DNA from: Pseudomonadota bacterium
Lineage (GTDB): Bacteria; Pseudomonadota; Alphaproteobacteria; Rhizobiales; JAKPQE01
DNA: 64,000 nt
Assembly: GCA_029572955.1 (NCBI GenBank)
Contig: JAKPQE010000139.1
Coordinates: forward strand, 1 to 64,000
Reading direction: 5' to 3'
Positions 1-64,000 of the stretch are shown one piece after another; position 1 is the first letter of the stretch; every line of letters starts with the position of its first letter. The position numbers and the translations under genes are program-made. The notes below the pieces were generated by a model, which did not search any database, was not told the DNA's origin, and was given only the letters and a program-made list of their open reading frames with translations.

Positions 1-120
1 TTTGTTTTGCCAGTGATCGGTCGAGGCGCCATCTTCAGGGCGTCGGACGGGACGAACCCGCCGGCCGGGACCAGAAAGAAAGGCTCCCGAACCCCACACC
101 GACCCACGGAGACCAGACCC

Positions 121-360
121 ATGAAGACCATCACCGCCATCGCCGCCGCCGGCATCGTCGCCCTGACCTCGACCGTCGCCTTCTCCGCGACGACCGTCGT
201 GCGCACCCCCGGCCCGACCGACACGGATACGATCATCTCCTTCTACGACGGCAAGGGCGGCAGCTCGGTGCACGTCAAGCAGATGAACGATGTCGGCAGC
301 TACTCGGGTTACGACGGCGTGACCGCCGCCGACTACCTCAAGGGCGACGCCAAGTTCTGA
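121..360 (+). CDS. Small exported protein of unknown function
   Basis: A 79-residue protein. Residues 1-22 form a typical Sec signal peptide: a Lys near the N-terminus, an Ala/Ile/Val-rich core and an AFSA cleavage region. The mature part (about 57 residues) is polar, with Asp, Gly, Ser and Tyr and no cysteine. The start was chosen at the ATG at 121 because GGAGA lies about 9 bases upstream and the signal peptide begins there, although the frame is open further 5'. No family is recognised. The next gene is also a small exported protein, so the two may be co-expressed envelope proteins; this is inference. Confidence 0.6.
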   Translation: MKTITAIAAAGIVALTSTVAFSATTVVRTPGPTDTDTIISFYDGKGGSSVHVKQMNDVGSYSGYDGVTAADYLKGDAKF

Positions 361-522
361 TCGCGTCTCGGCACCAGCCGAAACGCTCCGATCCCTTCCG
401 TGGGCATTGCGGCGAGCCGGTTCGCCGGCCGCCCGTGCCCGCGGGATGGAAAGGCCAACGAAACCGGCCGGCGGTCGAAAGACCCTCCCCGCCCCCGAAA
501 ACCGACAAGCCGGAGACGCCCG

Positions 523-750
523 ATGAAAAGCCATCGCACCCTCGTTTCGGCGGCCCTTCTCCTCCTTGCCGCCGCAACACCCGCCGCTGCCGGCAACGAT
601 GCCGGCACGATCGACCTTTCCGCCCTCAAGGCACGGATCGCCGCGGTCACGGCCGGCGATGTCGCCGAGACCGGCACCACCCTGCCGAAGGCCGAGCCGG
701 TCGCCACCGCGGCGCCCGCCGTGACCCGCGCGGTCCCGCACCAGTGCTGA
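523..750 (+). CDS. Small exported protein of unknown function
   Basis: A 75-residue protein whose first 23 residues are a clear signal peptide (MKSHR, then an Ala/Leu core ending in PAAAG). The mature part is Ala/Thr/Pro-rich and carries one Cys as its last residue. GGAGA at 512-516 sits about 6 bases before the ATG at 523 and decides this start. It follows another small exported protein by about 160 bases. No domain is recognised. The composition suggests a periplasmic, possibly disordered, peptide. Confidence 0.55.
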   Translation: MKSHRTLVSAALLLLAAATPAAAGNDAGTIDLSALKARIAAVTAGDVAETGTTLPKAEPVATAAPAVTRAVPHQC

Positions 751-813
751 TGCCGTAACGGCAACCCGTTGTTCCATCTCGACAAGTCGGCGGACGGCGG
801 CTAACTATCCGCC

Positions 814-1272
814 ATGACGACATTCCGCCACTTCGAGGACTTCCACGCCGGCGAGGTGATCGACCTCGGCAGGAAGACCGTCAGCCGCGCCGAGATCATC
901 GAATTCGCCTCCGAATTCGATGCCCAGCCGTTTCATCTCGACGAGGAAGCGGCCAGGAAGACGCTCCTTGGCGGCCTTGCCGCTTCGGGCTGGCACTCCT
1001 GCGCCATCTTCATGCGCCTGCTCGTCGACAATCTCCTTGCCCACAGCAGCTCGGAAGGCGCACCCGGCGTCGAGAAGCTGAAATGGCTGCGCCCGGTGCG
1101 TCCCGACGACACCTTGTCGCTCTCGGCCACCGTCACCGAGGTCAAGCCCTCGAGCTCGCGCCCGACCCGTGGCTCGGTGCACTTCGCCTTCACCCTGACG
1201 AACCAGCACGGCGAGCCGGTGATGACGCTCGGCAACTGGATCATGTTCGGCCGCAAGGGAGCAGCCGCATGA
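814..1272 (+). CDS. MaoC-like hot-dog dehydratase/hydratase
   Basis: A 152-residue single hot-dog protein of the MaoC family, which hydrates enoyl-CoA or dehydrates 3-hydroxyacyl-CoA. It has the family's FxVGxxxxxG-type opening (FHAGEVIDLG) and the active-site pattern D-x-Q-P-F-H at about residues 37-42, so Asp and His are kept. The downstream gene is a paralogue overlapping by 4 bases (ATGA), so the two are translationally coupled and may form a heterodimer. The acyl-CoA carboxylase gene pccB follows, which fits a role in acyl-CoA metabolism, but the substrate cannot be read from the sequence. Confidence 0.85.
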   Translation: MTTFRHFEDFHAGEVIDLGRKTVSRAEIIEFASEFDAQPFHLDEEAARKTLLGGLAASGWHSCAIFMRLLVDNLLAHSSSEGAPGVEKLKWLRPVRPDDTLSLSATVTEVKPSSSRPTRGSVHFAFTLTNQHGEPVMTLGNWIMFGRKGAAA

Positions 1273-1745
1273 CCCATTTCGAGGATTTCAAGGTCGGCGA
1301 CGTCACCGAACTCGGCAGCTACACCTTCAGCGCCGAGGAGATCGTCCGTTTCGCCTCGGCCTACGACCCGCAGCCCTTCCACCTCTCCGACGAGGGCGCG
1401 CGGGCAAGCCATTTCGGCCGCCTCTGCGCCTCCGGCTGGCACACCGCCGCCATCTGGATGAAGCTGATGGTCGCCTTCCAGAAGCGCCATGCCGCAAGGC
1501 TCATCGCCGAGGGGCTGCCGCTCGGCCGGCTCGGCCCCTCCCCCGGTTTCGACGACATGCGCTGGCTGAAGCCGGTCTATGCCGGCGACACGATCAGCTA
1601 CAGCGCCCGCGTCACCGGCCTTGCCGAAAGCCGCTCGCGGCCCGAATGGGGCCTGATGACGATGATCAACGAGGGCGTCAACCAGGACGGCGACGTCGTC
1701 TTCTCCTTCGTCGGCCACGTCTTCGTCGAGCGCCGGCCGGCCTGA
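1269..1745 (+). CDS. MaoC-like hot-dog dehydratase/hydratase (paralogue)
   Basis: A 158-residue MaoC-family protein starting at the ATG that overlaps the stop of the preceding paralogue. It shares the same plan: FKVGDVTELG opening, the catalytic D-x-Q-P-F-H motif near residue 38, and an SGWHTAAIWM helix that matches SGWHSCAIFM in its neighbour. The protein is complete for a single hot-dog domain. The tandem arrangement suggests duplication followed by coupling. The reaction is probably reversible hydration of an enoyl thioester. Two copies of an intergenic repeat follow it directly. Confidence 0.85.
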   Translation: MTHFEDFKVGDVTELGSYTFSAEEIVRFASAYDPQPFHLSDEGARASHFGRLCASGWHTAAIWMKLMVAFQKRHAARLIAEGLPLGRLGPSPGFDDMRWLKPVYAGDTISYSARVTGLAESRSRPEWGLMTMINEGVNQDGDVVFSFVGHVFVERRPA

Positions 1746-1751
1746 ACCAAT

Positions 1752-1868
1752 CCGCCCCGGCGCCCCCGAACCCGCAGGGTTCGCAAGGCCGAATGGCCGC
1801 CGGCCGGTCAGGCCGCCCCGTCGGAGCCGGTGAGCCGAGCGAACTCGGCGTGAGACAAAGAAACAACC
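1752..1868. repeat. Intergenic repeat, copy A (117-bp unit)
   Basis: First of two head-to-tail copies of a 117-base GC-rich unit in the gap between the MaoC pair and pccB. Copies A and B are nearly identical through the first 90 or so bases and diverge slightly before the shared ending GAGACAAAGAAACA. Both contain the self-complementary core GGCCGCCGGCCGG. The unit is non-coding as far as can be judged. A third, rearranged copy lies at about 5730-5872. Confidence 0.85.
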
Positions 1869-1985
1869 CCGCCCCGGCGCCCCCGAACCCGCAGGGTTCG
1901 CAAGGCCGAACGGCCGCCGGCCGGTCAGGCCGCCCCGTCGGAGCCGGTGAGCTGAGCGAGGCTGCCGCGTGAGACAAAGAAACAC
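1869..1985. repeat. Intergenic repeat, copy B (tandem with A)
   Basis: Second tandem copy of the 117-base unit. It differs from copy A at only a few positions, for example GAACGGCCG against GAATGGCCG, and in the segment GAGCTGAGCGAGGCTGCCGC. The two copies fill most of the 348-base gap before pccB, whose own leader occupies roughly 1990-2093. Confidence 0.85.
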
Positions 1986-2093
1986 CACCGGTAAAGCCGG
2001 TACCATCTTCGCCTTTCGAGCAGTTTGCCGTTACGGTTGGCCATGCTAAGGACGGTCACGGAAACGTCTTGGGAACCTCCTGGGGGCTGAAAG

Positions 2094-3626
<1,533 letters not shown>

Positions 3627-3839
3627 CGGGCTTCGGCCGGCCATTGCCGCGACTTTCACGACGCCCCGTGCCGAGCCCCGGCGCGGGGCGCTCGTTTGCC
3701 GCCGGCGCCGCGCACGGCAGTGTATTTCCATTAAGCCTGACAAATGTTCATGCTGCAGCGCAGTGCATTTCGCGCGCCGTAGCGCGTGCAGTTTCGAATT
3801 TTTCTGATATGCTAATAAACTATCCAGGTCTGGCCAAAG

Positions 3840-3920
3840 ATGTTCGGGGGGAATATCTTGGGCGCAAGGCGTCACGAAAAAAGGCGCCGTAACAAGAAGA
3901 TATTCGGGGGAAACGGATGA
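3840..3920 (+). CDS. Possible short leader peptide overlapping the next gene
   Basis: A 26-codon frame opens at the ATG at 3840 (or at a TTG at 3858 placed after GGGGGG) and ends in a TGA that overlaps the ATG of the following gene as ATGA. The peptide is strongly basic in its middle (RRHEKRRRNKK) and begins and ends with an FGGN sequence. This reflects a repeated DNA motif, AAGAT(G/A)TTCGGGGG, at about 3837 and 3896. It could be a coupled leader, or just a duplicated ribosome-binding region. Confidence is low. Confidence 0.22.
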   Translation: MFGGNILGARRHEKRRRNKKIFGGNG

Positions 3921-4513
3921 GCGACACCGCCAGTGGCAAGGTAGTGCCCGTATCTCTGGGAGCGGGCGGCGCGCATGCGGGCCGCGGCGTTCCCGGCGAT
4001 ACCGTGTCGATGCCGGTCGACTCCCTCGATCGCTTCGCCAATTCCTTCGAGCGCGCCGCCCGGCGCTGGGAGTTCATCGCCTATCCGGCGCTGTTCGTCC
4101 TCGTCGTGCTGCTCGCCTACGGCTTCTTCCTGATCTACAGCCTGACCAACGACATCAAACTGATCGCCGAGAAGTTCGACCCCGAGATGGGCATCCACAT
4201 GAACGAGATGGCGACCAGCGTCAAATCGCTCAACGAGTCGATCCTCGACATGAACGCCCAGATCAGGACCATGGCCGGCGACATCTCGCAGATGTCGAAG
4301 CACACGAATGCCATGCGGACCAACACCACCGACATGGCCGCAAAGATGGTTCACCTGGAACAGATGGACGCGATCAACAACGAGATGGTCGCGATGAATC
4401 AGAAGATGGGCTACATGACCCAGGACATGGGCCGCCTGCGCTACGACATGTCGGTGATGAACAATTCCGTGTCGCGGCCGATGTCGTTCATGAACTCCTT
4501 CATGCCCTGGTGA
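3917..4513 (+). CDS. Membrane-anchored coiled-coil protein, unknown function
   Basis: A 198-residue protein with a cytoplasmic N-terminus of about 53 residues, one strong transmembrane helix at about 54-75 (YPALFVLVVLLAYGFFLIYSL), and a long helical C-terminal part rich in Met, Asn and Asp. The C-terminal part shows heptad-like spacing, as in MNEMATSVKSLNESI, and probably forms a coiled coil outside the membrane. GGGGGAAACGG precedes the ATG. About 20 Met residues in the C-terminal 120 is unusual and could reflect metal binding or membrane packing; this is speculation. No named family is recognised. Confidence 0.7.
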   Translation: MSDTASGKVVPVSLGAGGAHAGRGVPGDTVSMPVDSLDRFANSFERAARRWEFIAYPALFVLVVLLAYGFFLIYSLTNDIKLIAEKFDPEMGIHMNEMATSVKSLNESILDMNAQIRTMAGDISQMSKHTNAMRTNTTDMAAKMVHLEQMDAINNEMVAMNQKMGYMTQDMGRLRYDMSVMNNSVSRPMSFMNSFMPW

Positions 4514-4644
4514 CCTTCCCGCCGCCGGCCGGGACCGGCGGCACGGCGTACACCCTCGGTCGGAATGGCATTTCCCGCTCGTCATGCTAAGAATCGGATT
4601 CGTCGAACATCGGGGTGCGACGATCGACGAACGCGGGCGACATC

Positions 4645-5667
4645 ATGGATATCGAAAAGCACATCCCGCCAACGCCGCCCATCGGCGAGTTGGTGGCCAG
4701 TCTCGTTGCGCAAGGGCGGATCACGGTCGATGACGCGCTGACGCTGCGCCGCGCGGTGTTCCGCGACGGCGGCATCGCCGAGGCCGAGGCCGAGCGCCTC
4801 TTCGCCCTCGACGAGGCGATCTCCGACAAGGCGCCGGAATGGACCGCCCTCTTCCTCGAGGCGCTGACCGACTATCTGGTGCGCCAGGCCGAGCCGCGCG
4901 GCTACGTCAGCGACGCCAACGCCGCCTGGCTCGTCGCCATGATCTCGCGTGACGGGCTCGTCAAGTCGGCGAGCGAGCTGGAGCTGCTGCTCCACGTCAT
5001 CGAAACCGCCTCGCGCAGCCCCGAGAGCCTCGAGCTCTTCGCCCTCGCCCAGGTCAAGGCCGCCGTCCTCCTCGGCAACGGCCCCCTCGCCGACGGCGGC
5101 ACGCTGACGCCCGGCGTCATCGGCCCCGACGAGGTCGCCCTCGTCCGCCGCGTCCTCTACGCCCATGGCGGCACCGAAGGGATCGGCATCAGCCGCGCCG
5201 AGGCCGACATGCTGTTCGACCTCAACGACGCCAGCAGCGAGGCCGAAAACTGCAACGAGTGGTCGGACCTCTTCGTCAAGGCGATCTCCAACCACCTGAT
5301 GACCGCCGCCGGCCTGCGCATGCCGAGCCGTGAGGACATCCTCGCCCGCGACGGCTGGCTCGACGACGAGCAGCATCTCGACATGTTCACGATGTTCGAC
5401 AGCGATCTCGTCCGCGACGCCCTCGTCGACAGCCTGCGCCGGCTGAAGTCGACCGTCTGCTGCAACAACAAGCCGGAGGGCGCCGACGACGACGCCGACG
5501 CCATGGTCGCGGCCCCGATCGACGACGACGAGGCCCGCTGGCTGATCGGCCGCATCCGCCACGACGGCGCGATGCACGACAACGAACTCGCCCTGCTGCT
5601 CTTCCTCAAGGAAGAGAACCCGGACATCAACCCGCTGTTCGAGCCGCTGTTCGAGGAAATCGACTGA
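4645..5667 (+). CDS. Two-repeat acidic helical protein, unknown function
   Basis: A 340-residue, strongly acidic, helix-rich soluble protein. It contains an internal duplication: DALTLRRAVFRDGGI..AEAERLFALDEAISD..EWTALFLEALTDYLV near residues 30-80, and EVALVRRVLYAHGG..SRAEADMLFDLNDASSE..EWSDLFVKAISNHLM near residues 165-215. The pattern recalls TerB-like helical modules, but no motif proves it. A GTG at 4615 would add ten residues. The ATG at 4645 is preferred because MDIEKHIPP begins the conserved-looking part; neither start has a strong ribosome site. It stands alone, followed by repeat copy C. Confidence 0.65.
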   Translation: MDIEKHIPPTPPIGELVASLVAQGRITVDDALTLRRAVFRDGGIAEAEAERLFALDEAISDKAPEWTALFLEALTDYLVRQAEPRGYVSDANAAWLVAMISRDGLVKSASELELLLHVIETASRSPESLELFALAQVKAAVLLGNGPLADGGTLTPGVIGPDEVALVRRVLYAHGGTEGIGISRAEADMLFDLNDASSEAENCNEWSDLFVKAISNHLMTAAGLRMPSREDILARDGWLDDEQHLDMFTMFDSDLVRDALVDSLRRLKSTVCCNNKPEGADDDADAMVAAPIDDDEARWLIGRIRHDGAMHDNELALLLFLKEENPDINPLFEPLFEEID

Positions 5668-5729
5668 CCGCGGCGATGGCGGCGCCTGGCGCCCCTGCCC
5701 CGCTCCGCGCGAGACAGCGGCGAGGCCGT

Positions 5730-5872
5730 AGCGCCGAGCCCCGAACCCGGAGGGGTCGCGGAGCGCGATCGGAACGCGGGTGTTCCCGCGTTCCGCAGAA
5801 AAAGCCGCGCCGGCCGGTCAGGCCGCCCCGTCGGAGCCGATGAGCGAAGCGAATTCGGCGCGAGACAGACGA
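5730..5872. repeat. Intergenic repeat, copy C (with inserted hairpin)
   Basis: Third copy of the repeat seen at 1752-1985. The right-hand 60 bases, from CCGGCCGGTCAGGCCGCCCC to GAGACAG, are nearly identical to copies A and B. The left part is diverged (CCGAACCCGGAGGGGTCGC) and contains an extra perfect 10-bp hairpin, GGAACGCGGG-TGTT-CCCGCGTTCC, at 5771-5794. It lies between two convergent genes and could also serve as a terminator region. Confidence 0.75.
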
Positions 5873-5879
5873 CTCACCC

Positions 5880-6437
5880 TCAGTCGCCCTCGAACTCGAC
5901 CAGCGTGTGAACGTCGACGCCCTTCCGGCGCAGCCGATCGGCGCCGCCGAGATCCGGCAGGTCGATGACGAAGGCCGCCGCGACGATCTCGCCGCCGGAC
6001 CGGCGAATGAGGTCGATCGCCGCCTCGGCCGTGCCGCCGGTCGCGATGAGATCGTCGATGAGCAGCACGCGGTCGCCCTCGACCAGCGCATCGGCATGCA
6101 TCTCGATCGTGTCGACGCCGTATTCGAGGCTGTATTCCTGACCGATCACCTTGTGCGGCAGCTTGCCCTTCTTGCGGATCGGCACGAAGCCGCGGCCGAG
6201 CTCGTGGGCGACGGCGCCGCCGAGGATGAAGCCGCGCGCCTCGATGCCGACGACGAGGTCGATCGGCGCACGCCGCGCAAGGAACGGCCAGATCAGCTCG
6301 TCGACCGCCGCCCGGAGGCCGACCGGATCGGCGATCAGCGTCGTCAGGTCACGAAACATCACGCCGGGCTTGGGATAGTCCGGAATGGTGCGGATCAGCT
6401 TCTTGAGATCGGCTCCGTTGCGCGCGCCTGATGCCAT
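5880..6437 (-). CDS. apt: Adenine phosphoribosyltransferase
   Basis: A 185-residue purine-salvage enzyme that converts adenine and PRPP to AMP. The type I phosphoribosyltransferase PRPP loop [15 protein letters not shown] is intact near residue 128, and the N-terminal [17 protein letters not shown] is a family hallmark. The start at 6437 (ATG) has GGGGGA about 10 bases upstream; a GTG two codons earlier is the alternative. It lies downstream of mtnP-tsaA on the same strand, separated by a small rightward gene. Adenine released by MtnP is the substrate here, so the pairing is metabolically sensible. Confidence 0.95.
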
Positions 6438-6572
6438 GATCACTCGGTCCCCCGTTTCAGATCAGTCCGTGGTCGCCGGCCACCGGCGGGCCGGCAGCGA
6501 CCGGTCGCGGCGTTCCCGACGCCGGTCCCGATCCTATAATCTGCGACGATCCCGGCAACAGGAGGCTCCGCC

Positions 6573-6761
6573 ATGCCCGAGCGCACCGTCGTCACCGACA
6601 TCGACATTCCCTTCGCCCGCCTCGTCGTCATCTTCGTCAAGCTCGGCCTTGCGGCCATTCCCGCCGCGATGATCGTCGGCGCCGTGTTCGCCCTCGTCAT
6701 GGCGCTCCTCGGTGCCTTCTTCGGCGGCACCTTCTTCGTCAGCCGCTGGGGCCACGTCTGA
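6573..6761 (+). CDS. Small membrane protein, unknown function
   Basis: A 62-residue protein preceded by a strong AGGAGG-like site (CAGGAGGCTCCGCC) ending 3-7 bases before the ATG. Residues about 15-55 are continuously hydrophobic with a helix break at AIPAAM, so it probably forms two short membrane helices or one long hairpin. It ends in SRWGHV. It reads against apt and tsaA, between them. The strong ribosome site and clean hydrophobic profile support a real gene. The function is unknown. Confidence 0.6.
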   Translation: MPERTVVTDIDIPFARLVVIFVKLGLAAIPAAMIVGAVFALVMALLGAFFGGTFFVSRWGHV

Positions 6762-6771
6762 GCGCCGGCGC

Positions 6772-7230
6772 CTACCAGTAGTCGGCCATGATCTCCTGCG
6801 CCCAGCCCGGCTCGCGGATCGTCCCGCGCGGCGCAAAGCCGCTCATATAGGGTTTCAGGTCGACCACCGGCGAGCCGTCGATCGCATCGAGCCAGCGCAC
6901 CCGCACGACGAGGCCCTCGACGGCGACGATCTCGCAGACCGAGACGCCGAGCCGGTTCGGCCGGCCCTTGCCGCGCTGGGCGAAGATGCCGACCTTCGGC
7001 CAGTCCTTGCGGCCGCGCGGGTGGCGCGCCGTGCTGGTGATCTCGTCGGCACCGACCTTGTGGAAGCTGTAGACGACGACGAGGTGGCTGAACGCCGCGA
7101 GCCCGGCCAGCGCCTCCGGTGCGAACCGCGTCGCATCGAGCCGGATTTCCGCCTCGACGCCGGCCCAGTGGTCGTCGATCGGCTCGGCCCGCCCGCCGAC
7201 CACTTCGCCGATGGGCTCGATCCCGATCAT
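6772..7230 (-). CDS. tsaA: tRNA N6-threonylcarbamoyladenosine methyltransferase (TsaA/TrmO family)
   Basis: A 152-residue TsaA-domain protein. Members of the family methylate N6 of t6A37 in tRNAs that read ACY codons, using S-adenosylmethionine. Diagnostic motifs are ARHPRGR, VGIFAQRGKGRPNRLG and LDAIDGSPVVDLKPY. It is shorter than E. coli TrmO, which carries an extra C-terminal part, but this length is common in alphaproteobacteria. It starts one base after the mtnP stop, so the two are co-transcribed. The methyltransferase role rests on family knowledge. Confidence 0.85.
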   Translation of the reverse strand: MIGIEPIGEVVGGRAEPIDDHWAGVEAEIRLDATRFAPEALAGLAAFSHLVVVYSFHKVGADEITSTARHPRGRKDWPKVGIFAQRGKGRPNRLGVSVCEIVAVEGLVVRVRWLDAIDGSPVVDLKPYMSGFAPRGTIREPGWAQEIMADYW

Positions 7231-7231
7231 C

Positions 7232-8110
7232 TCAGTGGGTCTTCAGCACCCGCCCGGCAACCGCGTCGAGCTTGGCCATGAGCTCGGGATCGCGCTTGTC
7301 GACGGCGGTGATGAGGGCGAAATCGAGCGCCGTGTCCGAGCCGATCGGACAGTCCTCGTGCTCGGCCGGGAAATCGCGGGCGAGGCGCCCGACGAGCGCC
7401 GCCGCATGCGCGGTGTTCTCGCGCAGGACCGCGAGGATCGACTGGATGTCGACCTCGCCGTGCTCGGGATGCCAGGAATCGTAGTCCGTCACCATCGCCA
7501 CGGTGGCGTAGGAGATCTCGGCCTCGCGGGCGAGCTTGGCCTCCGGCACGTTGGTCATGCCGATGACGTCGCAGTTCCAGGCCCGGTAGAGATGGCTCTC
7601 GGCGAGCGTCGAGAACTGCGGGCCTTCCATGGCGAGATAGGTGCCGCCGCGGCTGTAGCGGATCCGCTCGTCGCGCGCCGCCTGCTCGATGCGGTCGACG
7701 AGCCGCGGGCTCACCGGATAGGCCATCGAGACGTGGGCGACGCAGCCCTTGCCGAAGAAACTCGTCGGGCGCGCGACCGTGCGGTCGATGAACTGGTCGA
7801 CGAGCACGAAGGTGCCCGGCGACAGCTCCTCCTTGAGCGAGCCGCAGGCCGACACCGAGACGAGGTCGGTGACCCCGACCCGCTTCAGCGCGTCGATATT
7901 GGCGCGGTAGTTGATGTCGCTCGGCGAGTGGACGTGGCCGCGCCCGTGTCGCGGCAGGAACACCACCTTGAGATCGCCGACGCGGCCGATCCTGAGCGCG
8001 TCCGACGGCTTGCCCCAGGGGCTCGCCACCTCGACCCAGTCCGCATCCTCGAGCCCGGGCAGGTCATAGAGACCCGACCCGCCGATGATGCCGAGCACCG
8101 CCTTCGCCAT
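7232..8110 (-). CDS. mtnP: S-methyl-5'-thioadenosine phosphorylase
   Basis: A 292-residue phosphorylase that splits methylthioadenosine with phosphate into adenine and methylthioribose-1-phosphate. The start IIGGSGLYDLPG, the phosphate-binding FLPRHGRGHVHSP and the substrate motif MEGPQFSTLAESHLYR with GMTNVPEAKLAREAEI all identify the MtnP branch rather than purine nucleoside phosphorylase. It is first in an operon with tsaA, and apt (which uses the adenine product) lies just beyond. mtnA and a class II aldolase are encoded at 35.9-37.6 kb. Together these suggest a methylthioadenosine shunt. Confidence 0.95.
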   Translation of the reverse strand: MAKAVLGIIGGSGLYDLPGLEDADWVEVASPWGKPSDALRIGRVGDLKVVFLPRHGRGHVHSPSDINYRANIDALKRVGVTDLVSVSACGSLKEELSPGTFVLVDQFIDRTVARPTSFFGKGCVAHVSMAYPVSPRLVDRIEQAARDERIRYSRGGTYLAMEGPQFSTLAESHLYRAWNCDVIGMTNVPEAKLAREAEISYATVAMVTDYDSWHPEHGEVDIQSILAVLRENTAHAAALVGRLARDFPAEHEDCPIGSDTALDFALITAVDKRDPELMAKLDAVAGRVLKTH

Positions 8111-8133
8111 GAGCTGTCGCCTCCCCTGAAATG

Positions 8134-8160
8134 AAAAAGGGCTCCCGAGGAGCCCTTTTC
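8134..8160 (-). terminator. Rho-independent terminator of petABC
   Basis: GGGCTCC-CGA-GGAGCCC flanked by A5 on the left and T4 on the right. Read on the minus strand it gives a 7-bp GC stem, extended by A-T pairs, followed by five T. It lies 20 bases past the petC stop and before mtnP, so it separates the two leftward operons. Confidence 0.9.
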
Positions 8161-8179
8161 CGATTTGCCCGACCTTGCG

Positions 8180-9037
8180 TCAATGGTCGACGGACGACCA
8201 CACCCGACGCTTGGCCAGATAGACCAGCGCGCCGAGGACGATGAGGTAGAGGATCACGGCGGTGCCGGTCCGCTTGCGCGTGTTGAGAGACGGCTCGGCC
8301 GCCCACATCATGAACGCCGCGACGTCCCGCGAGTAGTTGTCGAGGGTCGGCTCGGTGCCGTCGGCATATTCGATCATGCCGTCGTCGATCGGCTTGACCA
8401 TGGCGATCGCCGGGCCGCCGACGAAGACCTCGTTGTAGAACAGGCCGTCGGGGATCTCGATGCCGTGCGGCGGCTCGTCATGATAGCCGTGCAGCAGGGC
8501 GTAGATGTAGTCCGGGCCGTTCTCCTGGTAGGTCGTGAAGATGTCGAACACGAACCAGGGGAAGCCGCGCTCCGGCGCCCGGGCCTTGGCCAGCAGCGAG
8601 AAGTCCGGCGGAACCGCGCCGTTGTTGGCGACCTTGGCCGACTCGTCGTTCGGGAACGGGCTCGGCCAGCGGTCCGACAGCTTGGCCGGACGGTCGAACA
8701 TCTCGCCGTCGGCGTTCGGACCGTCGACCACCGAATACTCGGCGGCGATGGCCTTGGCCTCGTCCTCGGTGAATTCCGGCCCGCCCGGCTGGGCGAGATT
8801 GCGGAACGCCACGTACTTCATGCCGTGGCAGGCCGCGCAGATCTCCTTGAAGACCTGGAAGCCGCGCCGCAGCTGCGCCTTGTCGTACTGGCCGAACGGC
8901 CCGGCGAAGCTCCACGACTGCTTGGCCGGCGAATGACCGCCACCGGACGCGAGCGCGACGTTGCTCGTGCCGAGCACCAGGGTGATGCCGGCGATCGCCA
9001 GGGCACCGCCGAGGACAGAGAGAATGCGATTTTTCAT
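8180..9037 (-). CDS. petC: Cytochrome c1 of the bc1 complex
   Basis: A 285-residue haem c subunit of ubiquinol-cytochrome c reductase. It passes electrons from the Rieske centre to cytochrome c on the periplasmic side. It has an N-terminal signal peptide (about 1-31, ending ALASG), the haem-binding CAACH near residue 69, and a C-terminal anchor helix (VILYLIVLGALVYLAKRRVW). In some relatives cytochrome b and c1 are one fused gene (fbcH); here they are separate. It is the last gene of the petA-petB-petC operon, followed by a strong terminator. Confidence 0.95.
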   Translation of the reverse strand: MKNRILSVLGGALAIAGITLVLGTSNVALASGGGHSPAKQSWSFAGPFGQYDKAQLRRGFQVFKEICAACHGMKYVAFRNLAQPGGPEFTEDEAKAIAAEYSVVDGPNADGEMFDRPAKLSDRWPSPFPNDESAKVANNGAVPPDFSLLAKARAPERGFPWFVFDIFTTYQENGPDYIYALLHGYHDEPPHGIEIPDGLFYNEVFVGGPAIAMVKPIDDGMIEYADGTEPTLDNYSRDVAAFMMWAAEPSLNTRKRTGTAVILYLIVLGALVYLAKRRVWSSVDH

Positions 9038-9061
9038 TGCCTTAACTCCCGTCTCGCCCGA

Positions 9062-10339
9062 TCAGCCACGCGTTTCCGGTGCGCTGGCGGCAGCGCTTGC
9101 GGCGCCCGCCCCGCCCTTGTGCTTGGCCAGCACCGCTTCCGAAATGGAGGCCGGCAGCGGCTTCGGCTTCTCGATGAGACCGAGCAGCGGCAGGATCACC
9201 AGGAAGTGGGCGAAGTAATAGACCGTGCAGATCCGCGCCAGGATGACGTAGATGCCTTCCGCCGGCTTGGCACCGAGCCAGCCGAGCAGCACCGACACGA
9301 CCACCAGCACCCAGAAGAACTGCTTGTAGAGCGGGCGATAGCGGGTCGAACGGACCTTCGAGGTGTCGAGCCAGGGCAGGAAGAACAGCACCAGGATCGC
9401 TGCGAACATCGCGATGACGCCGCCGAGCTTGTCGGGGATGGCGCGCAGGATCGCGTAGAACGGCAGGTAGTACCACTCCGGCACGATGTGGGCCGGCGTC
9501 TTCAGCGGATCGGCCAGCGTGTAGTTGTCCGGATGGCCGAGATAGTTCGGCAGGTAGAACACGAACCAGGCGTAGAAGATCATGAACACGATGATGCCGA
9601 AACCGTCCTTCAGCGTGGCGAAGGGGGTGAACGGAACCGTGTCCTTGGCCGACTTCGGCTCGACGCCGGCCGGGTTGTTCTGGCCGACCACGTGCAGCGC
9701 CCAGACATGCAGGCCGACCACGGCGGCGAGCACGAACGGCAGCAGGTAGTGCAGCGAGAAGAAGCGGTTGAGCGTCGGGTTGTCGACCGAGAAGCCGCCC
9801 CACAGCCAGGTCACGATGGTCTCGCCGACCAGCGGGATGGCCGAGAACAGGTTGGTGATGACGGTCGCGCCCCAGAAGCTCATCTGGCCCCAGGGCAGCA
9901 CGTAGCCCATGAAGCCGGTCGCCATCATGACGAGGTAGATCACCACGCCGAGGATCCACAGGATCTCGCGCGGGGACTTGTAGGACCCGTAGTAGAGACC
10001 GCGGAAGATGTGGATGTAGACCGCGATGAAGAACATCGAGGCGCCGTTGGAATGGAGGTAGCGCAGCAGCCAGCCCCAGTTCACGTCGCGCATGATGTGC
10101 TCGATCGAGCCAAAGGCGATCTGGGTGCTCGGCGCATAATGCATGACCAGCACGATGCCGGTCACGATCTGCACCACCAGCATCACCGACAGGATGCCGC
10201 CGAAGGTCCACCAGTAATTGAGGTTCTTCGGGGTCGGGAACGCGATGAACTGGCCGTGCATCAGGCTGAAGACCGGCAGGCGCTCCTCAATCCACTTCAC
10301 GACCCGGTTCTTCGGCTGAAAGGTCGAATGTCCACTCAT
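9062..10339 (-). CDS. petB: Cytochrome b of the bc1 complex
   Basis: A 425-residue membrane subunit carrying both b haems and the quinol-oxidising and quinone-reducing sites. It has about eight transmembrane helices, the Qo-site [15 protein letters not shown] with PEWY intact, and the haem-ligand His pairs in helices B and D (for example [14 protein letters not shown] and [10 protein letters not shown]). It also has a short Ala-rich C-terminal tail typical of alphaproteobacteria. It is the middle gene of petABC, 25 bases from petC. Confidence 0.96.
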
Positions 10340-10382
10340 CAGGTTTTCCTCGCCTAGGAGTTCGCCTAAGGGCGATTGCGCA

Positions 10383-10943
10383 TCAGCCGATCTTGATCGT
10401 CGTGTCGGAGACGAACTGGTACGGCGGAATGTAGAGGTTCTCCGGCGCCGGACCCTTGCGGATGCGGCCGGCGGTGTCGTAGTGCGAGCCGTGGCACGGG
10501 CAGAACCAGCCGTGATAGTCGCCGGACTGGCCGAGCGGCACGCAGCCGAGATGGGTGCAAACGCCGATCATCACCAGGAACGCCTCGTTGCCGGACGCCG
10601 AACGGTTCTCGTTGCTGGCGTCGGCATCGGCGCCGATGTTCGGGTTGCGCGCGCTGGTGTCCTTCAGGTCGCTCATCGGAACGGCCTTGGCCTCTTCGAT
10701 CTCGGCCGCGGTGCGGTTCCGGATGAAGATCGGCTTGCCGCGCCACTTGGCGGTGATGCTCTGGCCTTCGGCAATGGCGCTGACATCCACTTCGATCGAC
10801 GCCAGGGCGAGCGCCGAGGCGTCCGGGTTCATCTGATCGATGAACGGCCAGGCGGCGGCGGCCACGCCGACGGCGGCGACGGCACCGGTGGCGATGAACA
10901 GGAAGTCGCGACGGGTCGGCTCTGCCGTTTCGATTGTCGACAT
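10383..10943 (-). CDS. petA: Rieske iron-sulfur subunit of the bc1 complex
   Basis: A 186-residue subunit with an uncleaved twin-arginine N-terminus (TRRDFLF followed by a hydrophobic anchor) and the 2Fe-2S ligand motifs CTHLGC and CPCHGSHYD. It shuttles electrons from ubiquinol to cytochrome c1. It is first in the petABC operon. Its promoter must lie in the 328-base gap to trmL, which reads the other way. Confidence 0.96.
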
Positions 10944-11271
10944 GTTTCGATCACATCCTCTTGCAACGACGCGGACCGGTCATCCGCGGTCACGCTCTCC
11001 GCGATGCCGCTGGAAGGCTTGGCGAAGAGCCATGGAATACGACACTTGAGGGGGATCGTCGCGCGGGGTATCGCCCCTGCCCCGCTTTGATCTTCGACTA
11101 TTCCCCCCTGTGGGGTGCGTTTCTGTCACCCTTCGCCAGCCTTGTCCAGCCTCGTGTAGGATAACAGGGGCAGATTGTCGCAATACATGCTAATATGTCA
11201 GTATATTGCACGACTAACCTCCCTCGCGCACCGATTTCGCGGGTCGCGTGCATTGTACTGAACTCTCCACG
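10944..11271. promoter_or_regulatory. Divergent promoter region between petA and trmL
   Basis: A 328-base gap between two divergent genes with no convincing coding frame. It must hold the petABC and trmL promoters. The AT-richer stretch 11160-11215 contains an imperfect inverted repeat with arms GTCGCAATA (11177-11185) and TATTGCACGAC (11204-11214), around ATGCTAATATGTC. It looks like an operator or promoter element, but no known regulator site (FNR, Irr or RirA type) was recognised. Confidence 0.4.
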
Positions 11272-11733
11272 ATGCGAATCGCGCTTTATCAGCCGGATAT
11301 CCCCCAGAACGCGGCGACCATCATCCGCACTGCGGCCTGCCTCGGCCTCGTCGTCGACATCATCGAGCCGGCCGGCTTCCTCGTCTCGGACCGCGCCTTT
11401 CGCCGCGCCGGCATGGACTACCTCGAGCAGGCGAGCGTCGTGACCCATGCCTCCTTCGCCGCTTTCGAGCGCTGGCGGGCCGGCGCCGGCGCGCCGCGCC
11501 TCGTGCTGCTTTCCACCCGGGCGGCGACCCCCTACCTCGATTTCGCCTTCCGCCCCGACGATATCCTGATGCTCGGCCGGGAAAGCGCCGGCGTGCCGGA
11601 CGAGGTCCATGCCCTCGCCGACGCGCGGCTGGTCATCCCGATGCTGGAAGGACGGCGTTCGCTGAATGTCGCGATGGCGACCGCCATGGTGGTCGGCGAG
11701 GCGCTGCGCCAGACCGCCGGTCCCGGCCCCTGA
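11272..11733 (+). CDS. trmL: tRNA (cytidine/uridine(34)-2'-O)-methyltransferase
   Basis: A 153-residue SPOUT methyltransferase that 2'-O-methylates the wobble base of tRNA-Leu isoacceptors. The start MRIALYQPDIPQNAATIIRT and the knot region MLGRESAGVPDEV and MLEGRRSLNVAMATAMV are characteristic. The ATG at 11272 was chosen over an upstream ATG at 11248 because the family begins exactly at MRIALYQP. It is a single-domain protein of normal length. Confidence 0.93.
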   Translation: MRIALYQPDIPQNAATIIRTAACLGLVVDIIEPAGFLVSDRAFRRAGMDYLEQASVVTHASFAAFERWRAGAGAPRLVLLSTRAATPYLDFAFRPDDILMLGRESAGVPDEVHALADARLVIPMLEGRRSLNVAMATAMVVGEALRQTAGPGP

Positions 11734-11739
11734 GGCGAC

Positions 11740-12837
11740 TCAGCCGAGCCGCCGGCCGCGCACCATGTCGCGCAGACGCCCGATCGCCGGCTCGCTGAGC
11801 GCCGCGATCGCCGCCGGGACCGCGATGCCCCCGACCATGGCCGCCGCGAAGCCGGCCAGATTCGGCAAGGGGACGAAGGCGAGCAGCAGCGTCACCACGA
11901 GCATGTGGTTGATGTAGAGCGGATAGGTGAGCTCCCCGAGCCGCCGGTCGAGGCGTCCGAGCGCGCTCGCCCCGTCGAACGGCACCGTCGCGAGAAAGCC
12001 GAAGGTGGCGAGCAGCGACAGGAACAGGCCGATCTGCTGCGGCGTCTGGCGAACGAGGTCGGTGCCGGCGATCGGCGCCGGCATCGCCGCCAGCTGCCAG
12101 AGCGCGGCGGCCAGCGCCACCGCCATGAAGGCGAGCGTCACCTGAAGCTGTCGTCCGCTCCCCTCGCCGCTGCGCGGCAGCTGCTGCGCGGCAACGCCGA
12201 GGACGAAGAACGGCGCATTGGAAAAGACGCCGCCCGAACCGGCCGTCATGAGCCACAGCGCCATGGCACCGCCGCCGAGGACGGCGAGCACCCGGCCGAT
12301 CGGCAGGCGGGCATAGGTCGCGACCGCGAGCGCGCCGAAGAACAGGAGGTAGAACAGCAGCTCCACCCGCACCGCCCAGATGATGCCGATGACGATCGGC
12401 TGGGCCGGATCGATCAGCGCCCGCCCGAACGGCACGAGGGCGAGGATGTTGGCGAGATAGAAGCCCGGCGAGGTCAGGTGATCGAGAAAAAGCGGTGCCG
12501 CGTCGACCACCGGCATCGCCCGGCCGCTTGCCAGGATTGCCGCCGAGACCGCCACCATGATGGCGAGGCCGACGAGATAGGTCGGCACGATGCGCAGCAG
12601 ACGATTGGCGAGGAAGGCGACGGGCCTGCCCGAATAGATGTGCTCGCCGGCCTCGGCGATGATGTAGCCGGAGAGCACGAAGAACATGAAGACCGCGATC
12701 GAACCCGGCTCCAGCGGACCGACCGCCTGGCGCAGCACCGGCGGGGCGACCTGCGCGGCCGCGTGCTGCAGCAGCACGAGCAAGGCCAGCACCAGGCGGA
12801 AGACGCCGAATGGCGCCGGCCGCAAGGCCCGCGCCAC
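11740..12837 (-). CDS. Acyltransferase 3 family membrane protein
   Basis: An integral membrane acyltransferase of the OafA/OatA-like family, about 365 residues with about ten helices. These enzymes O-acylate sugars of exopolysaccharide, lipopolysaccharide or peptidoglycan. Visible are the early FGVFRLVLALLVLLQHAA helix, VFMFFVLSGYIIA, ANRLLRIVPTYL (the conserved R/P region), and late TYPLYINHMLVV. The 5' end is uncertain. A GTG at 12837 puts the first membrane helix at the usual place. A TTG at 12885, preceded by GGCGGGA, would add 16 residues, and the frame is open even further upstream. It is not obviously linked to its neighbours. Confidence 0.82.
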   Translation of the reverse strand: MARALRPAPFGVFRLVLALLVLLQHAAAQVAPPVLRQAVGPLEPGSIAVFMFFVLSGYIIAEAGEHIYSGRPVAFLANRLLRIVPTYLVGLAIMVAVSAAILASGRAMPVVDAAPLFLDHLTSPGFYLANILALVPFGRALIDPAQPIVIGIIWAVRVELLFYLLFFGALAVATYARLPIGRVLAVLGGGAMALWLMTAGSGGVFSNAPFFVLGVAAQQLPRSGEGSGRQLQVTLAFMAVALAAALWQLAAMPAPIAGTDLVRQTPQQIGLFLSLLATFGFLATVPFDGASALGRLDRRLGELTYPLYINHMLVVTLLLAFVPLPNLAGFAAAMVGGIAVPAAIAALSEPAIGRLRDMVRGRRLG

Positions 12838-13033
12838 CTGCCCGGATCCGGTCCCGGCCGCAGTCTCCAGAACGAGGTAGCTCAACGCTGCGATCCCGCC
12901 TTCGTGAAGTCGGTCGCAGACTACCACGCCGGCGCCCGCACGGCGTCGGCAAACCGGGTTTAACCTTAAGAAGGAAAAGGCGTTTTCGATGCCCGCCGCG
13001 ATCGGATCGGCGACCCGGCGGGCATCGGACGCG

Positions 13034-13579
13034 TCAGCTTGCCGCGCGCCGGTTGGGCAACATGCGCACCAGCGTCTGGTCGTGGTCGAACCAGTGGTGC
13101 TTGAGGGCGGCGGCGACATGCACGGCGACGAGCCCGAGGAGCCCCCAGGCGAGGACCTCGTGCACTTCTCCCAGCACCTCCTTCAGCTCCTCGTTCGGGG
13201 CAACGAGCGAGGGAAGCGAGAAGAGGCCGAGGTCGACGGTGTGGCCGCCGGCCGAGACCATCGCCCAGCCGACCAGCGGAATGGCGAGGAGCAGGAGATA
13301 GGCGCCGACATGGACGACGCCGGCGGCGAGGCGCTCCAGCGGCGTGCCGGCGACCGGCGCGGGCGAGCCGGAGATGCCGCGGCGCACGAGGCGCAGCGCC
13401 GCCACGAGGAACACGGCGACGCCGATCGCCTCGTGCGTGTTGATGACGAGGCCCTTCAGGGGCCCCCGCGGCAGCTCTTCCAAGACGAGGCCGAGCGGGA
13501 AGACGACGAAGATGAGGATGGCCCCGAGCCAGTGCATCAGCTTGGCCGAGGAGGTGTACTCTTGCGGGGAGGTGCGCAT
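13034..13579 (-). CDS. Cytochrome b561 family protein
   Basis: A 181-residue membrane protein with four transmembrane helices and the His residues expected to bind two b haems, as in KLMHWLGAI, NTHEAIGV, VVHVGAYLLLL and VHEVLAWGLLGLVAVH. Bacterial members oxidise quinol, for example to reduce superoxide (CybB type), or serve as electron donors to periplasmic enzymes. It is divergent from hemF, the haem-biosynthesis gene at 13709, which may share the 129-base regulatory gap. The specific partner is not evident. Confidence 0.88.
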   Translation of the reverse strand: MRTSPQEYTSSAKLMHWLGAILIFVVFPLGLVLEELPRGPLKGLVINTHEAIGVAVFLVAALRLVRRGISGSPAPVAGTPLERLAAGVVHVGAYLLLLAIPLVGWAMVSAGGHTVDLGLFSLPSLVAPNEELKEVLGEVHEVLAWGLLGLVAVHVAAALKHHWFDHDQTLVRMLPNRRAAS

Positions 13580-13708
13580 GATCTATGTTCCTTCACCTGA
13601 TGCGCCGCGGCCCTCGCATCCATATGGCCGCGGCTGTCGAATTGCACCTTGCGCCCGTCCGCCTGACGGGACGCTGTCACCCTTCCGACCGATCGAGGAG
13701 CGCTGCCG

Positions 13709-14590
13709 ATGTCTGCCGAGCTCGACACGCAAAAGGAGCGCGCCTCACGCTGGTTCGGCGAGTTGCGCGACGCGATCTGCGCCGCCTTCGAGGCGATCGA
13801 GGATCGCGCCCCGGCGCTCTACGACGGCCCGGCCGGCCGTTTCGAGAGGAAGCCCTGGCAGCGCACCGACCACAGCGGCGCGCCCGGCGGCGGCGGCGTC
13901 ATGTCGATGATGCGCGGCCGGGTATTCGAGAAGGTCGGTGTCCACACCTCGGCCGTCTTCGGCGAGTTCGCCCCCGAGTTTCGCGCCCAGATCCCGGGCG
14001 CCGCCGACGATCCGCGCTTCTGGGCCTCGGGCATCTCGCTCATCGCCCACCCGCTGAACCCGAACGTGCCGACCGTCCACATGAACACCCGCATGGTGGT
14101 GACCACCCGCCAGTGGTTCGGCGGCGGCGCCGACCTGACGCCGGTGCTCGACCGGCGCCGGACTGAGGACGATCCCGACACCCTCGCCTTCCACGGTCAC
14201 ATGCAGCGCGCCTGCGCGGCCCATCCGGCCGTCGCCGACTATCCGCGCTTCAAGGACTGGTGCGACGAATACTTCTTCCTCAAACATCGCAACGAGCCGC
14301 GCGGCATCGGCGGCATCTTCTACGACTACGTCAATACCGGTGACTTCGAGGCCGATTTCGCCTTCACCCGCGACGTCGGCCGGGCGTTCCTCGCCGCCTA
14401 TTCGGAAGTCGTCGAGGGCAATGTCGCGACGCCCTGGAACGCGGCCGACCGCGAGGAACAGCTGGTGCGTCGTGGCCGCTATGTCGAGTTCAACCTGCTC
14501 TACGATCGCGGCACGATCTTCGGCCTGAAGACCGGCGGCAACGTCGAGTCGATCCTCTCCTCGATGCCGCCGCTGGTACGCTGGCCCTGA
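13709..14590 (+). CDS. hemF: Oxygen-dependent coproporphyrinogen III oxidase
   Basis: A 293-residue cytosolic enzyme of haem synthesis that uses O2 to decarboxylate coproporphyrinogen III to protoporphyrinogen IX. Motifs include [47 protein letters not shown] and the C-terminal [27 protein letters not shown] ribosome site lies 8 bases before the ATG. It is a complete protein of normal length. A CtrA-like half-site and the GGDEF-EAL gene follow. Confidence 0.96.
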
Positions 14591-14619
14591 GCGTCTTCGC
14601 CGGGCCCGCGAACGCTTCG

Positions 14620-14627
14620 TTAACCAT
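14620..14627 (+). promoter_or_regulatory. Possible CtrA half-site upstream of the GGDEF-EAL gene
   Basis: TTAACCAT matches exactly the half-site form recognised by CtrA in Caulobacter. It lies 63 bases before the GGDEF-EAL start, in a 99-base gap, and a second TTAA follows at 14644. An eight-base match can arise by chance. The placement in a promoter and the presence of sciP in the same window make it worth noting. Confidence 0.3.
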
Positions 14628-14689
14628 GCCGGTTTCCCCGGAATTAAGCAAAATGCGCCTATCCTGCGATCACTACTCGGGGAGGCGAC

Positions 14690-17050
14690 ATGAAATCCAA
14701 GTCCAGAGACCGCGACCAGTATGTGGTTGCAGCCCTCTTCGCGCTCGGTGTCCTGGCGACCGGCGCCACGTACATGTCTTCCGACGTCATCGCCACGCGC
14801 TTCGTGCGGGCGGCAACCGTCGATACCGGCCTGCGCTGGTCGACCATCGTCGCCGATGCCACCGCGACCGCCGGCAAGCTCGACGGTGAGGTGCTCTCCT
14901 GGCGGCTCTCCTCGGAACTGCGCGACGCCAGCGGTTTCGCGCCGATCTCCTCGGTTTCGGTCTATGACGCAGCCGGCAACGAGATCGCCGCCACCAATCC
15001 CGACACCGGTTTCGGCATGCGCGCCGGCCTCGCCCTCGACACCACCGACAGCGCCTCGCTGCGCGAAGCCCTCGCCGGCCGCCTCAACGTTCTGGAGCGC
15101 GAAAGCCACGGCAGCGCCGGCCAGCGCCGCTTCGCCGACATCTACGCGCCCGTCGCCCTCGGTGCCGCCGGAACCGGCGTCGTCAAGGTGACGATCGACA
15201 AGACCGAGCCGGTCGCCGTCTTTTCCAGCGCCTTCGAGATGGTGACGAGCCTCACCGCCTTCACCCTCTGGATCGCCTTCATCATCCCTACCTTCATCGC
15301 CTGGCGCCGCATCGAGGATCGCCGCCAGGCGCAGAACCGCATCGAGTACCTCGCCCACCACGACGCCCTCACCGACCTGCCGAACCGCGTCCAGTTCAAC
15401 GCCAAGCTCGCCGAGGCGCTGGCCCGCGGCGAACGCCACGGCAAGAAGGTCGCCGTGCTCTGCCTCGACCTCGACCGCTTCAAGGACGTCAACGACACGC
15501 TCGGCCATCCGATCGGCGATGCGCTGCTGAAGCGCACGGCGGACCGGCTGCGCACCTCGATCAGCAAGATCGACACGATCGGCCGCCTCGGCGGCGACGA
15601 GTTCGCGGTCGTTGCCGAAGGCATCGAGGCGATCGAGGACGCGATCCCGCTCGCCGAGCGCCTGTGCGACATCATGGCCGAGGCGATCCAGGTCAACGGC
15701 CACGACATCGCCAGTTCGACCTCGATCGGCATCGCCATCGCCCCCGACGACGGCCTGACCGCCGACGACCTCCTGAAGAACGCCGACCTCGCCCTCTATC
15801 GGGCCAAGACCGACGGCCGCAACACCTTCCGCTTCTTCGAGGAGGAGATGGACATCGCGCTGCAGCGCCGCCGCCTGCTCGAGCACGACATGCGCCAGGC
15901 GCTGCGGCTCGGCCAGTTCGACCTGCACTATCAGCCGCAATACGACCTCAACACCAACGAACTGGTCGGCTACGAGGCGCTGCTGCGCTGGCAGCACCCC
16001 GAAGAAGGCACCATGCAGCCGCACCAGTTCATTCCGGTCGCCGAGGAGTCCGGCCTCATCGTCCAGATCGGCCATTGGGTCCTCAATCGCGCCTGCACCG
16101 ACGCCGCCGGCTGGCCGAGCTACGTCAAGATGGCCGTCAACCTGTCGCCGGCCCAGTTCCGCAATCACGAGATCGTCGAGACGGTGCGCGCCGCCCTCGC
16201 CGCCTCCGGCCTCGCCCCCGGTCGCCTCGAACTCGAGATCACCGAGGGCATGCTGCTGCAGAACACCGAGACGACCCTGTCGATCCTCAACGAGCTGCGC
16301 GCCATCGGCGTCTCGATCGCCATGGACGATTTCGGCACCGGCTATTCGAGCCTCAGCTACCTGTCGCGCTTCCCGTTCGACAAGATCAAGATCGACCGCT
16401 CGTTCATCGACAACCTGCACCGTGACAGCAATGCCACGGCGCTCGTCAACACCATCATCGGCCTCGGCCGCTCGCTCAACATGACCATCACCGCCGAGGG
16501 CGTCGAGACCTCCGAGCAGGCCTCGTTCCTCAGGTCCTGCGGCTGCAACGAGGTCCAGGGCTATCTCTACGGCATGCCCGATGCCGAGGGCGGCAGCGCC
16601 GGCATGGCGACGCTGGAGCACCCCTCCGAGGTCTTCGCCGCCGCCGAGGCACGCGCCGACGAATTGCCCGGCCACTTCGCCGAGCGCCTGCTCGACGAAG
16701 CGGGCGGCACCGCTCTCGACGGACTGCAGGACGAGCCCGCCGGCGCCACTGCGCCGGTCCACATCGCATCCGAACTCGATTTCGGCGAGACCGCGGACGA
16801 GCCCGCCCCGGCCGCCGGCACCGTCCAGCCGCTGACCGTCAGCATCGAGCCCCCCGCCCCCGGCGAGGACATCGACGGCGAACCGCTGCCCGAGGAATTC
16901 GAGCCCGAGAAATGGTCGACGCGGCTGCGCGAAATGGCCCACAAGGCCCGCACCGACGCCGCCGGTGCCGAGTTCGATCTCGGCCCTGCCTCGGAGGAGG
17001 AAACCTCCGAGATCGGCGCCGACGGCAGCAAGCTCGTGCGCGTCGCCTGA
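14690..17050 (+). CDS. Membrane-bound GGDEF-EAL c-di-GMP turnover protein
   Basis: A 786-residue protein. A first membrane helix (about 11-28) and a second (about 185-207) enclose a periplasmic sensor region. Then come a diguanylate cyclase domain with an intact GGDEF at about 301-305 and a phosphodiesterase domain with EAL at about 429-431, plus the metal/catalytic DDFGTGYSSLSYL and TAEGVET. The inhibitory I-site Arg is absent: the four residues before TIGRLGGDEF are SKID, not RxxD. After the EAL domain (about residue 650) an acidic Pro/Ala-rich tail of about 130 residues follows. Both activities could be real, but the net direction cannot be told. GGGGAGG precedes the ATG, and a strong terminator follows. 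Confidence 0.93.
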   Translation: MKSKSRDRDQYVVAALFALGVLATGATYMSSDVIATRFVRAATVDTGLRWSTIVADATATAGKLDGEVLSWRLSSELRDASGFAPISSVSVYDAAGNEIAATNPDTGFGMRAGLALDTTDSASLREALAGRLNVLERESHGSAGQRRFADIYAPVALGAAGTGVVKVTIDKTEPVAVFSSAFEMVTSLTAFTLWIAFIIPTFIAWRRIEDRRQAQNRIEYLAHHDALTDLPNRVQFNAKLAEALARGERHGKKVAVLCLDLDRFKDVNDTLGHPIGDALLKRTADRLRTSISKIDTIGRLGGDEFAVVAEGIEAIEDAIPLAERLCDIMAEAIQVNGHDIASSTSIGIAIAPDDGLTADDLLKNADLALYRAKTDGRNTFRFFEEEMDIALQRRRLLEHDMRQALRLGQFDLHYQPQYDLNTNELVGYEALLRWQHPEEGTMQPHQFIPVAEESGLIVQIGHWVLNRACTDAAGWPSYVKMAVNLSPAQFRNHEIVETVRAALAASGLAPGRLELEITEGMLLQNTETTLSILNELRAIGVSIAMDDFGTGYSSLSYLSRFPFDKIKIDRSFIDNLHRDSNATALVNTIIGLGRSLNMTITAEGVETSEQASFLRSCGCNEVQGYLYGMPDAEGGSAGMATLEHPSEVFAAAEARADELPGHFAERLLDEAGGTALDGLQDEPAGATAPVHIASELDFGETADEPAPAAGTVQPLTVSIEPPAPGEDIDGEPLPEEFEPEKWSTRLREMAHKARTDAAGAEFDLGPASEEETSEIGADGSKLVRVA

Positions 17051-17079
17051 CCGAAAAGACCATTGACAATTCGCAACCG

Positions 17080-17111
17080 CCGCCCCGGTCTTCCGGGGCG
17101 GTTTTTCTTTT
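17080..17111 (+). terminator. Rho-independent terminator of the GGDEF-EAL gene
   Basis: A perfect 9-bp stem, CCGCCCCGG-TCTT-CCGGGGCGG, is followed by TTTTTCTTTT. It lies 30 bases after the stop codon. Confidence 0.95.
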
Positions 17112-17247
17112 GTATATCAATTAGTTGATTGAAAGTCCTGCTGTGCGACAATCGGCACTCCTGCCGCGCGCCGCGAACGCCTTACATCGGCCGGGTCGAA
17201 GATTTTCTCCCGAAAGACCAGACCCCGACAAGGCAAGGACCCGACCC

Positions 17248-17637
17248 ATGAAGCAGATGCTCCTGCAGGAGAAGTACCCGGTTTTCGCCCTCGAGCTGAA
17301 GAAGTCCGAGACCGACATGAAGACCGTCGACGACATCGTCGAGGCCCTCAAGGCCCGGATCGCCGAGGACGAACGCATCGCCTACATCGCCACCTTCGAC
17401 CACATGGACCACACCATGGGCCTCGGCGGCGAGATCAACCCGGCCATCAAGGACGCCCGCAACCTCGTCTTCTGCTTCGGCTTCGCCCTGCCGAGCCCGA
17501 TGGTCCTCGCGGTGCGCCCGCGCTCGATCGGCATCGCCGACATGGGCGAGCACTTCCTCATCTCCTTCCTCGAGCCGCCGATGGAAGTCGCGACGAAGTC
17601 GATGGAAGCCTGGTGCAAGGGCCTCGCCCGCGCCTGA
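17248..17637 (+). CDS. DUF6858-like small protein
   Basis: A 129-residue soluble protein with no signal peptide. The sequence pattern KYPVFALELKKSETDMKTVDDIVEALKARI, FDHMDHTMGLGG, NLVFCFGFALPSP and VLAVRPRSIGIADMGEHFLISFLEPP resembles the family I know as DUF6858, whose function is not established. That assignment is from memory of the pattern and should be tested. The ATG at 17248 follows AAGGCAAGGA by about 9 bases; the frame is open upstream but without a better site. A long GC palindrome about 70 bases downstream may terminate it. Its neighbours are not functionally related. Confidence 0.75.
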   Translation: MKQMLLQEKYPVFALELKKSETDMKTVDDIVEALKARIAEDERIAYIATFDHMDHTMGLGGEINPAIKDARNLVFCFGFALPSPMVLAVRPRSIGIADMGEHFLISFLEPPMEVATKSMEAWCKGLARA

Positions 17638-17706
17638 CGGAAAAGAACGGGCCCAGGGATCCGCGCGCCGTATTCGCCCCCGTTGCGCAAAGGTCCGTTC
17701 AGCCCG

Positions 17707-17734
17707 GCGGGGTCGCGCCCTGGCGCGACCCCGC
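17707..17734. terminator. Perfect 13-bp palindrome, probable terminator at the edge of the cca duplication
   Basis: Arms GCGGGGTCGCGCC (17707-17719) and GGCGCGACCCCGC (17722-17734) with a 2-base loop, followed on the plus strand by TTTC. The right arm runs into the first bases of the duplicated cca 3' end. It may terminate the DUF6858-like gene, though the T-run is short. Its exact placement at the duplication edge is notable. Confidence 0.6.
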
Positions 17735-17854
17735 TTTCTCCGCCGCGACCATGTCGACGCGCCGCGCTTTCAGCGCCGCCGCGTCGGGCGCGAACCGTTC
17801 GGCGATCCACCATGTCTCGAGCGCCGCGATGAGGCGGCCGACGCCCCTGCCCGG
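17731..17854 (-). pseudogene. Displaced copy of the 3' end of cca
   Basis: These 124 bases align without gaps to 18716-18839, the 3' end of the cca gene, with about 12 or 13 mismatches (roughly 90% identity). In the minus frame they still read GRGVGRLIAALETWWIAERF, then PDAAALKAR and MVAAEKA, matching the CCA-enzyme C-terminus. The homology stops abruptly on both sides. There is no start or N-terminal part, so it is a gene remnant. It sits on the far side of the higBA module, in the same orientation as intact cca. Confidence 0.9.
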
Positions 17855-17862
17855 TCTCACTC

Positions 17863-17891
17863 CCCTCGCCCCCTTGCGAAGGGGGAGAGGG
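17863..17891. repeat. REP-like palindrome
   Basis: Inverted repeat with arms CCCTCGCCCCCTT (17863-17875) and AAGGGGGAGAGGG (17879-17891), one mismatch, and loop GCG. It lies between the cca remnant and the end of higA. It has the look of a short extragenic palindrome and could also act as a terminator stem for higA, though no T-run follows on the minus strand. Confidence 0.55.
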
Positions 17892-17909
17892 ATCGACGCC
17901 GTTTCAGGA

Positions 17910-18287
17910 TCATCCCCGCCCGGAATGCGGTTCCGCAGTATCGCCCTTTCCCGTGGAACGGGCCTCGCCATCCCGCCCCAACCCGCTGAGAGCAACGGGC
18001 GGACGGTCCGGGAACTGCACGATGAGGTCGAGCTTGCCGCCCATCGCCTCGACATAGCTGCGCAAGGTCGAGAGCAGTACGTCGGTGCGTTTCTCCAGTC
18101 GTGAGACATTGTCCTGCGTGATCCCGAGAATCTCCGCGAGGCGGGCCTGCGTCAGATCCCGGGCCTTGCGCAAATCCTGCAAGGTTTCGACCTCGGCGAT
18201 CAATTCGGCAGCGCGCGCCTCGGCACGCCGGCGCTCTTCCGGCGTCATGCTCTTCTCGAAAACCTCTTTTGCCGCAATCGCCATCAT
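17910..18287 (-). CDS. higA: Antitoxin of a HigBA-type toxin-antitoxin module (XRE family)
   Basis: A 125-residue DNA-binding antitoxin. An acidic helical N-terminal part (EERRRAEARAAELIAEVETL) is followed by a helix-turn-helix of the XRE type, LTQARLAEILGITQDNVSRLEKR (residues about 45-67), and the typical IVQFPDRPPV ending. The last 20 or so residues (GEARSTGKGDTAEPHSGRG) look like read-through beyond the usual end. Its start overlaps the toxin stop by 4 bases. The toxin-first order is the HigBA arrangement. It should repress its own promoter. Confidence 0.85.
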   Translation of the reverse strand: MMAIAAKEVFEKSMTPEERRRAEARAAELIAEVETLQDLRKARDLTQARLAEILGITQDNVSRLEKRTDVLLSTLRSYVEAMGGKLDLIVQFPDRPPVALSGLGRDGEARSTGKGDTAEPHSGRG

Positions 18288-18643
18288 CCGTCTCCTTCGA
18301 GGTCCCGCAGGTGTTCGTCGAAACGCCGGTCCGCTTTCTCGATCAGCGCACGATAGAAGCGCTTCTCGCTGCTGCCACTCTTGTCACCGGCAACGAGCAA
18401 TAGGGCCGCTCGCCTCGGATCGAAGGCATAGGCGACCCGCCAGACGCCGTCATCGGCTTTGAACCGCAACTCCTTCATGTTGGCATGCCTCGACCCTTGC
18501 AGCGTGTCCGCATGCGGTCGGCCCAATTGCGGCCCGAACCGTCCGAGCAACTGCACCATTGCCGCAATCTCGATTTTCACGTTCGGCGAAAAATCCGCGA
18601 ACTCCACGGCAAAGGCATCATGAAAACCGACATCCCAATCCAT
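18284..18643 (-). CDS. higB: Toxin of a HigBA-type toxin-antitoxin module (RelE/GP49 family)
   Basis: A 119-residue protein of the RelE-fold HigB/GP49 family, predicted to cleave mRNA at the ribosome. Recognisable are the N-terminal MDWDVGFHDAFAVEF, GRPHADTLQGSRHANMKELRF and the core VWRVAYAFDPRRAALLLVAGDKSG with basic residues toward the end. The AT-rich leader at 18645-18700, unlike the surrounding sequence, contains the 8-bp palindrome ACATATGT and probably the promoter-operator. It lies directly beyond the 3' end of cca, and the whole module is bracketed by the cca duplication. Confidence 0.87.
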   Translation of the reverse strand: MDWDVGFHDAFAVEFADFSPNVKIEIAAMVQLLGRFGPQLGRPHADTLQGSRHANMKELRFKADDGVWRVAYAFDPRRAALLLVAGDKSGSSEKRFYRALIEKADRRFDEHLRDLEGDG

Positions 18644-18704
18644 CGGCAGAATATGCTCTAAAACACATATGTTGTCTAATGCATTTTTTGAACGCGCGTG
18701 TCTC

Positions 18705-19973
18705 TCATTTCGCCGCCGCTTTCTCCGCCGCGACCATCTCGGCGAGCCGCGCCTTCAGCGCCGCCGCGTCGGGGCGGAAATTCTCGGCGATCCACCATGC
18801 CTCGAGCGCCGCGATGAGGCGGCCGACGCCCCTGCCCGGCTTCATGCCGAGGTCGAGCGCATCTGCCCCCTTGATCGCAAAGACCGGCACGGCCTCGCGC
18901 CGCGCCATGTCGAGCAGCGCCCGCCAGCCGGCATCCTGCGGCCCGTCGCCGGAAAAGGCCCAGGCCGCGAGCACGGCGTCGCCGACCCGCTCCCGTCCCG
19001 CCCGGTAGAGCAGTGCCCGAACCCCTTCCGCAGGCATGTCGCGCCGGACGGCGCGGGCGAGCCGCACCGCCGAGACCATTTCCTCGCGATCGGCGTTCTT
19101 CAGGCGCAGCCGGTCGGCGATGCGCTCGCCGTCCTCCTCGACGAAGCAGCCGGCGACCGCCAGAGCCCGCCCCGGCGAGGCCGGCACGCCGTTCGCGTCG
19201 GCGATCGCCCGCAACCGCGCGAACGCGCCGATCCGCACCACGCCGGCAAAGACGATCTCGAGAATGCCCGCCTCCGCCATCACCTCGATCGTCTCCGGCG
19301 CCCGCCGGGCGGTGACGAGGCGCCGCGTCTCGACGCCGATGCGCTCGGCCGAGAGCACGCGAAGCCCGGCCCGGAGCCGGATCGCGGCAAGCAGCCCCGG
19401 CCGGTCGGGATCGCCCTCGCCATAGGCGGCATGGAAGCGGAAGAACCTGAGGATCCTGAGGTAATCCTCGCTGATCCGCGTCGCCGCGTCGCCGATGAAG
19501 CGCACCCGCCGGGCGAGGATGTCGGCATAGCCGCCGACCGGATCGAAGACGTGGCCGGTGCGGTCGAGATAGAGCGCGTTCATGGCGAAGTCGCGCCGGT
19601 GCGCATCGGCGACCCAGTCGCGCCCGAAGACGACCGTCGCGTGGCGGCCGTGGGTCTCGACGTCCTGGCGCAGGGTCGTCACCTCGAAGGCGTGGCGGCC
19701 CGAGACCACCGTCACCGTGCCGTGCTCGATGCCGGTCGGCACCGCCTTGAGGCCGGCCGCGACCGCCCGCCGCGTCACGACGTCCGGCGTTGCCGTCGTC
19801 GCGATGTCGATATCGCCGATCGGCACGCCCATCAGCGCGTTGCGCACCGCCCCGCCGACGATCCGCACCTCCTCGCCGTCGCCATCGAGCGCGGCGAGCA
19901 CGGCGACGAGATCGGGATCCCTGAACCAGGGTTCCCCGGCGAGCGACGGCGGACTGTCGGCGCGATGGGGCAT
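18705..19973 (-). CDS. cca: CCA tRNA nucleotidyltransferase / poly(A) polymerase family
   Basis: A 422-residue enzyme that adds or repairs the 3' CCA of tRNAs. The nucleotidyltransferase domain has VRIVGGAVRNALMGV, the catalytic GDIDIATTATPD, RRDFAMNALYLD (motif C) and the RFFRFHAAYGEG and RISEDYLRILRFF region. The alpha-helical body follows. It is co-directional with DUF6111, Nudix and DUF1285 upstream. Its last 45 or so codons are duplicated at 17731-17854, beyond the higBA module; this copy is intact and ends EMVAAEKAAAK. Confidence 0.95.
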   Translation of the reverse strand: MPHRADSPPSLAGEPWFRDPDLVAVLAALDGDGEEVRIVGGAVRNALMGVPIGDIDIATTATPDVVTRRAVAAGLKAVPTGIEHGTVTVVSGRHAFEVTTLRQDVETHGRHATVVFGRDWVADAHRRDFAMNALYLDRTGHVFDPVGGYADILARRVRFIGDAATRISEDYLRILRFFRFHAAYGEGDPDRPGLLAAIRLRAGLRVLSAERIGVETRRLVTARRAPETIEVMAEAGILEIVFAGVVRIGAFARLRAIADANGVPASPGRALAVAGCFVEEDGERIADRLRLKNADREEMVSAVRLARAVRRDMPAEGVRALLYRAGRERVGDAVLAAWAFSGDGPQDAGWRALLDMARREAVPVFAIKGADALDLGMKPGRGVGRLIAALEAWWIAENFRPDAAALKARLAEMVAAEKAAAK

Positions 19974-19984
19974 CTTGCGGCCGC

Positions 19985-20248
19985 CTATTCGAAATGACCG
20001 GGCACGAACTTGCCGTCCTCGTAGGCCGAGGGCACGTAGGTACGGTCCGTGTCGCCCGTGCCGAACGAGGCAAGGGCGACGAGACCGGCCGCGACCAGGC
20101 CGGCACCGGCGAGCGCGAGCACAGTCAGCGGCGCCCGCCGCCAGCTCGCCGCCGCATCGACCGGCTCGCCCCGGGCAACCAGCACCAGCGCATAGACCAT
20201 GAACGGCACGGCGAAGAGCAGCACATGAACGAGCACGACACGGATCAT
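19985..20248 (-). CDS. DUF6111 family membrane protein
   Basis: An 87-residue protein with two transmembrane helices (about 4-24 and 40-62) and a polar C-terminal tail ending in a YVPSAYEDGKFVPGHFE sequence typical of this small family. The function is unknown. The start at 20248 overlaps the Nudix stop by 4 bases, and cca follows 11 bases later. The order DUF1285-Nudix-DUF6111-cca is a familiar conserved run in Hyphomicrobiales. Confidence 0.8.
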   Translation of the reverse strand: MIRVVLVHVLLFAVPFMVYALVLVARGEPVDAAASWRRAPLTVLALAGAGLVAAGLVALASFGTGDTDRTYVPSAYEDGKFVPGHFE

Positions 20249-20889
20249 CGCCGATAGACCTCTTCGAAGAGATTCCTGAGGATGCCCGCCGTCACGCCCC
20301 AGATGTAGCGCTCGCCGAAAGGCATGGCGTAGAAGGTCCGCCAGGCACCGCGCCACATCCGGCTGTGGCGCTGGTGGTTGGCGGGATTCATCAGGAAGCC
20401 GAGCGGCACCTCGAAGGCCTCCTTGACCTCGTAGTCGTTGAGCACCAGCTCGAACTCCGGCTCGATCATCGCCACGACCGGGACGATTCGATAGCCCGTT
20501 CCCGAATAATAGGGATGAAGATGGCCGACCGGCGCGATCGCGCTCGCCTTGAGGCCGATTTCCTCGTCGGCCTCGCGCAGCGCCGCCGCCAGCGGCGAGG
20601 CGTCCTCGGCGTCGATCCGCCCGCCCGGAAAGGCGATCTGTCCGGCATGGGTCGAGAGATGGTCGGTGCGCTGCGTCAGAAGCACCGTCGCCTCGCCCGC
20701 CCGGCGCACCACCGGGATCAGCACCGCCGCATCGCGCGCCGCCGCCCGCTCGGGGCTCGGCATGCCCGGATCGACCCGATGGTCGCCGCCGGCCGTGCGG
20801 TCGTCGTCGCGCGCCTCCGTGGCGAGCCGCGCCCGCGCCCGTTCGAGGAACCCTTCCGGCGAAAAGGCGTCCGGCGCCGCAGCGGTCAC
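20245..20889 (-). CDS. CoA pyrophosphatase (Nudix hydrolase)
   Basis: A 214-residue Nudix protein of the CoA/NudL type, expected to hydrolyse CoA to 3',5'-ADP and 4'-phosphopantetheine. The UPF0035-like motif LLTQRTDHLSTHAGQIAFPGG and the Nudix box GGRIDAEDASPLAAALREADEEIGL are intact. The GTG at 20889 overlaps the DUF1285 stop (GTGA), which favours this start over an upstream ATG at 20946. It lies in the DUF1285-Nudix-DUF6111-cca operon. Confidence 0.9.
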   Translation of the reverse strand: MTAAAPDAFSPEGFLERARARLATEARDDDRTAGGDHRVDPGMPSPERAAARDAAVLIPVVRRAGEATVLLTQRTDHLSTHAGQIAFPGGRIDAEDASPLAAALREADEEIGLKASAIAPVGHLHPYYSGTGYRIVPVVAMIEPEFELVLNDYEVKEAFEVPLGFLMNPANHQRHSRMWRGAWRTFYAMPFGERYIWGVTAGILRNLFEEVYRR

Positions 20890-21482
20890 GACAGCCGCTC
20901 CAGCTCCGCCTGCGAGGCGATCGGGAAAAACGCGCCCTTGCTCCATACGCCGAACTCACCCTCGTGCATCTCCCCGCGCGCGACCAGGTCGTGCACGAGA
21001 CTGCGGGTCACCAGGGCCTCGAGACCGGCCCGCACCTCTATGTAGGGCTTCAGCCCGCCGGTGTCCGCCTCGATCGCGAATCGCAGCGGATGATCGGGCC
21101 CGGCCTCGACGAGATCGCCGACATTGGTGCGGAAGGTGAGATGCGCGGCCGCGGCCGCGCCCGCCGCGTGCATCTCGACGGCGAGAAACGGCGCGTCGTC
21201 GACGGTGATTTCGACCTTCTCGACCGGCGTCACGAGATAGTGGCGATCGCCCTCGCGCTTCAGCACCGTGGAGAAGAGCCGCACCAGCGGCGCCCGCCCG
21301 ATCGGCGAGCCGAGATAGTACCATTGCCCGTCGGCCGCGATGCGCATGTCGATCGCCCCGCAATCGGGCGGATTCCAGCGCTCGACCGGCGGCAGGGCGC
21401 GCTGCGGCCCGGCCCGGGATACGAGCGCGGCGAGCCCGGCGGGCAGGTTCTTCGGGGCCGGTCCGGTGCCTTCGTCGCTCAT
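20886..21482 (-). CDS. DUF1285 domain protein
   Basis: A 198-residue soluble protein with the DUF1285 pattern: ERWNPPDCGAIDMRIAADG, WYYLGSPIGRAPLVRLFSTVL, YLVTPVEKVEITVDDAPF and GLKPYIEVRAGLEALVTR. The fold is known in the family but the biochemical role is not settled. The start is the ATG at 21482, the first Met after a clear end to conservation upstream. It is first in the leftward operon and divergent from moxR, with a shared 197-base promoter gap. Confidence 0.88.
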   Translation of the reverse strand: MSDEGTGPAPKNLPAGLAALVSRAGPQRALPPVERWNPPDCGAIDMRIAADGQWYYLGSPIGRAPLVRLFSTVLKREGDRHYLVTPVEKVEITVDDAPFLAVEMHAAGAAAAAHLTFRTNVGDLVEAGPDHPLRFAIEADTGGLKPYIEVRAGLEALVTRSLVHDLVARGEMHEGEFGVWSKGAFFPIASQAELERLS

Positions 21483-21679
21483 GCCGCAGCCTTGTTTTCG
21501 CCGCTCTTCGGCGCTCCGATCCATCGCCGCGCCATCCGGGCCCTCGAAGGGCTCGTCTTGACCCGGCCCCCGTGCCAAACTCGCCCCGGTCGCATCGGAC
21601 GCCCGTCCGTCGCGCAGTCGCCATTCGCGTTGCAGACCGTCGTCGCGCCGGCGGCGTCGCCCCGACTATAGGAAGCCCG

Positions 21680-22666
21680 ATGAACGTCATCAACGACACC
21701 GCCATCGTCGCCGAGGCCGAGACCGCCGTCGCCGACATCACCGCCGCGCGCGAGGCGATCGGCCGGGTGATCTACGGCCAGGAAAACGTCGTCGCGCTCA
21801 CCCTCGTCACGCTGCTCTCCGGCGGCCACGGGCTCCTCGTCGGCGTGCCCGGTCTTGCCAAGACCAAGCTCGTCGAGACGCTCGGCACGGTACTCGGCCT
21901 CGACGCCCGGCGCATCCAGTTCACGCCCGACCTGATGCCCTCCGACATTCTCGGCTCCGAGGTGCTCGACCGCGGCGCCGAGGGCGAACGCGTCTTCCGC
22001 TTCCTCAAGGGCCCGGTCTTCGCCCAGCTCCTGATGGCCGACGAGATCAACCGGGCGAGCCCGCGCACCCAGTCGGCGCTGCTGCAGGCGATGCAGGAAT
22101 ATCATGTGACGATTGCCGGCGAGCGCTACGACCTGCCGAAGCCCTTCCATGTGCTGGCGACCCAGAACCCGCTCGAGCAGGAAGGCACCTACCCCCTGCC
22201 CGAAGCCCAGCTCGACCGCTTCCTGATGCAGATCGACGTCGGCTATCCCGACCGCGAGGCCGAGCGGCGGATGATGCTGGAGACGACCGGCGCCGCCGCC
22301 ACCGAGGCCGCGGCGGTGATGAGCGCCGAGACCCTGACCGGCATCCAGCGCCTCGTGCGCCGCATGCCGATCGGCGAGAGCGTCGCCGACGCGATCCTCG
22401 AGCTCGTCCGCTCGGCCCGCCCGGACGGCGGCATCGCCGCCTCGCGCCACATCGCCTGGGGCGCCGGCCCGCGCGCCAGCCAGGCGCTGATGCTGACCGC
22501 CCGCGCCCGCGCGCTCGTCGAGGGTCGCCTCGCCCCATCCGTCGACGACGTGATCGCCCTTGCCGGACCTGTCCTGCAGCACCGCATGGCGCTCACCTTC
22601 GCCGCCCGCGCCGACGGCGAGACCGTCACCAGCGTCATCGCCGAACTCGCCGCAAGGCTCGGCTGA
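21680..22666 (+). CDS. MoxR-family AAA+ ATPase
   Basis: A 328-residue AAA+ ATPase. Walker A is GVPGLAKTK, Walker B is LLMADEIN, the sensor 1 region is VLATQNPLEQEG, and the MoxR hallmark PLPEAQLDRFLM is present. MoxR ATPases act as chaperones that activate von Willebrand-domain partners, and such partners are encoded immediately downstream. AGGAAG precedes the ATG by about 5 bases. It is first of a four-gene run: MoxR, DUF58, DUF4159 and a VWA/amidotransferase-like protein. Confidence 0.93.
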   Translation: MNVINDTAIVAEAETAVADITAAREAIGRVIYGQENVVALTLVTLLSGGHGLLVGVPGLAKTKLVETLGTVLGLDARRIQFTPDLMPSDILGSEVLDRGAEGERVFRFLKGPVFAQLLMADEINRASPRTQSALLQAMQEYHVTIAGERYDLPKPFHVLATQNPLEQEGTYPLPEAQLDRFLMQIDVGYPDREAERRMMLETTGAAATEAAAVMSAETLTGIQRLVRRMPIGESVADAILELVRSARPDGGIAASRHIAWGAGPRASQALMLTARARALVEGRLAPSVDDVIALAGPVLQHRMALTFAARADGETVTSVIAELAARLG

Positions 22667-22670
22667 GGCC

Positions 22671-23612
22671 ATGGCCGCCCCGGGCGCCGACACCAGCAAG
22701 GCCGGTCCGCCCGACTGGCAGGGAACCGTGCATCGCGCCCGGGCCCTCGCCAGCGCCTTGCCCGATCTCCTCGTCGAAGCGCACCACGCCGCCGCCTCGA
22801 TCGTCGCCGGCTGGCATGGCCGCCGACGCCCCGGCCCCGGCGAGACCTTCTGGCAGTTCCGCCCGTTCCACGACGGCGAGCCGGCGAGCCGCATCGACTG
22901 GCGCCGTTCGGCCCGCGACGAGCACCTCTACGTGCGCGAGAAGGAATGGGAAGCGGCCCACACCGTGTGGATCGCCCCCGACATCTCGGCCTCGATGGAT
23001 TTCGCCTCGCGCCTTGCCCGCGCGACGAAGCGCGACCGCGCCGTCGTCCTCGGCCTCGCCCTTGCCGAACTCCTTGCCCGGGCCGGCGAGCGCGTCGCCA
23101 TTCCCGGCCTCACCCGGCCGCTCGCCAGCCGCAATGTCGTCGAGCGCCTCGCCGCCGCCCTCGCGCATGCGCCCGACGCCGCCCCGAACCGCCGCATCGA
23201 GGGCCTGCGCCGCTTCGACGACGTCGTCGTCATCTCCGACTTCCTCGATCCGCTGCCGCAGACGACCGAATACCTGATGTCGCTCGCCAATGCCGGCGCC
23301 AACATCCATCTCCTCGCCGTGCTCGATCCGGCCGAGGAGACCTTCCCCTATGGCGGGCGCACCGAGTTCCGCGACCCCGAGACCGGCACGCGCATCGTCG
23401 CCGGCCGTGCCGAGGGCTGGCGCGACGACTACCGGCGCCTGCTCGGTGCCCATTTCGACGCCCTGCGCCGCCTCGCCGAAGGCCTCGGCGGCACCCTGCT
23501 CGTCCACCACACCGACCGTCCGGCGGGCGAGCCGCTGTTCGTGCTGCACGCCCGCTTCGCCGAGCGCCGCGAGGCCGGTGTCCGCCTCGCCCATGCCGGA
23601 GCCGCGTCATGA
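22671..23612 (+). CDS. DUF58 domain protein (vWA-like MoxR partner)
   Basis: A 313-residue protein with the DUF58 signature RPGPGETFWQFRPFHDGEPASRIDWRRSAR at residues about 50-80. A von Willebrand A-like segment carries the metal-site DxSxS as DISAS. There is no signal peptide, so it is probably cytoplasmic or membrane-peripheral. It starts 5 bases after moxR and overlaps the next gene by 4 bases (ATGA). By family context it works with MoxR in envelope maintenance or assembly of a periplasmic system; the actual client is unknown. Confidence 0.9.
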   Translation: MAAPGADTSKAGPPDWQGTVHRARALASALPDLLVEAHHAAASIVAGWHGRRRPGPGETFWQFRPFHDGEPASRIDWRRSARDEHLYVREKEWEAAHTVWIAPDISASMDFASRLARATKRDRAVVLGLALAELLARAGERVAIPGLTRPLASRNVVERLAAALAHAPDAAPNRRIEGLRRFDDVVVISDFLDPLPQTTEYLMSLANAGANIHLLAVLDPAEETFPYGGRTEFRDPETGTRIVAGRAEGWRDDYRRLLGAHFDALRRLAEGLGGTLLVHHTDRPAGEPLFVLHARFAERREAGVRLAHAGAAS

Positions 23613-26425
23613 CGCTCCTCGGCTCGATCGGCTTTTCGGCGCCGCTCGCCCTTCTCGGCCTCCTCGCCCTGCCGGCGATCTGGTGGCTGCTGCGGGCAAC
23701 GCCGCCGCGCCCGCGCGAGGAGGTGTTTCCGCCGACCCGGCTGCTCCTCGACATCGCCCGCCACGAGGAGACCCCGGCGCGCAGCCCGTGGTGGCTGACG
23801 GCCCTGCGCCTCCTGCTCGTCACCCTCGTCGTCCTCGCCCTCGCCGGCCCGGTGCTGCGGCCGCAGGCCGAGAGCGTCGCCGGCGACGCCCCCCTCGTCC
23901 TCGTCCTCGACAATGGCTGGACGAGCGCCACCGACTGGCCGGAGCGCATGGCGACCGCCGGGCGCCTGATCGATGCCGCCGAGCGCGCCGCCCGCCCGAT
24001 CGTCGTCGTCGCGACCGCCGGTCCGACCCTCGCCGTGCCGCCGGCCGGAGACGCTGCCGCGGCGCGCGAGCGGCTGGCGGCGCTTGCCCCCGCACCCTAT
24101 ACGCCCGACCGGGCCACGATCGGCGATGCCCTCGCGCAGAGCCTCGGCGACGGCCCGGCGACCGTCGTCTGGCTCGCCGACGGCATCGAGAACGGCGGCG
24201 GACGGGCGTTCGCGGAACGCCTTACCGGCCTCGGCAAGGCGCCCCTCGTCTATGGCGCCGACGCCGCCCCGGCGCTCGGCCTCGTCCCTGGCGCCAACAC
24301 CCCCGACGCCCTGACGCTGCGCGTCGAGCGCGTGGCGAGCGGGCCTGCCCTTCCGGGCGCGTTGCGGGCGCTCGATCTGAAGAACCGGCCGATCGCCGAG
24401 GAGGCCTTCACCCTCGCGCCCGGCGCGCCATTCGCCGAAATCGCCATCACCCTGCCGGTCGAACTGCGCAACGAGATCGCCCGCATCGAGATCGTCGGCG
24501 CGCGCAGCGCCGGCGCCGTCCAGCTGCTCGACGAGCGCTGGCGCCGCCGCACCGTCGGCCTCGTCTCCGGCGAGGCGAGCGATATCGCCCAGCCGCTGCT
24601 CTCGCCGCTGCACTATGTCGAGCGGGCCCTGTCGCCCTTCGCCGACCTGCGCCGTCCGCAAGCCGACACCACCGCCGAGGCGATCGCCGAACTCGTCGCC
24701 GCCAGGGTCGCGATGATCGTGCTGACCGATATCGGCACGCTGCCGCCGGAGGCCGCCGCCGCCCTTGCCGACTGGGTCGCGAAGGGCGGCACGCTGGTGC
24801 GCTTCGCCGGGCCGCGCCTTGCCGGCGGCGGCGACGATCTGGTGCCGGTCCGGCTGCGCGCCGTCGACCGCACCCTCGGCGGCAGCCTCACCTGGGAAAC
24901 GCCGCAGGGTCTCGCCCCGTTCCCGGCCGCCTCGCCCTTCGCCGGCCTCGCCGTGCCGACCGACGTCACCGTCTCGCGCCAGCTCCTCGCCGAACCGACG
25001 GCGGGGCTCGCCGAGCGCACCTGGGCCGAGCTTGCCGACGGCACGCCGCTCGTCACCGCCGACAGGTCCGGCGCCGGCCGCCTCGTCCTGTTCCACGTCA
25101 CCGCCGATACCGGCTGGTCGAACCTGCCGCTCTCCGGCGCCTTCGTCGAGATGATGCGGCGGATCACCGCCCTCTCCGTCGCCGGCGCCGACAGCGGGGA
25201 GACCGGCGCAGCAGCAGCAGCAGCCGGCGTCGCCCCCTTGCGCCTTCTCGACGGCTTCGGCGCCTTCGGCCCGCCGCCGGCGACGGCCGAGCCGCTGCCC
25301 GCCGATCGCGCCCCGGGAACCCCGCCCGACGCCCGCCACCCGCCGGGCTTCTACGGCACCGAGGACGCCCTGCGGGCGCTCAACGTGCTCGCCGAGGCGG
25401 ACACGCTGAAGCCGCTCGATCTCTCCGGCCTTGCCGGCATCGAGACCCGGTCGATCAGCGCCGCCGCGCCGAGCGACCTGCGACCCGCGCTGCTCGTTGC
25501 CGCCTTCCTCCTCGCCCTCCTCGACCTCGTCGCGATCCTTGCGATCTCCGGCGCGCTGTCGCGGCTCGCCCGGCCCTTCGCCGCGGCGATCCTCGTTGCC
25601 GCGCTCGGGGCCGCGCTCGGGGCCGCGCTCGCGCCGCAGCCGGGCCGCGCCGCCGAACCGTCGTCACCCGAGGGGCAGTTCGCCGTCGAGGCGACGCGCG
25701 AGACCCGCCTTGCCTATGTCGTTACCGGCAATCCCGGCCTCGACGAGACGAGCCGCGCCGGCCTTGCCGGCCTGTCGCGGGCGCTCGCCGCGCGCACCTC
25801 GCTCGAGCCCGGCGAGCCGATGGGCGTCGATCCGGCCCGCGACGACCTCGCCTTCTTCCCCTTCGTCTACTGGCCGATCGACCCGGACGGCGCGATGCCG
25901 ACGGCCGAGGCGATCTCGCGCATCGACGGCTACATGAAGCATGGCGGCACGGTGCTCTTCGACACCCGCGACGCCCTTGCGGTCCTGCCCGGCCGCAGCG
26001 CCGCCGAGAGCCCGGCGGCGGCGCGCCTCGCCGCAATGCTCGCCGGCCTCGACATTCCCCCGCTCGCCCCGGTGCCGGGCGACCACGTGCTGACCAAGAC
26101 CTTCTATATCCTCGAGGATTTCCCCGGCCGCTATCGCGAGAGCCCGCTCTGGGTCGAGGCGCTGCCGGAGGCCGAAGCGACCGACACCCGCCCCGTGCGC
26201 AGCGGCGACGGGGTCGCCTCGATCCTCATCACCGGCAACGACATGGCCGCCGCCTGGGCCGAGGACGACGAGGGCCGGCCGCTCTATCCGACCGTGCCGG
26301 CCGACGAGACCCAGCGCGAATGGGCGATGCGCGCCGGCGTCAACATCGTCATGTACACGCTGACCGGCAACTACAAGGCCGACCAGGTGCACATCCCCGC
26401 CCTCCTCGAACGGCTCGGCCAGTAG
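23609..26425 (+). CDS. BatA-like membrane protein with DUF4159 domain
   Basis: A 938-residue membrane protein. The N-terminal BatA-type segment has two helices (about 11-28 and 60-82) with PAIWWLLRATPPRP between them. A vWA-like stretch follows (VLVLDNGWTSA, where the DxSxS site is degenerate). Then come long extracytoplasmic domains, two helices at about 626-650 and 655-672, and a C-terminal DUF4159 domain (about 690-935). The DUF4159 domain includes FPFVYWPIDPDG, YMKHGGTVLFDTRDA and DFPGRYRESPLWVEA. It overlaps DUF58 by 4 bases and is followed after 9 bases by its partner. The function is unknown; the neighbourhood suggests envelope stress or integrity. Confidence 0.9.
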   Translation: MTLLGSIGFSAPLALLGLLALPAIWWLLRATPPRPREEVFPPTRLLLDIARHEETPARSPWWLTALRLLLVTLVVLALAGPVLRPQAESVAGDAPLVLVLDNGWTSATDWPERMATAGRLIDAAERAARPIVVVATAGPTLAVPPAGDAAAARERLAALAPAPYTPDRATIGDALAQSLGDGPATVVWLADGIENGGGRAFAERLTGLGKAPLVYGADAAPALGLVPGANTPDALTLRVERVASGPALPGALRALDLKNRPIAEEAFTLAPGAPFAEIAITLPVELRNEIARIEIVGARSAGAVQLLDERWRRRTVGLVSGEASDIAQPLLSPLHYVERALSPFADLRRPQADTTAEAIAELVAARVAMIVLTDIGTLPPEAAAALADWVAKGGTLVRFAGPRLAGGGDDLVPVRLRAVDRTLGGSLTWETPQGLAPFPAASPFAGLAVPTDVTVSRQLLAEPTAGLAERTWAELADGTPLVTADRSGAGRLVLFHVTADTGWSNLPLSGAFVEMMRRITALSVAGADSGETGAAAAAAGVAPLRLLDGFGAFGPPPATAEPLPADRAPGTPPDARHPPGFYGTEDALRALNVLAEADTLKPLDLSGLAGIETRSISAAAPSDLRPALLVAAFLLALLDLVAILAISGALSRLARPFAAAILVAALGAALGAALAPQPGRAAEPSSPEGQFAVEATRETRLAYVVTGNPGLDETSRAGLAGLSRALAARTSLEPGEPMGVDPARDDLAFFPFVYWPIDPDGAMPTAEAISRIDGYMKHGGTVLFDTRDALAVLPGRSAAESPAAARLAAMLAGLDIPPLAPVPGDHVLTKTFYILEDFPGRYRESPLWVEALPEAEATDTRPVRSGDGVASILITGNDMAAAWAEDDEGRPLYPTVPADETQREWAMRAGVNIVMYTLTGNYKADQVHIPALLERLGQ

Positions 26426-26434
26426 GAGGCGGCG

Positions 26435-28513
26435 ATGGACTGGTCGATCGCCTTCTCGCCCCTCGTCCCGCTCTGGCTGCTCGGCCTCGGCGCGGCGCTA
26501 CTCGCCATCTCGGCCGTCGTCGTCTTCTGGCGCCGCATGCGCGGCGGTTCCCTGCGCATCGCCGCCGGCGCGCTCGTCCTCTTGGCGCTCGCCGACCCGG
26601 CGATCGTCAGCGAGGAGCGCCGCCCGCTCGCCGGTGTCGTCGCCGTCGTCGTCGACAGGAGCCCAAGCCAGTCCCTCGCCGAGCGCAGTGCGACGACCGA
26701 CCGGGCACTCGCCGACCTCGAGGACCGCCTCGCCGGACTGCGCGGCTTCGAGGTCCGCATCGTCGAAGCGGCCCGCTCCGACGGTACGGTCGACGGCACC
26801 CACCTTTTCTCGGCGCTCTCCGAAGCCCTCTCCGACGTCTCGCCCGACCGTGTCGCCGGCGCCATCCTCGTCACCGACGGCGAGGTCCACGACGTGCCGA
26901 AGAGCGCCGCCGAACTCGGTTTCGCCGCCCCGGTCCACATCCTCCTCAGCGGCCGGCCGGACGAGCGCGACCGCCGTCTCGAGACCGTCGCCGCGCCGCG
27001 CTTCGGCCTCGTCGACAAGGAGCAGACGGTCACCGTGCGCCTTACCGATACCAGCGCGCCGGCGGGCAGCCCCGCGACGGTGACGCTGCGCCGCGACGGC
27101 GAGGTGATCGAGACCCGTCCCGCCCGCTCCGGCGAGACGATCTCGCTACCGGTCACCATCGTCCATGGCGGCGAGACCATCGTCGAGATCGAGGCGAGCC
27201 CGCTCGCGGGCGAGCTGACCGAGCTCAACAATCGCGTCGTCGCCCGCATCGAAGGTATCCGCGAGGCCCTTCGCGTGCTGCTCGTCTCCGGTGAGCCGCA
27301 TCCCGGCGAACGCACCTGGCGCAACCTCCTGAAGTCCGACACCAGCGTCGATCTCGTCCACTTCACCATCCTGCGCCCGCCCGAGAAGCAGGACGGCACG
27401 CCGATCAACCAGCTCTCGCTGATCGCCTTCCCGACGCGCCAGCTGTTCGAGGAAAAGATCGACGACTTCGATCTCATCATCTTCGACCGCTACCGCCGAC
27501 GCGGCGTGCTGCCGACGATCTATTTCGACAACATGGCCCGCTACGTGCGCGACGGCGGCGCGATCCTGATCGCCGCCGGGCCGGAATACGCGACGCCCGA
27601 CAGCGTCTACGAGTCGCCGCTCTCCCCGGTCCTGCCCGGCGCACCGACCGGCGAGGTCGTCGAGGCACCGTTCCGCCCGCTCGTCTCCAAGGCCGGCGCG
27701 CGCCACCCCGTCACCCGCGACCTGCCCGGCGCCGGCACCGGCGGCCAGCCGGGCTGGGGCCCCTGGTACCGCCTCGTCGATGTCGCCCCGCTCGGCGGCG
27801 ACACCGTGATGGAGGACGGCGACGGCCGGCCCCTCCTCCTTCTCGAACACGACGGCAAGGGCCGGGTCGCGCTGCTCGCCTCCGACCAGGTCTGGCTTTG
27901 GGCGCGCGGCCATGATGGCGGCGGACCGCATGTCGACCTCCTGCGCCGCCTCGCCCACTGGCTGATGAAGGAACCCGACCTCGAGGAAGAAGCGCTGCGG
28001 GCGAGCGTTTCGGCGCGCAGCCTCCTCGTCGAGCGCCAGACCATGGGCGAAGCGGTCGAGCCGGTGACGGTGACGACGCCTTCGGGCAAGACCGAGACCG
28101 TCGAGCTCGCCGCCGCCGCGCCGGGCGTCTGGCGCGCCCTCCTGCCGGCCGAGGAACTCGGCCTTTATCGCGTCGGCGACGGCACGCGCGTCGCCTTCGC
28201 CCTTGCCGGCACGCCCAATCCGAAGGAATTCGCCGAGGTCGTCAGCACGGCGGAACGCCTCGGCCCGATCGCCGGCGAGACCGGCGGCGGCGTCTTCCGC
28301 CTGACGGCCGCCGGCGGCGCGGATCGGCCGCTGCCCCGCATCGTGCCGATGCGCGAGGCGCGGCGCCTTGCCGGCGAGGACTGGATGGGCCTCAGGGAGG
28401 CCGGCGCCTCGGTGCTCGAAGGCATCGACCGCACGCCTCTCTTCCTCGGCCTTTTCGGCCTTGCCCTGCTCGTCGGCGCCTTCGCCGCCACCTGGTATCG
28501 CGAGGGGCGCTAG
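26435..28513 (+). CDS. VWA / glutamine-amidotransferase-like membrane protein
   Basis: A 692-residue protein with two N-terminal helices (about 12-33 and 38-58). A vWA-like domain beginning VVAVVVDRSPSQSL keeps DxSxS. There follow a beta-rich CARDB-like region, a class I amidotransferase-like fold (about 270-480, LRVLLVSGEPHPGERTWRNLL, MARYVRDGGAILIAAG) without an obvious catalytic Cys, and a C-terminal anchor helix (about 666-686). AGGAGG sits directly before the ATG. It is last in the MoxR operon and overlaps the convergent gene by 4 bases. Confidence 0.88.
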   Translation: MDWSIAFSPLVPLWLLGLGAALLAISAVVVFWRRMRGGSLRIAAGALVLLALADPAIVSEERRPLAGVVAVVVDRSPSQSLAERSATTDRALADLEDRLAGLRGFEVRIVEAARSDGTVDGTHLFSALSEALSDVSPDRVAGAILVTDGEVHDVPKSAAELGFAAPVHILLSGRPDERDRRLETVAAPRFGLVDKEQTVTVRLTDTSAPAGSPATVTLRRDGEVIETRPARSGETISLPVTIVHGGETIVEIEASPLAGELTELNNRVVARIEGIREALRVLLVSGEPHPGERTWRNLLKSDTSVDLVHFTILRPPEKQDGTPINQLSLIAFPTRQLFEEKIDDFDLIIFDRYRRRGVLPTIYFDNMARYVRDGGAILIAAGPEYATPDSVYESPLSPVLPGAPTGEVVEAPFRPLVSKAGARHPVTRDLPGAGTGGQPGWGPWYRLVDVAPLGGDTVMEDGDGRPLLLLEHDGKGRVALLASDQVWLWARGHDGGGPHVDLLRRLAHWLMKEPDLEEEALRASVSARSLLVERQTMGEAVEPVTVTTPSGKTETVELAAAAPGVWRALLPAEELGLYRVGDGTRVAFALAGTPNPKEFAEVVSTAERLGPIAGETGGGVFRLTAAGGADRPLPRIVPMREARRLAGEDWMGLREAGASVLEGIDRTPLFLGLFGLALLVGAFAATWYREGR

Positions 28514-29175
28514 CTGCGGTTCATCCGGCCGCGCAGGACGATGGCGAGAAGCGCGAAGCCCGATGCCATGGCGCCGAGGAGCAGGAGGCCGGCGATCTCG
28601 CGCAGGCCGAAGGCGCCGATCACGAACAGCGGCACCGCGATCGGCAGACCGAGGCGCACGCCCCAGACGAGCAGCTTTTCGACCGCCGTCGTCGACGGCA
28701 GAACGAAGCTGACGGCAAGGAGCGTTGCCGCCGCGCCCTGCCATTTCATCGCCGAGACCGAGGCCTGCAATGCGACCCGCTCGAGCGTGACGGCGCCGGT
28801 GACGGCAACGATGTCGAGCGACTGTGCCATCACGGCGTTTTCCAGCCCATCGAGCAGCATCACGACGACGATGCCGATACCGCCCGCGAGCGCGGCGGCG
28901 CGATTGTTGTCGGCAAAGGCGAGCAAGGTAAAACCGACGGCCACCGTATAGGCGAGCATGAACAGGCCGTCGACGAAGAGGATGCGCCGGAGCACCGCGT
29001 CGCCCGCCGCCATCTTCGCGGCATAGCCGGCCGGATCGCCGATCGTCTCGAACAGCTCCTGGCCGACCGGCGGGCTCGCGGAAAAGGCCATCACCACGAT
29101 GACCACCATGAGCGCGAGCGCGACGAGCGTCGCAACGAGCGAGATCTGCAGGTAGTCGCGCCTGCCCATCGCCAT
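28510..29175 (-). CDS. Multi-spanning membrane protein, unknown function
   Basis: A 221-residue protein with about six transmembrane helices and few charged residues outside a short basic N-terminus (MAMGRRDYLQ) and C-terminus (RGRMNRS). No catalytic or transport motif is recognised. The general plan (DAVLRRILFVDGLFMLAYTVAVGF, LLDGLENAVM) resembles small DUF4386-like or DUF998-like membrane proteins, but this is only a guess. It is convergent with the MoxR operon, overlapping its end by 4 bases. Confidence 0.72.
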   Translation of the reverse strand: MAMGRRDYLQISLVATLVALALMVVIVVMAFSASPPVGQELFETIGDPAGYAAKMAAGDAVLRRILFVDGLFMLAYTVAVGFTLLAFADNNRAAALAGGIGIVVVMLLDGLENAVMAQSLDIVAVTGAVTLERVALQASVSAMKWQGAAATLLAVSFVLPSTTAVEKLLVWGVRLGLPIAVPLFVIGAFGLREIAGLLLLGAMASGFALLAIVLRGRMNRS

Positions 29176-29303
29176 CCCCTGCCTGCCGGATCTGATCGAG
29201 CGCCAGGGCCCGCCCCGGCATCCCGACCCCGCGCAGCCGCGAATCTAGGGGATCGGCCGCCGACACACCAGCGCATGCGACGCCGATCGGACCTCGGGAA
29301 AGT

Positions 29304-29807
29304 TCAGATGCGGCGCGGCAGGACGGCGCCGGCGAGCCCCTCGGTGCCGCCCGGCTTCAGCGGCGAAACGAGGATCCGCATCGGGTCGACCGGCCCCGGC
29401 AGGGTGATCGAGCCGAGCGGCACCCGGTGAAATCCGAGCGGGCCGTAATAGGGCAGATCGCCGACGAGCAGCGCCGCGATCTCCGCCCGCGCCTCGGCCG
29501 CCGCCATGCCGGTCCGCACCAGCGCCTTGCCGACGCCCTTGCCGTTGTACTGCGGCAGCACGGCGAGCGGGCCGAGGAGCAGCCCCGGATGGTCGCCGAT
29601 CCAGATCGGCGAGAACCGCACCGAACCGATCATCCGCCCGTCGATGAGGGCGACGAAGCCCAGTTCGTCGATGAACGGAATGCCCTCGCGCAGCCGGAAG
29701 GCGGTCCGTGCGAACCGGCCGGGGCCGAACGAGATTTCGTGCAGGTGCTCGATGTCGGCGGCGTCCTGCGGCCGCTCGTGCGCGATGTCGAAGGTGAGCG
29801 AGGTCAT
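29304..29807 (-). CDS. GNAT N-acetyltransferase
   Basis: A 167-residue acyltransferase of the GNAT superfamily. The acetyl-CoA-binding motif A is LGPLAVLPQYNGKGVGKALVRTGM (the QxxGxG/A pattern as QYNGKGVGKA). The C-terminal DLPYYGPLGFHRVP segment is typical of the YhbS-like predicted acetyltransferase group. The substrate is unknown. It stands alone. Confidence 0.87.
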   Translation of the reverse strand: MTSLTFDIAHERPQDAADIEHLHEISFGPGRFARTAFRLREGIPFIDELGFVALIDGRMIGSVRFSPIWIGDHPGLLLGPLAVLPQYNGKGVGKALVRTGMAAAEARAEIAALLVGDLPYYGPLGFHRVPLGSITLPGPVDPMRILVSPLKPGGTEGLAGAVLPRRI

Positions 29808-30064
29808 GTCGGGTACCCGGAATTCGGCGGAAGTCTCATCCGCCGCGCGCTGCCCGCCCGACCTCTGGTCTCGTTGGGTCCGGGCTCTTCTCAGGAGGCG
29901 CGCGCGAGGCGGCGACGGGCGCGTGACGCGAGGTCACGGTCGCAAATTCGTCGTCGCTGGTTGGCCGAAAACGGCATCTCGCCTCTTCCCCGGAAGTATG
30001 GAGTTGTCGCCGATAGCATGGAACCTTCGCCCGGTAAAGAGAGCCGCGATGCCGCAGCCCGGCG

Positions 30065-31525
30065 TCAGAACCCGGGCCTCGGCACCAGCCGCGCCGTGAA
30101 GCGGTTCCACAGGCGGCCGAGCCGGCGATAGGCGAAGATGTTGTGCTTGGCCATGTAGTAGAGGATGCGCGAGAGCGGCCAGACGCCGCGATAGACCCGC
30201 CACCAGAACAGGATGTATTCGAACTTGACCCGGTAGGACGGGAATTCCGGCGTGCGCATCACCGAGGAGCGGCGCTCGAAACGGCCCTTCGTCGTGCCCG
30301 ACGGAATAAGCCCGCGCGACGCCGCCAGCGCATGCAGATCCGTCCCGATATAGGGATGGAAGATCGACAAAAAGACGTTGCGCGGCTGGATCTTCTTGAC
30401 GAGGTCGACGGTCTCGCGGAAATGCTCCGGCGTCTCGCCGGGCAGGTTCATCAGCACATAGACGACGATGTCGATGCCGTGCGACTTGGCGATGGCGCAG
30501 AAGGCGGCGAATTCCTCGTTGCTGTAGTTCGGCCGGCGCAGCACGTCCTTGCGGATCTCCTCCGAGCCCGACTCCAGGCCGACATTCAGCCGCACGACAT
30601 TGGCCTTGCCGCACAGCTCGAAGAACTCCTCCATCTTCTCCGTGTTCTTCATGAAGTTGGAGTGGAACGCCTGGTTCATGCTGAAGGCGATCGGCGTGGC
30701 GAGCCGGCCGTTGTAGTCGGCCAGCGCCTCGAACAGCGCGAACGTCTTCTTGAGGTTCGCGGTGATCGTCTCGACCTCGAGATAGATGTGCCGGGTGTTC
30801 GGATATTGCTGCCGGACATGGTCGATCTCGCCGATCATGTTCTCCGGCGAGCGGTAGCGCACGAACTTGCCCTCGGCGAGGCGGTTCATCGCGTGATTGG
30901 AGCAATAGGTGCATTTGTAGGGGCAGCCGCGCCCGACGAGGATCGACACCCCGTCCTCGCGATCGAGGATCCAGCGGTCCCACATCGAGCGGTCGATATA
31001 GGGAAGCGTGTCGAGGTCCTGCAGGAACGGCAGCGTCGGGTTCTTCTCGATGGTGCCGGTCGCCCGGTCCTTGATCCAGAGATTGGCGATCCCGCCGACC
31101 GCCGCGCCGCTCTCGATCGCCGCGGCGAGCTCGATGACCGCCCGGTCGCCCTCGTTGATGCAGATCGCGTCGATATGGGGCGAGGCGATGGCGCCTTCCG
31201 GCGCGAGCGAGGCGTGATGGCCGCCGAGCACGACGAAGATCGTCTCGTCGCACGCCTTGATGTGCCGCGCCACCTCCTCGATGAAGGCGAATTGCGAGGA
31301 GACCGCCGTCAGGCAGAAGAGCTTCGGCCGGCGGCGAGCGATGTAGTCGTCGAGCACCTGGCCGATGCGCGAATCCGGGCACAGCACGAACATCGCCGGA
31401 TCATGTCCGCCGGCCTTGAGGACCGTTGCAATAGTCGCGATGCCGAATGGAATATGGGTCGGGCTTGGCAGCGGCCGGCCGATTGTGCCGTAGTCTTCGA
31501 TCGAATAGACGCATCCGATTTCCAT
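30065..31525 (-). CDS. B12-binding-domain radical SAM protein
   Basis: A 486-residue enzyme. A Rossmann-like cobalamin-binding domain spans residues about 20-150 (VLGGHHASLAPEG; the strict DxHxxG is not evident). It is followed by a radical SAM core with the 4Fe-4S motif CPYKCTYC near residue 205, and GLESGSEEIRK and LMNLPGETPEHF further on. Such proteins methylate or rearrange unactivated carbon, but the substrate cannot be predicted. The start was set at the ATG at 31525, which has AGAGG 7 bases upstream; a GTG at 31549 lacks a site. No partner gene is adjacent. The C-terminal basic region (YYMAKHNIFAYRRLGRLW) may be membrane-associated. Confidence 0.88.
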   Translation of the reverse strand: MEIGCVYSIEDYGTIGRPLPSPTHIPFGIATIATVLKAGGHDPAMFVLCPDSRIGQVLDDYIARRRPKLFCLTAVSSQFAFIEEVARHIKACDETIFVVLGGHHASLAPEGAIASPHIDAICINEGDRAVIELAAAIESGAAVGGIANLWIKDRATGTIEKNPTLPFLQDLDTLPYIDRSMWDRWILDREDGVSILVGRGCPYKCTYCSNHAMNRLAEGKFVRYRSPENMIGEIDHVRQQYPNTRHIYLEVETITANLKKTFALFEALADYNGRLATPIAFSMNQAFHSNFMKNTEKMEEFFELCGKANVVRLNVGLESGSEEIRKDVLRRPNYSNEEFAAFCAIAKSHGIDIVVYVLMNLPGETPEHFRETVDLVKKIQPRNVFLSIFHPYIGTDLHALAASRGLIPSGTTKGRFERRSSVMRTPEFPSYRVKFEYILFWWRVYRGVWPLSRILYYMAKHNIFAYRRLGRLWNRFTARLVPRPGF

Positions 31526-31800
31526 CGCCAAGCCTCTGTTCCGGTTCACAAAGGAAGAATGTCCACTGCCGAAGGCAGCGAATACTCGGAATGCCCGGCG
31601 AGCGAACCATAGGGTCCTGAGCCTGTCAAGAATCCGCTCCGTGAAGGCAATCGCCGCGCCCGGCCAAGGGTCCTGCGGCCGCGTTGTTCACGGTGCGCGA
31701 ACGATGCGGCCACGCCTCGCCACTCGACATGAACGCCGCCGAGGCTACCTGATAGGCCGACACCAATCGCCATCGCCGACACGACCGACGAGGACCCGCC

Positions 31801-32523
31801 ATGATCGAGCTTCGCCCCTTCTCCCGCCTCGGCCGGTTCGATTACGACTGGCTCACCGCCCGCTACCACTTCTCCTTCGCCGACTACCACGACCGCCACC
31901 GCATGCACTGGGGTGCCCTGCGGGTCTGGAACGACGACCGCATCGCGCCGGGCGGCGGCTTTGCCCGCCATGGCCATAGCGACATGGAAATCGTCACCTA
32001 TATCCGCAAGGGCGCGATCACCCACCGCGACCACCTCGGCAACGAGGGCCGCACCGTCGCCGGCGACGTCCAGGTGATGTCGGCCGGGCGTGGCATCCTG
32101 CACGAGGAACACAATTTCGAGGCCGAGCCGACCGAGCTGTTCCAGATCTGGATCCTACCGGCCGAAAAGGGCGGTGCCCCCTACTGGGAAACGGCCGAGT
32201 TTCCGAAGGACGACCGCAAGGGCCGCCTCGTCCCCCTCGCCTCCGGCCGGCCCGGCGACGAAGGCGCGCTGCCGATCCGCCAGGACGCAGCCATTCTCGG
32301 CGCCCGCCTCGCGCCCGGCGACGAGGTCGTCCACAAGCTCGCGCCCGGCCGCTTCGCCTATCTCGTCGCCGCCGCCGGTACCGTGACCGTCAACGGCGTC
32401 GCGCTCGGCACCCGCGATGCCGCCGCGATCCACGAGGAGGACGAGATCACCATCGTCGTCCCGGCCGACGCGGCCGAGGATGCCGAGATCGTCCTTGCCG
32501 ACGTGCCGCCGCTCATGCGCTGA
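31801..32523 (+). CDS. Pirin family bicupin protein
   Basis: A 240-residue protein of the YhaK-type pirin group. The N-terminal cupin carries the metal-binding pattern GGGFARHGHSDMEIVTYI (two His and Glu) and the pirin GRGILHEEHNFE (His, Glu). A smaller second cupin (about 150-235) completes it. Some pirins are quercetinases or redox sensors; the role here is unknown. GAGGA precedes the ATG. It is convergent with a Nudix gene. Confidence 0.9.
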   Translation: MIELRPFSRLGRFDYDWLTARYHFSFADYHDRHRMHWGALRVWNDDRIAPGGGFARHGHSDMEIVTYIRKGAITHRDHLGNEGRTVAGDVQVMSAGRGILHEEHNFEAEPTELFQIWILPAEKGGAPYWETAEFPKDDRKGRLVPLASGRPGDEGALPIRQDAAILGARLAPGDEVVHKLAPGRFAYLVAAAGTVTVNGVALGTRDAAAIHEEDEITIVVPADAAEDAEIVLADVPPLMR

Positions 32524-32535
32524 ACGATATCGGCG

Positions 32536-33009
32536 CTACCAGATCGGGTCCGGCGGCCGGCCGTCGAAAAGCTCGGCGAGACGCCGGTGCACCGCCGGCG
32601 AGGTCGCCGCGGGCAGCGCATCGAGGGCAAAGAAGCCGCGATCGACGATTTCGCGCCCGTCCGGCCCCGCCCCGGTCGCCCGCCAGGTGCGGCAGACATA
32701 GAGCGCGACATGGTCGCGCCGGTCGATGCGTGCGTTCTGGTAGATGCCGAAAAGCTCGGGCTCGCCGGTCAGTTCGACGCCACCCTCCTCGAAAACCTCG
32801 CGGGCCAGCGCCTCGGCCATCGTCTCGCCGCGCTCGACCCCGCCGCCCGGCAGGTGCCAGCCCGGCAGATAGGAGTGCTCGACAAGCAACACCCGGCCGG
32901 ATTCGTCGAGCACCACGGCCCGCGTGCCGAGCGTCATGCCGCGTGTCACGCGCCAGACCGCGAACATCGCCTTGCGCACCGGTCGGGGAAAAGTCACGCG
33001 CCTGATCAT
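32536..33009 (-). CDS. Nudix hydrolase
   Basis: A 157-residue Nudix protein with the full box GGGVERGETMAEALAREVFEEGG and the preceding LPGWHLPGG. The basic amphipathic N-terminus (MIRRVTFPRPVRKAMFAVWR) is typical of a subgroup of small phosphohydrolases of unknown substrate. The ATG at 33009 was chosen to begin at this basic helix; an ATG at 33030 would add seven residues. Neither has a strong ribosome site. Confidence 0.86.
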   Translation of the reverse strand: MIRRVTFPRPVRKAMFAVWRVTRGMTLGTRAVVLDESGRVLLVEHSYLPGWHLPGGGVERGETMAEALAREVFEEGGVELTGEPELFGIYQNARIDRRDHVALYVCRTWRATGAGPDGREIVDRGFFALDALPAATSPAVHRRLAELFDGRPPDPIW

Positions 33010-33240
33010 AACAGACTGAAATCGCTCCATATTTGGCAACAGACCGGATTTCCGGAACCGCTCCCCGCCGACGAGGTAAACGCTCCGTTAATACCTCGGG
33101 GCCGAGGCATGCAGCCAACGCAGTGCTGCGTTGCAGCAGGACGGCTGGCTCATTCCCGGCCATCTGCCTATATCGACGGCAACATGCACAGTCCACCGGC
33201 AGATCGTTGCCGCGGACCGAACTATGAGTAAGAGGATATC

Positions 33241-33351
33241 ATGCTCTCCTTCTTCCGGCGTCGCCGGGCTCGCCGCTTCGTTTGGAGCCCCTCGGTCGAT
33301 TTCACCAATCGCCGTGTCGCCGCCGCGCTGATCACCTTCGGCAGCAACTGA
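33241..33351 (+). CDS. Possible 36-residue basic small protein
   Basis: An ATG at 33241 with AAGAGGA placed 5-11 bases upstream opens a 36-codon frame: Arg-rich at the start (LSFFRRRRARR), then WSPSVDFTNRRVAAAL, ending in a TGA at 33349. It occupies the otherwise empty 380-base gap between the Nudix and phosphoesterase genes. A good ribosome site and an arginine-rich amphipathic peptide make it plausible, but there is no homology evidence. Confidence 0.35.
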   Translation: MLSFFRRRRARRFVWSPSVDFTNRRVAAALITFGSN

Positions 33352-33419
33352 CCTCCGCGTCTTTCGCAATCGTCACATCCGCTATGGATTTCGTCGGCCG
33401 ATTTGTCTAAGTCGGCCGT

Positions 33420-34361
33420 ATGACGACGATTGCCCATCTGTCCGACCCCCATCTCGGCCCATTGCCGCGTCCGCAGGCCCGCGAGCTCGTCTCCAAGCGG
33501 GCCTTCGGCTATTTGAACTGGCGCGCCAACCGGCACGGCGCGATGCTGTCCAACGTCCTCGAGACGCTGATGGACGACATCGCCGAGACCGGGCCCGACC
33601 ACATCGTCGTGACCGGCGACATCGTCAACCTGTCGCTCGATGCCGAGCTGCCGCAGGCACGTTCCTGGCTGACCGATCTCGGCGAGCCCGAGAATGTCTC
33701 GATCGTCCCCGGCAATCACGACGCCTACGTCCCCGGCGCGATCACCCGTGCCGGCCAGCACTGGGGCGACTACATGTGCGACGACGACGCCCCCTTCGGC
33801 GCCGGCGTGCCGCAGCCGCCCTCGACCGCCCTCACCTTTCCTTACGTCCGCCGTCGCGGCGAAGTGGCGATCGTCGGCACCTCGAGCGCCCGCGCCACCG
33901 CGCCGCTGATGGCGACAGGCTATTTCGACCAGACCCAGGCGCTGCACCTGCGTGAGACGCTGGCCCATCTCGGCCACGAAGGGCTGTTCCGCGTCGTCCT
34001 CATCCACCATCCGCCGGTCCGCGAGATCGGCGACTGGATGCGCCGCCTCGTCGGCGGCAGCCGCTTCCGCGCCGCGATCGCCGCCTCGGGCGCCGAGCTC
34101 GTCCTGCACGGCCACACCCACAAGGCGGTCATCGAGTATCTCGGCAGCCCGTCCGGCCCGGTGCCGGTGGTCGGCGTTCCCTGCGCCTCGCAGGCGCCCG
34201 GCAGCCGCTGGACCCCGGCCCGCTACAATCTCTTCGACATTTCCGGAAGGCCCGGCGCCTGGCGCTGCGAGATGATCGAGCGCGGTTTCCGCGACCGCGC
34301 CTCGGGCATCGTCGAGATCGCCCGGCGCATGCTGCACGGCGAGGCGGCGAAGGCCGCCTGA
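33420..34361 (+). CDS. Calcineurin-like metallophosphoesterase
   Basis: A 313-residue phosphoesterase with all metal-ligand motifs: HLSDPHLG (DxH), VVTGDIVN (GDxxN-type), VPGNHDAY (GNHD), LIHHPPV and VLHGHTHKA (GHTH). It probably acts on cyclic nucleotides or nucleotides in the cytosol; the substrate is not predictable. The length is typical. It starts 68 bases after the possible small protein and is convergent with a coiled-coil membrane protein gene. Confidence 0.92.
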   Translation: MTTIAHLSDPHLGPLPRPQARELVSKRAFGYLNWRANRHGAMLSNVLETLMDDIAETGPDHIVVTGDIVNLSLDAELPQARSWLTDLGEPENVSIVPGNHDAYVPGAITRAGQHWGDYMCDDDAPFGAGVPQPPSTALTFPYVRRRGEVAIVGTSSARATAPLMATGYFDQTQALHLRETLAHLGHEGLFRVVLIHHPPVREIGDWMRRLVGGSRFRAAIAASGAELVLHGHTHKAVIEYLGSPSGPVPVVGVPCASQAPGSRWTPARYNLFDISGRPGAWRCEMIERGFRDRASGIVEIARRMLHGEAAKAA

Positions 34362-34374
34362 GCCGGACCCGGCC

Positions 34375-34986
34375 TCACCGGATCGGCAGCGATCCGAAAT
34401 AGACCGCCGCGGCGAGCCCGCCGATCACGATGCCGGTGACGAAAGCGACGACGACGCGCGCCGTCGACGGACGCTTGCGCCGCGGCTCCACCGTCTCTGC
34501 CGCCACCGCCGCGGCCGGCGCCGGGCTTGCTGCTTCCGGCGCGGCCGGCACGAGGTCGTCGGCGGCGAGCGCCCGCTCGCGCGCGACGATCCGGCTCGCG
34601 ACATAGTCGGTGATGCGCTCGGCGATCTCGCCGGCATCGGTGCTCTCGGCAAGGACCACCCGGCCGTAGCGCGTATCCTTCAGGAACCGGTAGGTGCGCT
34701 TGTCGCGCCCCATGACGACGAAGCCGGTCACGTCGACCCAGAGGCGCGGCGTCTGGCCCGGCAGGATTGCGAGTTCGAACTGCTCCTCGTCCGCCGGCAG
34801 CTCGGCGATCACGCCGGCAAGCTTCTGCAGCACCAGCTCGAGCCGGACCCGCTCCGCCTCGCGCAGCTCCACCACCACGTCGGCCCGCTCCGCCTCGGCG
34901 AGCTTGACCTTGCGGATCGCGTCGCGAAGGCGCGGCCCCTCGGCCTCGGCCTCCGCGATTTCCTGCTTCTCGACGGCTTCGCTCAT
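34375..34986 (-). CDS. C-terminally anchored protein, unknown function
   Basis: A 203-residue protein with a charged coiled-coil-like N-terminal half (VEKQEIAEAEAEG, KVKLAEAERADVVVELREAER). A compact domain follows (LPGQTPRLWVDVTGFVVMGRDKRTYRFLKDTRYGRVVLAES, residues about 75-125), then an Ala/Pro linker and a C-terminal transmembrane helix (about 180-198) with a very short tail. The topology suggests a cytoplasmic domain on a membrane anchor. AAAGGG lies before the ATG at 34986. The family is not recognised. Confidence 0.72.
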   Translation of the reverse strand: MSEAVEKQEIAEAEAEGPRLRDAIRKVKLAEAERADVVVELREAERVRLELVLQKLAGVIAELPADEEQFELAILPGQTPRLWVDVTGFVVMGRDKRTYRFLKDTRYGRVVLAESTDAGEIAERITDYVASRIVARERALAADDLVPAAPEAASPAPAAAVAAETVEPRRKRPSTARVVVAFVTGIVIGGLAAAVYFGSLPIR

Positions 34987-35117
34987 GCTGAGCCCTTTCC
35001 CGACATCCTGTCCGCAGCAAGGATAGTCCGCCGCGCGCCGCTGCGCCACAAGGGCACGCGCTTGCCGTGCCACGGCTCCGACGGATAGAACTTTCAGCCG
35101 ACAAGGGAGACAGCGAG

Positions 35118-35594
35118 ATGACCGACCTGCCAGAGAGTGCCCGCCGCGTCGAGGAGGCCGCCCGCGCCGCCGGCCTCGAGATCGCGATCGTCGAGATGGC
35201 CGATTCCACCCGCACCGCCGAGGAGGCCGCCGGCGCCTGCGGCTGCTCGGTCGCCCAGATCGTCAAGTCGCTGGTCTTTCGCGGCGCGACCTCCGGCAAG
35301 CCGGTGCTGCTCCTCGTCTCCGGCGCCAACCGGGTCGACGAGAAGGGCGTCGCCGCCCATCTCGGCGAGAAGCTGAAGCGCCCGGACGCCGCCTATGTGC
35401 GCGAGGTCACCGGCTATGCCATCGGCGGCATCCCGCCGCTCGGCCACGCGACGCCCCTTGCGACCTACATCGACCGCGACCTGCTCCAATACGACATCGT
35501 CTGGGCCGCTGCCGGCACCCCGCGCTGCGTCTTTCCGACCGCGCCGCAGGCCCTCGCCGAGGCCGCCGGCGCCGAGGTCATCGCCGTCTGCTGA
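35118..35594 (+). CDS. YbaK/EbsC-type aminoacyl-tRNA deacylase
   Basis: A 158-residue YbaK-domain protein. Members hydrolyse misacylated tRNAs such as Cys-tRNA-Pro or Ala-tRNA-Pro. Visible are the CSVAQIVKSLVF core with the conserved Lys, the LLLVSGANRVDEK segment and the Gly-rich TGYAIGGIPPLGH. GGGAGA precedes the ATG at 35118. The true substrate within the family is uncertain. A tandem 21-bp repeat lies downstream. Confidence 0.9.
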   Translation: MTDLPESARRVEEAARAAGLEIAIVEMADSTRTAEEAAGACGCSVAQIVKSLVFRGATSGKPVLLLVSGANRVDEKGVAAHLGEKLKRPDAAYVREVTGYAIGGIPPLGHATPLATYIDRDLLQYDIVWAAAGTPRCVFPTAPQALAEAAGAEVIAVC

Positions 35595-35666
35595 TTGCCG
35601 GACCTGCCCGATTCACTTCTTTCGGTCCCGCCGGCAAACCCTTGTCGCGACTCGGCTTTCCGGCCG

Positions 35667-35729
35667 CACTTGAATCACTTTCCGAGCCACTTGAATCAGT
35701 CTCTCAGCCAGTTGAATCGGTCTCTCAAC
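35667..35729 (+). repeat. Three tandem 21-bp repeats upstream of mtnA
   Basis: Three head-to-tail 21-base units at 35667, 35688 and 35709, each containing (C)A(C/G)TTGAATC followed by a variable ACTTTCCGAGC-like half. The TTGAATC core therefore recurs on one face of the helix every two turns. The array ends about 130 bases before mtnA and after the ybaK-like gene. No protein-coding reason for it is evident. Confidence 0.85.
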
Positions 35730-35856
35730 ACCCGCCCGCAGAGCCACCTCGCCGCCGGCACGGCGGAAGACCGCCGAACGGGTTTTCTTTCGGGCGCTCT
35801 TTGATAGGGTGCAGCCGGACACGGCCGGAACCGGGCCACGCCGAACGGGGGCATCC

Positions 35857-36960
35857 ATGAAAGTCGACGGCATTCCCTTCCGCACCATCTGGCTCGGCCG
35901 CGACGGCCATTCGGTCGAGGTCATCGACCAGACCCGCTTCCCGCATCGCTTCGAGATCCTGCGCCTCGAGACCGTCGGCGATGCCGCCTCGGCGATCCGC
36001 GACATGGTGGTGCGCGGCGCACCGCTGATCGGCGCCACCGCCGCCTATGGCGTCGCCCTCGCCATGCACGACGATGCCAGCGAGGACGCCCTCGACCGCG
36101 CGCTCGACGAACTCGCCGCAACCCGCCCGACCGCGATCAATCTGAGATGGGCGCTCGACCGCATGGCCGCGCTGCTGCGCCCGCTCGACCCGGCCGCCCG
36201 CGAGGCCGCCGCCTATGCCGAGGCCGCCGCGATCTGCGACGAGGACGTCGAGATCAACGCCGCGATCGGCCGCCACGGCCTCGCGATCATCGAGAAGATC
36301 GCCGCCGGCAAGCCGGCCGGCAAGCCGGTCCGCATCCTCACTCACTGCAATGCCGGCTGGCTCGCCACCGTCGACTGGGGCACCGCCACGGCGCCGATCT
36401 ACATGGCCCACGATGCCGGCATTCCCGTCCATGTCTGGGTCGACGAAACCCGCCCGCGCAACCAGGGCGCCTCGCTGACCGCCTGGGAACTCGGCCATCA
36501 CGGCGTGCCCCACACCGTCGTCGTCGACAATGTCGGCGGCCACCTGATGCAGCACGGCCTCGTCGACATGGTGATCGTCGGCACCGACCGCACTACCGCC
36601 CGCGGCGACGTCTGCAACAAGATCGGCACCTATCTGAAGGCCCTCGCCGCCGACGACAACGGCGTGCCCTTCTATGTCGCCCTGCCCTCGCCGACGATCG
36701 ACTTCCGCGTCCACGACGGCGTCGCCGAAATCCCGATCGAGGAGCGTGGCGGCGCCGAGGTCTCCGAGATTTCCGGCCTCGGTCCCGACGGCGAGGTAAC
36801 GACCGTCACGATCACGCCGCCCGGCAGCCCGGTCGCCAACTACGCCTTCGACGTCACGCCCGCCCGGCTCGTCACCGGCCTCGTCACCGAGCGCGGCATC
36901 GTCGCGGCGAACGAGGCGGCGATCGCCGCAGCCTTCCCCGAGCGCGCCGGCGGCCGCTGA
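35857..36960 (+). CDS. mtnA: S-methyl-5-thioribose-1-phosphate isomerase
   Basis: A 367-residue isomerase of the eIF2B-like fold that converts methylthioribose-1-phosphate (the MtnP product) to methylthioribulose-1-phosphate. Motifs include [35 protein letters not shown], the catalytic-region [17 protein letters not shown] and [21 protein letters not shown]. The start at 35857, after CGGGGGCATCC, matches the family N-terminus ([13 protein letters not shown]). The aldolase gene follows in 23 bases, so the pair is an operon. Confidence 0.95.
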
Positions 36961-36983
36961 ACCGAAACGAAGGGAGCCGCAAG

Positions 36984-37634
36984 ATGTCCGACGACGAAGC
37001 CCTGCGCCGGTCCGTGATCGCGGCGGCGATCTCGACCAACACCCTCGGCATCAACCATGGCACCGCCGGCAATGTCAGCCTGCGCCACGGCGACGGCTTC
37101 CTCGTCACGCCGTCCGGCATCGCCTATGACGAGATGACGCCCGATCAGGTCGTCGCCGTCGACCTCGACGGCAACTGGTCCGGCGACTGGCTGCCCTCGA
37201 GCGAATGGCGCATGCACCGGGACATCTACGCGAGCCGCCCCGAGGCGATGGCCGTCGTCCACGTCCACTCGACCCACGCGACCGCCCTTGCCTGCCTGCG
37301 CCGCGGCATCCCCGCCTTCCACTACATGGTGGCGGCGGCCGGCGGCGACCAAATCCTCTGCGCGCCCTACGCCACCTTCGGCACCGAGGAACTGTCGCAG
37401 GCGATGATCGCGGCGCTCGGGCCCCGCCGCGCCTGTCTCCTCGCCAATCACGGCCAGATCGTCTACGGCCCGACGCTGAAGAAGGCCGTCGCCCTCGCCG
37501 TCGAGGTGGAGGCCCTCGCCCAGCAGTATCTCATCACCCTGCAGGCCGGCACGCCCGCCGTCCTCGACAAGGTCGAGATGGCCCGGGTGATCGAGAAGTT
37601 CAAAAGCTACGGCAAGCAGAAGGGCGCCGGCTAG
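36984..37634 (+). CDS. Class II aldolase (probable methylthioribulose-1-phosphate aldolase)
   Basis: A 216-residue class II (zinc) aldolase of the fuculose-phosphate/AraD type. Metal ligands are seen as VVHVHSTHATAL (two His) and LLANHGQIVYGP (His), with the catalytic Glu in SSEWRMHRDIY. An AGGGAG site precedes the ATG. Being paired with mtnA, it most likely cleaves methylthioribulose-1-phosphate to dihydroxyacetone phosphate and methylthioacetaldehyde, as Ald2 does in Rhodospirillum rubrum. The function as MtnB dehydratase is the alternative. No mtnC, mtnD or mtnE is seen nearby. Confidence 0.85.
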   Translation: MSDDEALRRSVIAAAISTNTLGINHGTAGNVSLRHGDGFLVTPSGIAYDEMTPDQVVAVDLDGNWSGDWLPSSEWRMHRDIYASRPEAMAVVHVHSTHATALACLRRGIPAFHYMVAAAGGDQILCAPYATFGTEELSQAMIAALGPRRACLLANHGQIVYGPTLKKAVALAVEVEALAQQYLITLQAGTPAVLDKVEMARVIEKFKSYGKQKGAG

Positions 37635-37656
37635 GACGCGCGCGGCTTCCCAGCCC

Positions 37657-38454
37657 TCACCACTCCCCTTCGGTCGGGATTTTCAGCGTGTGGCCGCAGT
37701 GCTTGCAGTGCACGGCGTCGGGTTCGTGCCGGTTGAGGCCGCATTCCGGGCAGGCATAGCGCACCTTCTGCGGCCGGAAGATCGTCTGCACGAGGCGCAG
37801 GAAAAGCGCGACCCCGAACACCATGATGACGACGGCGACGACCCGGCCGAGCGTGTCCTGCATGGTGATGTCGCCGAAGCCGGTCGTCGTCAGCGTCGTC
37901 ACCGTGAAGTAGAGCGCGTCCATGTAGTTGTTGATCGCCGGGTTGCGGTGCCCCTCGAGGACGTAGACGACCGCCGTGATCAGGAACACGAAGACGCCGA
38001 GATTGACGCTCGACTGGATCACCTCCTCGTGCTGGCGGAAGAACGGGAACTCGCCGCGAAGCTCGTGCAGCACGTGATAGGAGCGCAGCAGCCGCAAGAC
38101 CCGGATGATCCGGAGGAAGGCGAGGTTTTCGAGGAACAGCGGCGCGACCAGCGAGCCGATGACGACGAGGTCGGCGAGCGATCCGAAGGTGACGAGGTAG
38201 CGCAGCGGCCGGTTGGCGACGATCATCCGGGCGAGGAAATCGAGCACCAGCACGCCGAGGATGACGAAGTTGACGACCGCATAGGGCCGGTCGTGCTCGA
38301 TCATCGTGGCGACGATGAAGAACAGCACCGTCGTCACGTCGAAGGTGAGCAGCGCCCAGCGGAACCAGCGCGCCCGCTCGCTGTGGCCGAAATAGAGATG
38401 GCGCAGGACGGTCTGCAGCCTCTCGAACCTGCCCGGTGAATCGTTGTCGCCCAT
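37657..38454 (-). CDS. Voltage-gated-like potassium channel with C-terminal zinc ribbon
   Basis: A 265-residue six-helix ion channel. Helices S1-S6 lie at residues about 30-240. S4 carries spaced Arg (LRIIRVLRLLRSYHVL), and the pore has the selectivity filter TTTGFGD. The C-terminus is a treble-clef-like zinc ribbon, CPECG...CKHCG, about 25 residues before the end. The ATG at 38454 is chosen with GAGG about 5 bases upstream. The gene is divergent from DUF2189. A metal-binding cytoplasmic tail on a short K+ channel suggests metal or redox gating; that is inference. Confidence 0.88.
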   Translation of the reverse strand: MGDNDSPGRFERLQTVLRHLYFGHSERARWFRWALLTFDVTTVLFFIVATMIEHDRPYAVVNFVILGVLVLDFLARMIVANRPLRYLVTFGSLADLVVIGSLVAPLFLENLAFLRIIRVLRLLRSYHVLHELRGEFPFFRQHEEVIQSSVNLGVFVFLITAVVYVLEGHRNPAINNYMDALYFTVTTLTTTGFGDITMQDTLGRVVAVVIMVFGVALFLRLVQTIFRPQKVRYACPECGLNRHEPDAVHCKHCGHTLKIPTEGEW

Positions 38455-38692
38455 TGCCTCACGCCCCTTGCGGCCGCTGCGAGGATACGGCCTCGCGCGG
38501 CACTGGCAAGACCCGCCTGCGAACCGGACCATCACACCGCCGATTGGCCCGCTTTTTCCACCGCCCGCAGAGGATGCGCCGCGCTGCAGCACTACTTTTG
38601 AATAATTCTGCTTTTCATTTTTCCCAAATCGAGCATATCCTTTGGTGCGCTAACTTGTCGCACATAAGACAGACGCGAGAGAGGAAATGCCG

Positions 38693-39517
38693 ATGGTCGA
38701 TACCAATGATGCCGGCGCCCTGTCCGGCCCCGTCCCGGATGCCGCTCCCCGCCGGTCCGACCCCAGGATCCGCAAGATCATCCTCGCCGATGTCGGCGAT
38801 GCGTTTGCCGGCGGCCTGCGCGACTTCCAGTCGGCGCCGGTTTTCGGGCTGTTTTTCGGGGGCGTCTACGCGATCGGCGGCATGGCGATCGTGCTCTCCG
38901 CCTTCTATCTCGGGCTCGGCTATCTCGCCTATCCGCTCGCCGCCGGCTTCGCCCTCGTCGGGCCCTTCGCCGCGGCCGGCATCTACGAGGTCAGCCGCCG
39001 TCTCGAGAGCGGCGACGAACTGAGCTGGCGCAGCATCCTCAGCGTCGTCTACGCGCAGCGCAAGACCGATCTCGGCTGGATGGCCTTCGTCACCGTCTTC
39101 ATGCTGGTGGTGTGGATGTATCAGGTGCGCCTGCTGCTGGCGCTCTTCCTCGGCTTCCAGTCCTTCACCAACATGAACGAGTTCCTCGAGGTGCTGGTCT
39201 CGACGCCCGAGGGCCTGATGTTCCTCGTCGTCGGCAACGTCATCGGCCTGATGGTCTCGCTGGTGCTCTATTCGCTCACCGTCATCTCGTTCCCGCTGCT
39301 GCTCGATCGCGACGTCGATTTCATCACCGCGATGATCACCAGCGTGCGGGCGGTGATGAGCAACCCCTACCCGATGCTGAGCTGGGCCGCGATCGTCTTC
39401 ATCTGGCTGATCATCGCCTCCCTGCCCTTCTTCCTCGGCCACTTCATGGCCCTGCCGGTACTCGGCCACGCGACCTGGCACCTTTACAAGAAGGTCGTCG
39501 AACCGGCCGAAGGGTGA
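38693..39517 (+). CDS. DUF2189 integral membrane protein
   Basis: A 274-residue membrane protein with five to six helices and the DUF2189 pattern: DVGDAFAGGLRDFQSAPVFGLFFGGVYA at the start, KTDLGWMAFVTVFMLVVWMYQVRL in the middle, and SFPLLLDRDVDFITAMITSVRAVMSNPYPML near residue 205. The function is unknown. The ATG at 38693 is 8 bases after GAGAGG and is preferred to one at 38687, which is too close. The leader at 38590-38680 is AT-rich and probably holds the promoter. Confidence 0.88.
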   Translation: MVDTNDAGALSGPVPDAAPRRSDPRIRKIILADVGDAFAGGLRDFQSAPVFGLFFGGVYAIGGMAIVLSAFYLGLGYLAYPLAAGFALVGPFAAAGIYEVSRRLESGDELSWRSILSVVYAQRKTDLGWMAFVTVFMLVVWMYQVRLLLALFLGFQSFTNMNEFLEVLVSTPEGLMFLVVGNVIGLMVSLVLYSLTVISFPLLLDRDVDFITAMITSVRAVMSNPYPMLSWAAIVFIWLIIASLPFFLGHFMALPVLGHATWHLYKKVVEPAEG

Positions 39518-39556
39518 GCGTGCCCGGGCGGGCTGATCACCTCTGCCGGAACGCGA

Positions 39557-39586
39557 GACGGCGCGTGAGGAGCTTCGCGCGCCGTC
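39557..39586. terminator. Hairpin between convergent genes
   Basis: Arms GACGGCGCG (39557-39565) and CGCGCCGTC (39578-39586) with a 12-base loop, between the convergent DUF2189 and SH3-domain genes. Only a short T-rich tail (ATCGTTTCC) follows, so it is a moderate terminator candidate. Confidence 0.5.
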
Positions 39587-39611
39587 ATCGTTTCCGCCGC
39601 CGGCCTTGCGT

Positions 39612-40412
39612 TCAGTCGAAGGCTTCGCCGGGATAGACGCCCCAGAGCTTGCCCTGTTCGATCCAGCCGCTGAAGGCGTCGCCGGTCAAGAGGCACCAGC
39701 TGCCGGTGCATTCGGCGACGTCGGCGAGCACCCCCGGCTCGAGCAGCGCCGCGACCTCGGAGGCCGGATTGGCCTCTCGCGTCAGCGTCAGCGGCAGGCC
39801 CTTCTCCCACGGCGCGATCAGCACCGTGCGCCGGCCGGAGAGCAGGCTGTGGAACACCCAGCCTTCGGCCCCCTCCGAATCGCGGATCTTGCGCCAGTTG
39901 TCGAATTCCTGGACGATTTCGACCGGCAGCGCGCCGCGCGTGAACACCCAGGCGACCTCGTAGTCGCGGCCCGGACCGACGCGGACATTGACCCGGTTCG
40001 ATTTCAGCGAGACGAATCGCGGCAGCGGCAGGCCGCTCTGGCCGATCTTCGGCACCTCGGGCCCCTTGCCGACGACCGGCGGCACCGCCCCCGGCGCCGG
40101 CGCCAGGGCCTTTTCCGCCGCGGCCTCGCCGGTGCCCACCTCGCCGGCCTTCGGCGCCAGCATCTTGGCCGCTTCCGCCGCGCCCGTGCCGGGCGCCCCG
40201 GTTGCCGGATTGAGGATCTCGGCGGCCTCCTCGGCACCGGTCTTCGGCCCGCCGGCCGCACCCTCGCCGGCGAGCGGCGCCGGCTTGCCGGTGACCACGC
40301 CGCCCGGCGCGGCGCCGTTCTCGGCAACGCCGTTCGCGACACCCGTGACGAGACCGAAAATCAGGGAAACCGGCACGAGGACGCCGGTGCGCAGGAAGGA
40401 AGCTAATGCCAC
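39612..40412 (-). CDS. Exported SH3-domain protein
   Basis: A 266-residue protein starting at GTG 40412 (GGAGA about 10 bases upstream). An N-terminal hydrophobic export signal is followed by a low-complexity Ala/Gly/Glu/Pro linker of about 95 residues. A C-terminal SH3b-type region follows (NRVNVRVGPGRDYEVAWVF, NWRKIRDSEGAEGWVFHSLLSG) with a second, weaker repeat (WEKGLPLTLTREANPASEVAALLEPG...CTGSWCLLT). Proteins of this DUF1058/SH3 type bind cell-wall peptides. It is divergent from the hydroxyacid dehydrogenase. Confidence 0.82.
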   Translation of the reverse strand: MALASFLRTGVLVPVSLIFGLVTGVANGVAENGAAPGGVVTGKPAPLAGEGAAGGPKTGAEEAAEILNPATGAPGTGAAEAAKMLAPKAGEVGTGEAAAEKALAPAPGAVPPVVGKGPEVPKIGQSGLPLPRFVSLKSNRVNVRVGPGRDYEVAWVFTRGALPVEIVQEFDNWRKIRDSEGAEGWVFHSLLSGRRTVLIAPWEKGLPLTLTREANPASEVAALLEPGVLADVAECTGSWCLLTGDAFSGWIEQGKLWGVYPGEAFD

Positions 40413-40774
40413 GATCGGTTACATCTCCCGCGCCGGACCATCTCCGGCAGTGCCGAACCGGCGTCATGTTTAGAGCATCGCGAAGGCAAATTGAACCGTC
40501 GAGAGGGAGCGGATTTATGGCAGGACCCAGCAATTCGATCGCCGGCTGCGACACCTCGCCGGCCGACCCGGCCGGACCGGCCGGCCGCCCGGCGGCGCGC
40601 CGTCGTCGCCCGTCCGCAGGCGACCGTCTACCCGACATCTGTCTGCCTTTGTCTTTCCCGGCCCATCTGCTAGAGAAGGACACAAGCCAAGTCCCGCGCG
40701 GCGGCAACAGGGGCTCGCAAAGGGCCGCCCCGCAGGGCCAAGGACCAGTCAACACATCCCGCGAGGCGTAGCAT
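40413..40774. other. Divergent intergenic region
   Basis: A 362-base gap between the SH3-domain gene (leftward) and the hydroxyacid dehydrogenase gene (rightward). It should contain both promoters. No gene with a credible ribosome site, no tRNA and no strong hairpin was seen. Confidence 0.5.
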
Positions 40775-41773
40775 ATGTCCAAGAAAAAGCCGCTGGTCGT
40801 CGTGACGCGCAAGCTCCCCGACTCGGTCGAGACGCGGATGCGCGAGCTGTTCGAGACGCGGCTCAATCTTGACGATCGTCCGATGACCCAGGCCGAGCTG
40901 GTCGATGCGGTGCGCGTCGCCGACGTCCTGGTCCCGACCGTCACCGACCGCATCGACGCCGGCGTGTTGTCGCAGGCCGGCGACAACCTGCGCCTCGTCG
41001 CCAATTTCGGCAACGGCGTCGACAATATCGACGTGGGCACCGCCAACAATCGCGGCATCACCGTCACCAACACGCCGGGCGTGCTGACCGAGGACACGGC
41101 CGACATGACCATGGCGCTGATCCTCGCCGTGCCGCGGCGCCTGACCGAGGGCGCCCGGGTGCTCGAGAGCGGCGATGCCTGGGAAGGCTGGTCGCCGACC
41201 TGGATGCTCGGCCACCGCATCTGGGGCAAGCGCCTCGGCATCATCGGCATGGGCCGCATCGGCCAGGCGGTGGCGCGTCGCGCCAAGGCCTTCGGCCTGC
41301 AGATCCACTACCACAACCGCCGGCGCCTCGCCGCCTCGATCGAGGAAGCGCTCGATGCGACCTATTGGGACAGCCTCGACCAGATGCTGGCCCGCATGGA
41401 CATCGTCTCGATCAACTGCCCGCATACGCCGGGCACCTATCACCTGCTCTCGGCCCGCCGGCTGAAGCTGATGCGGCCCGACGCCTACATCGTCAACACC
41501 GCGCGCGGCGAGGTGATCGACGAGAACGCTCTCATCCGCATGCTCGAGCACAACGACCTCGCCGGTGCCGGCCTCGACGTGTTCGAGCACGAGCCCGCCG
41601 TCAATCCGAAGCTCATCAAGCTCGCCCGCGAGGGCCGGATCGTGCTCCTGCCGCACATGGGCTCGGCGACCCTCGAGGGCCGTATCGACATGGGCGAGAA
41701 GGTCATCATCAACATCAAGACCTTCATGGACGGCCATCGTCCGCCGGACCGCGTCCTGCCGACGATGCTCTGA
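40775..41773 (+). CDS. D-2-hydroxyacid dehydrogenase (glyoxylate/hydroxypyruvate reductase-like)
   Basis: A 332-residue NAD(P)-dependent dehydrogenase of the D-isomer family. It has the nucleotide-binding LGIIGMGRIGQAVARRAKAFG near residue 150, the catalytic Arg in NTARGEVIDENAL, the Glu in GLDVFEHEP and the His in LLPHMGSAT. The substrate-loop FGNGVDNIDV and TPGVLTEDTADMTMALIL point to the glyoxylate reductase / GyaR branch, but pyruvate-type substrates cannot be excluded. A strong terminator follows 25 bases downstream. Confidence 0.9.
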   Translation: MSKKKPLVVVTRKLPDSVETRMRELFETRLNLDDRPMTQAELVDAVRVADVLVPTVTDRIDAGVLSQAGDNLRLVANFGNGVDNIDVGTANNRGITVTNTPGVLTEDTADMTMALILAVPRRLTEGARVLESGDAWEGWSPTWMLGHRIWGKRLGIIGMGRIGQAVARRAKAFGLQIHYHNRRRLAASIEEALDATYWDSLDQMLARMDIVSINCPHTPGTYHLLSARRLKLMRPDAYIVNTARGEVIDENALIRMLEHNDLAGAGLDVFEHEPAVNPKLIKLAREGRIVLLPHMGSATLEGRIDMGEKVIINIKTFMDGHRPPDRVLPTML

Positions 41774-41798
41774 CCGGCCCTTGGCCTCGGACGAAAAG

Positions 41799-41832
41799 AC
41801 GCCGCCGCGAACCCTCGCGGCGGCGTTTTTTT
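41799..41832 (+). terminator. Rho-independent terminator
   Basis: A perfect 12-bp stem, ACGCCGCCGCGA-ACCC-TCGCGGCGGCGT, followed by a run of seven T. It ends the hydroxyacid dehydrogenase transcript. Confidence 0.97.
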
Positions 41833-41849
41833 GCGCGGGCCCCGCGCTC

Positions 41850-41961
41850 GAGCAAAATCCGAAAGAGTTGATCGACTTTTTCGACCGGATTTTGCTCCAG
41901 CTATTTGAATCTGGAGCGATTTCTCGTCAACCGAACGACTCGGTCCGGTCGGAAATCGTTC
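41850..41961. repeat. Pair of long intergenic palindromes
   Basis: First, a 12-bp perfect inverted repeat GAGCAAAATCCG / CGGATTTTGCTC (41850-41861 and 41886-41897), whose spacer also pairs partly. Second, GAGCGATTTC / GAAATCGTTC (41914-41923 and 41952-41961), 9 of 10 matching. Both lie between a terminator and the stop of the CDF gene. They look like dispersed extragenic palindromes of the kind found in Hyphomicrobiales, but only one copy of each is in the window. Confidence 0.7.
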
Positions 41962-42671
41962 TAGTGACGGTGCCCGGCCGACGCCCCGCACGCCCCCTCG
42001 CCCGCCGTCTCGCCCCGGCCGGAGGCACGCAGTTCGGCCAGAGCCTGACGCAGGATCTGGCCGGCGGAGCGCAGGAACAGCGCCGACATCGCCCCGGCGA
42101 CGACGAGGTCGGGGAGCGCCGACCCGGTCAGCGCGACCGCGACGGCCGCACCGATCACCGCGACATTGCCGATCGCATCGTTGCGCGAGCACAGCCAGAC
42201 CGACCGCACATTGGCGTCGCCGTCCTTGAAGCGCACCAGCAGTGCCACGCTGGCAAGGTTCGCCGCGAGCGCGAGGATACCGACCGCCCCCATCACCGGG
42301 GCCTCGGGCGTTTGCGCCGAAAAGAACGCGATTGCCGTCGCACCGAACACCCAGAGCCCCATGGCGAGGAGACTGAGCCCCTTCACCAGGGCCGCGCCCG
42401 AGCGGAACGTCCGGCTGCGGCCGATGACCGCCAGGCTGAGGCCGTAAGTCGCCGTGTCACCGAGGAAATCGAGCGCGTCGGCCTGCAGCGACCGGGAGCC
42501 GGAAAGGCCGCCGAAGACGATCTCGACGACGAACATCGCCGCGTTGATGGCGATGACGACCCAGAGCACTGCCCGATACTGCCGGCTCATGCCGTCGAAG
42601 ACGGGATTGCCGGCACAGCCGCAGCCCGCAGCAGCCGCACCACAGACGGGGTCCTGCCCCGGCGCGGTCAC
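41961..42671 (-). CDS. Short CDF-family cation efflux protein
   Basis: A 236-residue membrane protein of the cation diffusion facilitator type with six helices and almost no cytoplasmic C-terminal domain (it ends CGASAGHRH). Helix 2 carries ADALDFLGD (D-x-x-x-D instead of the commoner H-x-x-x-D), and helix 5 carries SRNDAIGN. A Cys-rich N-terminus (CGAAAAGCGCAG) could bind metal. It is coupled (GTGA) to the transglutaminase upstream, under a MerR-type promoter, so it probably exports a metal such as Co, Zn, Cd or Pb. The ion cannot be told. Confidence 0.87.
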   Translation of the reverse strand: MTAPGQDPVCGAAAAGCGCAGNPVFDGMSRQYRAVLWVVIAINAAMFVVEIVFGGLSGSRSLQADALDFLGDTATYGLSLAVIGRSRTFRSGAALVKGLSLLAMGLWVFGATAIAFFSAQTPEAPVMGAVGILALAANLASVALLVRFKDGDANVRSVWLCSRNDAIGNVAVIGAAVAVALTGSALPDLVVAGAMSALFLRSAGQILRQALAELRASGRGETAGEGACGASAGHRH

Positions 42672-43447
42672 GACCCGATCTCCCGCTGCCGCGCGCCATT
42701 CGCGCCCGGCCCGACCGAATGTTCGCCCGGGCGCGGGATGTCGGGGACGATGCCGCGACGCAGCCGCGCGACCCGCGCGTTCATCCAGTGCCGGACGAGA
42801 TGGCGGTATAGGAACGCCTTCGGCGGCGGCAGGTCCTGCCCGTGCTTCTCATAGAGCAGGTCGGGCGCGGCGAAGGTGCCGAGATCGCCGGTGATGGCCG
42901 CCTTCTGGATGAAGGTGTCGCTGCCCTGCCAGGCGACCGGCGGCGCCTGCAGGCAGGCGGTCGCGACACCGAAGCCGCAAAGGTCCGGGCGCGACCGGAA
43001 CTGCGCCTGCAGGACGGCGAGCATCGGCGCATCGACGATCACCCCCTCGAGCGCCACCCACCGCTCGCCGTGCCACACCTCGACCCATGTGTGCAGGATC
43101 CGCGCCGGTGCGATCCGGTAGACGATCTCGGGGACGATCCCCCGCTGCAGCGATTTGTCGACCGTGAAGGCGCGCAGGCGACAGGCGACGCCGACGGCCC
43201 TCAGCAACGCCATCAGCAGCGTCGCCTTGGTGTTGCACTGGCCGTATCCGTCGCGCAGCACCCGCGACGCCGCAAGATCGTCGCGCGCGTTGTAGCCGAA
43301 GGCGATCTCGTTTCGCACGAAGTCGTAGACCGCGCCGATCCGCTCGTGGTCGGAAAGCCGGCGCCAGCCGCGTGCCTCCACCAGTCGTTCGAGATGCGGA
43401 TTGCCGAAGTCGAGCAGCCGCGTCGCGGCAAGGAATTCATCGTTCAT
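42668..43447 (-). CDS. Transglutaminase-like protein in a metal-efflux operon
   Basis: A 259-residue protein of the transglutaminase-like cysteine protease fold, with catalytic Cys in GYGQCNTKATLL (residue about 70), His in ILHTWVEVW and the following Asp/Glu strand (RWVALEGVIVDAPM). No signal peptide is seen. It is the first gene after a MerR-type promoter and overlaps the CDF gene by 4 bases. The link between such an enzyme and metal export is not one I know; it may process a metal-binding peptide, which is speculation. Confidence 0.86.
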   Translation of the reverse strand: MNDEFLAATRLLDFGNPHLERLVEARGWRRLSDHERIGAVYDFVRNEIAFGYNARDDLAASRVLRDGYGQCNTKATLLMALLRAVGVACRLRAFTVDKSLQRGIVPEIVYRIAPARILHTWVEVWHGERWVALEGVIVDAPMLAVLQAQFRSRPDLCGFGVATACLQAPPVAWQGSDTFIQKAAITGDLGTFAAPDLLYEKHGQDLPPPKAFLYRHLVRHWMNARVARLRRGIVPDIPRPGEHSVGPGANGARQREIGS

Positions 43448-43476
43448 GGTCGGATCCTTGTCATTTGCCCGACCAG

Positions 43477-43507
43477 AACATAATCTCCCTAGTAGCTATA
43501 GGTTCAA
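43477..43507 (-). promoter_or_regulatory. MerR-type promoter-operator with 19-bp spacer
   Basis: On the minus strand, -35 TTGAAC (43507-43502) and -10 TATGTT (43482-43477) are separated by exactly 19 bases, CTATAGCTACTAGGGAGAT. The spacer carries the imperfect dyad CCTATAG/TACTAGG centred between them. This is the hallmark over-long spacer that MerR-family activators correct by DNA twisting. It drives transglutaminase-CDF and lies directly against the divergent merR-like gene. Confidence 0.88.
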
Positions 43508-43518
43508 GGGTGAAAATC

Positions 43519-43929
43519 GTGATCTCCATCGGCGATCTCGCGCGGCGCACCGGCGTCAAGGTGCCGACCATCCGCTACTACGAGCAGATGGGCCTCGTCA
43601 CCCCGCCGGACCGCACCGACGGCAACCAGCGGCGCTACGGGCGGGCCGATATCGAGCGCCTGTCCTTCATTCGCCATGCCCGCGACCTCGGCTTCTCGCT
43701 CGACGCGGTGCGCGACCTCCTGCGGCTGGCCGAGCACCCGGAGCGATCCTGCGCCGATGCCGACGAGATCGCGGCGCGCCACCTCGCGACGATCACGGCG
43801 AAGATCGCCAAGCTGACCCGCCTCGAGGCCGAGCTGCGCCGCTTCGCCGCCTGCAAGGCCGACACGATCTCCGACTGCGCCGTCATCGAGAGCCTCGCCG
43901 ACCACGCGCTCTGCCACGGCGAGCATTGA
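43519..43929 (+). CDS. MerR-family metal-responsive regulator
   Basis: A 136-residue MerR regulator: an N-terminal winged helix (ISIGDLARRTGVKVPTIRYYEQMGLV), the dimerisation helix, and a C-terminal metal site with Cys and His (AACKADTISDCAVIES, HALCHGEH). The ZntR/CadR/PbrR branch is likely; the exact ion is not. The GTG at 43519 has AAGGG about 8 bases upstream; a GTG at 43510 would add three residues. It is divergent from the transglutaminase-CDF operon, which it should activate when metal-bound. Confidence 0.9.
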   Translation: MISIGDLARRTGVKVPTIRYYEQMGLVTPPDRTDGNQRRYGRADIERLSFIRHARDLGFSLDAVRDLLRLAEHPERSCADADEIAARHLATITAKIAKLTRLEAELRRFAACKADTISDCAVIESLADHALCHGEH

Positions 43930-43979
43930 GGGACCGGCCAGGACCGAACCCGGGCGACGGTGACCGGCCTTCGGTCGGA

Positions 43980-44879
43980 TCACCGGGCGGCCGTTTTCGC
44001 CGCCGTCGGCATTGGCCGGTATGCGAAACGCCGCGCACCGGCGATGCAGAGCACGACCCCCGCCGTCGTCCCGAGCATCGCCGGACTGACCCGCTCGCCC
44101 AGCAGCGCGGCCGAGAGGCCGAGCCCGAACAGCGGCTGCAGCAGCTGCAGCTGGCCGACCGTCGCGACGCCGCCCGCCGCAAGGCCGCGATACCAGAAGA
44201 TGAAGCCGATCAGCATGCTGAACAGCGCGACATAGCCGAGCCCCGCCCAGGCCGCCGGAGCAACCGCCGCCGGCGCCGGCGGCATCGATGCCAGGGCGAG
44301 CGGCGCCATCACCGGCAGCGACAGGACGAGCGCCCAGGAGATGACCTGCCAGCCGCCGAGTTTCCGCGAAAGCTGCGCCCCCTCCGCATAGCCGAGGGCG
44401 CAGACGAGCACCGCGACGAGAAGCAGGAGATCGCCGACGGGATCGGTCGCGACGCCGTCGGCCATCGCGAACCCCGCCACCAGCGCGCTGCCGAGACAGG
44501 CGAACAGCCAGAACCCCGGCCGCGGCCGCTCGCCGCCGCGCAACACGCCGAAGGCCGCCGTCGCCAGCGGCAGCAGGCCGATAAAGACGACCGAATGCGC
44601 CGCGGTCACGCGCGTCAGCGCGAGCGCCGTGAAGAGCGGAAAGCCGACGACCACGCCGAGCGCGATGACGACGAGCTGCGCGAGATCCCGGCGCCCCGGT
44701 CGCGCGGCCCGAAAGACGATCAGGATCGCCGCCGCGAGGCCGCCGGCGATCGCCGCCCGCGCCGTCGTCAGGAACACCGGATCGAGGCCAAAGACGGCGA
44801 TGCGGGTCGCCGGCAGCGAGCCGCTGAAGATGACGATGCCGATGAAGCCGTCGATCCAGCCCCTCGCAGTGCGGTCCAT
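43980..44879 (-). CDS. EamA-type (DMT superfamily) transporter
   Basis: A 299-residue exporter with ten helices in two EamA repeats (about 10-130 and 140-285), including SGSLPATRIAVFGLDPVFLTTAR in the first half and LFSMLIGFIFWYRGLAAGGVATVGQLQLLQPL in the second. Members export amino acids, metabolites or drugs. It is divergent from a MocR-type regulator, a very common pairing in which the regulator controls the exporter. The substrate is unknown. Confidence 0.92.
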   Translation of the reverse strand: MDRTARGWIDGFIGIVIFSGSLPATRIAVFGLDPVFLTTARAAIAGGLAAAILIVFRAARPGRRDLAQLVVIALGVVVGFPLFTALALTRVTAAHSVVFIGLLPLATAAFGVLRGGERPRPGFWLFACLGSALVAGFAMADGVATDPVGDLLLLVAVLVCALGYAEGAQLSRKLGGWQVISWALVLSLPVMAPLALASMPPAPAAVAPAAWAGLGYVALFSMLIGFIFWYRGLAAGGVATVGQLQLLQPLFGLGLSAALLGERVSPAMLGTTAGVVLCIAGARRFAYRPMPTAAKTAAR

Positions 44880-44931
44880 GGGTTATCTCCCTTTGCCGCC
44901 ATATCGACGACAAAGCGCTCGCCAGGCCATG

Positions 44932-44982
44932 GACAGTCCTGTACGGTTCGATAGAACTGTCATGGGCTGGAGACCAGTACGG
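44932..44982. promoter_or_regulatory. Probable MocR operator in the divergent gap
   Basis: Between the EamA and MocR genes lie an inverted repeat GACAGT (44932-44937) / ACTGTC (44956-44961) and a direct repeat CCTGTACGG (44938-44946) / CCAGTACGG (44974-44982). Mixed direct and inverted repeats in divergent gaps are usual for MocR regulators. The sequence is AT-richer than its flanks. Confidence 0.6.
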
Positions 44983-46428
44983 ATGACACGGGCAGGTGCC
45001 GGGGCGAGCCTGACGGAGACCGTCATGAACACGGTCCGCCAGCAGATCGCGGCCCGCAGTCTCGTGCCGGGCGCAAGGCTCCCCTCGATCCGCGCCTTTG
45101 CAAGGACGATGGGCGTTTCCACCTTCACCGTCGCCGAGGCCTACGACCGGCTCGCCGCCGAGGGGGCGATCCGCGCCCGGCCGGGCTCCGGCTTCTATGT
45201 CGCCGCGCCGCTCGCGCCCCTCGCCCTTGCCGAAATCGGCCCCCGCCTCGACCGGGAGATCGATCCGCTCTGGATCGCGCGCCAGTCGCTCGAGGCCGGG
45301 GAAAACCTGCTGATGCCCGGCTGCGGCTGGCTGCCCGCCGACTGGCTGCCGCAGGACGCCATCCGCCGCGGGCTCAGGGCGCTGGCGCGCGGCAGCGATG
45401 CGGCGCTTGCCGAATACGGCACCCCCCTCGGCCTGCCCGGCCTCAGGGAACTCGTCGCCCGCCGCCTCGCCCGCTACGGCGTCGCCGCGCCGCCGGGCCA
45501 GATCCTGCTCGTCGATTCAGGCAGCCACGCCATCGACCTGCTCTGCCGCTTCCTCATCGAGCCCGGCGACACGGTCCTCCTCGACGACCCCTGCCATTTC
45601 AACTTCCACGCCCTGCTGCGGGCCCACCGCGCCAAGGTCGTCGGCATTCCCTTCACCCCGGCCGGGCCGGACCTCGACAGCTTCGCCGAGGCCCTGTCGA
45701 ACCATCGCCCGCGCCTCTACATCACCAACTCCGCCGTCCACAATCCGACCGGGGCCTGCCTTTCGGCGCCGACCGCCCACCGGCTGCTGCAGCTCTGCCA
45801 CGGCCGCGACCTGACGATCATCGAGGACGACATCTTCGCCGATTTCGAGGACGAGCCGACGCCGCGGCTCGCCGCTCTCGACGGCCTCGACCGCGTGGTG
45901 CAGATCGGCAGCTTCTCGAAGACGCTCTCGGCCGCCGCCCGCTGCGGCTACATCGCCGCCCGGCCCGACTGGATCGACGGCCTCACCGACCTGAAGATCG
46001 CAACGAGCCTCGGCAGCGGCCATCTCGCCGCCGGACTGACGCTGACGTTGCTGACCGGAAGCGCCTATCGCCGCCATGTCGAGGCGCTGCGCCTGCGCCT
46101 TGCCCGCGCCCGCGGCGAGACCATGACCCGCCTGCGCCAGATCGGCCTCGAGCCATGGATCGAACCGCGAGCCGGCATGTTTCTGTGGTGTCGTCTGCCG
46201 CAGGGCCTCGATGCGGCCGATATCGCCCGCCGGGCCCTCGCATCGGGCGTGATCCTCGCCCCCGGCAACGCGTTCAGCCAGGCCCAGACAGCGGCCGGCT
46301 TCCTGCGTTTCAACGTCGCCCAGTCGGGCGACCCGAAGGTCTTCGCCGTGCTCGCGGAAGCGATGGCCGACGCCGCCGGCCCTATTCCTCGTCGAGCACC
46401 AGCTCCTGCACCTCGACATCGACCATGA
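44983..46428 (+). CDS. MocR-type regulator (GntR-HTH plus aminotransferase domain)
   Basis: A 481-residue fusion. The GntR winged helix is at about 10-75 (QIAARSLVPGARLPSIRAFARTMGVSTFTVAEAYDRL). A fold-type I aminotransferase domain follows at about 95-470 with the PLP-lysine motif IGSFSKTLSAAARCGYI and VHNPTGACLS. MocR proteins sense PLP or amino acids. The ATG at 44983 has GGAGA 9 bases upstream; an ATG at 44962 has no site. It probably regulates the divergent EamA gene. Its 3' end overlaps the convergent gcvR-like gene by 47 bases. Confidence 0.92.
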   Translation: MTRAGAGASLTETVMNTVRQQIAARSLVPGARLPSIRAFARTMGVSTFTVAEAYDRLAAEGAIRARPGSGFYVAAPLAPLALAEIGPRLDREIDPLWIARQSLEAGENLLMPGCGWLPADWLPQDAIRRGLRALARGSDAALAEYGTPLGLPGLRELVARRLARYGVAAPPGQILLVDSGSHAIDLLCRFLIEPGDTVLLDDPCHFNFHALLRAHRAKVVGIPFTPAGPDLDSFAEALSNHRPRLYITNSAVHNPTGACLSAPTAHRLLQLCHGRDLTIIEDDIFADFEDEPTPRLAALDGLDRVVQIGSFSKTLSAAARCGYIAARPDWIDGLTDLKIATSLGSGHLAAGLTLTLLTGSAYRRHVEALRLRLARARGETMTRLRQIGLEPWIEPRAGMFLWCRLPQGLDAADIARRALASGVILAPGNAFSQAQTAAGFLRFNVAQSGDPKVFAVLAEAMADAAGPIPRRAPAPAPRHRP

Positions 46429-46915
46429 TGTCGGCGGCGATGCGCTCGAGCGCGTCGCGCAGGTCGTCGATGTCGGTCTCGTCGGCGAGGATCACGTCGG
46501 CCTCGGCAACGAACATCGGCGCGCCCGACATCGAGCCGGCAAAGACCGTGGTGTTCAGCCGATCGACGCTGACGCCGTGGCGCGCGAGCACCGAGGAGAC
46601 GTCGCGCACGATGCCCGGATGGTCCTGGCCGATGGTGCTGACGCGGAAGCGCCGGCCGGTCGGCTCGTCGTTGCGCGGGCCGATGCGCCAGCTCACCGAA
46701 ATGTCCTTCTCGGTGAGGGTGCCGAGCGCGGCTTCCATGCCCTCGACCGAGGTGTCCGGCACCTCGATGCGCACGATGCCGGCAAACTCGCCGCCGAGGC
46801 GCGCCATCGCGCTGTCGATCCAGTTGCCGGAATTCTTGGCGATGGTCTCGGAGAGCGTTTCGACGAGACCCGGCCGGTCGCGCGCAATCACCGTCAGGAC
46901 GAGTTCGACGGACAT
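46382..46915 (-). CDS. Tandem ACT-domain protein (GcvR-like)
   Basis: A 177-residue protein with two ACT domains: LVLTVIARDRPGLVETLSETI (residues 5-25) and FRVSTIGQDHPGIVRDVSSVLARHGV (about 93-118). It resembles GcvR, the glycine-cleavage repressor partner, which binds glycine. No gcv genes are nearby, so an amino-acid-sensing role is the safer statement. GGGTGGAG precedes the ATG. It is convergent with the MocR gene, overlapping 47 bases. Confidence 0.85.
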   Translation of the reverse strand: MSVELVLTVIARDRPGLVETLSETIAKNSGNWIDSAMARLGGEFAGIVRIEVPDTSVEGMEAALGTLTEKDISVSWRIGPRNDEPTGRRFRVSTIGQDHPGIVRDVSSVLARHGVSVDRLNTTVFAGSMSGAPMFVAEADVILADETDIDDLRDALERIAADIMVDVEVQELVLDEE

Positions 46916-47507
46916 CTCCACCCCTTTCCGTTTCTTGGCGACACTGGCGGGCGATCGCCCGAGTGTGCGGTGTTTCGCACTGCGCCGCCTCTGGCGGAAA
47001 AATGCCGCCGACGCCAATGCAAGGTTCTGCTGCGGGTCAACCTAGCCGGGACCGCTGGCGAGGTCGAGAGGGCCGCAACAGAAAACCGGGCAGGCACGCC
47101 GGCGCCCGCCCGGTCTTCGAATTTCCGAAAGGAACGGCCCGCCCGGACCTCAGTTGCCGAGCGCGATCGAGAGATTGAGCATGGTCCGGAACGACCAGGC
47201 ATCGTTCGTCGTCGCCGGCAGCGCCACGGCATCGGGCAGCATCGGCGAGGCTGCAAGAGCAGATGGCAGCCCCGATGCCCACGGCGATAAGCGTCGTTCG
47301 AATGCGCTGCGACACGCTCCCCGCTTGCGCTTCCTGGCAAGGCCGGGAGACAGGTTGGCCGACGTCGCTTGCTTGCCGCCGATAATTCCGGATGGGAACG
47401 CGATCGAACACCCGATTTCTCGACAATGGGCGGCCATTCGGCGACAACTTGCGTCGGCAGTCTTGCCTGCACCCCATCTCTTCATCGGCCCCGCACCCGG
47501 AACCACC
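46916..47507. other. 592-base region without a convincing gene
   Basis: No intact gene is supported. On the minus strand a GTG-initiated frame near 47320 begins like a signal peptide (SQRIRTTLIAVGIGAAICSCSLADA). A shift of one frame would continue as LPDAVALPATTNDAWSFRTML to a TGA at 47150, so a decayed small exported-protein gene is possible. The rest, toward 46916, is featureless leader sequence for the ACT-domain gene. Confidence 0.35.
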
Positions 47508-48101
47508 ATGCTCGAAACCGGCTATCACGATGTGCCCGCAGGCAAAATCGCCTCGGTCGTCACCTATCTCGAAATGACCGCAGCGCCGCTGCCGGGCCCG
47601 GCCGAGGCGCGGCCCGTGCTCGAACTCGCCGCCGTGCCGGCGCCGGACATCGACTGGTATCGCGGCCTTTATCGCGCGATCGGAACCGACTGGCTGTGGT
47701 TTTCGCGCGTCGTCATGCCCGCCGCGGACCTTGCCGCGATCCTCGCCGATCCCGCCGTCGAGGTTTTCGTTGCCCGCGACGGCGGACGTGACATCGGCCT
47801 CGTCGAGCTCGACCGGCGCATCGCCGGCGAGGTCGAACTCGCCTTCTTCGGCCTCGTTCCCGATGCCGTCGGCACCGGTGTCGGCCGCTGGATGATGTCG
47901 CGTGCGCTGGAGCTTGCCTGGAAGGCGGCGCCGGCCCGCGTCTGGGTGCACACCTGCACCCTCGACCACCCGGCCGCCCTCGCCTTCTACATCCGCTCCG
48001 GCTTCGTGCCTTACCGATATGCCGTCGAGATCGCCGACGACCCGCGCCTCGGCGGCGCGCTGCCGGCCGACGCCGCCCGTCACGTGCCGATCATCGGCTG
48101 A
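47508..48101 (+). CDS. GNAT N-acetyltransferase
   Basis: A 197-residue GNAT protein. A preceding beta region (VVTYLEMTAAPLPGPA) leads to the acyl-CoA motif VELAFFGLVPDAVGTGVGRWMMSRALELAW (the GxGxGxx loop as GTGVGRW) and the closing VWVHTCTLDHPAALAFYIRSGFVPY. The ATG at 47508 starts MLETGYHDV; the frame is open upstream but with no clear site. The substrate is unknown. A bidirectional terminator separates it from sciP. Confidence 0.87.
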   Translation: MLETGYHDVPAGKIASVVTYLEMTAAPLPGPAEARPVLELAAVPAPDIDWYRGLYRAIGTDWLWFSRVVMPAADLAAILADPAVEVFVARDGGRDIGLVELDRRIAGEVELAFFGLVPDAVGTGVGRWMMSRALELAWKAAPARVWVHTCTLDHPAALAFYIRSGFVPYRYAVEIADDPRLGGALPADAARHVPIIG

Positions 48102-48140
48102 CGCGAAGGCGAGACCGCCCGCTTGTCGTGCGGACACGAG

Positions 48141-48175
48141 AAAACGCGCGGCGGCCGGACCGACGCGCGTTTTTT
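48141..48175. terminator. Bidirectional terminator between GNAT and sciP
   Basis: Arms AAAACGCGCG (48141-48150) and CGCGCGTTTT (48164-48173) with T continuing to 48175. A-rich and T-rich ends allow use on both strands, between two convergent genes. Confidence 0.88.
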
Positions 48176-48230
48176 GAAGGATGTGGGCTCTCGTTGCCCG
48201 GGCGCGGCCGAGGGGGCCGCGTGCCCGCAT

Positions 48231-48506
48231 TCACTGCCTGTATTGCTGGATCCGCGTGGTGCGCAGACCGGCAAGACCGTGCTGGTCGATCGAGCTCTGC
48301 CAGGAAAGGAATTCCTCGACCGTCAGGGTATAGCGGTCGCACGCCTCTTCCAGAGACAACAGACCGCCACGCACCGCCGCGACGACTTCGGCCTTCCGAC
48401 GAATGACCCACCGCTTAGTATTCTTCGGCGGTAGATCGGCAATTGTGAGGGGGCTCCCATCGGGGCCGATGACATACTTCACCCTCGGACGCAACTGATC
48501 GGTCAT
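48231..48506 (-). CDS. sciP: CtrA inhibitor SciP (DUF1153)
   Basis: A 91-residue DUF1153 protein. The pattern VKYVIGPDGSPLTIADLPP, TKRWVIRRKAEVVAAV, LSLEEACDRYTLTVEEFLSW and LRTTRIQQYR is diagnostic. In Caulobacter SciP binds CtrA and blocks its transcription activity early in the cell cycle; it is restricted to alphaproteobacteria. GAGAG precedes the ATG at 48506. The upstream gap holds a CtrA-like box inside a palindrome. It is next to flagellar genes, themselves CtrA targets in relatives. Confidence 0.94.
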   Translation of the reverse strand: MTDQLRPRVKYVIGPDGSPLTIADLPPKNTKRWVIRRKAEVVAAVRGGLLSLEEACDRYTLTVEEFLSWQSSIDQHGLAGLRTTRIQQYRQ

Positions 48507-48553
48507 TTTACTCTCACACTCGAACTGACCTGTTCGAAGATGAGAGTAGATCA

Positions 48554-48580
48554 AGCGCTTTAAGATTTGCCTAAAGCGCT
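48554..48580 (-). promoter_or_regulatory. CtrA-like box within a 9-bp palindrome upstream of sciP
   Basis: TTAA-N7-CTAA at 48560-48574 matches the CtrA consensus TTAA-N7-TTAA in seven of eight bases. It sits in a perfect inverted repeat AGCGCTTTA / TAAAGCGCT (48554-48562 and 48572-48580). It lies 48-74 bases upstream of the sciP start, where an activator would bind. Confidence 0.65.
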
Positions 48581-48595
48581 GGCAAGAAACGTTTA

Positions 48596-48617
48596 ACGAC
48601 CGCCGGGCGGCGGTCGT
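48596..48617 (-). terminator. Hairpin downstream of flgD
   Basis: A 9-bp stem, ACGACCGCC / GGCGGTCGT, with loop GGGC, 40 bases past the flgD stop. On the minus strand it is followed by TAAACGTTTC rather than a T-run, so termination is only probable. Confidence 0.5.
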
Positions 48618-48656
48618 CACGTTTTCGTTGCGTCGTCGTCGTGAAAATCGGCCGGA

Positions 48657-49325
48657 TCAGGAGCTGGCAATTGCCTTCACCGAAGAAATCGGAATGCGCG
48701 AGCCGCCGACCTCGAGCACCGGCTCGTCGCCGGAAAGATCGATGCCGGTGACCGTGCCCGTGACCGAGGTATTCACGTCGAGCACTTTTTTGTCGCTGGT
48801 GCGCGCGTCGATGGTGATCGTGTAGCGGCCGTCCGCCGCGACCGAGCCGGTCGAGGTCCGCCCGTTCCAGGTATAGGTGCCCGCGCCGTCGGCGAGATCG
48901 GCCGTATCGGTGTAGACGACCGTGCCGCTGGCGTTGCGGATGGTGATCGTCGCGCCGTCGGCGGCCTGCGGCGAGTTGTAGTTCCAGGTCGCCTTGCCGT
49001 CGGAAAGCTCCGTCGTCGCGCCCTCGGCCGTCACGTTGGTGCCGAGATAGCCGACGATCGAGCTCGAGGTCTGTTGCGAGATCAGGCTGATCAGGCTCTC
49101 GAGGTTGCTGTTCATGTTGATCTGCTGCTCGACCTGCGAGAACTGCACCAGCTCCTGGGTGAACTGGTTGGTATCCATCGGGTCGAGCGGGCTCTGTGCC
49201 TTGAGCTGCGTCGTCAACAGCGTCAGGAACGTCTCGAAATTGTTGGCGAGCGTCTGCCGGCTCTTCGAGGAATCGGAGGTCGAGGTCGCCGAACTGGCGG
49301 CACTGGCAACCGAAGCGACGGACAT
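48657..49325 (-). CDS. flgD: Flagellar hook assembly scaffold FlgD
   Basis: A 222-residue hook-cap protein needed to polymerise hook subunits; it is exported and later discarded. The N-terminal FETFLTLLTTQLKAQSPLDPMDTNQFTQELVQFSQVEQQINMN is the family core. A FlgD tudor-like / Ig-like C-terminal part (ATITIRNASGTVVYTDTADLA, YTWNGR) follows. It sits downstream of fliK in the same direction with 53 bases between them. Confidence 0.95.
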   Translation of the reverse strand: MSVASVASAASSATSTSDSSKSRQTLANNFETFLTLLTTQLKAQSPLDPMDTNQFTQELVQFSQVEQQINMNSNLESLISLISQQTSSSIVGYLGTNVTAEGATTELSDGKATWNYNSPQAADGATITIRNASGTVVYTDTADLADGAGTYTWNGRTSTGSVAADGRYTITIDARTSDKKVLDVNTSVTGTVTGIDLSGDEPVLEVGGSRIPISSVKAIASS

Positions 49326-49378
49326 GGCGATCCTGCCTTTTCTGTCTCAATTCGCGGCGATCGAGGCGATCGCCGACA

Positions 49379-51178
49379 TCAAACCATCACGTTGAGGCGC
49401 GCCGAGGCGTAGTAGGTCGACTGCGCCGCCGCGGCGATTTCCGCCTCGGCCGCCTCGCCACCCTCGGCGACGGTCGCGCCGCCGCCTTCCGCACCGTTCC
49501 GCGCCTCGCGGCCCGCGCCGTCGCCGCGGCCGGACATGCCGTCACCGCGCAGGCTGAAGGTCAGACCACCCTTGTCGCTGTCGAGGCCCGCCTGCTGCAG
49601 GGCCTTTTCGAGGCCGCGCGCATCGCGCTGCAGGAGGTCGAGGGTCTCGGCCCGTTCCACCGTCAGGTGGGTATGCACCTTGCCGTCGCCGTCGATATGC
49701 ATGCGCACGTCGACCCGGCCGAGTTCCGGCGGATCGAGACGGATATCGAAGCTCGTCTTGCCGTTGGCAAAGCCCTTGGCGATCTCGACGGCGAGCGTCG
49801 GAACCGTCGCCGCGGAGGTTGCCGCCTGCTGCACATGGCCGGCGGCCGGCGTCAGCCGGATGTCGCCGAGCTGGCCGGCCGGCCGGGCGAGCATCAGCGC
49901 CGGTCCTGCCGGATCGATCGCATCGCCGGCCTTGGCCGCAGCCGGCGTCTCGCTGCCCGCATTGCGCATCGCCTCGACGAACACGGCGGCAAAGCCGCGC
50001 TGCGCCTGGGGCTGGGTGGTCGGCGTCTGCGGATTGGGCGTCGCCGGCGTCGCCTGGGCCTCCCCGGTCGCGGCCTTGGCCTCGCCGGTCTGGCCCTGGG
50101 CCTTGGCGCTCGCCTCGCCGGTCGCCTGGCGCAGCAGCGCCTCGAACGAGGTTGCCGGCGTCTCAGCGCCATCGCCATCGGCGATCGGGGCCGCATCGGC
50201 GGCAACGTTGCCGGCCGGCGTCGCCGCACGGACCGCCGCACCGAGCCGCGGATCGGGCACCGCGCGGGCGCCCTCGGCGTCGATCGCGACGTCGGCACCG
50301 TCGGCCGGCGCCGTCGCGCCGGCCCCATCGGGCCTTGCCGCCCCGGCCGAAGCGAGAATGGCAATGCCGCTTTCGGTCGCCGTGACGGCGGCGTTTTCGG
50401 CGCCCGCGAGCGCTTCGGCGCTCGGCGCATCGGTCGGCGCGCCGTCACCGGTGACGCCGTCGCTCGCCTCGGCGAGCGCCGCGATCGCTTCGGCGGCGGC
50501 AGGCGCCTCGACAGTCGGGATCGGCAGCGTCGGATCGGCGGCAGCCGCCGCCTCGCCCGCCGCGCCCGCACCCGCGGCAGCCGCTTCGGCCAGCGCGGCC
50601 TCGGCATCGATCGCCGGCACTTCGGCGTCGGCTGCATCGGCAATGATGGAAGGATCTGCCCCGGCCGAAACGGCGGCGGCGGCCTCGGCGATGGCGGCAT
50701 CGCTGCCCGGCACCGGCGGCGGCGGCTGGTTCCGGCCGGCCTCGGCCGGAGCCCCGGCCTCGCTCGCCTCGCCGTCCGCCCGCTTGTTCCTTGCCCGGCT
50801 CTTCTCGCCGGCATCGGCACGGTTCGTCGCGCCGCGCGCCTCGCCCGCCGGCGCGTCCGCCCGTTCGGCGGGTTCGGAGCCGGCCCGATCGGCGCCGTCG
50901 TCGGCGCGCGCCACCGGTTCGTCGTCGGCCGTCACGTCGTCGCGGCGCGGCGCCCGCTCGATCGCGGCCATCGCATCGTCGTCGCGGGCAACCCGGCTCG
51001 TCCGGGCCGACCGTTCCGCCGCCACTTCACCGCGCGAAGACTCGCCGCGCGCGCTCTCGCCCATCGAGAGAACGTCGGCGAAGCTCTGCCCGATGCCGAC
51101 GCGCTGGGCCGTCTGACGGCCCGCCGCGGCAAGCCCCGAGGCGAAGGATTGAACTGTCGAAACCGCACTTTCCGCCAC
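49379..51178 (-). CDS. fliK: Flagellar hook-length control protein FliK
   Basis: A 599-residue ruler protein. It has a very long Ala/Asp/Gly/Glu-rich, low-complexity N-terminal and middle part (about 1-450), and a C-terminal Flg_hook domain with the family core FDIRLDPPELGRVDVRM, VHTHLTVERAETLDLLQ and GGLTFSLR. The GTG at 51178 has GGAG 8 bases upstream and fixes the start; a much longer open frame upstream is only a GC-rich artefact. It forms a fliK-flgD operon. No other flagellar structural genes are in the window. Confidence 0.9.
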   Translation of the reverse strand: MAESAVSTVQSFASGLAAAGRQTAQRVGIGQSFADVLSMGESARGESSRGEVAAERSARTSRVARDDDAMAAIERAPRRDDVTADDEPVARADDGADRAGSEPAERADAPAGEARGATNRADAGEKSRARNKRADGEASEAGAPAEAGRNQPPPPVPGSDAAIAEAAAAVSAGADPSIIADAADAEVPAIDAEAALAEAAAAGAGAAGEAAAAADPTLPIPTVEAPAAAEAIAALAEASDGVTGDGAPTDAPSAEALAGAENAAVTATESGIAILASAGAARPDGAGATAPADGADVAIDAEGARAVPDPRLGAAVRAATPAGNVAADAAPIADGDGAETPATSFEALLRQATGEASAKAQGQTGEAKAATGEAQATPATPNPQTPTTQPQAQRGFAAVFVEAMRNAGSETPAAAKAGDAIDPAGPALMLARPAGQLGDIRLTPAAGHVQQAATSAATVPTLAVEIAKGFANGKTSFDIRLDPPELGRVDVRMHIDGDGKVHTHLTVERAETLDLLQRDARGLEKALQQAGLDSDKGGLTFSLRGDGMSGRGDGAGREARNGAEGGGATVAEGGEAAEAEIAAAAQSTYYASARLNVMV

Positions 51179-51487
51179 TTCGGCTACTCCGGTCGTGAAC
51201 CATGCACCATTGACCGCCAATGGAGAGAGCAAGCCTCGGGCCAGATCGGGCAATTTCGAAAAACATCGCCATTGCAAGCACTTGAGTGGAACACCGGTCA
51301 CCCAGCCTGCGCCGCGTGACGGCTTCGACCCGGCAGAAATTGCAGCCCCGGCAGCCCTTGCCGGGGTGCCGCGATACCGCGCCAACCTTGAAGATGGCCG
51401 GGCAGGCATTATAGATAGTGCCTGGCGCAAAGAGCCGCCGCGCCGGCCGTGCCGGCCGCCGAGCCCGGTCACCTGGACCCGAACCGC
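51179..51487. other. Divergent gap between fliK and mnmA
   Basis: A 309-base gap with no convincing gene. It contains a perfect 8-bp hairpin CCCCGGCA / TGCCGGGG (51346-51353, 51359-51366) and should hold the promoters of fliK-flgD and mnmA. No sigma-54 or CtrA-like site was clear. Confidence 0.4.
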
Positions 51488-52675
51488 ATGCTGAACAGCC
51501 TCGACCTGCCCGGTCGTCCCGAGGAAACGCGCGTCGTCGTCGCCATGTCCGGTGGCGTCGATAGCTCGGTCGTGGCCGGCCTTCTCAAGCGGCAGGGCTA
51601 TGACGTCGTCGGCATGACGCTGCAGCTCTACGATCACGGCGCGGCCGTGCATCGCAAGGGCTCGTGCTGCGCCGGCCAGGACATCCACGACGCCCGCCGC
51701 GTCGCCGAGCGCCTCGGCATTCCCCATTACGTGCTCGACTACGAGGACCGCTTCCGCGAGGCCGTCATCGATGCTTTCGCCGAGAGCTACATCTCGGGCG
51801 AGACGCCGGTGCCCTGCATCGCCTGCAACCAGACCGTCAAGTTCCACGACCTGCTGGAGACCGCCCGCGATCTCGGCGCCTCGGCGCTCGCCACCGGTCA
51901 CTACGTGCAGAGCCGCCCCCTCTCCGACGGTCGCGGCCGCGCGCTCTATCGCCCGATCGATCCGGAGCGCGACCAGAGCTACTTCCTCTTTGCCACGACC
52001 CGCGCCCAGCTCGATTTCCTGCGCTTCCCGCTCGGCGGTCTGACCAAGCCCGAGACCCGCGAGATCGCCCGCGAGCTCGGCCTGCCGATCGCCGACAAGG
52101 CCGACAGCCAGGACATCTGCTTCGTGCCCTCGGGCCGCTACAGCGACGTCATCGAGCGGCTGAAGCCCGGTGCTGCCGAGCCCGGCCGCATCGTCCATGT
52201 CGACGGACGCGAGCTCGGCCGCCACGACGGCATCATCCACTACACCATCGGCCAGCGCCGCGGCCTCGGCATCGCCGTCGGCGAGCCGCTGTTCGTCGTG
52301 CGCCTCGACGCCGACCGGCGCGAGGTGGTGGTCGGCCCGCGCGAGGCGCTGATCACCCGCCGCCTCGTCCTGCGCGATGTCAACTGGATCGGTGACGGCA
52401 CCCTCGCCGACATCGGCCCGGAGGGTATCGAGGTCTACGCCAAGGTGCGCTCGAGCCGCCCGCCGACCCCGGCGCTCGTCCAGGTCCGCGCCGGCGCCGT
52501 CTCGGTCGACCTCGTCGTCGGCGAGGAAGGGGTCGCGCCGGGACAGGCCTGCGTTTTCTACGAGAGCCGCGACGACATCGCCCGCGTCCTCGGCGGCGGC
52601 TGGATCGACCGCGCCGCCGGCCCGGTCGAGACCGTCGCGCGCAGCATGGCCGGAGCGCAGCCGGCCGCCACTTGA
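51488..52675 (+). CDS. mnmA: tRNA-specific 2-thiouridylase
   Basis: A 395-residue enzyme that thiolates the wobble uridine of Glu, Gln and Lys tRNAs. The ATP-pyrophosphatase PP-loop [15 protein letters not shown] is near residue 19. The first catalytic Cys lies in [10 protein letters not shown] and the second in [21 protein letters not shown] and YVKVR-like C-terminal segments complete it. The ATG at 51488 fits the family N-terminus; the frame is open upstream from a GTG at 51449. It is followed by a methyltransferase gene in 38 bases. Confidence 0.95.
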
Positions 52676-52713
52676 GCCCTGGACATATCGACGGCAATCG
52701 GGGGAGAGCCGCC

Positions 52714-53394
52714 ATGACGAACGAGGCCGACAAGGCCGCGGCAAAGTCCGCTTCGACGAGCTTCGACGACCTTCATCCGGTCGACGAGGGCGCCATCCTC
52801 GACGCCTATCGCCGCTATGCGCCGCTCTACGACGTCGTCTTCGGCGGCATCACCATGCCCGGCCGCCTCGCCGCCGCCCGCCACGTCAATCACCTCGAGG
52901 GTCGGGTGCTCGAAGCCGGCGTCGGCACCGGCCTGTCGCTGTCGCTCTATGCCCAGCACCTCAAGGTCACCGGCATCGACCTTTCCCCGGAAATGCTCGA
53001 AAAGGCCCGCCAGAAGGTCGCCCGCCGCAAGCTCGCCCATGTCGAGGCGCTGCTCGAGATGGACGCCGGCAATCTCGACTTCCCCGACGGCCATTTCGAC
53101 GGCCTTGTCGCCGCCTATGTGATGACCGTCGTGCCCGATCCGGCCCGGGTGCTCGCCGAGTTCGAGCGCGTCGTGCGCCCCGGCGGCATGATCGTCCTCG
53201 TCAATCACTTCTCCGAGGAAAAGGGCCCGCGCGCCCGCATCGAGCAGGCGATGGCGCCGCTCGCCGCCAAGCTCGGCTGGCGCCCGGAATTCCCGGTCGA
53301 GAGCGTGCTCGGCCGGCCGGACATGGAACTCGTCGAGGAAACCCGCCTGCCGCCCTTCGGCCTCTTCACGCTGTTGTCGTTCCGCCGCAAATGA
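52714..53394 (+). CDS. pmtA: SAM-dependent methyltransferase, probable phospholipid N-methyltransferase (PmtA type)
   Basis: A 226-residue class I methyltransferase with motif I VLEAGVGTGLSLSLY, motif II region MDAGNLDFPD and motif post-I GIDLSPEMLEKARQKV. The YRRYAPLYDVVFGGIT start and VLVNHFSEEKG resemble the Rhodobacter-type PmtA that methylates phosphatidylethanolamine toward phosphatidylcholine. That substrate assignment is from pattern memory and could be wrong; menaquinone or other methylation is the alternative. GGGGAGA precedes the ATG. A tRNA gene lies about 190 bases downstream. Confidence 0.7.
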   Translation: MTNEADKAAAKSASTSFDDLHPVDEGAILDAYRRYAPLYDVVFGGITMPGRLAAARHVNHLEGRVLEAGVGTGLSLSLYAQHLKVTGIDLSPEMLEKARQKVARRKLAHVEALLEMDAGNLDFPDGHFDGLVAAYVMTVVPDPARVLAEFERVVRPGGMIVLVNHFSEEKGPRARIEQAMAPLAAKLGWRPEFPVESVLGRPDMELVEETRLPPFGLFTLLSFRRK

Positions 53395-53583
53395 CGGCGG
53401 CCGGCGTGGTGGCGAATGCCCTGGCCGCACCGTCGCGGCCTGACATTCCGTCACCGGCGGCGCCCGAAATCTGCCTTTCCGTCAAAACGTCGGACCGAAA
53501 CGTTGCAGCGCTTGACAGGGCCGGACCCCGGTCCTTATATGCCGCCTGTTCGCCGCACCGCTCGAACGAGCGGGGCGCCGCGG

Positions 53584-53660
53584 GGCGGAGTAGCTCAGTT
53601 GGTCAGAGCAGAGGAATCATAATCCTTGTGTCGGGGGTTCAAATCCCTCCTCCGCTACCA
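53584..53660 (+). tRNA. tRNA-Met (CAT), elongator
   Basis: A 77-base cloverleaf with encoded CCA. The acceptor GGCGGAG pairs with CTCCGCT. The anticodon stem GAGGA/TCCTT surrounds loop ATCATAA with anticodon CAT, and the T-loop is GGTTCAAAT. It lacks the three GC pairs of the initiator anticodon stem and has a G1-U72 pair, so it is an elongator (or, less likely, an Ile-CAU tRNA that needs lysidine). Confidence 0.96.
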
Positions 53661-53697
53661 ACCCCCGGAACACAGTCGCCACGGGCGAACGACGACG

Positions 53698-53723
53698 AGC
53701 CGGCCAGCGAGGCCGGCTTTTTT
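53698..53723 (+). terminator. Rho-independent terminator of tRNA-Met
   Basis: AGCCGGCC-AGCGA-GGCCGGCT with T6 following (8-bp perfect stem). It is located 37 bases after the tRNA CCA. Confidence 0.94.
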
Positions 53724-53898
53724 CGTTTCCGGGCTACCCCGCCGCCGGCCGGCTACAGAAAAACCCGCCGGCATTGAGCTTTTCCGACGAGCGACTTGAT
53801 TCCCGACCCCGTTGCGGGCCATTACCCACAAAGAAGCGGTCGTTGTGTACGGCCGCCCCGGGCCTTGCCCGACCGCCGAGAATGACCGGAGCGCCGAC

Positions 53899-55380
53899 GT
53901 GCCCAACGAAGCCCCCGCTGCGATCGAAACCGACGTCCTCGTCGTCGGCGCCGGCCCGGCCGGCCTCACCGCCTCCTATCTGTTGACGAAGGCCGGCGTC
54001 GCGACGACCGTCATCGAGGCCGATCCCGTCTATGTCGGCGGCATCAGCCGCACCGCGAGCTACAGGGGCTTCCTCTTCGACATCGGCGGCCACCGCTTCT
54101 TTTCCAAGTCGCGCGAGGTCGTCGACCTCTGGCACGAGCTCCTGCCCGACGACATCATCGAGCGCCGGCGCATGTCGCGCATCTATTACGGCGGCAAGTT
54201 CTACAGCTACCCGCTGAAGGCCTTCGAGGCGCTGACCAATCTCGGCATCGTCGAGAGCGGCCTCTGCGTCCTCTCCTACGGCTGGCGGCGGGTCTTTCCC
54301 TACCAGAACCCGTCCAACCTGCATCAGTGGGTCGCCAACAATTTCGGCGAGCGCCTGTTCCGCATCTTCTTCAAGACCTACACCGAGAAGGTTTGGGGCA
54401 TGGCCTGCGACGACATCTCGGCCGACTGGGCGGCGCAGCGCATCAAGGGCCTCGATCTCGTCTCGGCGGTGATGAACGCGCTGAAGAAGGCGATCGCGCC
54501 GAAGCGGCCGAAATCGGCCGACGGCAAGGTCATCAAGACGCTGATCGACAGCTTCGAATATCCGCGCCGCGGCCCCGGCATGATGTGGGAAGCAGCCGCC
54601 ACGAAGACCCGCGCCGCCGGCGGCATCATCGAGATGGACTGCCGCCTCTCCCGCCTCGCATTCGATGCCGGCACCGGCCGCTGGACGATCGAGGGCAAGG
54701 GCGGCGACGGCGCCGTGAAGCGCTGGAGCGCCCGCCACGTCATCTCCTCGGCACCCGTCACCGAGCTGATGGCGACCATCGATCCGCCGCCGGCGAGCCT
54801 TGCCGCCGCGACCGGCCTCGGCTATCGCGACTTCCTCACCGTCGCCCTCGTCATCGACCACCCGGACCTCTTCCCGGACAACTGGATCTACATCCACGAG
54901 CCGGACGTCACGGTCGGCCGCATCCAGAATTTCCGCTCCTGGTCGCCGGAAATGGTGCCGGACGAGAAGCTCGCCTGCATCGGCCTCGAATATTTCTGCT
55001 TCGAGGGCGACGATCTCTGGACGATGCCCGACGCCGACCTCATCGCGCTGGCCAAACGCGAGCTCGGCCAGATCGGCCTCGTCGGCGCCGACCACGTGCT
55101 CGACGGCACCGTGGTGCGCCAGAAGAAGGCCTATCCGGTCTACGACGCCGAATATGCCGAACGCATGGCCGCCATCCGCGCCGACCTTTCCGCCAACTGT
55201 CCGGGCCTGCATCTCGTCGGCCGCAACGGCATGCACAAGTACAACAACCAGGACCACTCGATGATGACCGCCATGCTGACGGCGCGGAACATCATCGCCG
55301 GCAAGGACCTCTACGACGTCTGGCACGTCAACGAGGACGCCGAGTATCACGAGGCCGGCACGCGCGGCGAAGAGGCCTGA
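53899..55380 (+). CDS. FAD-dependent amine-oxidase/mutase-like oxidoreductase
   Basis: A 493-residue flavoprotein. The Rossmann dinucleotide motif VLVVGAGPAGLTASYLL is at residues 13-29, with VGGISRTASYRGFLFDIGGHRFFSKS just after. The closing FAD motif is HLVGRNGMHKYNNQDHSMMTAML. The overall plan matches the NAD(P)-binding amine oxidases next to polysaccharide genes and distantly UDP-galactopyranose mutase. The GTG at 53899 follows GGAG by 7 bases. GtrA follows 4 bases later in the same operon. A role in sugar modification for the facing glycan locus is inferred. Confidence 0.87.
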   Translation: MPNEAPAAIETDVLVVGAGPAGLTASYLLTKAGVATTVIEADPVYVGGISRTASYRGFLFDIGGHRFFSKSREVVDLWHELLPDDIIERRRMSRIYYGGKFYSYPLKAFEALTNLGIVESGLCVLSYGWRRVFPYQNPSNLHQWVANNFGERLFRIFFKTYTEKVWGMACDDISADWAAQRIKGLDLVSAVMNALKKAIAPKRPKSADGKVIKTLIDSFEYPRRGPGMMWEAAATKTRAAGGIIEMDCRLSRLAFDAGTGRWTIEGKGGDGAVKRWSARHVISSAPVTELMATIDPPPASLAAATGLGYRDFLTVALVIDHPDLFPDNWIYIHEPDVTVGRIQNFRSWSPEMVPDEKLACIGLEYFCFEGDDLWTMPDADLIALAKRELGQIGLVGADHVLDGTVVRQKKAYPVYDAEYAERMAAIRADLSANCPGLHLVGRNGMHKYNNQDHSMMTAMLTARNIIAGKDLYDVWHVNEDAEYHEAGTRGEEA

Positions 55381-55384
55381 GGCG

Positions 55385-55774
55385 ATGCACATCGCCGTCC
55401 AGTTCCCGCGTTACGTGGCCGTCAGCGCCGCCGCCCTCGCCGTCGATTTCGGCGTCTTCCTCGGCCTCACGCGCCTCGGCACCGATCCGACCATTGCCGG
55501 CGCCCTCGGCTATGCCGCCGGCCTCGTGCTGCACTACGCCCTGTCGCGCCGCTTCGTCTTCGTCGGGCGCGGGGAAAAGAGCGAGCGGCGCCTGTTCACC
55601 GAATTCGCGCTGACCGGCTTCGTCGGCATCGCCCTCACCGCGGCGGTGATCACCGTCGCCCATGACGTCTTCGGCTTTGCGCCGGTCACCGCCAAGGTCG
55701 CCGCCGTCGTCGTCAGCTTCCTTGCGGTCTTCGTCATGCGCCGCTCGGTCGTCTTCGCCGAAGCCACGCGATGA
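55385..55774 (+). CDS. GtrA-family membrane protein
   Basis: A 129-residue protein with four transmembrane helices and the GtrA pattern PRYVAVSAAALAVDFGVFLGLT and LGYAAGLVLHYALSRRFVF. GtrA-like proteins translocate undecaprenyl-phosphate-linked sugars across the inner membrane. It starts 4 bases after the FAD oxidoreductase. It is convergent with the leftward glycan operon, overlapping the last gene there by 41 bases. Confidence 0.92.
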   Translation: MHIAVQFPRYVAVSAAALAVDFGVFLGLTRLGTDPTIAGALGYAAGLVLHYALSRRFVFVGRGEKSERRLFTEFALTGFVGIALTAAVITVAHDVFGFAPVTAKVAAVVVSFLAVFVMRRSVVFAEATR

Positions 55775-57077
55775 GCGCCGCCATCGTCTGCCGCTCGCGC
55801 ACCAGCGTCAGGGCGAGGACGAGGTAGAACAGCACCACGCCGCCATAGCCGAAGCGGAAGTCGGGCGCGACCATCAGCACGAGCAGCATCAACTGATAGA
55901 TTAGGCCGATGGCGAGATAGGCGAGAACCGCCCTGTCCCAGCGCGTGGTGCGTCGCCGCCAGGCGAGCCAGAGGGTGAGCAGGGCCGCCCCGACCATCGG
56001 CAGCGAATGGCTCATCAGCCGCTTCGGCGCCGCCGCGACATAGGCGTTGACGACGTCGTTCCACGGCGGCCAGTAGAGCGAAATGTTGGGGTTCGGATCG
56101 ATCCCCGGGTGGTATTGCCAGATGCCCTTCAGGAAGGTGCCGATGACGCCGGCGCGCGTCGCCAGATACTCCCGCGGATGGGCGATGATCGCCGCGATCC
56201 AGCGCCGCTGTAGATCGCTGACGTCGTCGCCCCGGACGCGGCCCAGCATCTCCTCCTTCGGCTCGCCCCAGATCATCGGCGCGACGGAATCGAACCAGAA
56301 GTGGCGCTTCAGCACCTCGAGATCCTGGGCCGGGAACGCCGCCGGCGGCAGGAGCAGCGTGTCGGTCTTGATCGAGATGCCGGCAAGATCGAAAAGGAAG
56401 ATGACCGACTGCGGATAGAGCCTGTCCGCCCGGGCGACCTGATAGACGAAGAGGAAATTGAGCGCGACCACCGCCGCGGCGATTGCGGCAAAGCCTGCGC
56501 CGCGCCGCCAGCTTCCCGAAAAGATGTAGATTTCGGCGAGCGCGAAGACCGGAATGAGCAGCACGACCTCCGGCCGCATGACGACGCCGAGACCGGCGAG
56601 CGCCGCGCGGGCCCAGAGCAGGCCCGGCCGGCCGACCGCCGAGAGCACCAGCATGGCAAGGACGATCGCCGCGAACCAGGTGTCCTTGGAGACCGCCGCG
56701 ACATAGCCGAGCACCGGCGGAAAGGCGGCGAGCGCGGCCGCCGCCGCGACCGCCGGCCAGCGGCCAAGGCCGGCCGAGGCGAAGAGGATCGCGAACGAGA
56801 CGAGGATGACGGCGGCGGTCACGAGGGTCAGCGCGGCGACAGCGAGGCTGCCGGCGCCCGAAAGGTGCCAGAGCCAGGAGACGATCGTGACGTGCCAGTC
56901 GCTATAGCTGCCCCGCAGTGCCTGCTCGAACATGTTGATCGCATCGCCGTTCATGCGACCGGGCAGCGACGGCAGCGCCATCAGGACGCCGATCGCCGCC
57001 GCGGCCGCGATGCCACCCGCGCCGAGGGTGGAAGCGCGAGGGGCGCCGGTTTCGTTCGCGCTCGCCATGGCCGTCAA
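55734..57077 (-). CDS. Multi-spanning membrane protein, GT-C-like
   Basis: A 447-residue protein with about ten to eleven transmembrane helices, an early periplasmic-loop motif GRMNGDAINMFEQALRGSYSDWH, and a long soluble loop at about 220-330 (containing QYHPGIDPNPNISLYWPPWND). The topology, with an acidic first loop, resembles lipid-linked-sugar glycosyltransferases of the GT-C fold, but no family could be named. ATGA overlap with the upstream HAD gene places it last in the operon. Confidence 0.75.
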   Translation of the reverse strand: MTAMASANETGAPRASTLGAGGIAAAAAIGVLMALPSLPGRMNGDAINMFEQALRGSYSDWHVTIVSWLWHLSGAGSLAVAALTLVTAAVILVSFAILFASAGLGRWPAVAAAAALAAFPPVLGYVAAVSKDTWFAAIVLAMLVLSAVGRPGLLWARAALAGLGVVMRPEVVLLIPVFALAEIYIFSGSWRRGAGFAAIAAAVVALNFLFVYQVARADRLYPQSVIFLFDLAGISIKTDTLLLPPAAFPAQDLEVLKRHFWFDSVAPMIWGEPKEEMLGRVRGDDVSDLQRRWIAAIIAHPREYLATRAGVIGTFLKGIWQYHPGIDPNPNISLYWPPWNDVVNAYVAAAPKRLMSHSLPMVGAALLTLWLAWRRRTTRWDRAVLAYLAIGLIYQLMLLVLMVAPDFRFGYGGVVLFYLVLALTLVRERQTMAALIAWLRRRRPSGA

Positions 57078-59089
57078 ACCTTCAGCCGCCGGCGCACCGT
57101 CCGCACGGCCGCCTCGGCATTCAGCTGCAGCTTCTGGCCCGGCGTCAGCGTCGAAAGGAAGGCCGGCTTCCAGTAGACCGCGCGGAAGAACGGATGGAGG
57201 CGGCCGAAGGGTAGCCGGCCGATGCGCGGCACGATCGGCCGATAGGGTGCCTCGCCGAAACCGTCGGCATGTTCGACCGGCCCGAAATGGCGCACGTCCT
57301 CGGCCTGCGGCTGCAGCAGCAGCTTCTCGAAGCGCTCCGACAGCACCGGCCGGAGGCCGACGAGCGCGTCGACATCGGCGATGCCGGCGAGCGCCTCGGC
57401 CGCATCGCGCACCGCCTCGTGCAGGATCCGCGCGATCTCGTGACGACGCTCTTCCGCGCGCGTCATCGCGACGAGCACCGGCCGGAAGCCGTCGCCCTCA
57501 CGGCGGATGTTGGATATCCCCGGCTGCGGCGCCGAGAACAGCAGCTCCACCACCTCGACGCTCTCGCGGATGGCCCGGGCGATGCCGCTCGGCTCGCCGG
57601 CGGCGAAAAGGAAGCCCGAGATGCGGTCGTGGAACGGATCGGCGACGCCGGCCCGATAGGGATAGGTGCCGAGATAGGCGCCGTGCACCGCCGGATCGAC
57701 ATCGGCGAAACGCCGGCCGAGATCGACGAGACCGCGTTGCAGGCTGCCGCGCCAGCCGAGATCGACGACCAGCGAACGCTCGTCGAAGACGCCCGAGCCG
57801 CCGAGATAGTCGAGGAGCACCGCGCGCTCGGCGGCGGCGGTGTCGCGCACGCGCGGCCAGAGCGCCCGGAAAAGGTCGCGCAAGGCATCCCATTCGTGGC
57901 CGCGCTCGATCGTCTGGTCGGCCGAGGACAGCCGCGCCTCGATCTCCCGGCGCACCGCGTCCTCGTCCGGGTCGATGCCGACACGCACGAGGAAGTCGCG
58001 CACCCGGATCCGCGTCAGGCTGCCGACGAGGAATTCCATCGAGTCCTTGTCGAGCTGGTCGATCGCCGCGAAGTTGAAGCAGCGGCGCGACGCCCAGAGA
58101 TAGTTCGACGGCGGGGCGTCGGCCTCGGCAAAGAGCAGGTCGTAGGCCTGCCGGAAGACGAGGCCGTCGCGGGCGAGGAAATGCACGCGCTCGCTGCCCC
58201 GCCCGCGCGCCTCGGCGAGAATGAAGGCCGCCATGGCAAGGGCCGACGGCGCGACGAGGCCGTAGCCGAGCCGGCGCCAATAGGCGGTCTCCGGGTCGTC
58301 GTCGTGGCGTTCGGCCTGTGCGCCGAGGGCGGCGAAGGCCTCGGTGAGCCAGTCGCCCGGCCGGTAGGTCCAGCCCCGCGCCCGGCGCTCCTGCGGCGGC
58401 GTCAGCACGAAGCCGCCGACGCCCGCCCGCTCGGCGGCCCTGCCGTCGCTGCCGGGATTGTCGCCGATATGGACGATGGCATCGGTCGCGGCGAGGCCGA
58501 GCGCATGGCGCACATGGGCCCAGGCACTGCCGTCACCCTTCGGGGCGTCGGTCTCGGCCGAAATGAACACGCGCTCGAAGCCGGCAATGCCGCTCGCCGC
58601 GAGAATGGCCTCGATCGTCTCGCGCGGCAGGTACATGTCGGTGACGACGATCACCCGCTTGCCGGCCGCAACGAGCCGGTCGAAAGCGCCGACCACCATC
58701 GGGTCGGCCCGCGTCGCCGCCACCTCGAAACGGGTCTCGAGCGCGGCGAGGGCATCGAGCGCCGCCCGGTCGATGCCCGTCGCCCCGGCGAGCGCGTCGT
58801 AGATTTCGGCAAGCGTCACGTCGCGCCGCCCGGCCAGCGCCGCCGTCTCGCGCGCCGTCATTTCGGCCGCGACCCGGGCGCTCCCGAAATCGCCGGCCGC
58901 CGGCGCCCACGCCTCGGGCAGATGCGGCTGCATCGCCGAAAAGAGATCGATCGGCCGCGCCAGCGGCCGCGTCACCAGCGTGTCGAAAAGATCGAAGGAG
59001 ACGACCGCCGCCGACTTCGCCGCCGCCTCGAAGCGGGCGATCGTCTCGGCGTCGCTCTGCCGGTAGCTCGATGTCCGTTCCGATGCCAT
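57074..59089 (-). CDS. HAD-containing protein of polysaccharide loci (COG5610-like)
   Basis: A 671-residue protein. The first 250 residues are a HAD hydrolase domain with motif I VSFDLFDTLV, motif II-like VVTDMYLPRETI and motif III/IV HIGDNPGSDGRAA. The remaining 420 residues form an alpha/beta region of unknown role (SERVHFLARDGLVFRQAYDLL, VDLGWRGSLQRGLVDLGRR). Such long HAD proteins occur beside glycosyltransferases in surface-glycan clusters. It starts 7 bases after the GT2 gene and overlaps the membrane-protein gene by 4 bases. Confidence 0.85.
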   Translation of the reverse strand: MASERTSSYRQSDAETIARFEAAAKSAAVVSFDLFDTLVTRPLARPIDLFSAMQPHLPEAWAPAAGDFGSARVAAEMTARETAALAGRRDVTLAEIYDALAGATGIDRAALDALAALETRFEVAATRADPMVVGAFDRLVAAGKRVIVVTDMYLPRETIEAILAASGIAGFERVFISAETDAPKGDGSAWAHVRHALGLAATDAIVHIGDNPGSDGRAAERAGVGGFVLTPPQERRARGWTYRPGDWLTEAFAALGAQAERHDDDPETAYWRRLGYGLVAPSALAMAAFILAEARGRGSERVHFLARDGLVFRQAYDLLFAEADAPPSNYLWASRRCFNFAAIDQLDKDSMEFLVGSLTRIRVRDFLVRVGIDPDEDAVRREIEARLSSADQTIERGHEWDALRDLFRALWPRVRDTAAAERAVLLDYLGGSGVFDERSLVVDLGWRGSLQRGLVDLGRRFADVDPAVHGAYLGTYPYRAGVADPFHDRISGFLFAAGEPSGIARAIRESVEVVELLFSAPQPGISNIRREGDGFRPVLVAMTRAEERRHEIARILHEAVRDAAEALAGIADVDALVGLRPVLSERFEKLLLQPQAEDVRHFGPVEHADGFGEAPYRPIVPRIGRLPFGRLHPFFRAVYWKPAFLSTLTPGQKLQLNAEAAVRTVRRRLKV

Positions 59090-59096
59090 GCCGCGC

Positions 59097-60059
59097 TCAC
59101 CGCATTCCGAAGAAGCGCCTGATCCTGTTCGAGAGGCGGCGCCTGCGCCGGGCCGCGGCATCGGCCGCCGCCTTGTCCATCCGCTGCCCGACCTCGGCCG
59201 TCTGGTCCTTCACGGTCTGCAGGTCGCGCGCCAGATTGGCAAGGACGCCGAGGCCGACCGTGCCCTTTTCGAGATCGTCGCGCAGCAGCGCGTTGACCAG
59301 CAGGGTGTGCTGCGTCATGTGCCGGTCGAAGCCGGCGGTAATCGAATTGCCGAACTCGCTCGGCGCGCCCTCGGTGCGGATGTGGTAGTGCGCGAGGTGT
59401 TCCGGCACGACGGCGATGTCGTAGCGCTCGAGGAAGCGCAGGTTGAACTCCCAGTCGCCGAGAACCGGCATCGCCTCGTTGTAGTAGCCGATTTCCTCGA
59501 GCGCCGAACGCGCGTAGAGGAAGGAGATCGGCGGAAAGGTGTTGAGGTGCAGCATCCGCCAGAACGAGACGTCGCGCGCCCAGGAATTGAAGCTCGAACG
59601 CTCGACCTCGGTGACCGTCGTACCCTCGATCGCCTCGCGGACCATCTCCGACCAGGCAATGACACCGCGATAGGTCGGCGATGTCGGCGCCATCAGCGCC
59701 GCGACGGTCCGCGCCAGGAACTCCGGATGCCAGGCATCGTCGTCGTCGTGGATCACGCAGAAGCGCGAGTCGGTCGCCCTGAGGCCGATATTGGACGCCG
59801 CCTCCATGCCGACCGAGGCGCCGTTGTGGATGACCAGCAGCCGCTCGCCGTAACGCGGCAGGTATTCGGCGACGAGCGCCTCGACCGGCGCCGCCTCGCC
59901 GCCGTCGTTGACGATGACCTGAACCCAGTTTGGGTGGCTCTGGCAAAGGACGCTCTCGATCGCCCGCCGCAAGAGCAGCGGGCGGTTCTTGGTGCGCGTG
60001 ACGATCGCCACGCCGTCCCCGCCCGGTGCGGTCAGTCTCGAAGGCGCCGCCTGGCTCAT
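59097..60059 (-). CDS. GT2 glycosyltransferase
   Basis: A 320-residue GT-A glycosyltransferase. The opening GVAIVTRTKNRPLLLRRAIESVLCQSH and the nucleotide-metal DxD-type CVIHDDDDAWHPEFL are clear. The acceptor-side LNTFPPISFLYARSALEEIGYY and a C-terminal helical basic tail (ARRRRRLSNRIRRFF), likely membrane-associated, complete it. The donor sugar is unknown. It is the fifth gene of the leftward operon, 51 bases after the GT4-GT2 fusion. Confidence 0.92.
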   Translation of the reverse strand: MSQAAPSRLTAPGGDGVAIVTRTKNRPLLLRRAIESVLCQSHPNWVQVIVNDGGEAAPVEALVAEYLPRYGERLLVIHNGASVGMEAASNIGLRATDSRFCVIHDDDDAWHPEFLARTVAALMAPTSPTYRGVIAWSEMVREAIEGTTVTEVERSSFNSWARDVSFWRMLHLNTFPPISFLYARSALEEIGYYNEAMPVLGDWEFNLRFLERYDIAVVPEHLAHYHIRTEGAPSEFGNSITAGFDRHMTQHTLLVNALLRDDLEKGTVGLGVLANLARDLQTVKDQTAEVGQRMDKAAADAAARRRRRLSNRIRRFFGMR

Positions 60060-60110
60060 CGTCCGTCTCTCACCCTGTCGGCTCCCGGCCGCGCCCCGCA
60101 GGCGCCGGCC

Positions 60111-62300
60111 TCATCGCTGTCGTCGGCGTAGCACATTTCGGGCAAACCGCGCGATTCCATCGGCAAGGTCGCCGAGCGGCACGGCGAAGGGTATCCGGGC
60201 GCGCCGCTCCAGCCGCCGATAGCGCTGGCGCAGCTCCTCGAGTTCCTGCGCGGTGCGCCGGTGGAGATCGTCGCGGCTCTGCAGATAGCTCGCATGGCTG
60301 ATCGCCGCGCCGAGCCCGAAAGGCGCGCGCTCGAAATAGGGCCGCATGCCCCGCGCCCGGTTGATCGCATGGTCCGTCGTCGCCGACAGCCCGGTGCCGC
60401 TGATCCGGTACCAGAACAGTCCGCGCGGCACCATTTCCACCTTCATGCCATGGAACATCGCCATGCCGAGGATTTCGATGTCCTCCCGCGTCACGCCGTA
60501 GTCGGTGGTGAAGCCGCCGACCGCGACGAAGGCCGAGCGCTTCCAGAAGGCGTTGGTGTCGCCGAAGGACGACCGATAGATGCCGGCGCCGAGCGCGGCG
60601 CCGAGCGGCACCCAGAGGCGTCGCGGCTTCGCGGGCGGCATGTCGCCGTCGAACATCGGCGAGATGCAGGTCGCGACGTCGCAGCCGGTATGGAGCGCGA
60701 CGGCGAGGAAGGTTTCGATTTCTTCGGGGACGGCGAGGTTGTCGTCGTCCATGAACAGCAGATAGTCGCCCTTCGCGGCGGCCGCCGCGGCGTTGCGCGC
60801 CGCACTCACATAGGCGTTTTCCTGGCGCAGCAGCGTCCAGCCCCGCGCGGCGAATTCGGGCTCGAGACCCTCGAGCATCGCCAGCGCCTCCGGCGACCGG
60901 CTGCCGTCGTCGACCAGCACCACCTCGATGCGCCGATAGGTCTGCGCCCGGATCGAGGCGAGCCCCTCGGCGAGCCTTGCCGGCCGCTCGTAATGCGTGA
61001 GGCAGATCGTGACGAGCGGCCCGTCCGGCCCCGGCGGCGGCGCCCCGGCATCGTCTCCGGCGCCTGCCGCGATCGCCTCGGCGGCCCAGTCGAGCCAGCG
61101 ATCGCGCACCGCGTCCTGCCCGACGGCGCGGCGGGCCGGCCGCTGCCCCTGCGCAAGGGCACGGGAAAGCTGGCCGGCAAAGCTCGCCGGCGTCGGCTCG
61201 AACAGGCATTCGGCGCGATCCTCAGGCGCGACGAGTTCGGGGATCGCGCCGGTGTTGTTGGCAAGGAACGGGACGCCGTGGTGCAGGCACTCGACGACGG
61301 TGAAGCCGAACGTCTCGCTCTCGGACGGCATCACCGCCAGCACGCCCGGCCGCGACAGCGCGGCGAGCGCCGCGTCGCGGTCGAGATCGGTGCGAATGTC
61401 GACCGGCACGCCCCAGTTCCGCGATCGCTCGGCGAGGAAGGCGAGCGGATCGAAACCGTCCTGAACCGGCGCCCGGCCGAAGAAACGGATCGCCGGGATG
61501 CCCCGGCGCACCTCCGGGTCCAGCCGATCGAGCGCGCCGCAGAAAAGGTGCAGCCCCTTGCGCCGCTCGAGCCGGCCGAAGAACACCACCTCCGCCACCG
61601 GCCGGCGCGCGGCGGTGTCGACGTCCCGCGGCGCCCCGTCGACATGGTTCTGGATGACTACCGTGTTCGCCGCCAGCTCCCAGCCGTGCCGCACCATCCA
61701 GTCGCGCACATAGGCGCTCGGGCAGACCAGCCAGTCGGCCCGGCGGGCGCATTCGCGCTCCATGAAGTCCATCTCGACGTCGTCGACGCTCGAGGCGAAG
61801 GCGCGATTTCCCTCGCGGACCCAGGCGCCCGGCCCCTGCGCATTCACCATCACCGGCAGGTGGCGATAGGCGATGCCCTGGCGCCGCGCCGCGACGACGA
61901 AGAAGGCGAGCCCGAGCCAGTCCGCAAAGACCGCGAGATCGAACTCGCCGGCCCGCGGCTCGAGCCAATGATGGACGAGCCAGGCGCGCGCCCGGGGCGC
62001 GGCCATTTCGAGACTGGGCAGATCCTCGAGCGAGGCTTCGTTGATCGCGACGAGCCGGATGCCGAGCCCGGCATAGTGATCGCGCCAACGGGCGTAGTCG
62101 TAGGCGTCCGGACAAAGGCTGTCGACGAAGGCGACGGTGACCTCCGCCCCGGCCCTTTGCCAGAGCAGCGCCAGCGCCGTGAACTGCGTGCCGATACCGC
62201 CATTGCGGATCGGCCCGAGGATTTCCGGCGTGACGAGCAACACGCGCTTGCCGGCAAGCCCCGCATGGGGTGTCGCCGGCGCGCCCGCCGCCCCGCTCAT
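60111..62300 (-). CDS. GT4-GT2 fused glycosyltransferase
   Basis: A 729-residue bifunctional protein. A GT-B GT4 module fills residues about 18-430 (VLLVTPEILGPIRNGGIGTQ, VVFFGRLERRKGLHLFCGAL, VMPSESETFGFTVVECLHHGVPFLANNTGAIPELV). It is followed by a GT-A GT2 module at about 455-690 (TICLTHYERPARLAEGLASIRAQTY, DYLLFMDDDNLAVPEE). Two sequential sugar additions by one polypeptide are implied. The start overlaps the hot-dog gene upstream (ATGA). It belongs to the operon with KS and hot-dog genes. Confidence 0.9.
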   Translation of the reverse strand: MSGAAGAPATPHAGLAGKRVLLVTPEILGPIRNGGIGTQFTALALLWQRAGAEVTVAFVDSLCPDAYDYARWRDHYAGLGIRLVAINEASLEDLPSLEMAAPRARAWLVHHWLEPRAGEFDLAVFADWLGLAFFVVAARRQGIAYRHLPVMVNAQGPGAWVREGNRAFASSVDDVEMDFMERECARRADWLVCPSAYVRDWMVRHGWELAANTVVIQNHVDGAPRDVDTAARRPVAEVVFFGRLERRKGLHLFCGALDRLDPEVRRGIPAIRFFGRAPVQDGFDPLAFLAERSRNWGVPVDIRTDLDRDAALAALSRPGVLAVMPSESETFGFTVVECLHHGVPFLANNTGAIPELVAPEDRAECLFEPTPASFAGQLSRALAQGQRPARRAVGQDAVRDRWLDWAAEAIAAGAGDDAGAPPPGPDGPLVTICLTHYERPARLAEGLASIRAQTYRRIEVVLVDDGSRSPEALAMLEGLEPEFAARGWTLLRQENAYVSAARNAAAAAAKGDYLLFMDDDNLAVPEEIETFLAVALHTGCDVATCISPMFDGDMPPAKPRRLWVPLGAALGAGIYRSSFGDTNAFWKRSAFVAVGGFTTDYGVTREDIEILGMAMFHGMKVEMVPRGLFWYRISGTGLSATTDHAINRARGMRPYFERAPFGLGAAISHASYLQSRDDLHRRTAQELEELRQRYRRLERRARIPFAVPLGDLADGIARFARNVLRRRQR

Positions 62301-62716
62301 CGGCTCGCCCCGGGGCCTTGCGATGCGGTGCCGGCTGCCGCGCCGGCAACGGTCGCGACGCCCATCGCGACGATCCGCCCGCCGGCATGGAGCAGCACCC
62401 GGAACGAGTGTAGCTCGCCCTCGCTGCCGACCGGCCGGGCCTCGGCGACGAGTGGCAGGTCGGGAAAGACCGGCGCGGTGAAGGTCAGGTGGAGATCGAC
62501 GATGGCATCGGTCCCGAACCACTGCCGGGCCGCCGGCTCGATGAGCGCCATCGCCATCAGCCCCGGCACCGGCGTGTCGGCGAGCCCGGCCGCGGCGGCC
62601 AGCGCGGCGTCGACATGGACCGGGTTTTCGTCGCCCGAGAGTTCGAGATAGGTGGCAAGCGCCGCGCGCGACACCGGCCCGAGCGGCACCGCCGGCAGGG
62701 ACGTCGCCCCCGTCAT
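62297..62716 (-). CDS. Catalytic MaoC-type hot-dog protein (HadB-like)
   Basis: A 139-residue single hot-dog protein with the active-site pattern SGDENPVHVD (Asp and His kept), matching (R)-3-hydroxyacyl dehydratases. It overlaps its hot-dog neighbour upstream and the GT4-GT2 gene downstream by 4 bases each. The arrangement resembles the mycobacterial HadA-HadB pair, where HadB is catalytic. The acyl carrier (ACP or CoA) is not known. Confidence 0.85.
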   Translation of the reverse strand: MTGATSLPAVPLGPVSRAALATYLELSGDENPVHVDAALAAAAGLADTPVPGLMAMALIEPAARQWFGTDAIVDLHLTFTAPVFPDLPLVAEARPVGSEGELHSFRVLLHAGGRIVAMGVATVAGAAAGTASQGPGASR

Positions 62717-63114
62717 CGGGCCGCGCCCCCGGCGAGCGGCTGGATCAGCACGGTCGAGCGCGCCTCGACGATCGTGTCGCCGGCCGCGTTGCGCGCGGTG
62801 ATGTCGACGACGAGCGACGGCTTGCCGCGCATCTCGCTGCGCCGGGCGGCGACATGTACGCGATAGGCATCGCCCTGGACGAGCGGTTCGGCGAAGCGGA
62901 AGGTCTGGCCGACATGGATCGGCACCGCGCCGGCGCCGACCGCCGCCTCGAGCAGCGCCCGCGTCGCCGGCTCGAACAGCCAGAACGCCGGATAGACGAG
63001 CGGCACCGTATCGCGGGCAAGGCCGAGGATTTCGGCGAAGCGCCCGGCCCGTTCCGGCTCGACGACGGCCTCGAAATCGACCTCGCCGAGGATATCGCCT
63101 CCGGCCTCGACCAT
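62713..63114 (-). CDS. Non-catalytic-type hot-dog protein (HadA-like)
   Basis: A 133-residue hot-dog protein of the FAS1-like dehydratase N-terminal type. The pattern FAEILGLARDTVPLVYPAFWLFEPATRAL and GAVPIHVGQTFRFAEPLVQGD is present, but the NPxH catalytic motif is absent. It probably supports binding of long acyl chains as partner of the next hot-dog protein. It starts 17 bases after the ketoacyl synthase gene. Confidence 0.82.
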   Translation of the reverse strand: MVEAGGDILGEVDFEAVVEPERAGRFAEILGLARDTVPLVYPAFWLFEPATRALLEAAVGAGAVPIHVGQTFRFAEPLVQGDAYRVHVAARRSEMRGKPSLVVDITARNAAGDTIVEARSTVLIQPLAGGAAR

Positions 63115-63130
63115 CGTCCCGCCCGCCCCG

Positions 63131-64000
63131 TCAGTTGCCTGCGCGCTTCAGGGCGATCACCGCATTGATGCCGCCGAAAGCGAAGGAGTTGCTGACCGCG
63201 GCGCGGATCTCGGCCGGCCGTCCGACATTGGGAATGACGTCGAGGGCGCATTTCGGATCGGCCTCGAGCCAGTTGATGGTCGGCGGCAGGCGGCCTTCGG
63301 CCATCGCCCGCACCGTCACGATCAGTTCGAGCGCGCCCGACGCACCGAGGCAATGGCCGTGGATCGGCTTGGTCGAGCTGACCGGAACGCTGCCGGCCCG
63401 CTCGCCGAAGACGATGCGCAGCGCCTCGGTCTCGGTGGTGTCGTTGAGCACCGTGCCGGTGCCGTGGGCGCTGACATAGTCGATGTCGGCGGCATCGAGA
63501 CCGGCCTCCTCGAGCGCCAGCATCATCGCCCGCCCCGCGCTCGCCGCGTCGGGACGCAGGAGGTCGGCCGCGTCGCTCGTCGTGCCGTAGCCGGCGAATT
63601 CGGCGAGCGCCGTGCCGCCGCGCGCCGCCAGCGACGCCTCGCTTTCGAGCACCACGATGCCGGCGCCCTCGCCGATCAGCATGCCGTTGCGGCCCTTGGA
63701 GAACGGCCGGTTGACGTCGGGCGTCAGCACCCGCATCGATTCCCAGGCCCGCATCACCGCCGAGGTGACCATGGTCTCCGAGCCGCCGGTGATCGCCCGG
63801 TCGACGACGCCGCAGCGCACCAGCGAGGCGGCGATGCCCATCGCCTGATTGGCCGAGGCGCAGGCCGAGGAAACCGCAAAGCTCGGCCCGTTGGCGCCGA
63901 TCCGCATTCCGATCTGGCAGGCGGCGGCATTGGCCATCACCTTCGGCACGGTCAGCGGATTGGTTCGCCGCTTGCTGAGGGCGAAGAAATCGTGGCAGCC
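63131..64000 (-). CDS. Beta-ketoacyl synthase, FabF-like (3' part only; gene cut by window end)
   Basis: The last 290 codons of a condensing enzyme; the 5' end lies beyond 64000. The active-site Cys is in SSACASANQAMG, the His residues are in SAHGTGT and STKPIHGHCLGASGALEL, and the C-terminal SNSFAFGGINAVIAL is typical. All three catalytic residues are present. It should extend an acyl chain by two carbons using malonyl-ACP. It is the upstream-most visible gene of an operon with two hot-dog proteins and glycosyltransferases. Confidence 0.92.
   Translation of the reverse strand, partial: GCHDFFALSKRRTNPLTVPKVMANAAACQIGMRIGANGPSFAVSSACASANQAMGIAASLVRCGVVDRAITGGSETMVTSAVMRAWESMRVLTPDVNRPFSKGRNGMLIGEGAGIVVLESEASLAARGGTALAEFAGYGTTSDAADLLRPDAASAGRAMMLALEEAGLDAADIDYVSAHGTGTVLNDTTETEALRIVFGERAGSVPVSSTKPIHGHCLGASGALELIVTVRAMAEGRLPPTINWLEADPKCALDVIPNVGRPAEIRAAVSNSFAFGGINAVIALKRAGN

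Follow-up and report, generated by a model that had tools for sequence, protein, structure and literature searches.

The window, the stretch of 64,000 nucleotides analysed here, contains the downstream half of a gene cluster that probably makes a ceramide-like glycolipid by means of a dedicated type II elongation cassette. A beta-ketoacyl-ACP synthase (KAS), a HadA/HadB-like dehydratase pair and an acyl carrier protein (ACP) are encoded together with a GNAT-fold acyltransferase of ceramide-synthase type, an LptF/G-type permease and about ten glycosyltransferase domains, and the set is best read as a variation on pathways already known for ceramide and for capsule lipids. The interpretation given earlier by the sequence-only reading, fatty-acid-synthase-type enzymes and glycosyltransferases in one glycolipid cluster, fits these results and was right in outline; overall it is partly supported. 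The set had not been recognised as a known pathway, but it does have known relatives: by its GNAT, ACP, LptF/G-type permease, GT21 glycosyltransferase and alpha-oxoamine synthase (AOS) it stands beside the pathway known for ceramide in Alphaproteobacteria and beside the capsule-lipid clusters of rkp/wcb type.

Organisation of the gene cluster

Gene content and order, homologies, co-occurrence in other genomes and intact motifs were observed directly. The window covers positions 1-64000 of contig C96, which extends to 78394 in an assembly of 3.76 Mb and 182 contigs. The seven co-directional genes reported before were all present on the minus strand at 55734-64000. In order of transcription they encode the 3' part of the KAS (63131-64000; PF00109/PF02801, intact Cys-His-His motifs), a HadA-like hotdog subunit of 133 aa (62713-63114), a HadB-like (R)-3-hydroxyacyl-ACP dehydratase of 139 aa (62297-62716; MaoC domain PF01575, 2.6e-12; motif SGDENPVH), a two-domain GT4-GT2 glycosyltransferase of 729 aa (60111-62300; PF13579/PF13692 and PF00535), a GT2 glycosyltransferase (59097-60059; PF00535, 2.6e-17), a HAD-domain protein of 671 aa (57074-59089) and a multi-spanning membrane protein (55734-57077). 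The HAD domain was visible in NCBIfam only (HAD-IA, 1.1e-4), and a relative with 51% identity directly follows HadB in the genome G001, which is a Rhodobiaceae MAG from the family to which the genome under study (G000) belongs. The membrane protein, without match in Pfam and NCBIfam, has a 42% identical paralogue on contig C125 and is a possible, unproven, GT-C type transferase. The AlphaFold2 models were too poor for use, with a pLDDT of 47 for the HAD protein and 42 for the membrane protein. The sole plus-strand overlap of the region is by 41 bases at its 3' end with the gene for GtrA (55385-55774), which is preceded by one for an FAD/NAD-binding, amine-oxidase-like oxidoreductase (both within 53812-55774, plus strand, convergent with the cluster); a tRNA-Met (CAT) lies at 53584-53660 on the plus strand.

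As had been supposed, the upstream part lies outside the window: the KAS gene is cut at the edge and the cluster continues on C96. The complete KAS gene occupies 63131-64342 (contig numbering, as for all features outside the window), starts at 64342 and encodes 403 aa. Directly upstream of it follow the genes for the ACP (64339-64629), the ceramide-synthase-type GNAT (64626-65846), a DUF4833 protein (65848-66462), a 476-aa protein (66530-67960) and the LptF/G-type permease (67957-69168). From there a run of glycosyltransferases reaches the contig end at 78394, in the order GT4, GT2, GT8, a UDP-sugar epimerase/decarboxylase-like gene and two GT4, then a radical SAM/SPASM protein, GalE (opposite strand) and a glycosyltransferase truncated by the contig end. 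The radical SAM/SPASM protein amid these glycosyltransferases (L007:455-1765; C96 about 75454-76764) is kept in G001. ATGA overlaps couple HadA/HadB, HadB/GT4-GT2, GNAT/ACP and ACP/KAS. Among the genes to be sought upstream, an ACP and an acyltransferase, the latter of GNAT fold, were present, whereas an AMP-ligase and a ketoreductase were absent from the cluster.

The N-terminal part of the truncated glycosyltransferase was found at the end of contig C158, with a shared overlap of 19 bases and a continuous reading frame, and the gene is intact in G001. On C158 an AOS is encoded together with the GT21 glycosyltransferase and both parts of an ABC exporter, the ABC-2 permease and the ATPase. One contig of G001 carries the AOS, the homologue of the cut glycosyltransferase, further glycosyltransferases, the permease, the 476-aa protein and DUF4833; another, beginning just before the GNAT gene, carries GNAT-ACP-KAS-HadA-HadB-HAD. 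From the 19 bases, the frame and this synteny we infer, with good support, that C158 and C96 are joined; that the join rests on these three elements is a point against a ceramide-like product. GT21 also matched HpnI, which counts against such a product too, but it was not accepted as HpnI since its score lies under the HpnI cut-off. The search for the same gene order elsewhere, as had been advised, showed its recurrence in G001 and that of the cassette in several other lineages. With GNAT-ACP-KAS-HadA-HadB-HAD kept in order in a second genus of the family, and the cassette found again further afield, this is no chance run of open reading frames.

A probable dedicated elongation cassette

The KAS matched Pfam ketoacyl-synt (1.6e-40), but with 390 bits remained below the NCBIfam fabF cut-off of 494. 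HadA was recognised by weak HadA/DUF4442 matches, including NCBIfam HadA, and by its position beside HadB, its conserved partner in cassette loci; the NCBIfam equivalog level was reached by neither subunit (HadB 32.7 bits vs 203, HadA 17 vs 180). Across cassette loci the Cys/His/His motifs of the KAS and the hydratase motif of HadB are conserved, and in the tree the KAS enzymes of the cassettes form a single clade (96/95), to which neither FabF nor FabB, the housekeeping enzymes of these genomes, belongs.

ACP-KAS-HadA-HadB was located close to the GNAT gene in the genome under study, G001, Labrys, Phreatobacter, Reyranellaceae and other Hyphomicrobiales; in Labrys, Phreatobacter and Reyranellaceae it is often accompanied by serine palmitoyltransferase (Spt). 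Several lineages, in part lacking an AOS nearby, have GNAT-ACP-KAS-HadA-HadB in one uninterrupted row. HadA and HadB are apparently fused in two Hyphomicrobiales loci. Enzymes of the Spt clade adjoin the cassette in Labrys and Phreatobacter, in the latter at a distance from the GNAT gene, and a contig of a Rhodoblastus MAG (L082) combines KAS, HadA and HadB with an AOS, GNAT, SDR, GT21, fatty-acid hydroxylase and a Lipid_DES protein. The last of these (L082, 1725-3405), adjoining the hydroxylase, is a bacterial protein scoring above the cut-off of Lipid_DES, the sphingolipid Delta4-desaturase family. In the open-licence papers searched, sphingolipid clusters with a KAS/Had cassette were nowhere reported. 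Mycobacterial FAS-II (KasA/KasB-AcpM-HadAB) likewise combines a KAS and an ACP with a HadA/HadB-type dehydratase pair, but sequence similarity is distant, far under the NCBIfam cut-offs, and the genomic setting differs.

In known proteobacterial ceramide pathways, the acyl-ACP synthetase AasR loads a ready-made fatty acid onto a special ACP. AasR and epimerase-type CerR were absent from every cassette locus within the stretch examined, and in cassette clusters an SDR occupies the reductase's place. At Spt loci, AasR was found in none of 11 with the cassette against 17 of 35 without it (Fisher p 0.003) and CerR in none of 11 against 23 of 35, where eight of the 11 belong to Phreatobacter or near relatives, so that Fisher values overstate independence and are indicative only. 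Genome-wide, no strong AasR match was found in G000, G001 and G020, the best in the genome under study reaching 54 bits compared with 453-491 in three Caulobacter-type relatives. The dedicated KAS/HadAB/ACP set thus seems to take the place of AasR, against which stands Labrys G050, where AasR is retained away from the cluster. A ceramide-like product made with such a cassette is favoured by the KAS clade apart from FabF/FabB, the absence of AasR at cassette loci, the ATGA coupling of GNAT, ACP and KAS and the HadA-HadB fusions in two relatives. An alphaproteobacterial-like sphingolipid cluster was also seen in a record titled Candidatus Kuenenia (L080), probably a mislabelled or mixed bin.

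Relation to ceramide synthesis

The GNAT is homologous over its full length to YghO of E. coli BL21 (34% over 377 aa, E 4e-62), which is given as the counterpart of CC_1154 of C. crescentus (PMC9386255), a protein required for dihydroceramide (PMC11324152). In the PDB the GNAT had no match by sequence. Among 80 named loci its commonest neighbours were ACP, Spt, lipid kinase and LptF/G, and Caulobacteraceae loci showed the published gene order. In the tree it falls within a clade of 27 (96/81) that holds all cassette-linked and most RkpG-linked members (outside are L117, L120 and the rkp-like one of G035) and is sister to the clade with Caulobacter-type and E. coli members. It is a homologue of bacterial ceramide synthase, not a proven orthologue, and that its clade is sister to the one of the tested CerS type counts against a ceramide-like product.

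The Caulobacter-type cluster for ceramide and ceramide phosphoglycerate comprises spt, acpR, aasR, cerR, cerS and lptF2/G2 (PMC9386255; PMC11324152). A CerS-type GNAT, a dedicated ACP, an LptF/G-type permease and alpha-oxoamine synthase chemistry are common to both, but the present cluster has an RkpG-like AOS instead of Spt, adds KAS/HadA/HadB and many glycosyltransferases, and lies in a genome without a strong AasR match. Neither a CerR epimerase nor a ceramide kinase was found in the cluster, nor any CerR at the loci searched in this genome; that the cluster lacks a reductase, the nearest SDR being on contig C102, is a further point against a ceramide-like product.

Such a product is nevertheless favoured by the homology of the GNAT to YghO, by its usual neighbours ACP, Spt and LptF/G, by the occurrence of bona fide Spt next to the cassette in Labrys as well as Phreatobacter, by the Rhodoblastus locus with Lipid_DES, fatty-acid hydroxylase and GT21, and by the AOS and GT21 joined to the cluster through contig overlap and one-contig synteny in G001.

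Capsule-type links and alternative products

Both AOSs of this genome (C158, C102) fell in an RkpG-like clade (100/99) outside the Spt clade, in a tree built without S. meliloti RkpG itself, and scored below the NCBIfam Spt cut-offs; a true Spt was rejected on this placement. The C158 enzyme is 45% identical to an AOS on S. meliloti pSymB, which has a large multidomain SDR-annotated protein on one side and an SDR on the other, with a capsule gene close by. This is the arrangement of rkp-1, and by gene order the S. meliloti enzyme would be RkpG. The base therefore need not be sphinganine, which counts against a ceramide-like lipid; besides sphinganine itself, a deoxy-base or a different amino-ketone comes into question. 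A second AOS/SDR/GNAT set, like rkp-1, is located on C102 (G000; L027:12506-19959, L028:1-8653), together with two Capsule_synth proteins and amid genes of KpsC/KpsS-like, sulfatase-family and capsule ABC type, and in Acidisoma the AOS-SDR-GNAT set likewise lies among capsule-type genes.

With the rkp-1/wcb capsule lipid-carrier region (PMC4881576; PMC3908369) the genome shares an RkpG-like-clade AOS with SDR, KpsC/KpsS-like and ABC genes (here on C102) and fatty-acid synthesis coupled to an AOS. There, however, the fatty acid synthase is of type I (RkpA/WcbR), here a type II ACP/KAS/HadAB set with a CerS-type GNAT is found; no type I synthase was detected in the genome, which gave four KAS matches, none in an open reading frame above 611 aa. 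In the PfSgaAB system of Pseudomonas (PMC12134224) an acyl assembly line also adjoins an alpha-oxoamine synthase, but there sphinganine derives from an iterative type I PKS without a type II elongation cassette.

The product may thus stand on its own as a glycolipid or serve to anchor a polysaccharide. That it is the lipid carrier of an ABC-exported surface polysaccharide of rkp/wcb type, not a free glycosphingolipid, is a serious contender, if somewhat short of an even chance, and overlaps with the favoured explanation, as the lipid itself may be ceramide-like. The RkpG-like AOS, the adjoining ABC-2 permease and ATPase, the number of glycosyltransferase domains and the second set amid capsule genes on C102, as in Acidisoma, speak for a carrier, whereas the C96/C158 cluster is devoid of KpsC/KpsS, and the LptF/G-type permease and DUF4833, common to Phreatobacter Spt clusters, indicate lipid transport. 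Tentatively, RkpG-type AOS, SDR, CerS-type GNAT and type II cassette might build a long-chain ceramide-like anchor of such a polysaccharide, by which extension the rkp/wcb carrier would be sphingoid-type.

It is less likely that the acyl chain of the cassette feeds the AOS, and hence the long-chain base, instead of N-acyl transfer. The cassette beside Spt and distant from GNAT in Phreatobacter would agree with it, as would the use of a dedicated ACP by Caulobacter Spt (PMC9386255), but the GNAT-ACP-KAS-HadA-HadB contiguity, in part without a nearby AOS, opposes it and, together with ATGA coupling, favours delivery to the GNAT.

That this is a capsule or aryl-polyene locus of the ordinary kind into which a KAS has strayed, as the numerous glycosyltransferases and sugar-nucleotide genes might suggest, is very improbable given the cassette KAS clade and its recurrent GNAT linkage across lineages. 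By the upstream check proposed before, the neighbourhood is not that of an aryl-polyene cluster, and not simply that of a capsule either; an aryl-polyene cluster was rejected on gene content, as ammonia-lyase, AMP-ligase and typical ape genes were missing among the annotated genes of 55734-78394 and of C158 from 33500. Synthesis of the very-long-chain fatty acid of lipid A hardly comes into consideration: LpxC is present and a dedicated ACP with KAS and dehydratase resembles the logic of the rhizobial AcpXL system, but the cassette ACP is of a distinct family (35.6 bits vs the AcpXL cut-off of 83) and a separate true AcpXL exists beside the cassette in G001 and G020, for which reasons this role was rejected. 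With LpxC and a canonical LptF/LptG pair, LPS appears to be present at the level tested. In one relative without an LpxC match (G055; L032), the sole LptF/LptG pair lies inside its ceramide-type cluster.

Proposed pathway and implications

For the ceramide-like glycolipid we infer reactions, chain length, base and transport as follows. KAS and HadA/HadB, with housekeeping ketoreductase and enoyl reductase, would elongate the acyl chain carried by the dedicated ACP. By condensation of an amino acid and an acyl thioester the AOS would give an amino-ketone, which an SDR would then reduce, and the GNAT would N-acylate the amino product, for which the adjacent ACP would most likely supply the chain. 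GT21 would add the first sugar and the remaining glycosyltransferases extend the glycan, before the ABC transporter and/or the LptF/G-type permease could deliver the product to the surface.

If the cassette replaces AasR, chain length would be set within the lipid cluster itself. Moreover, members of one GNAT family are paired both with Spt and with RkpG-type synthases, which links bacterial sphingolipids to the capsule lipid carrier of rhizobial/Burkholderia type.
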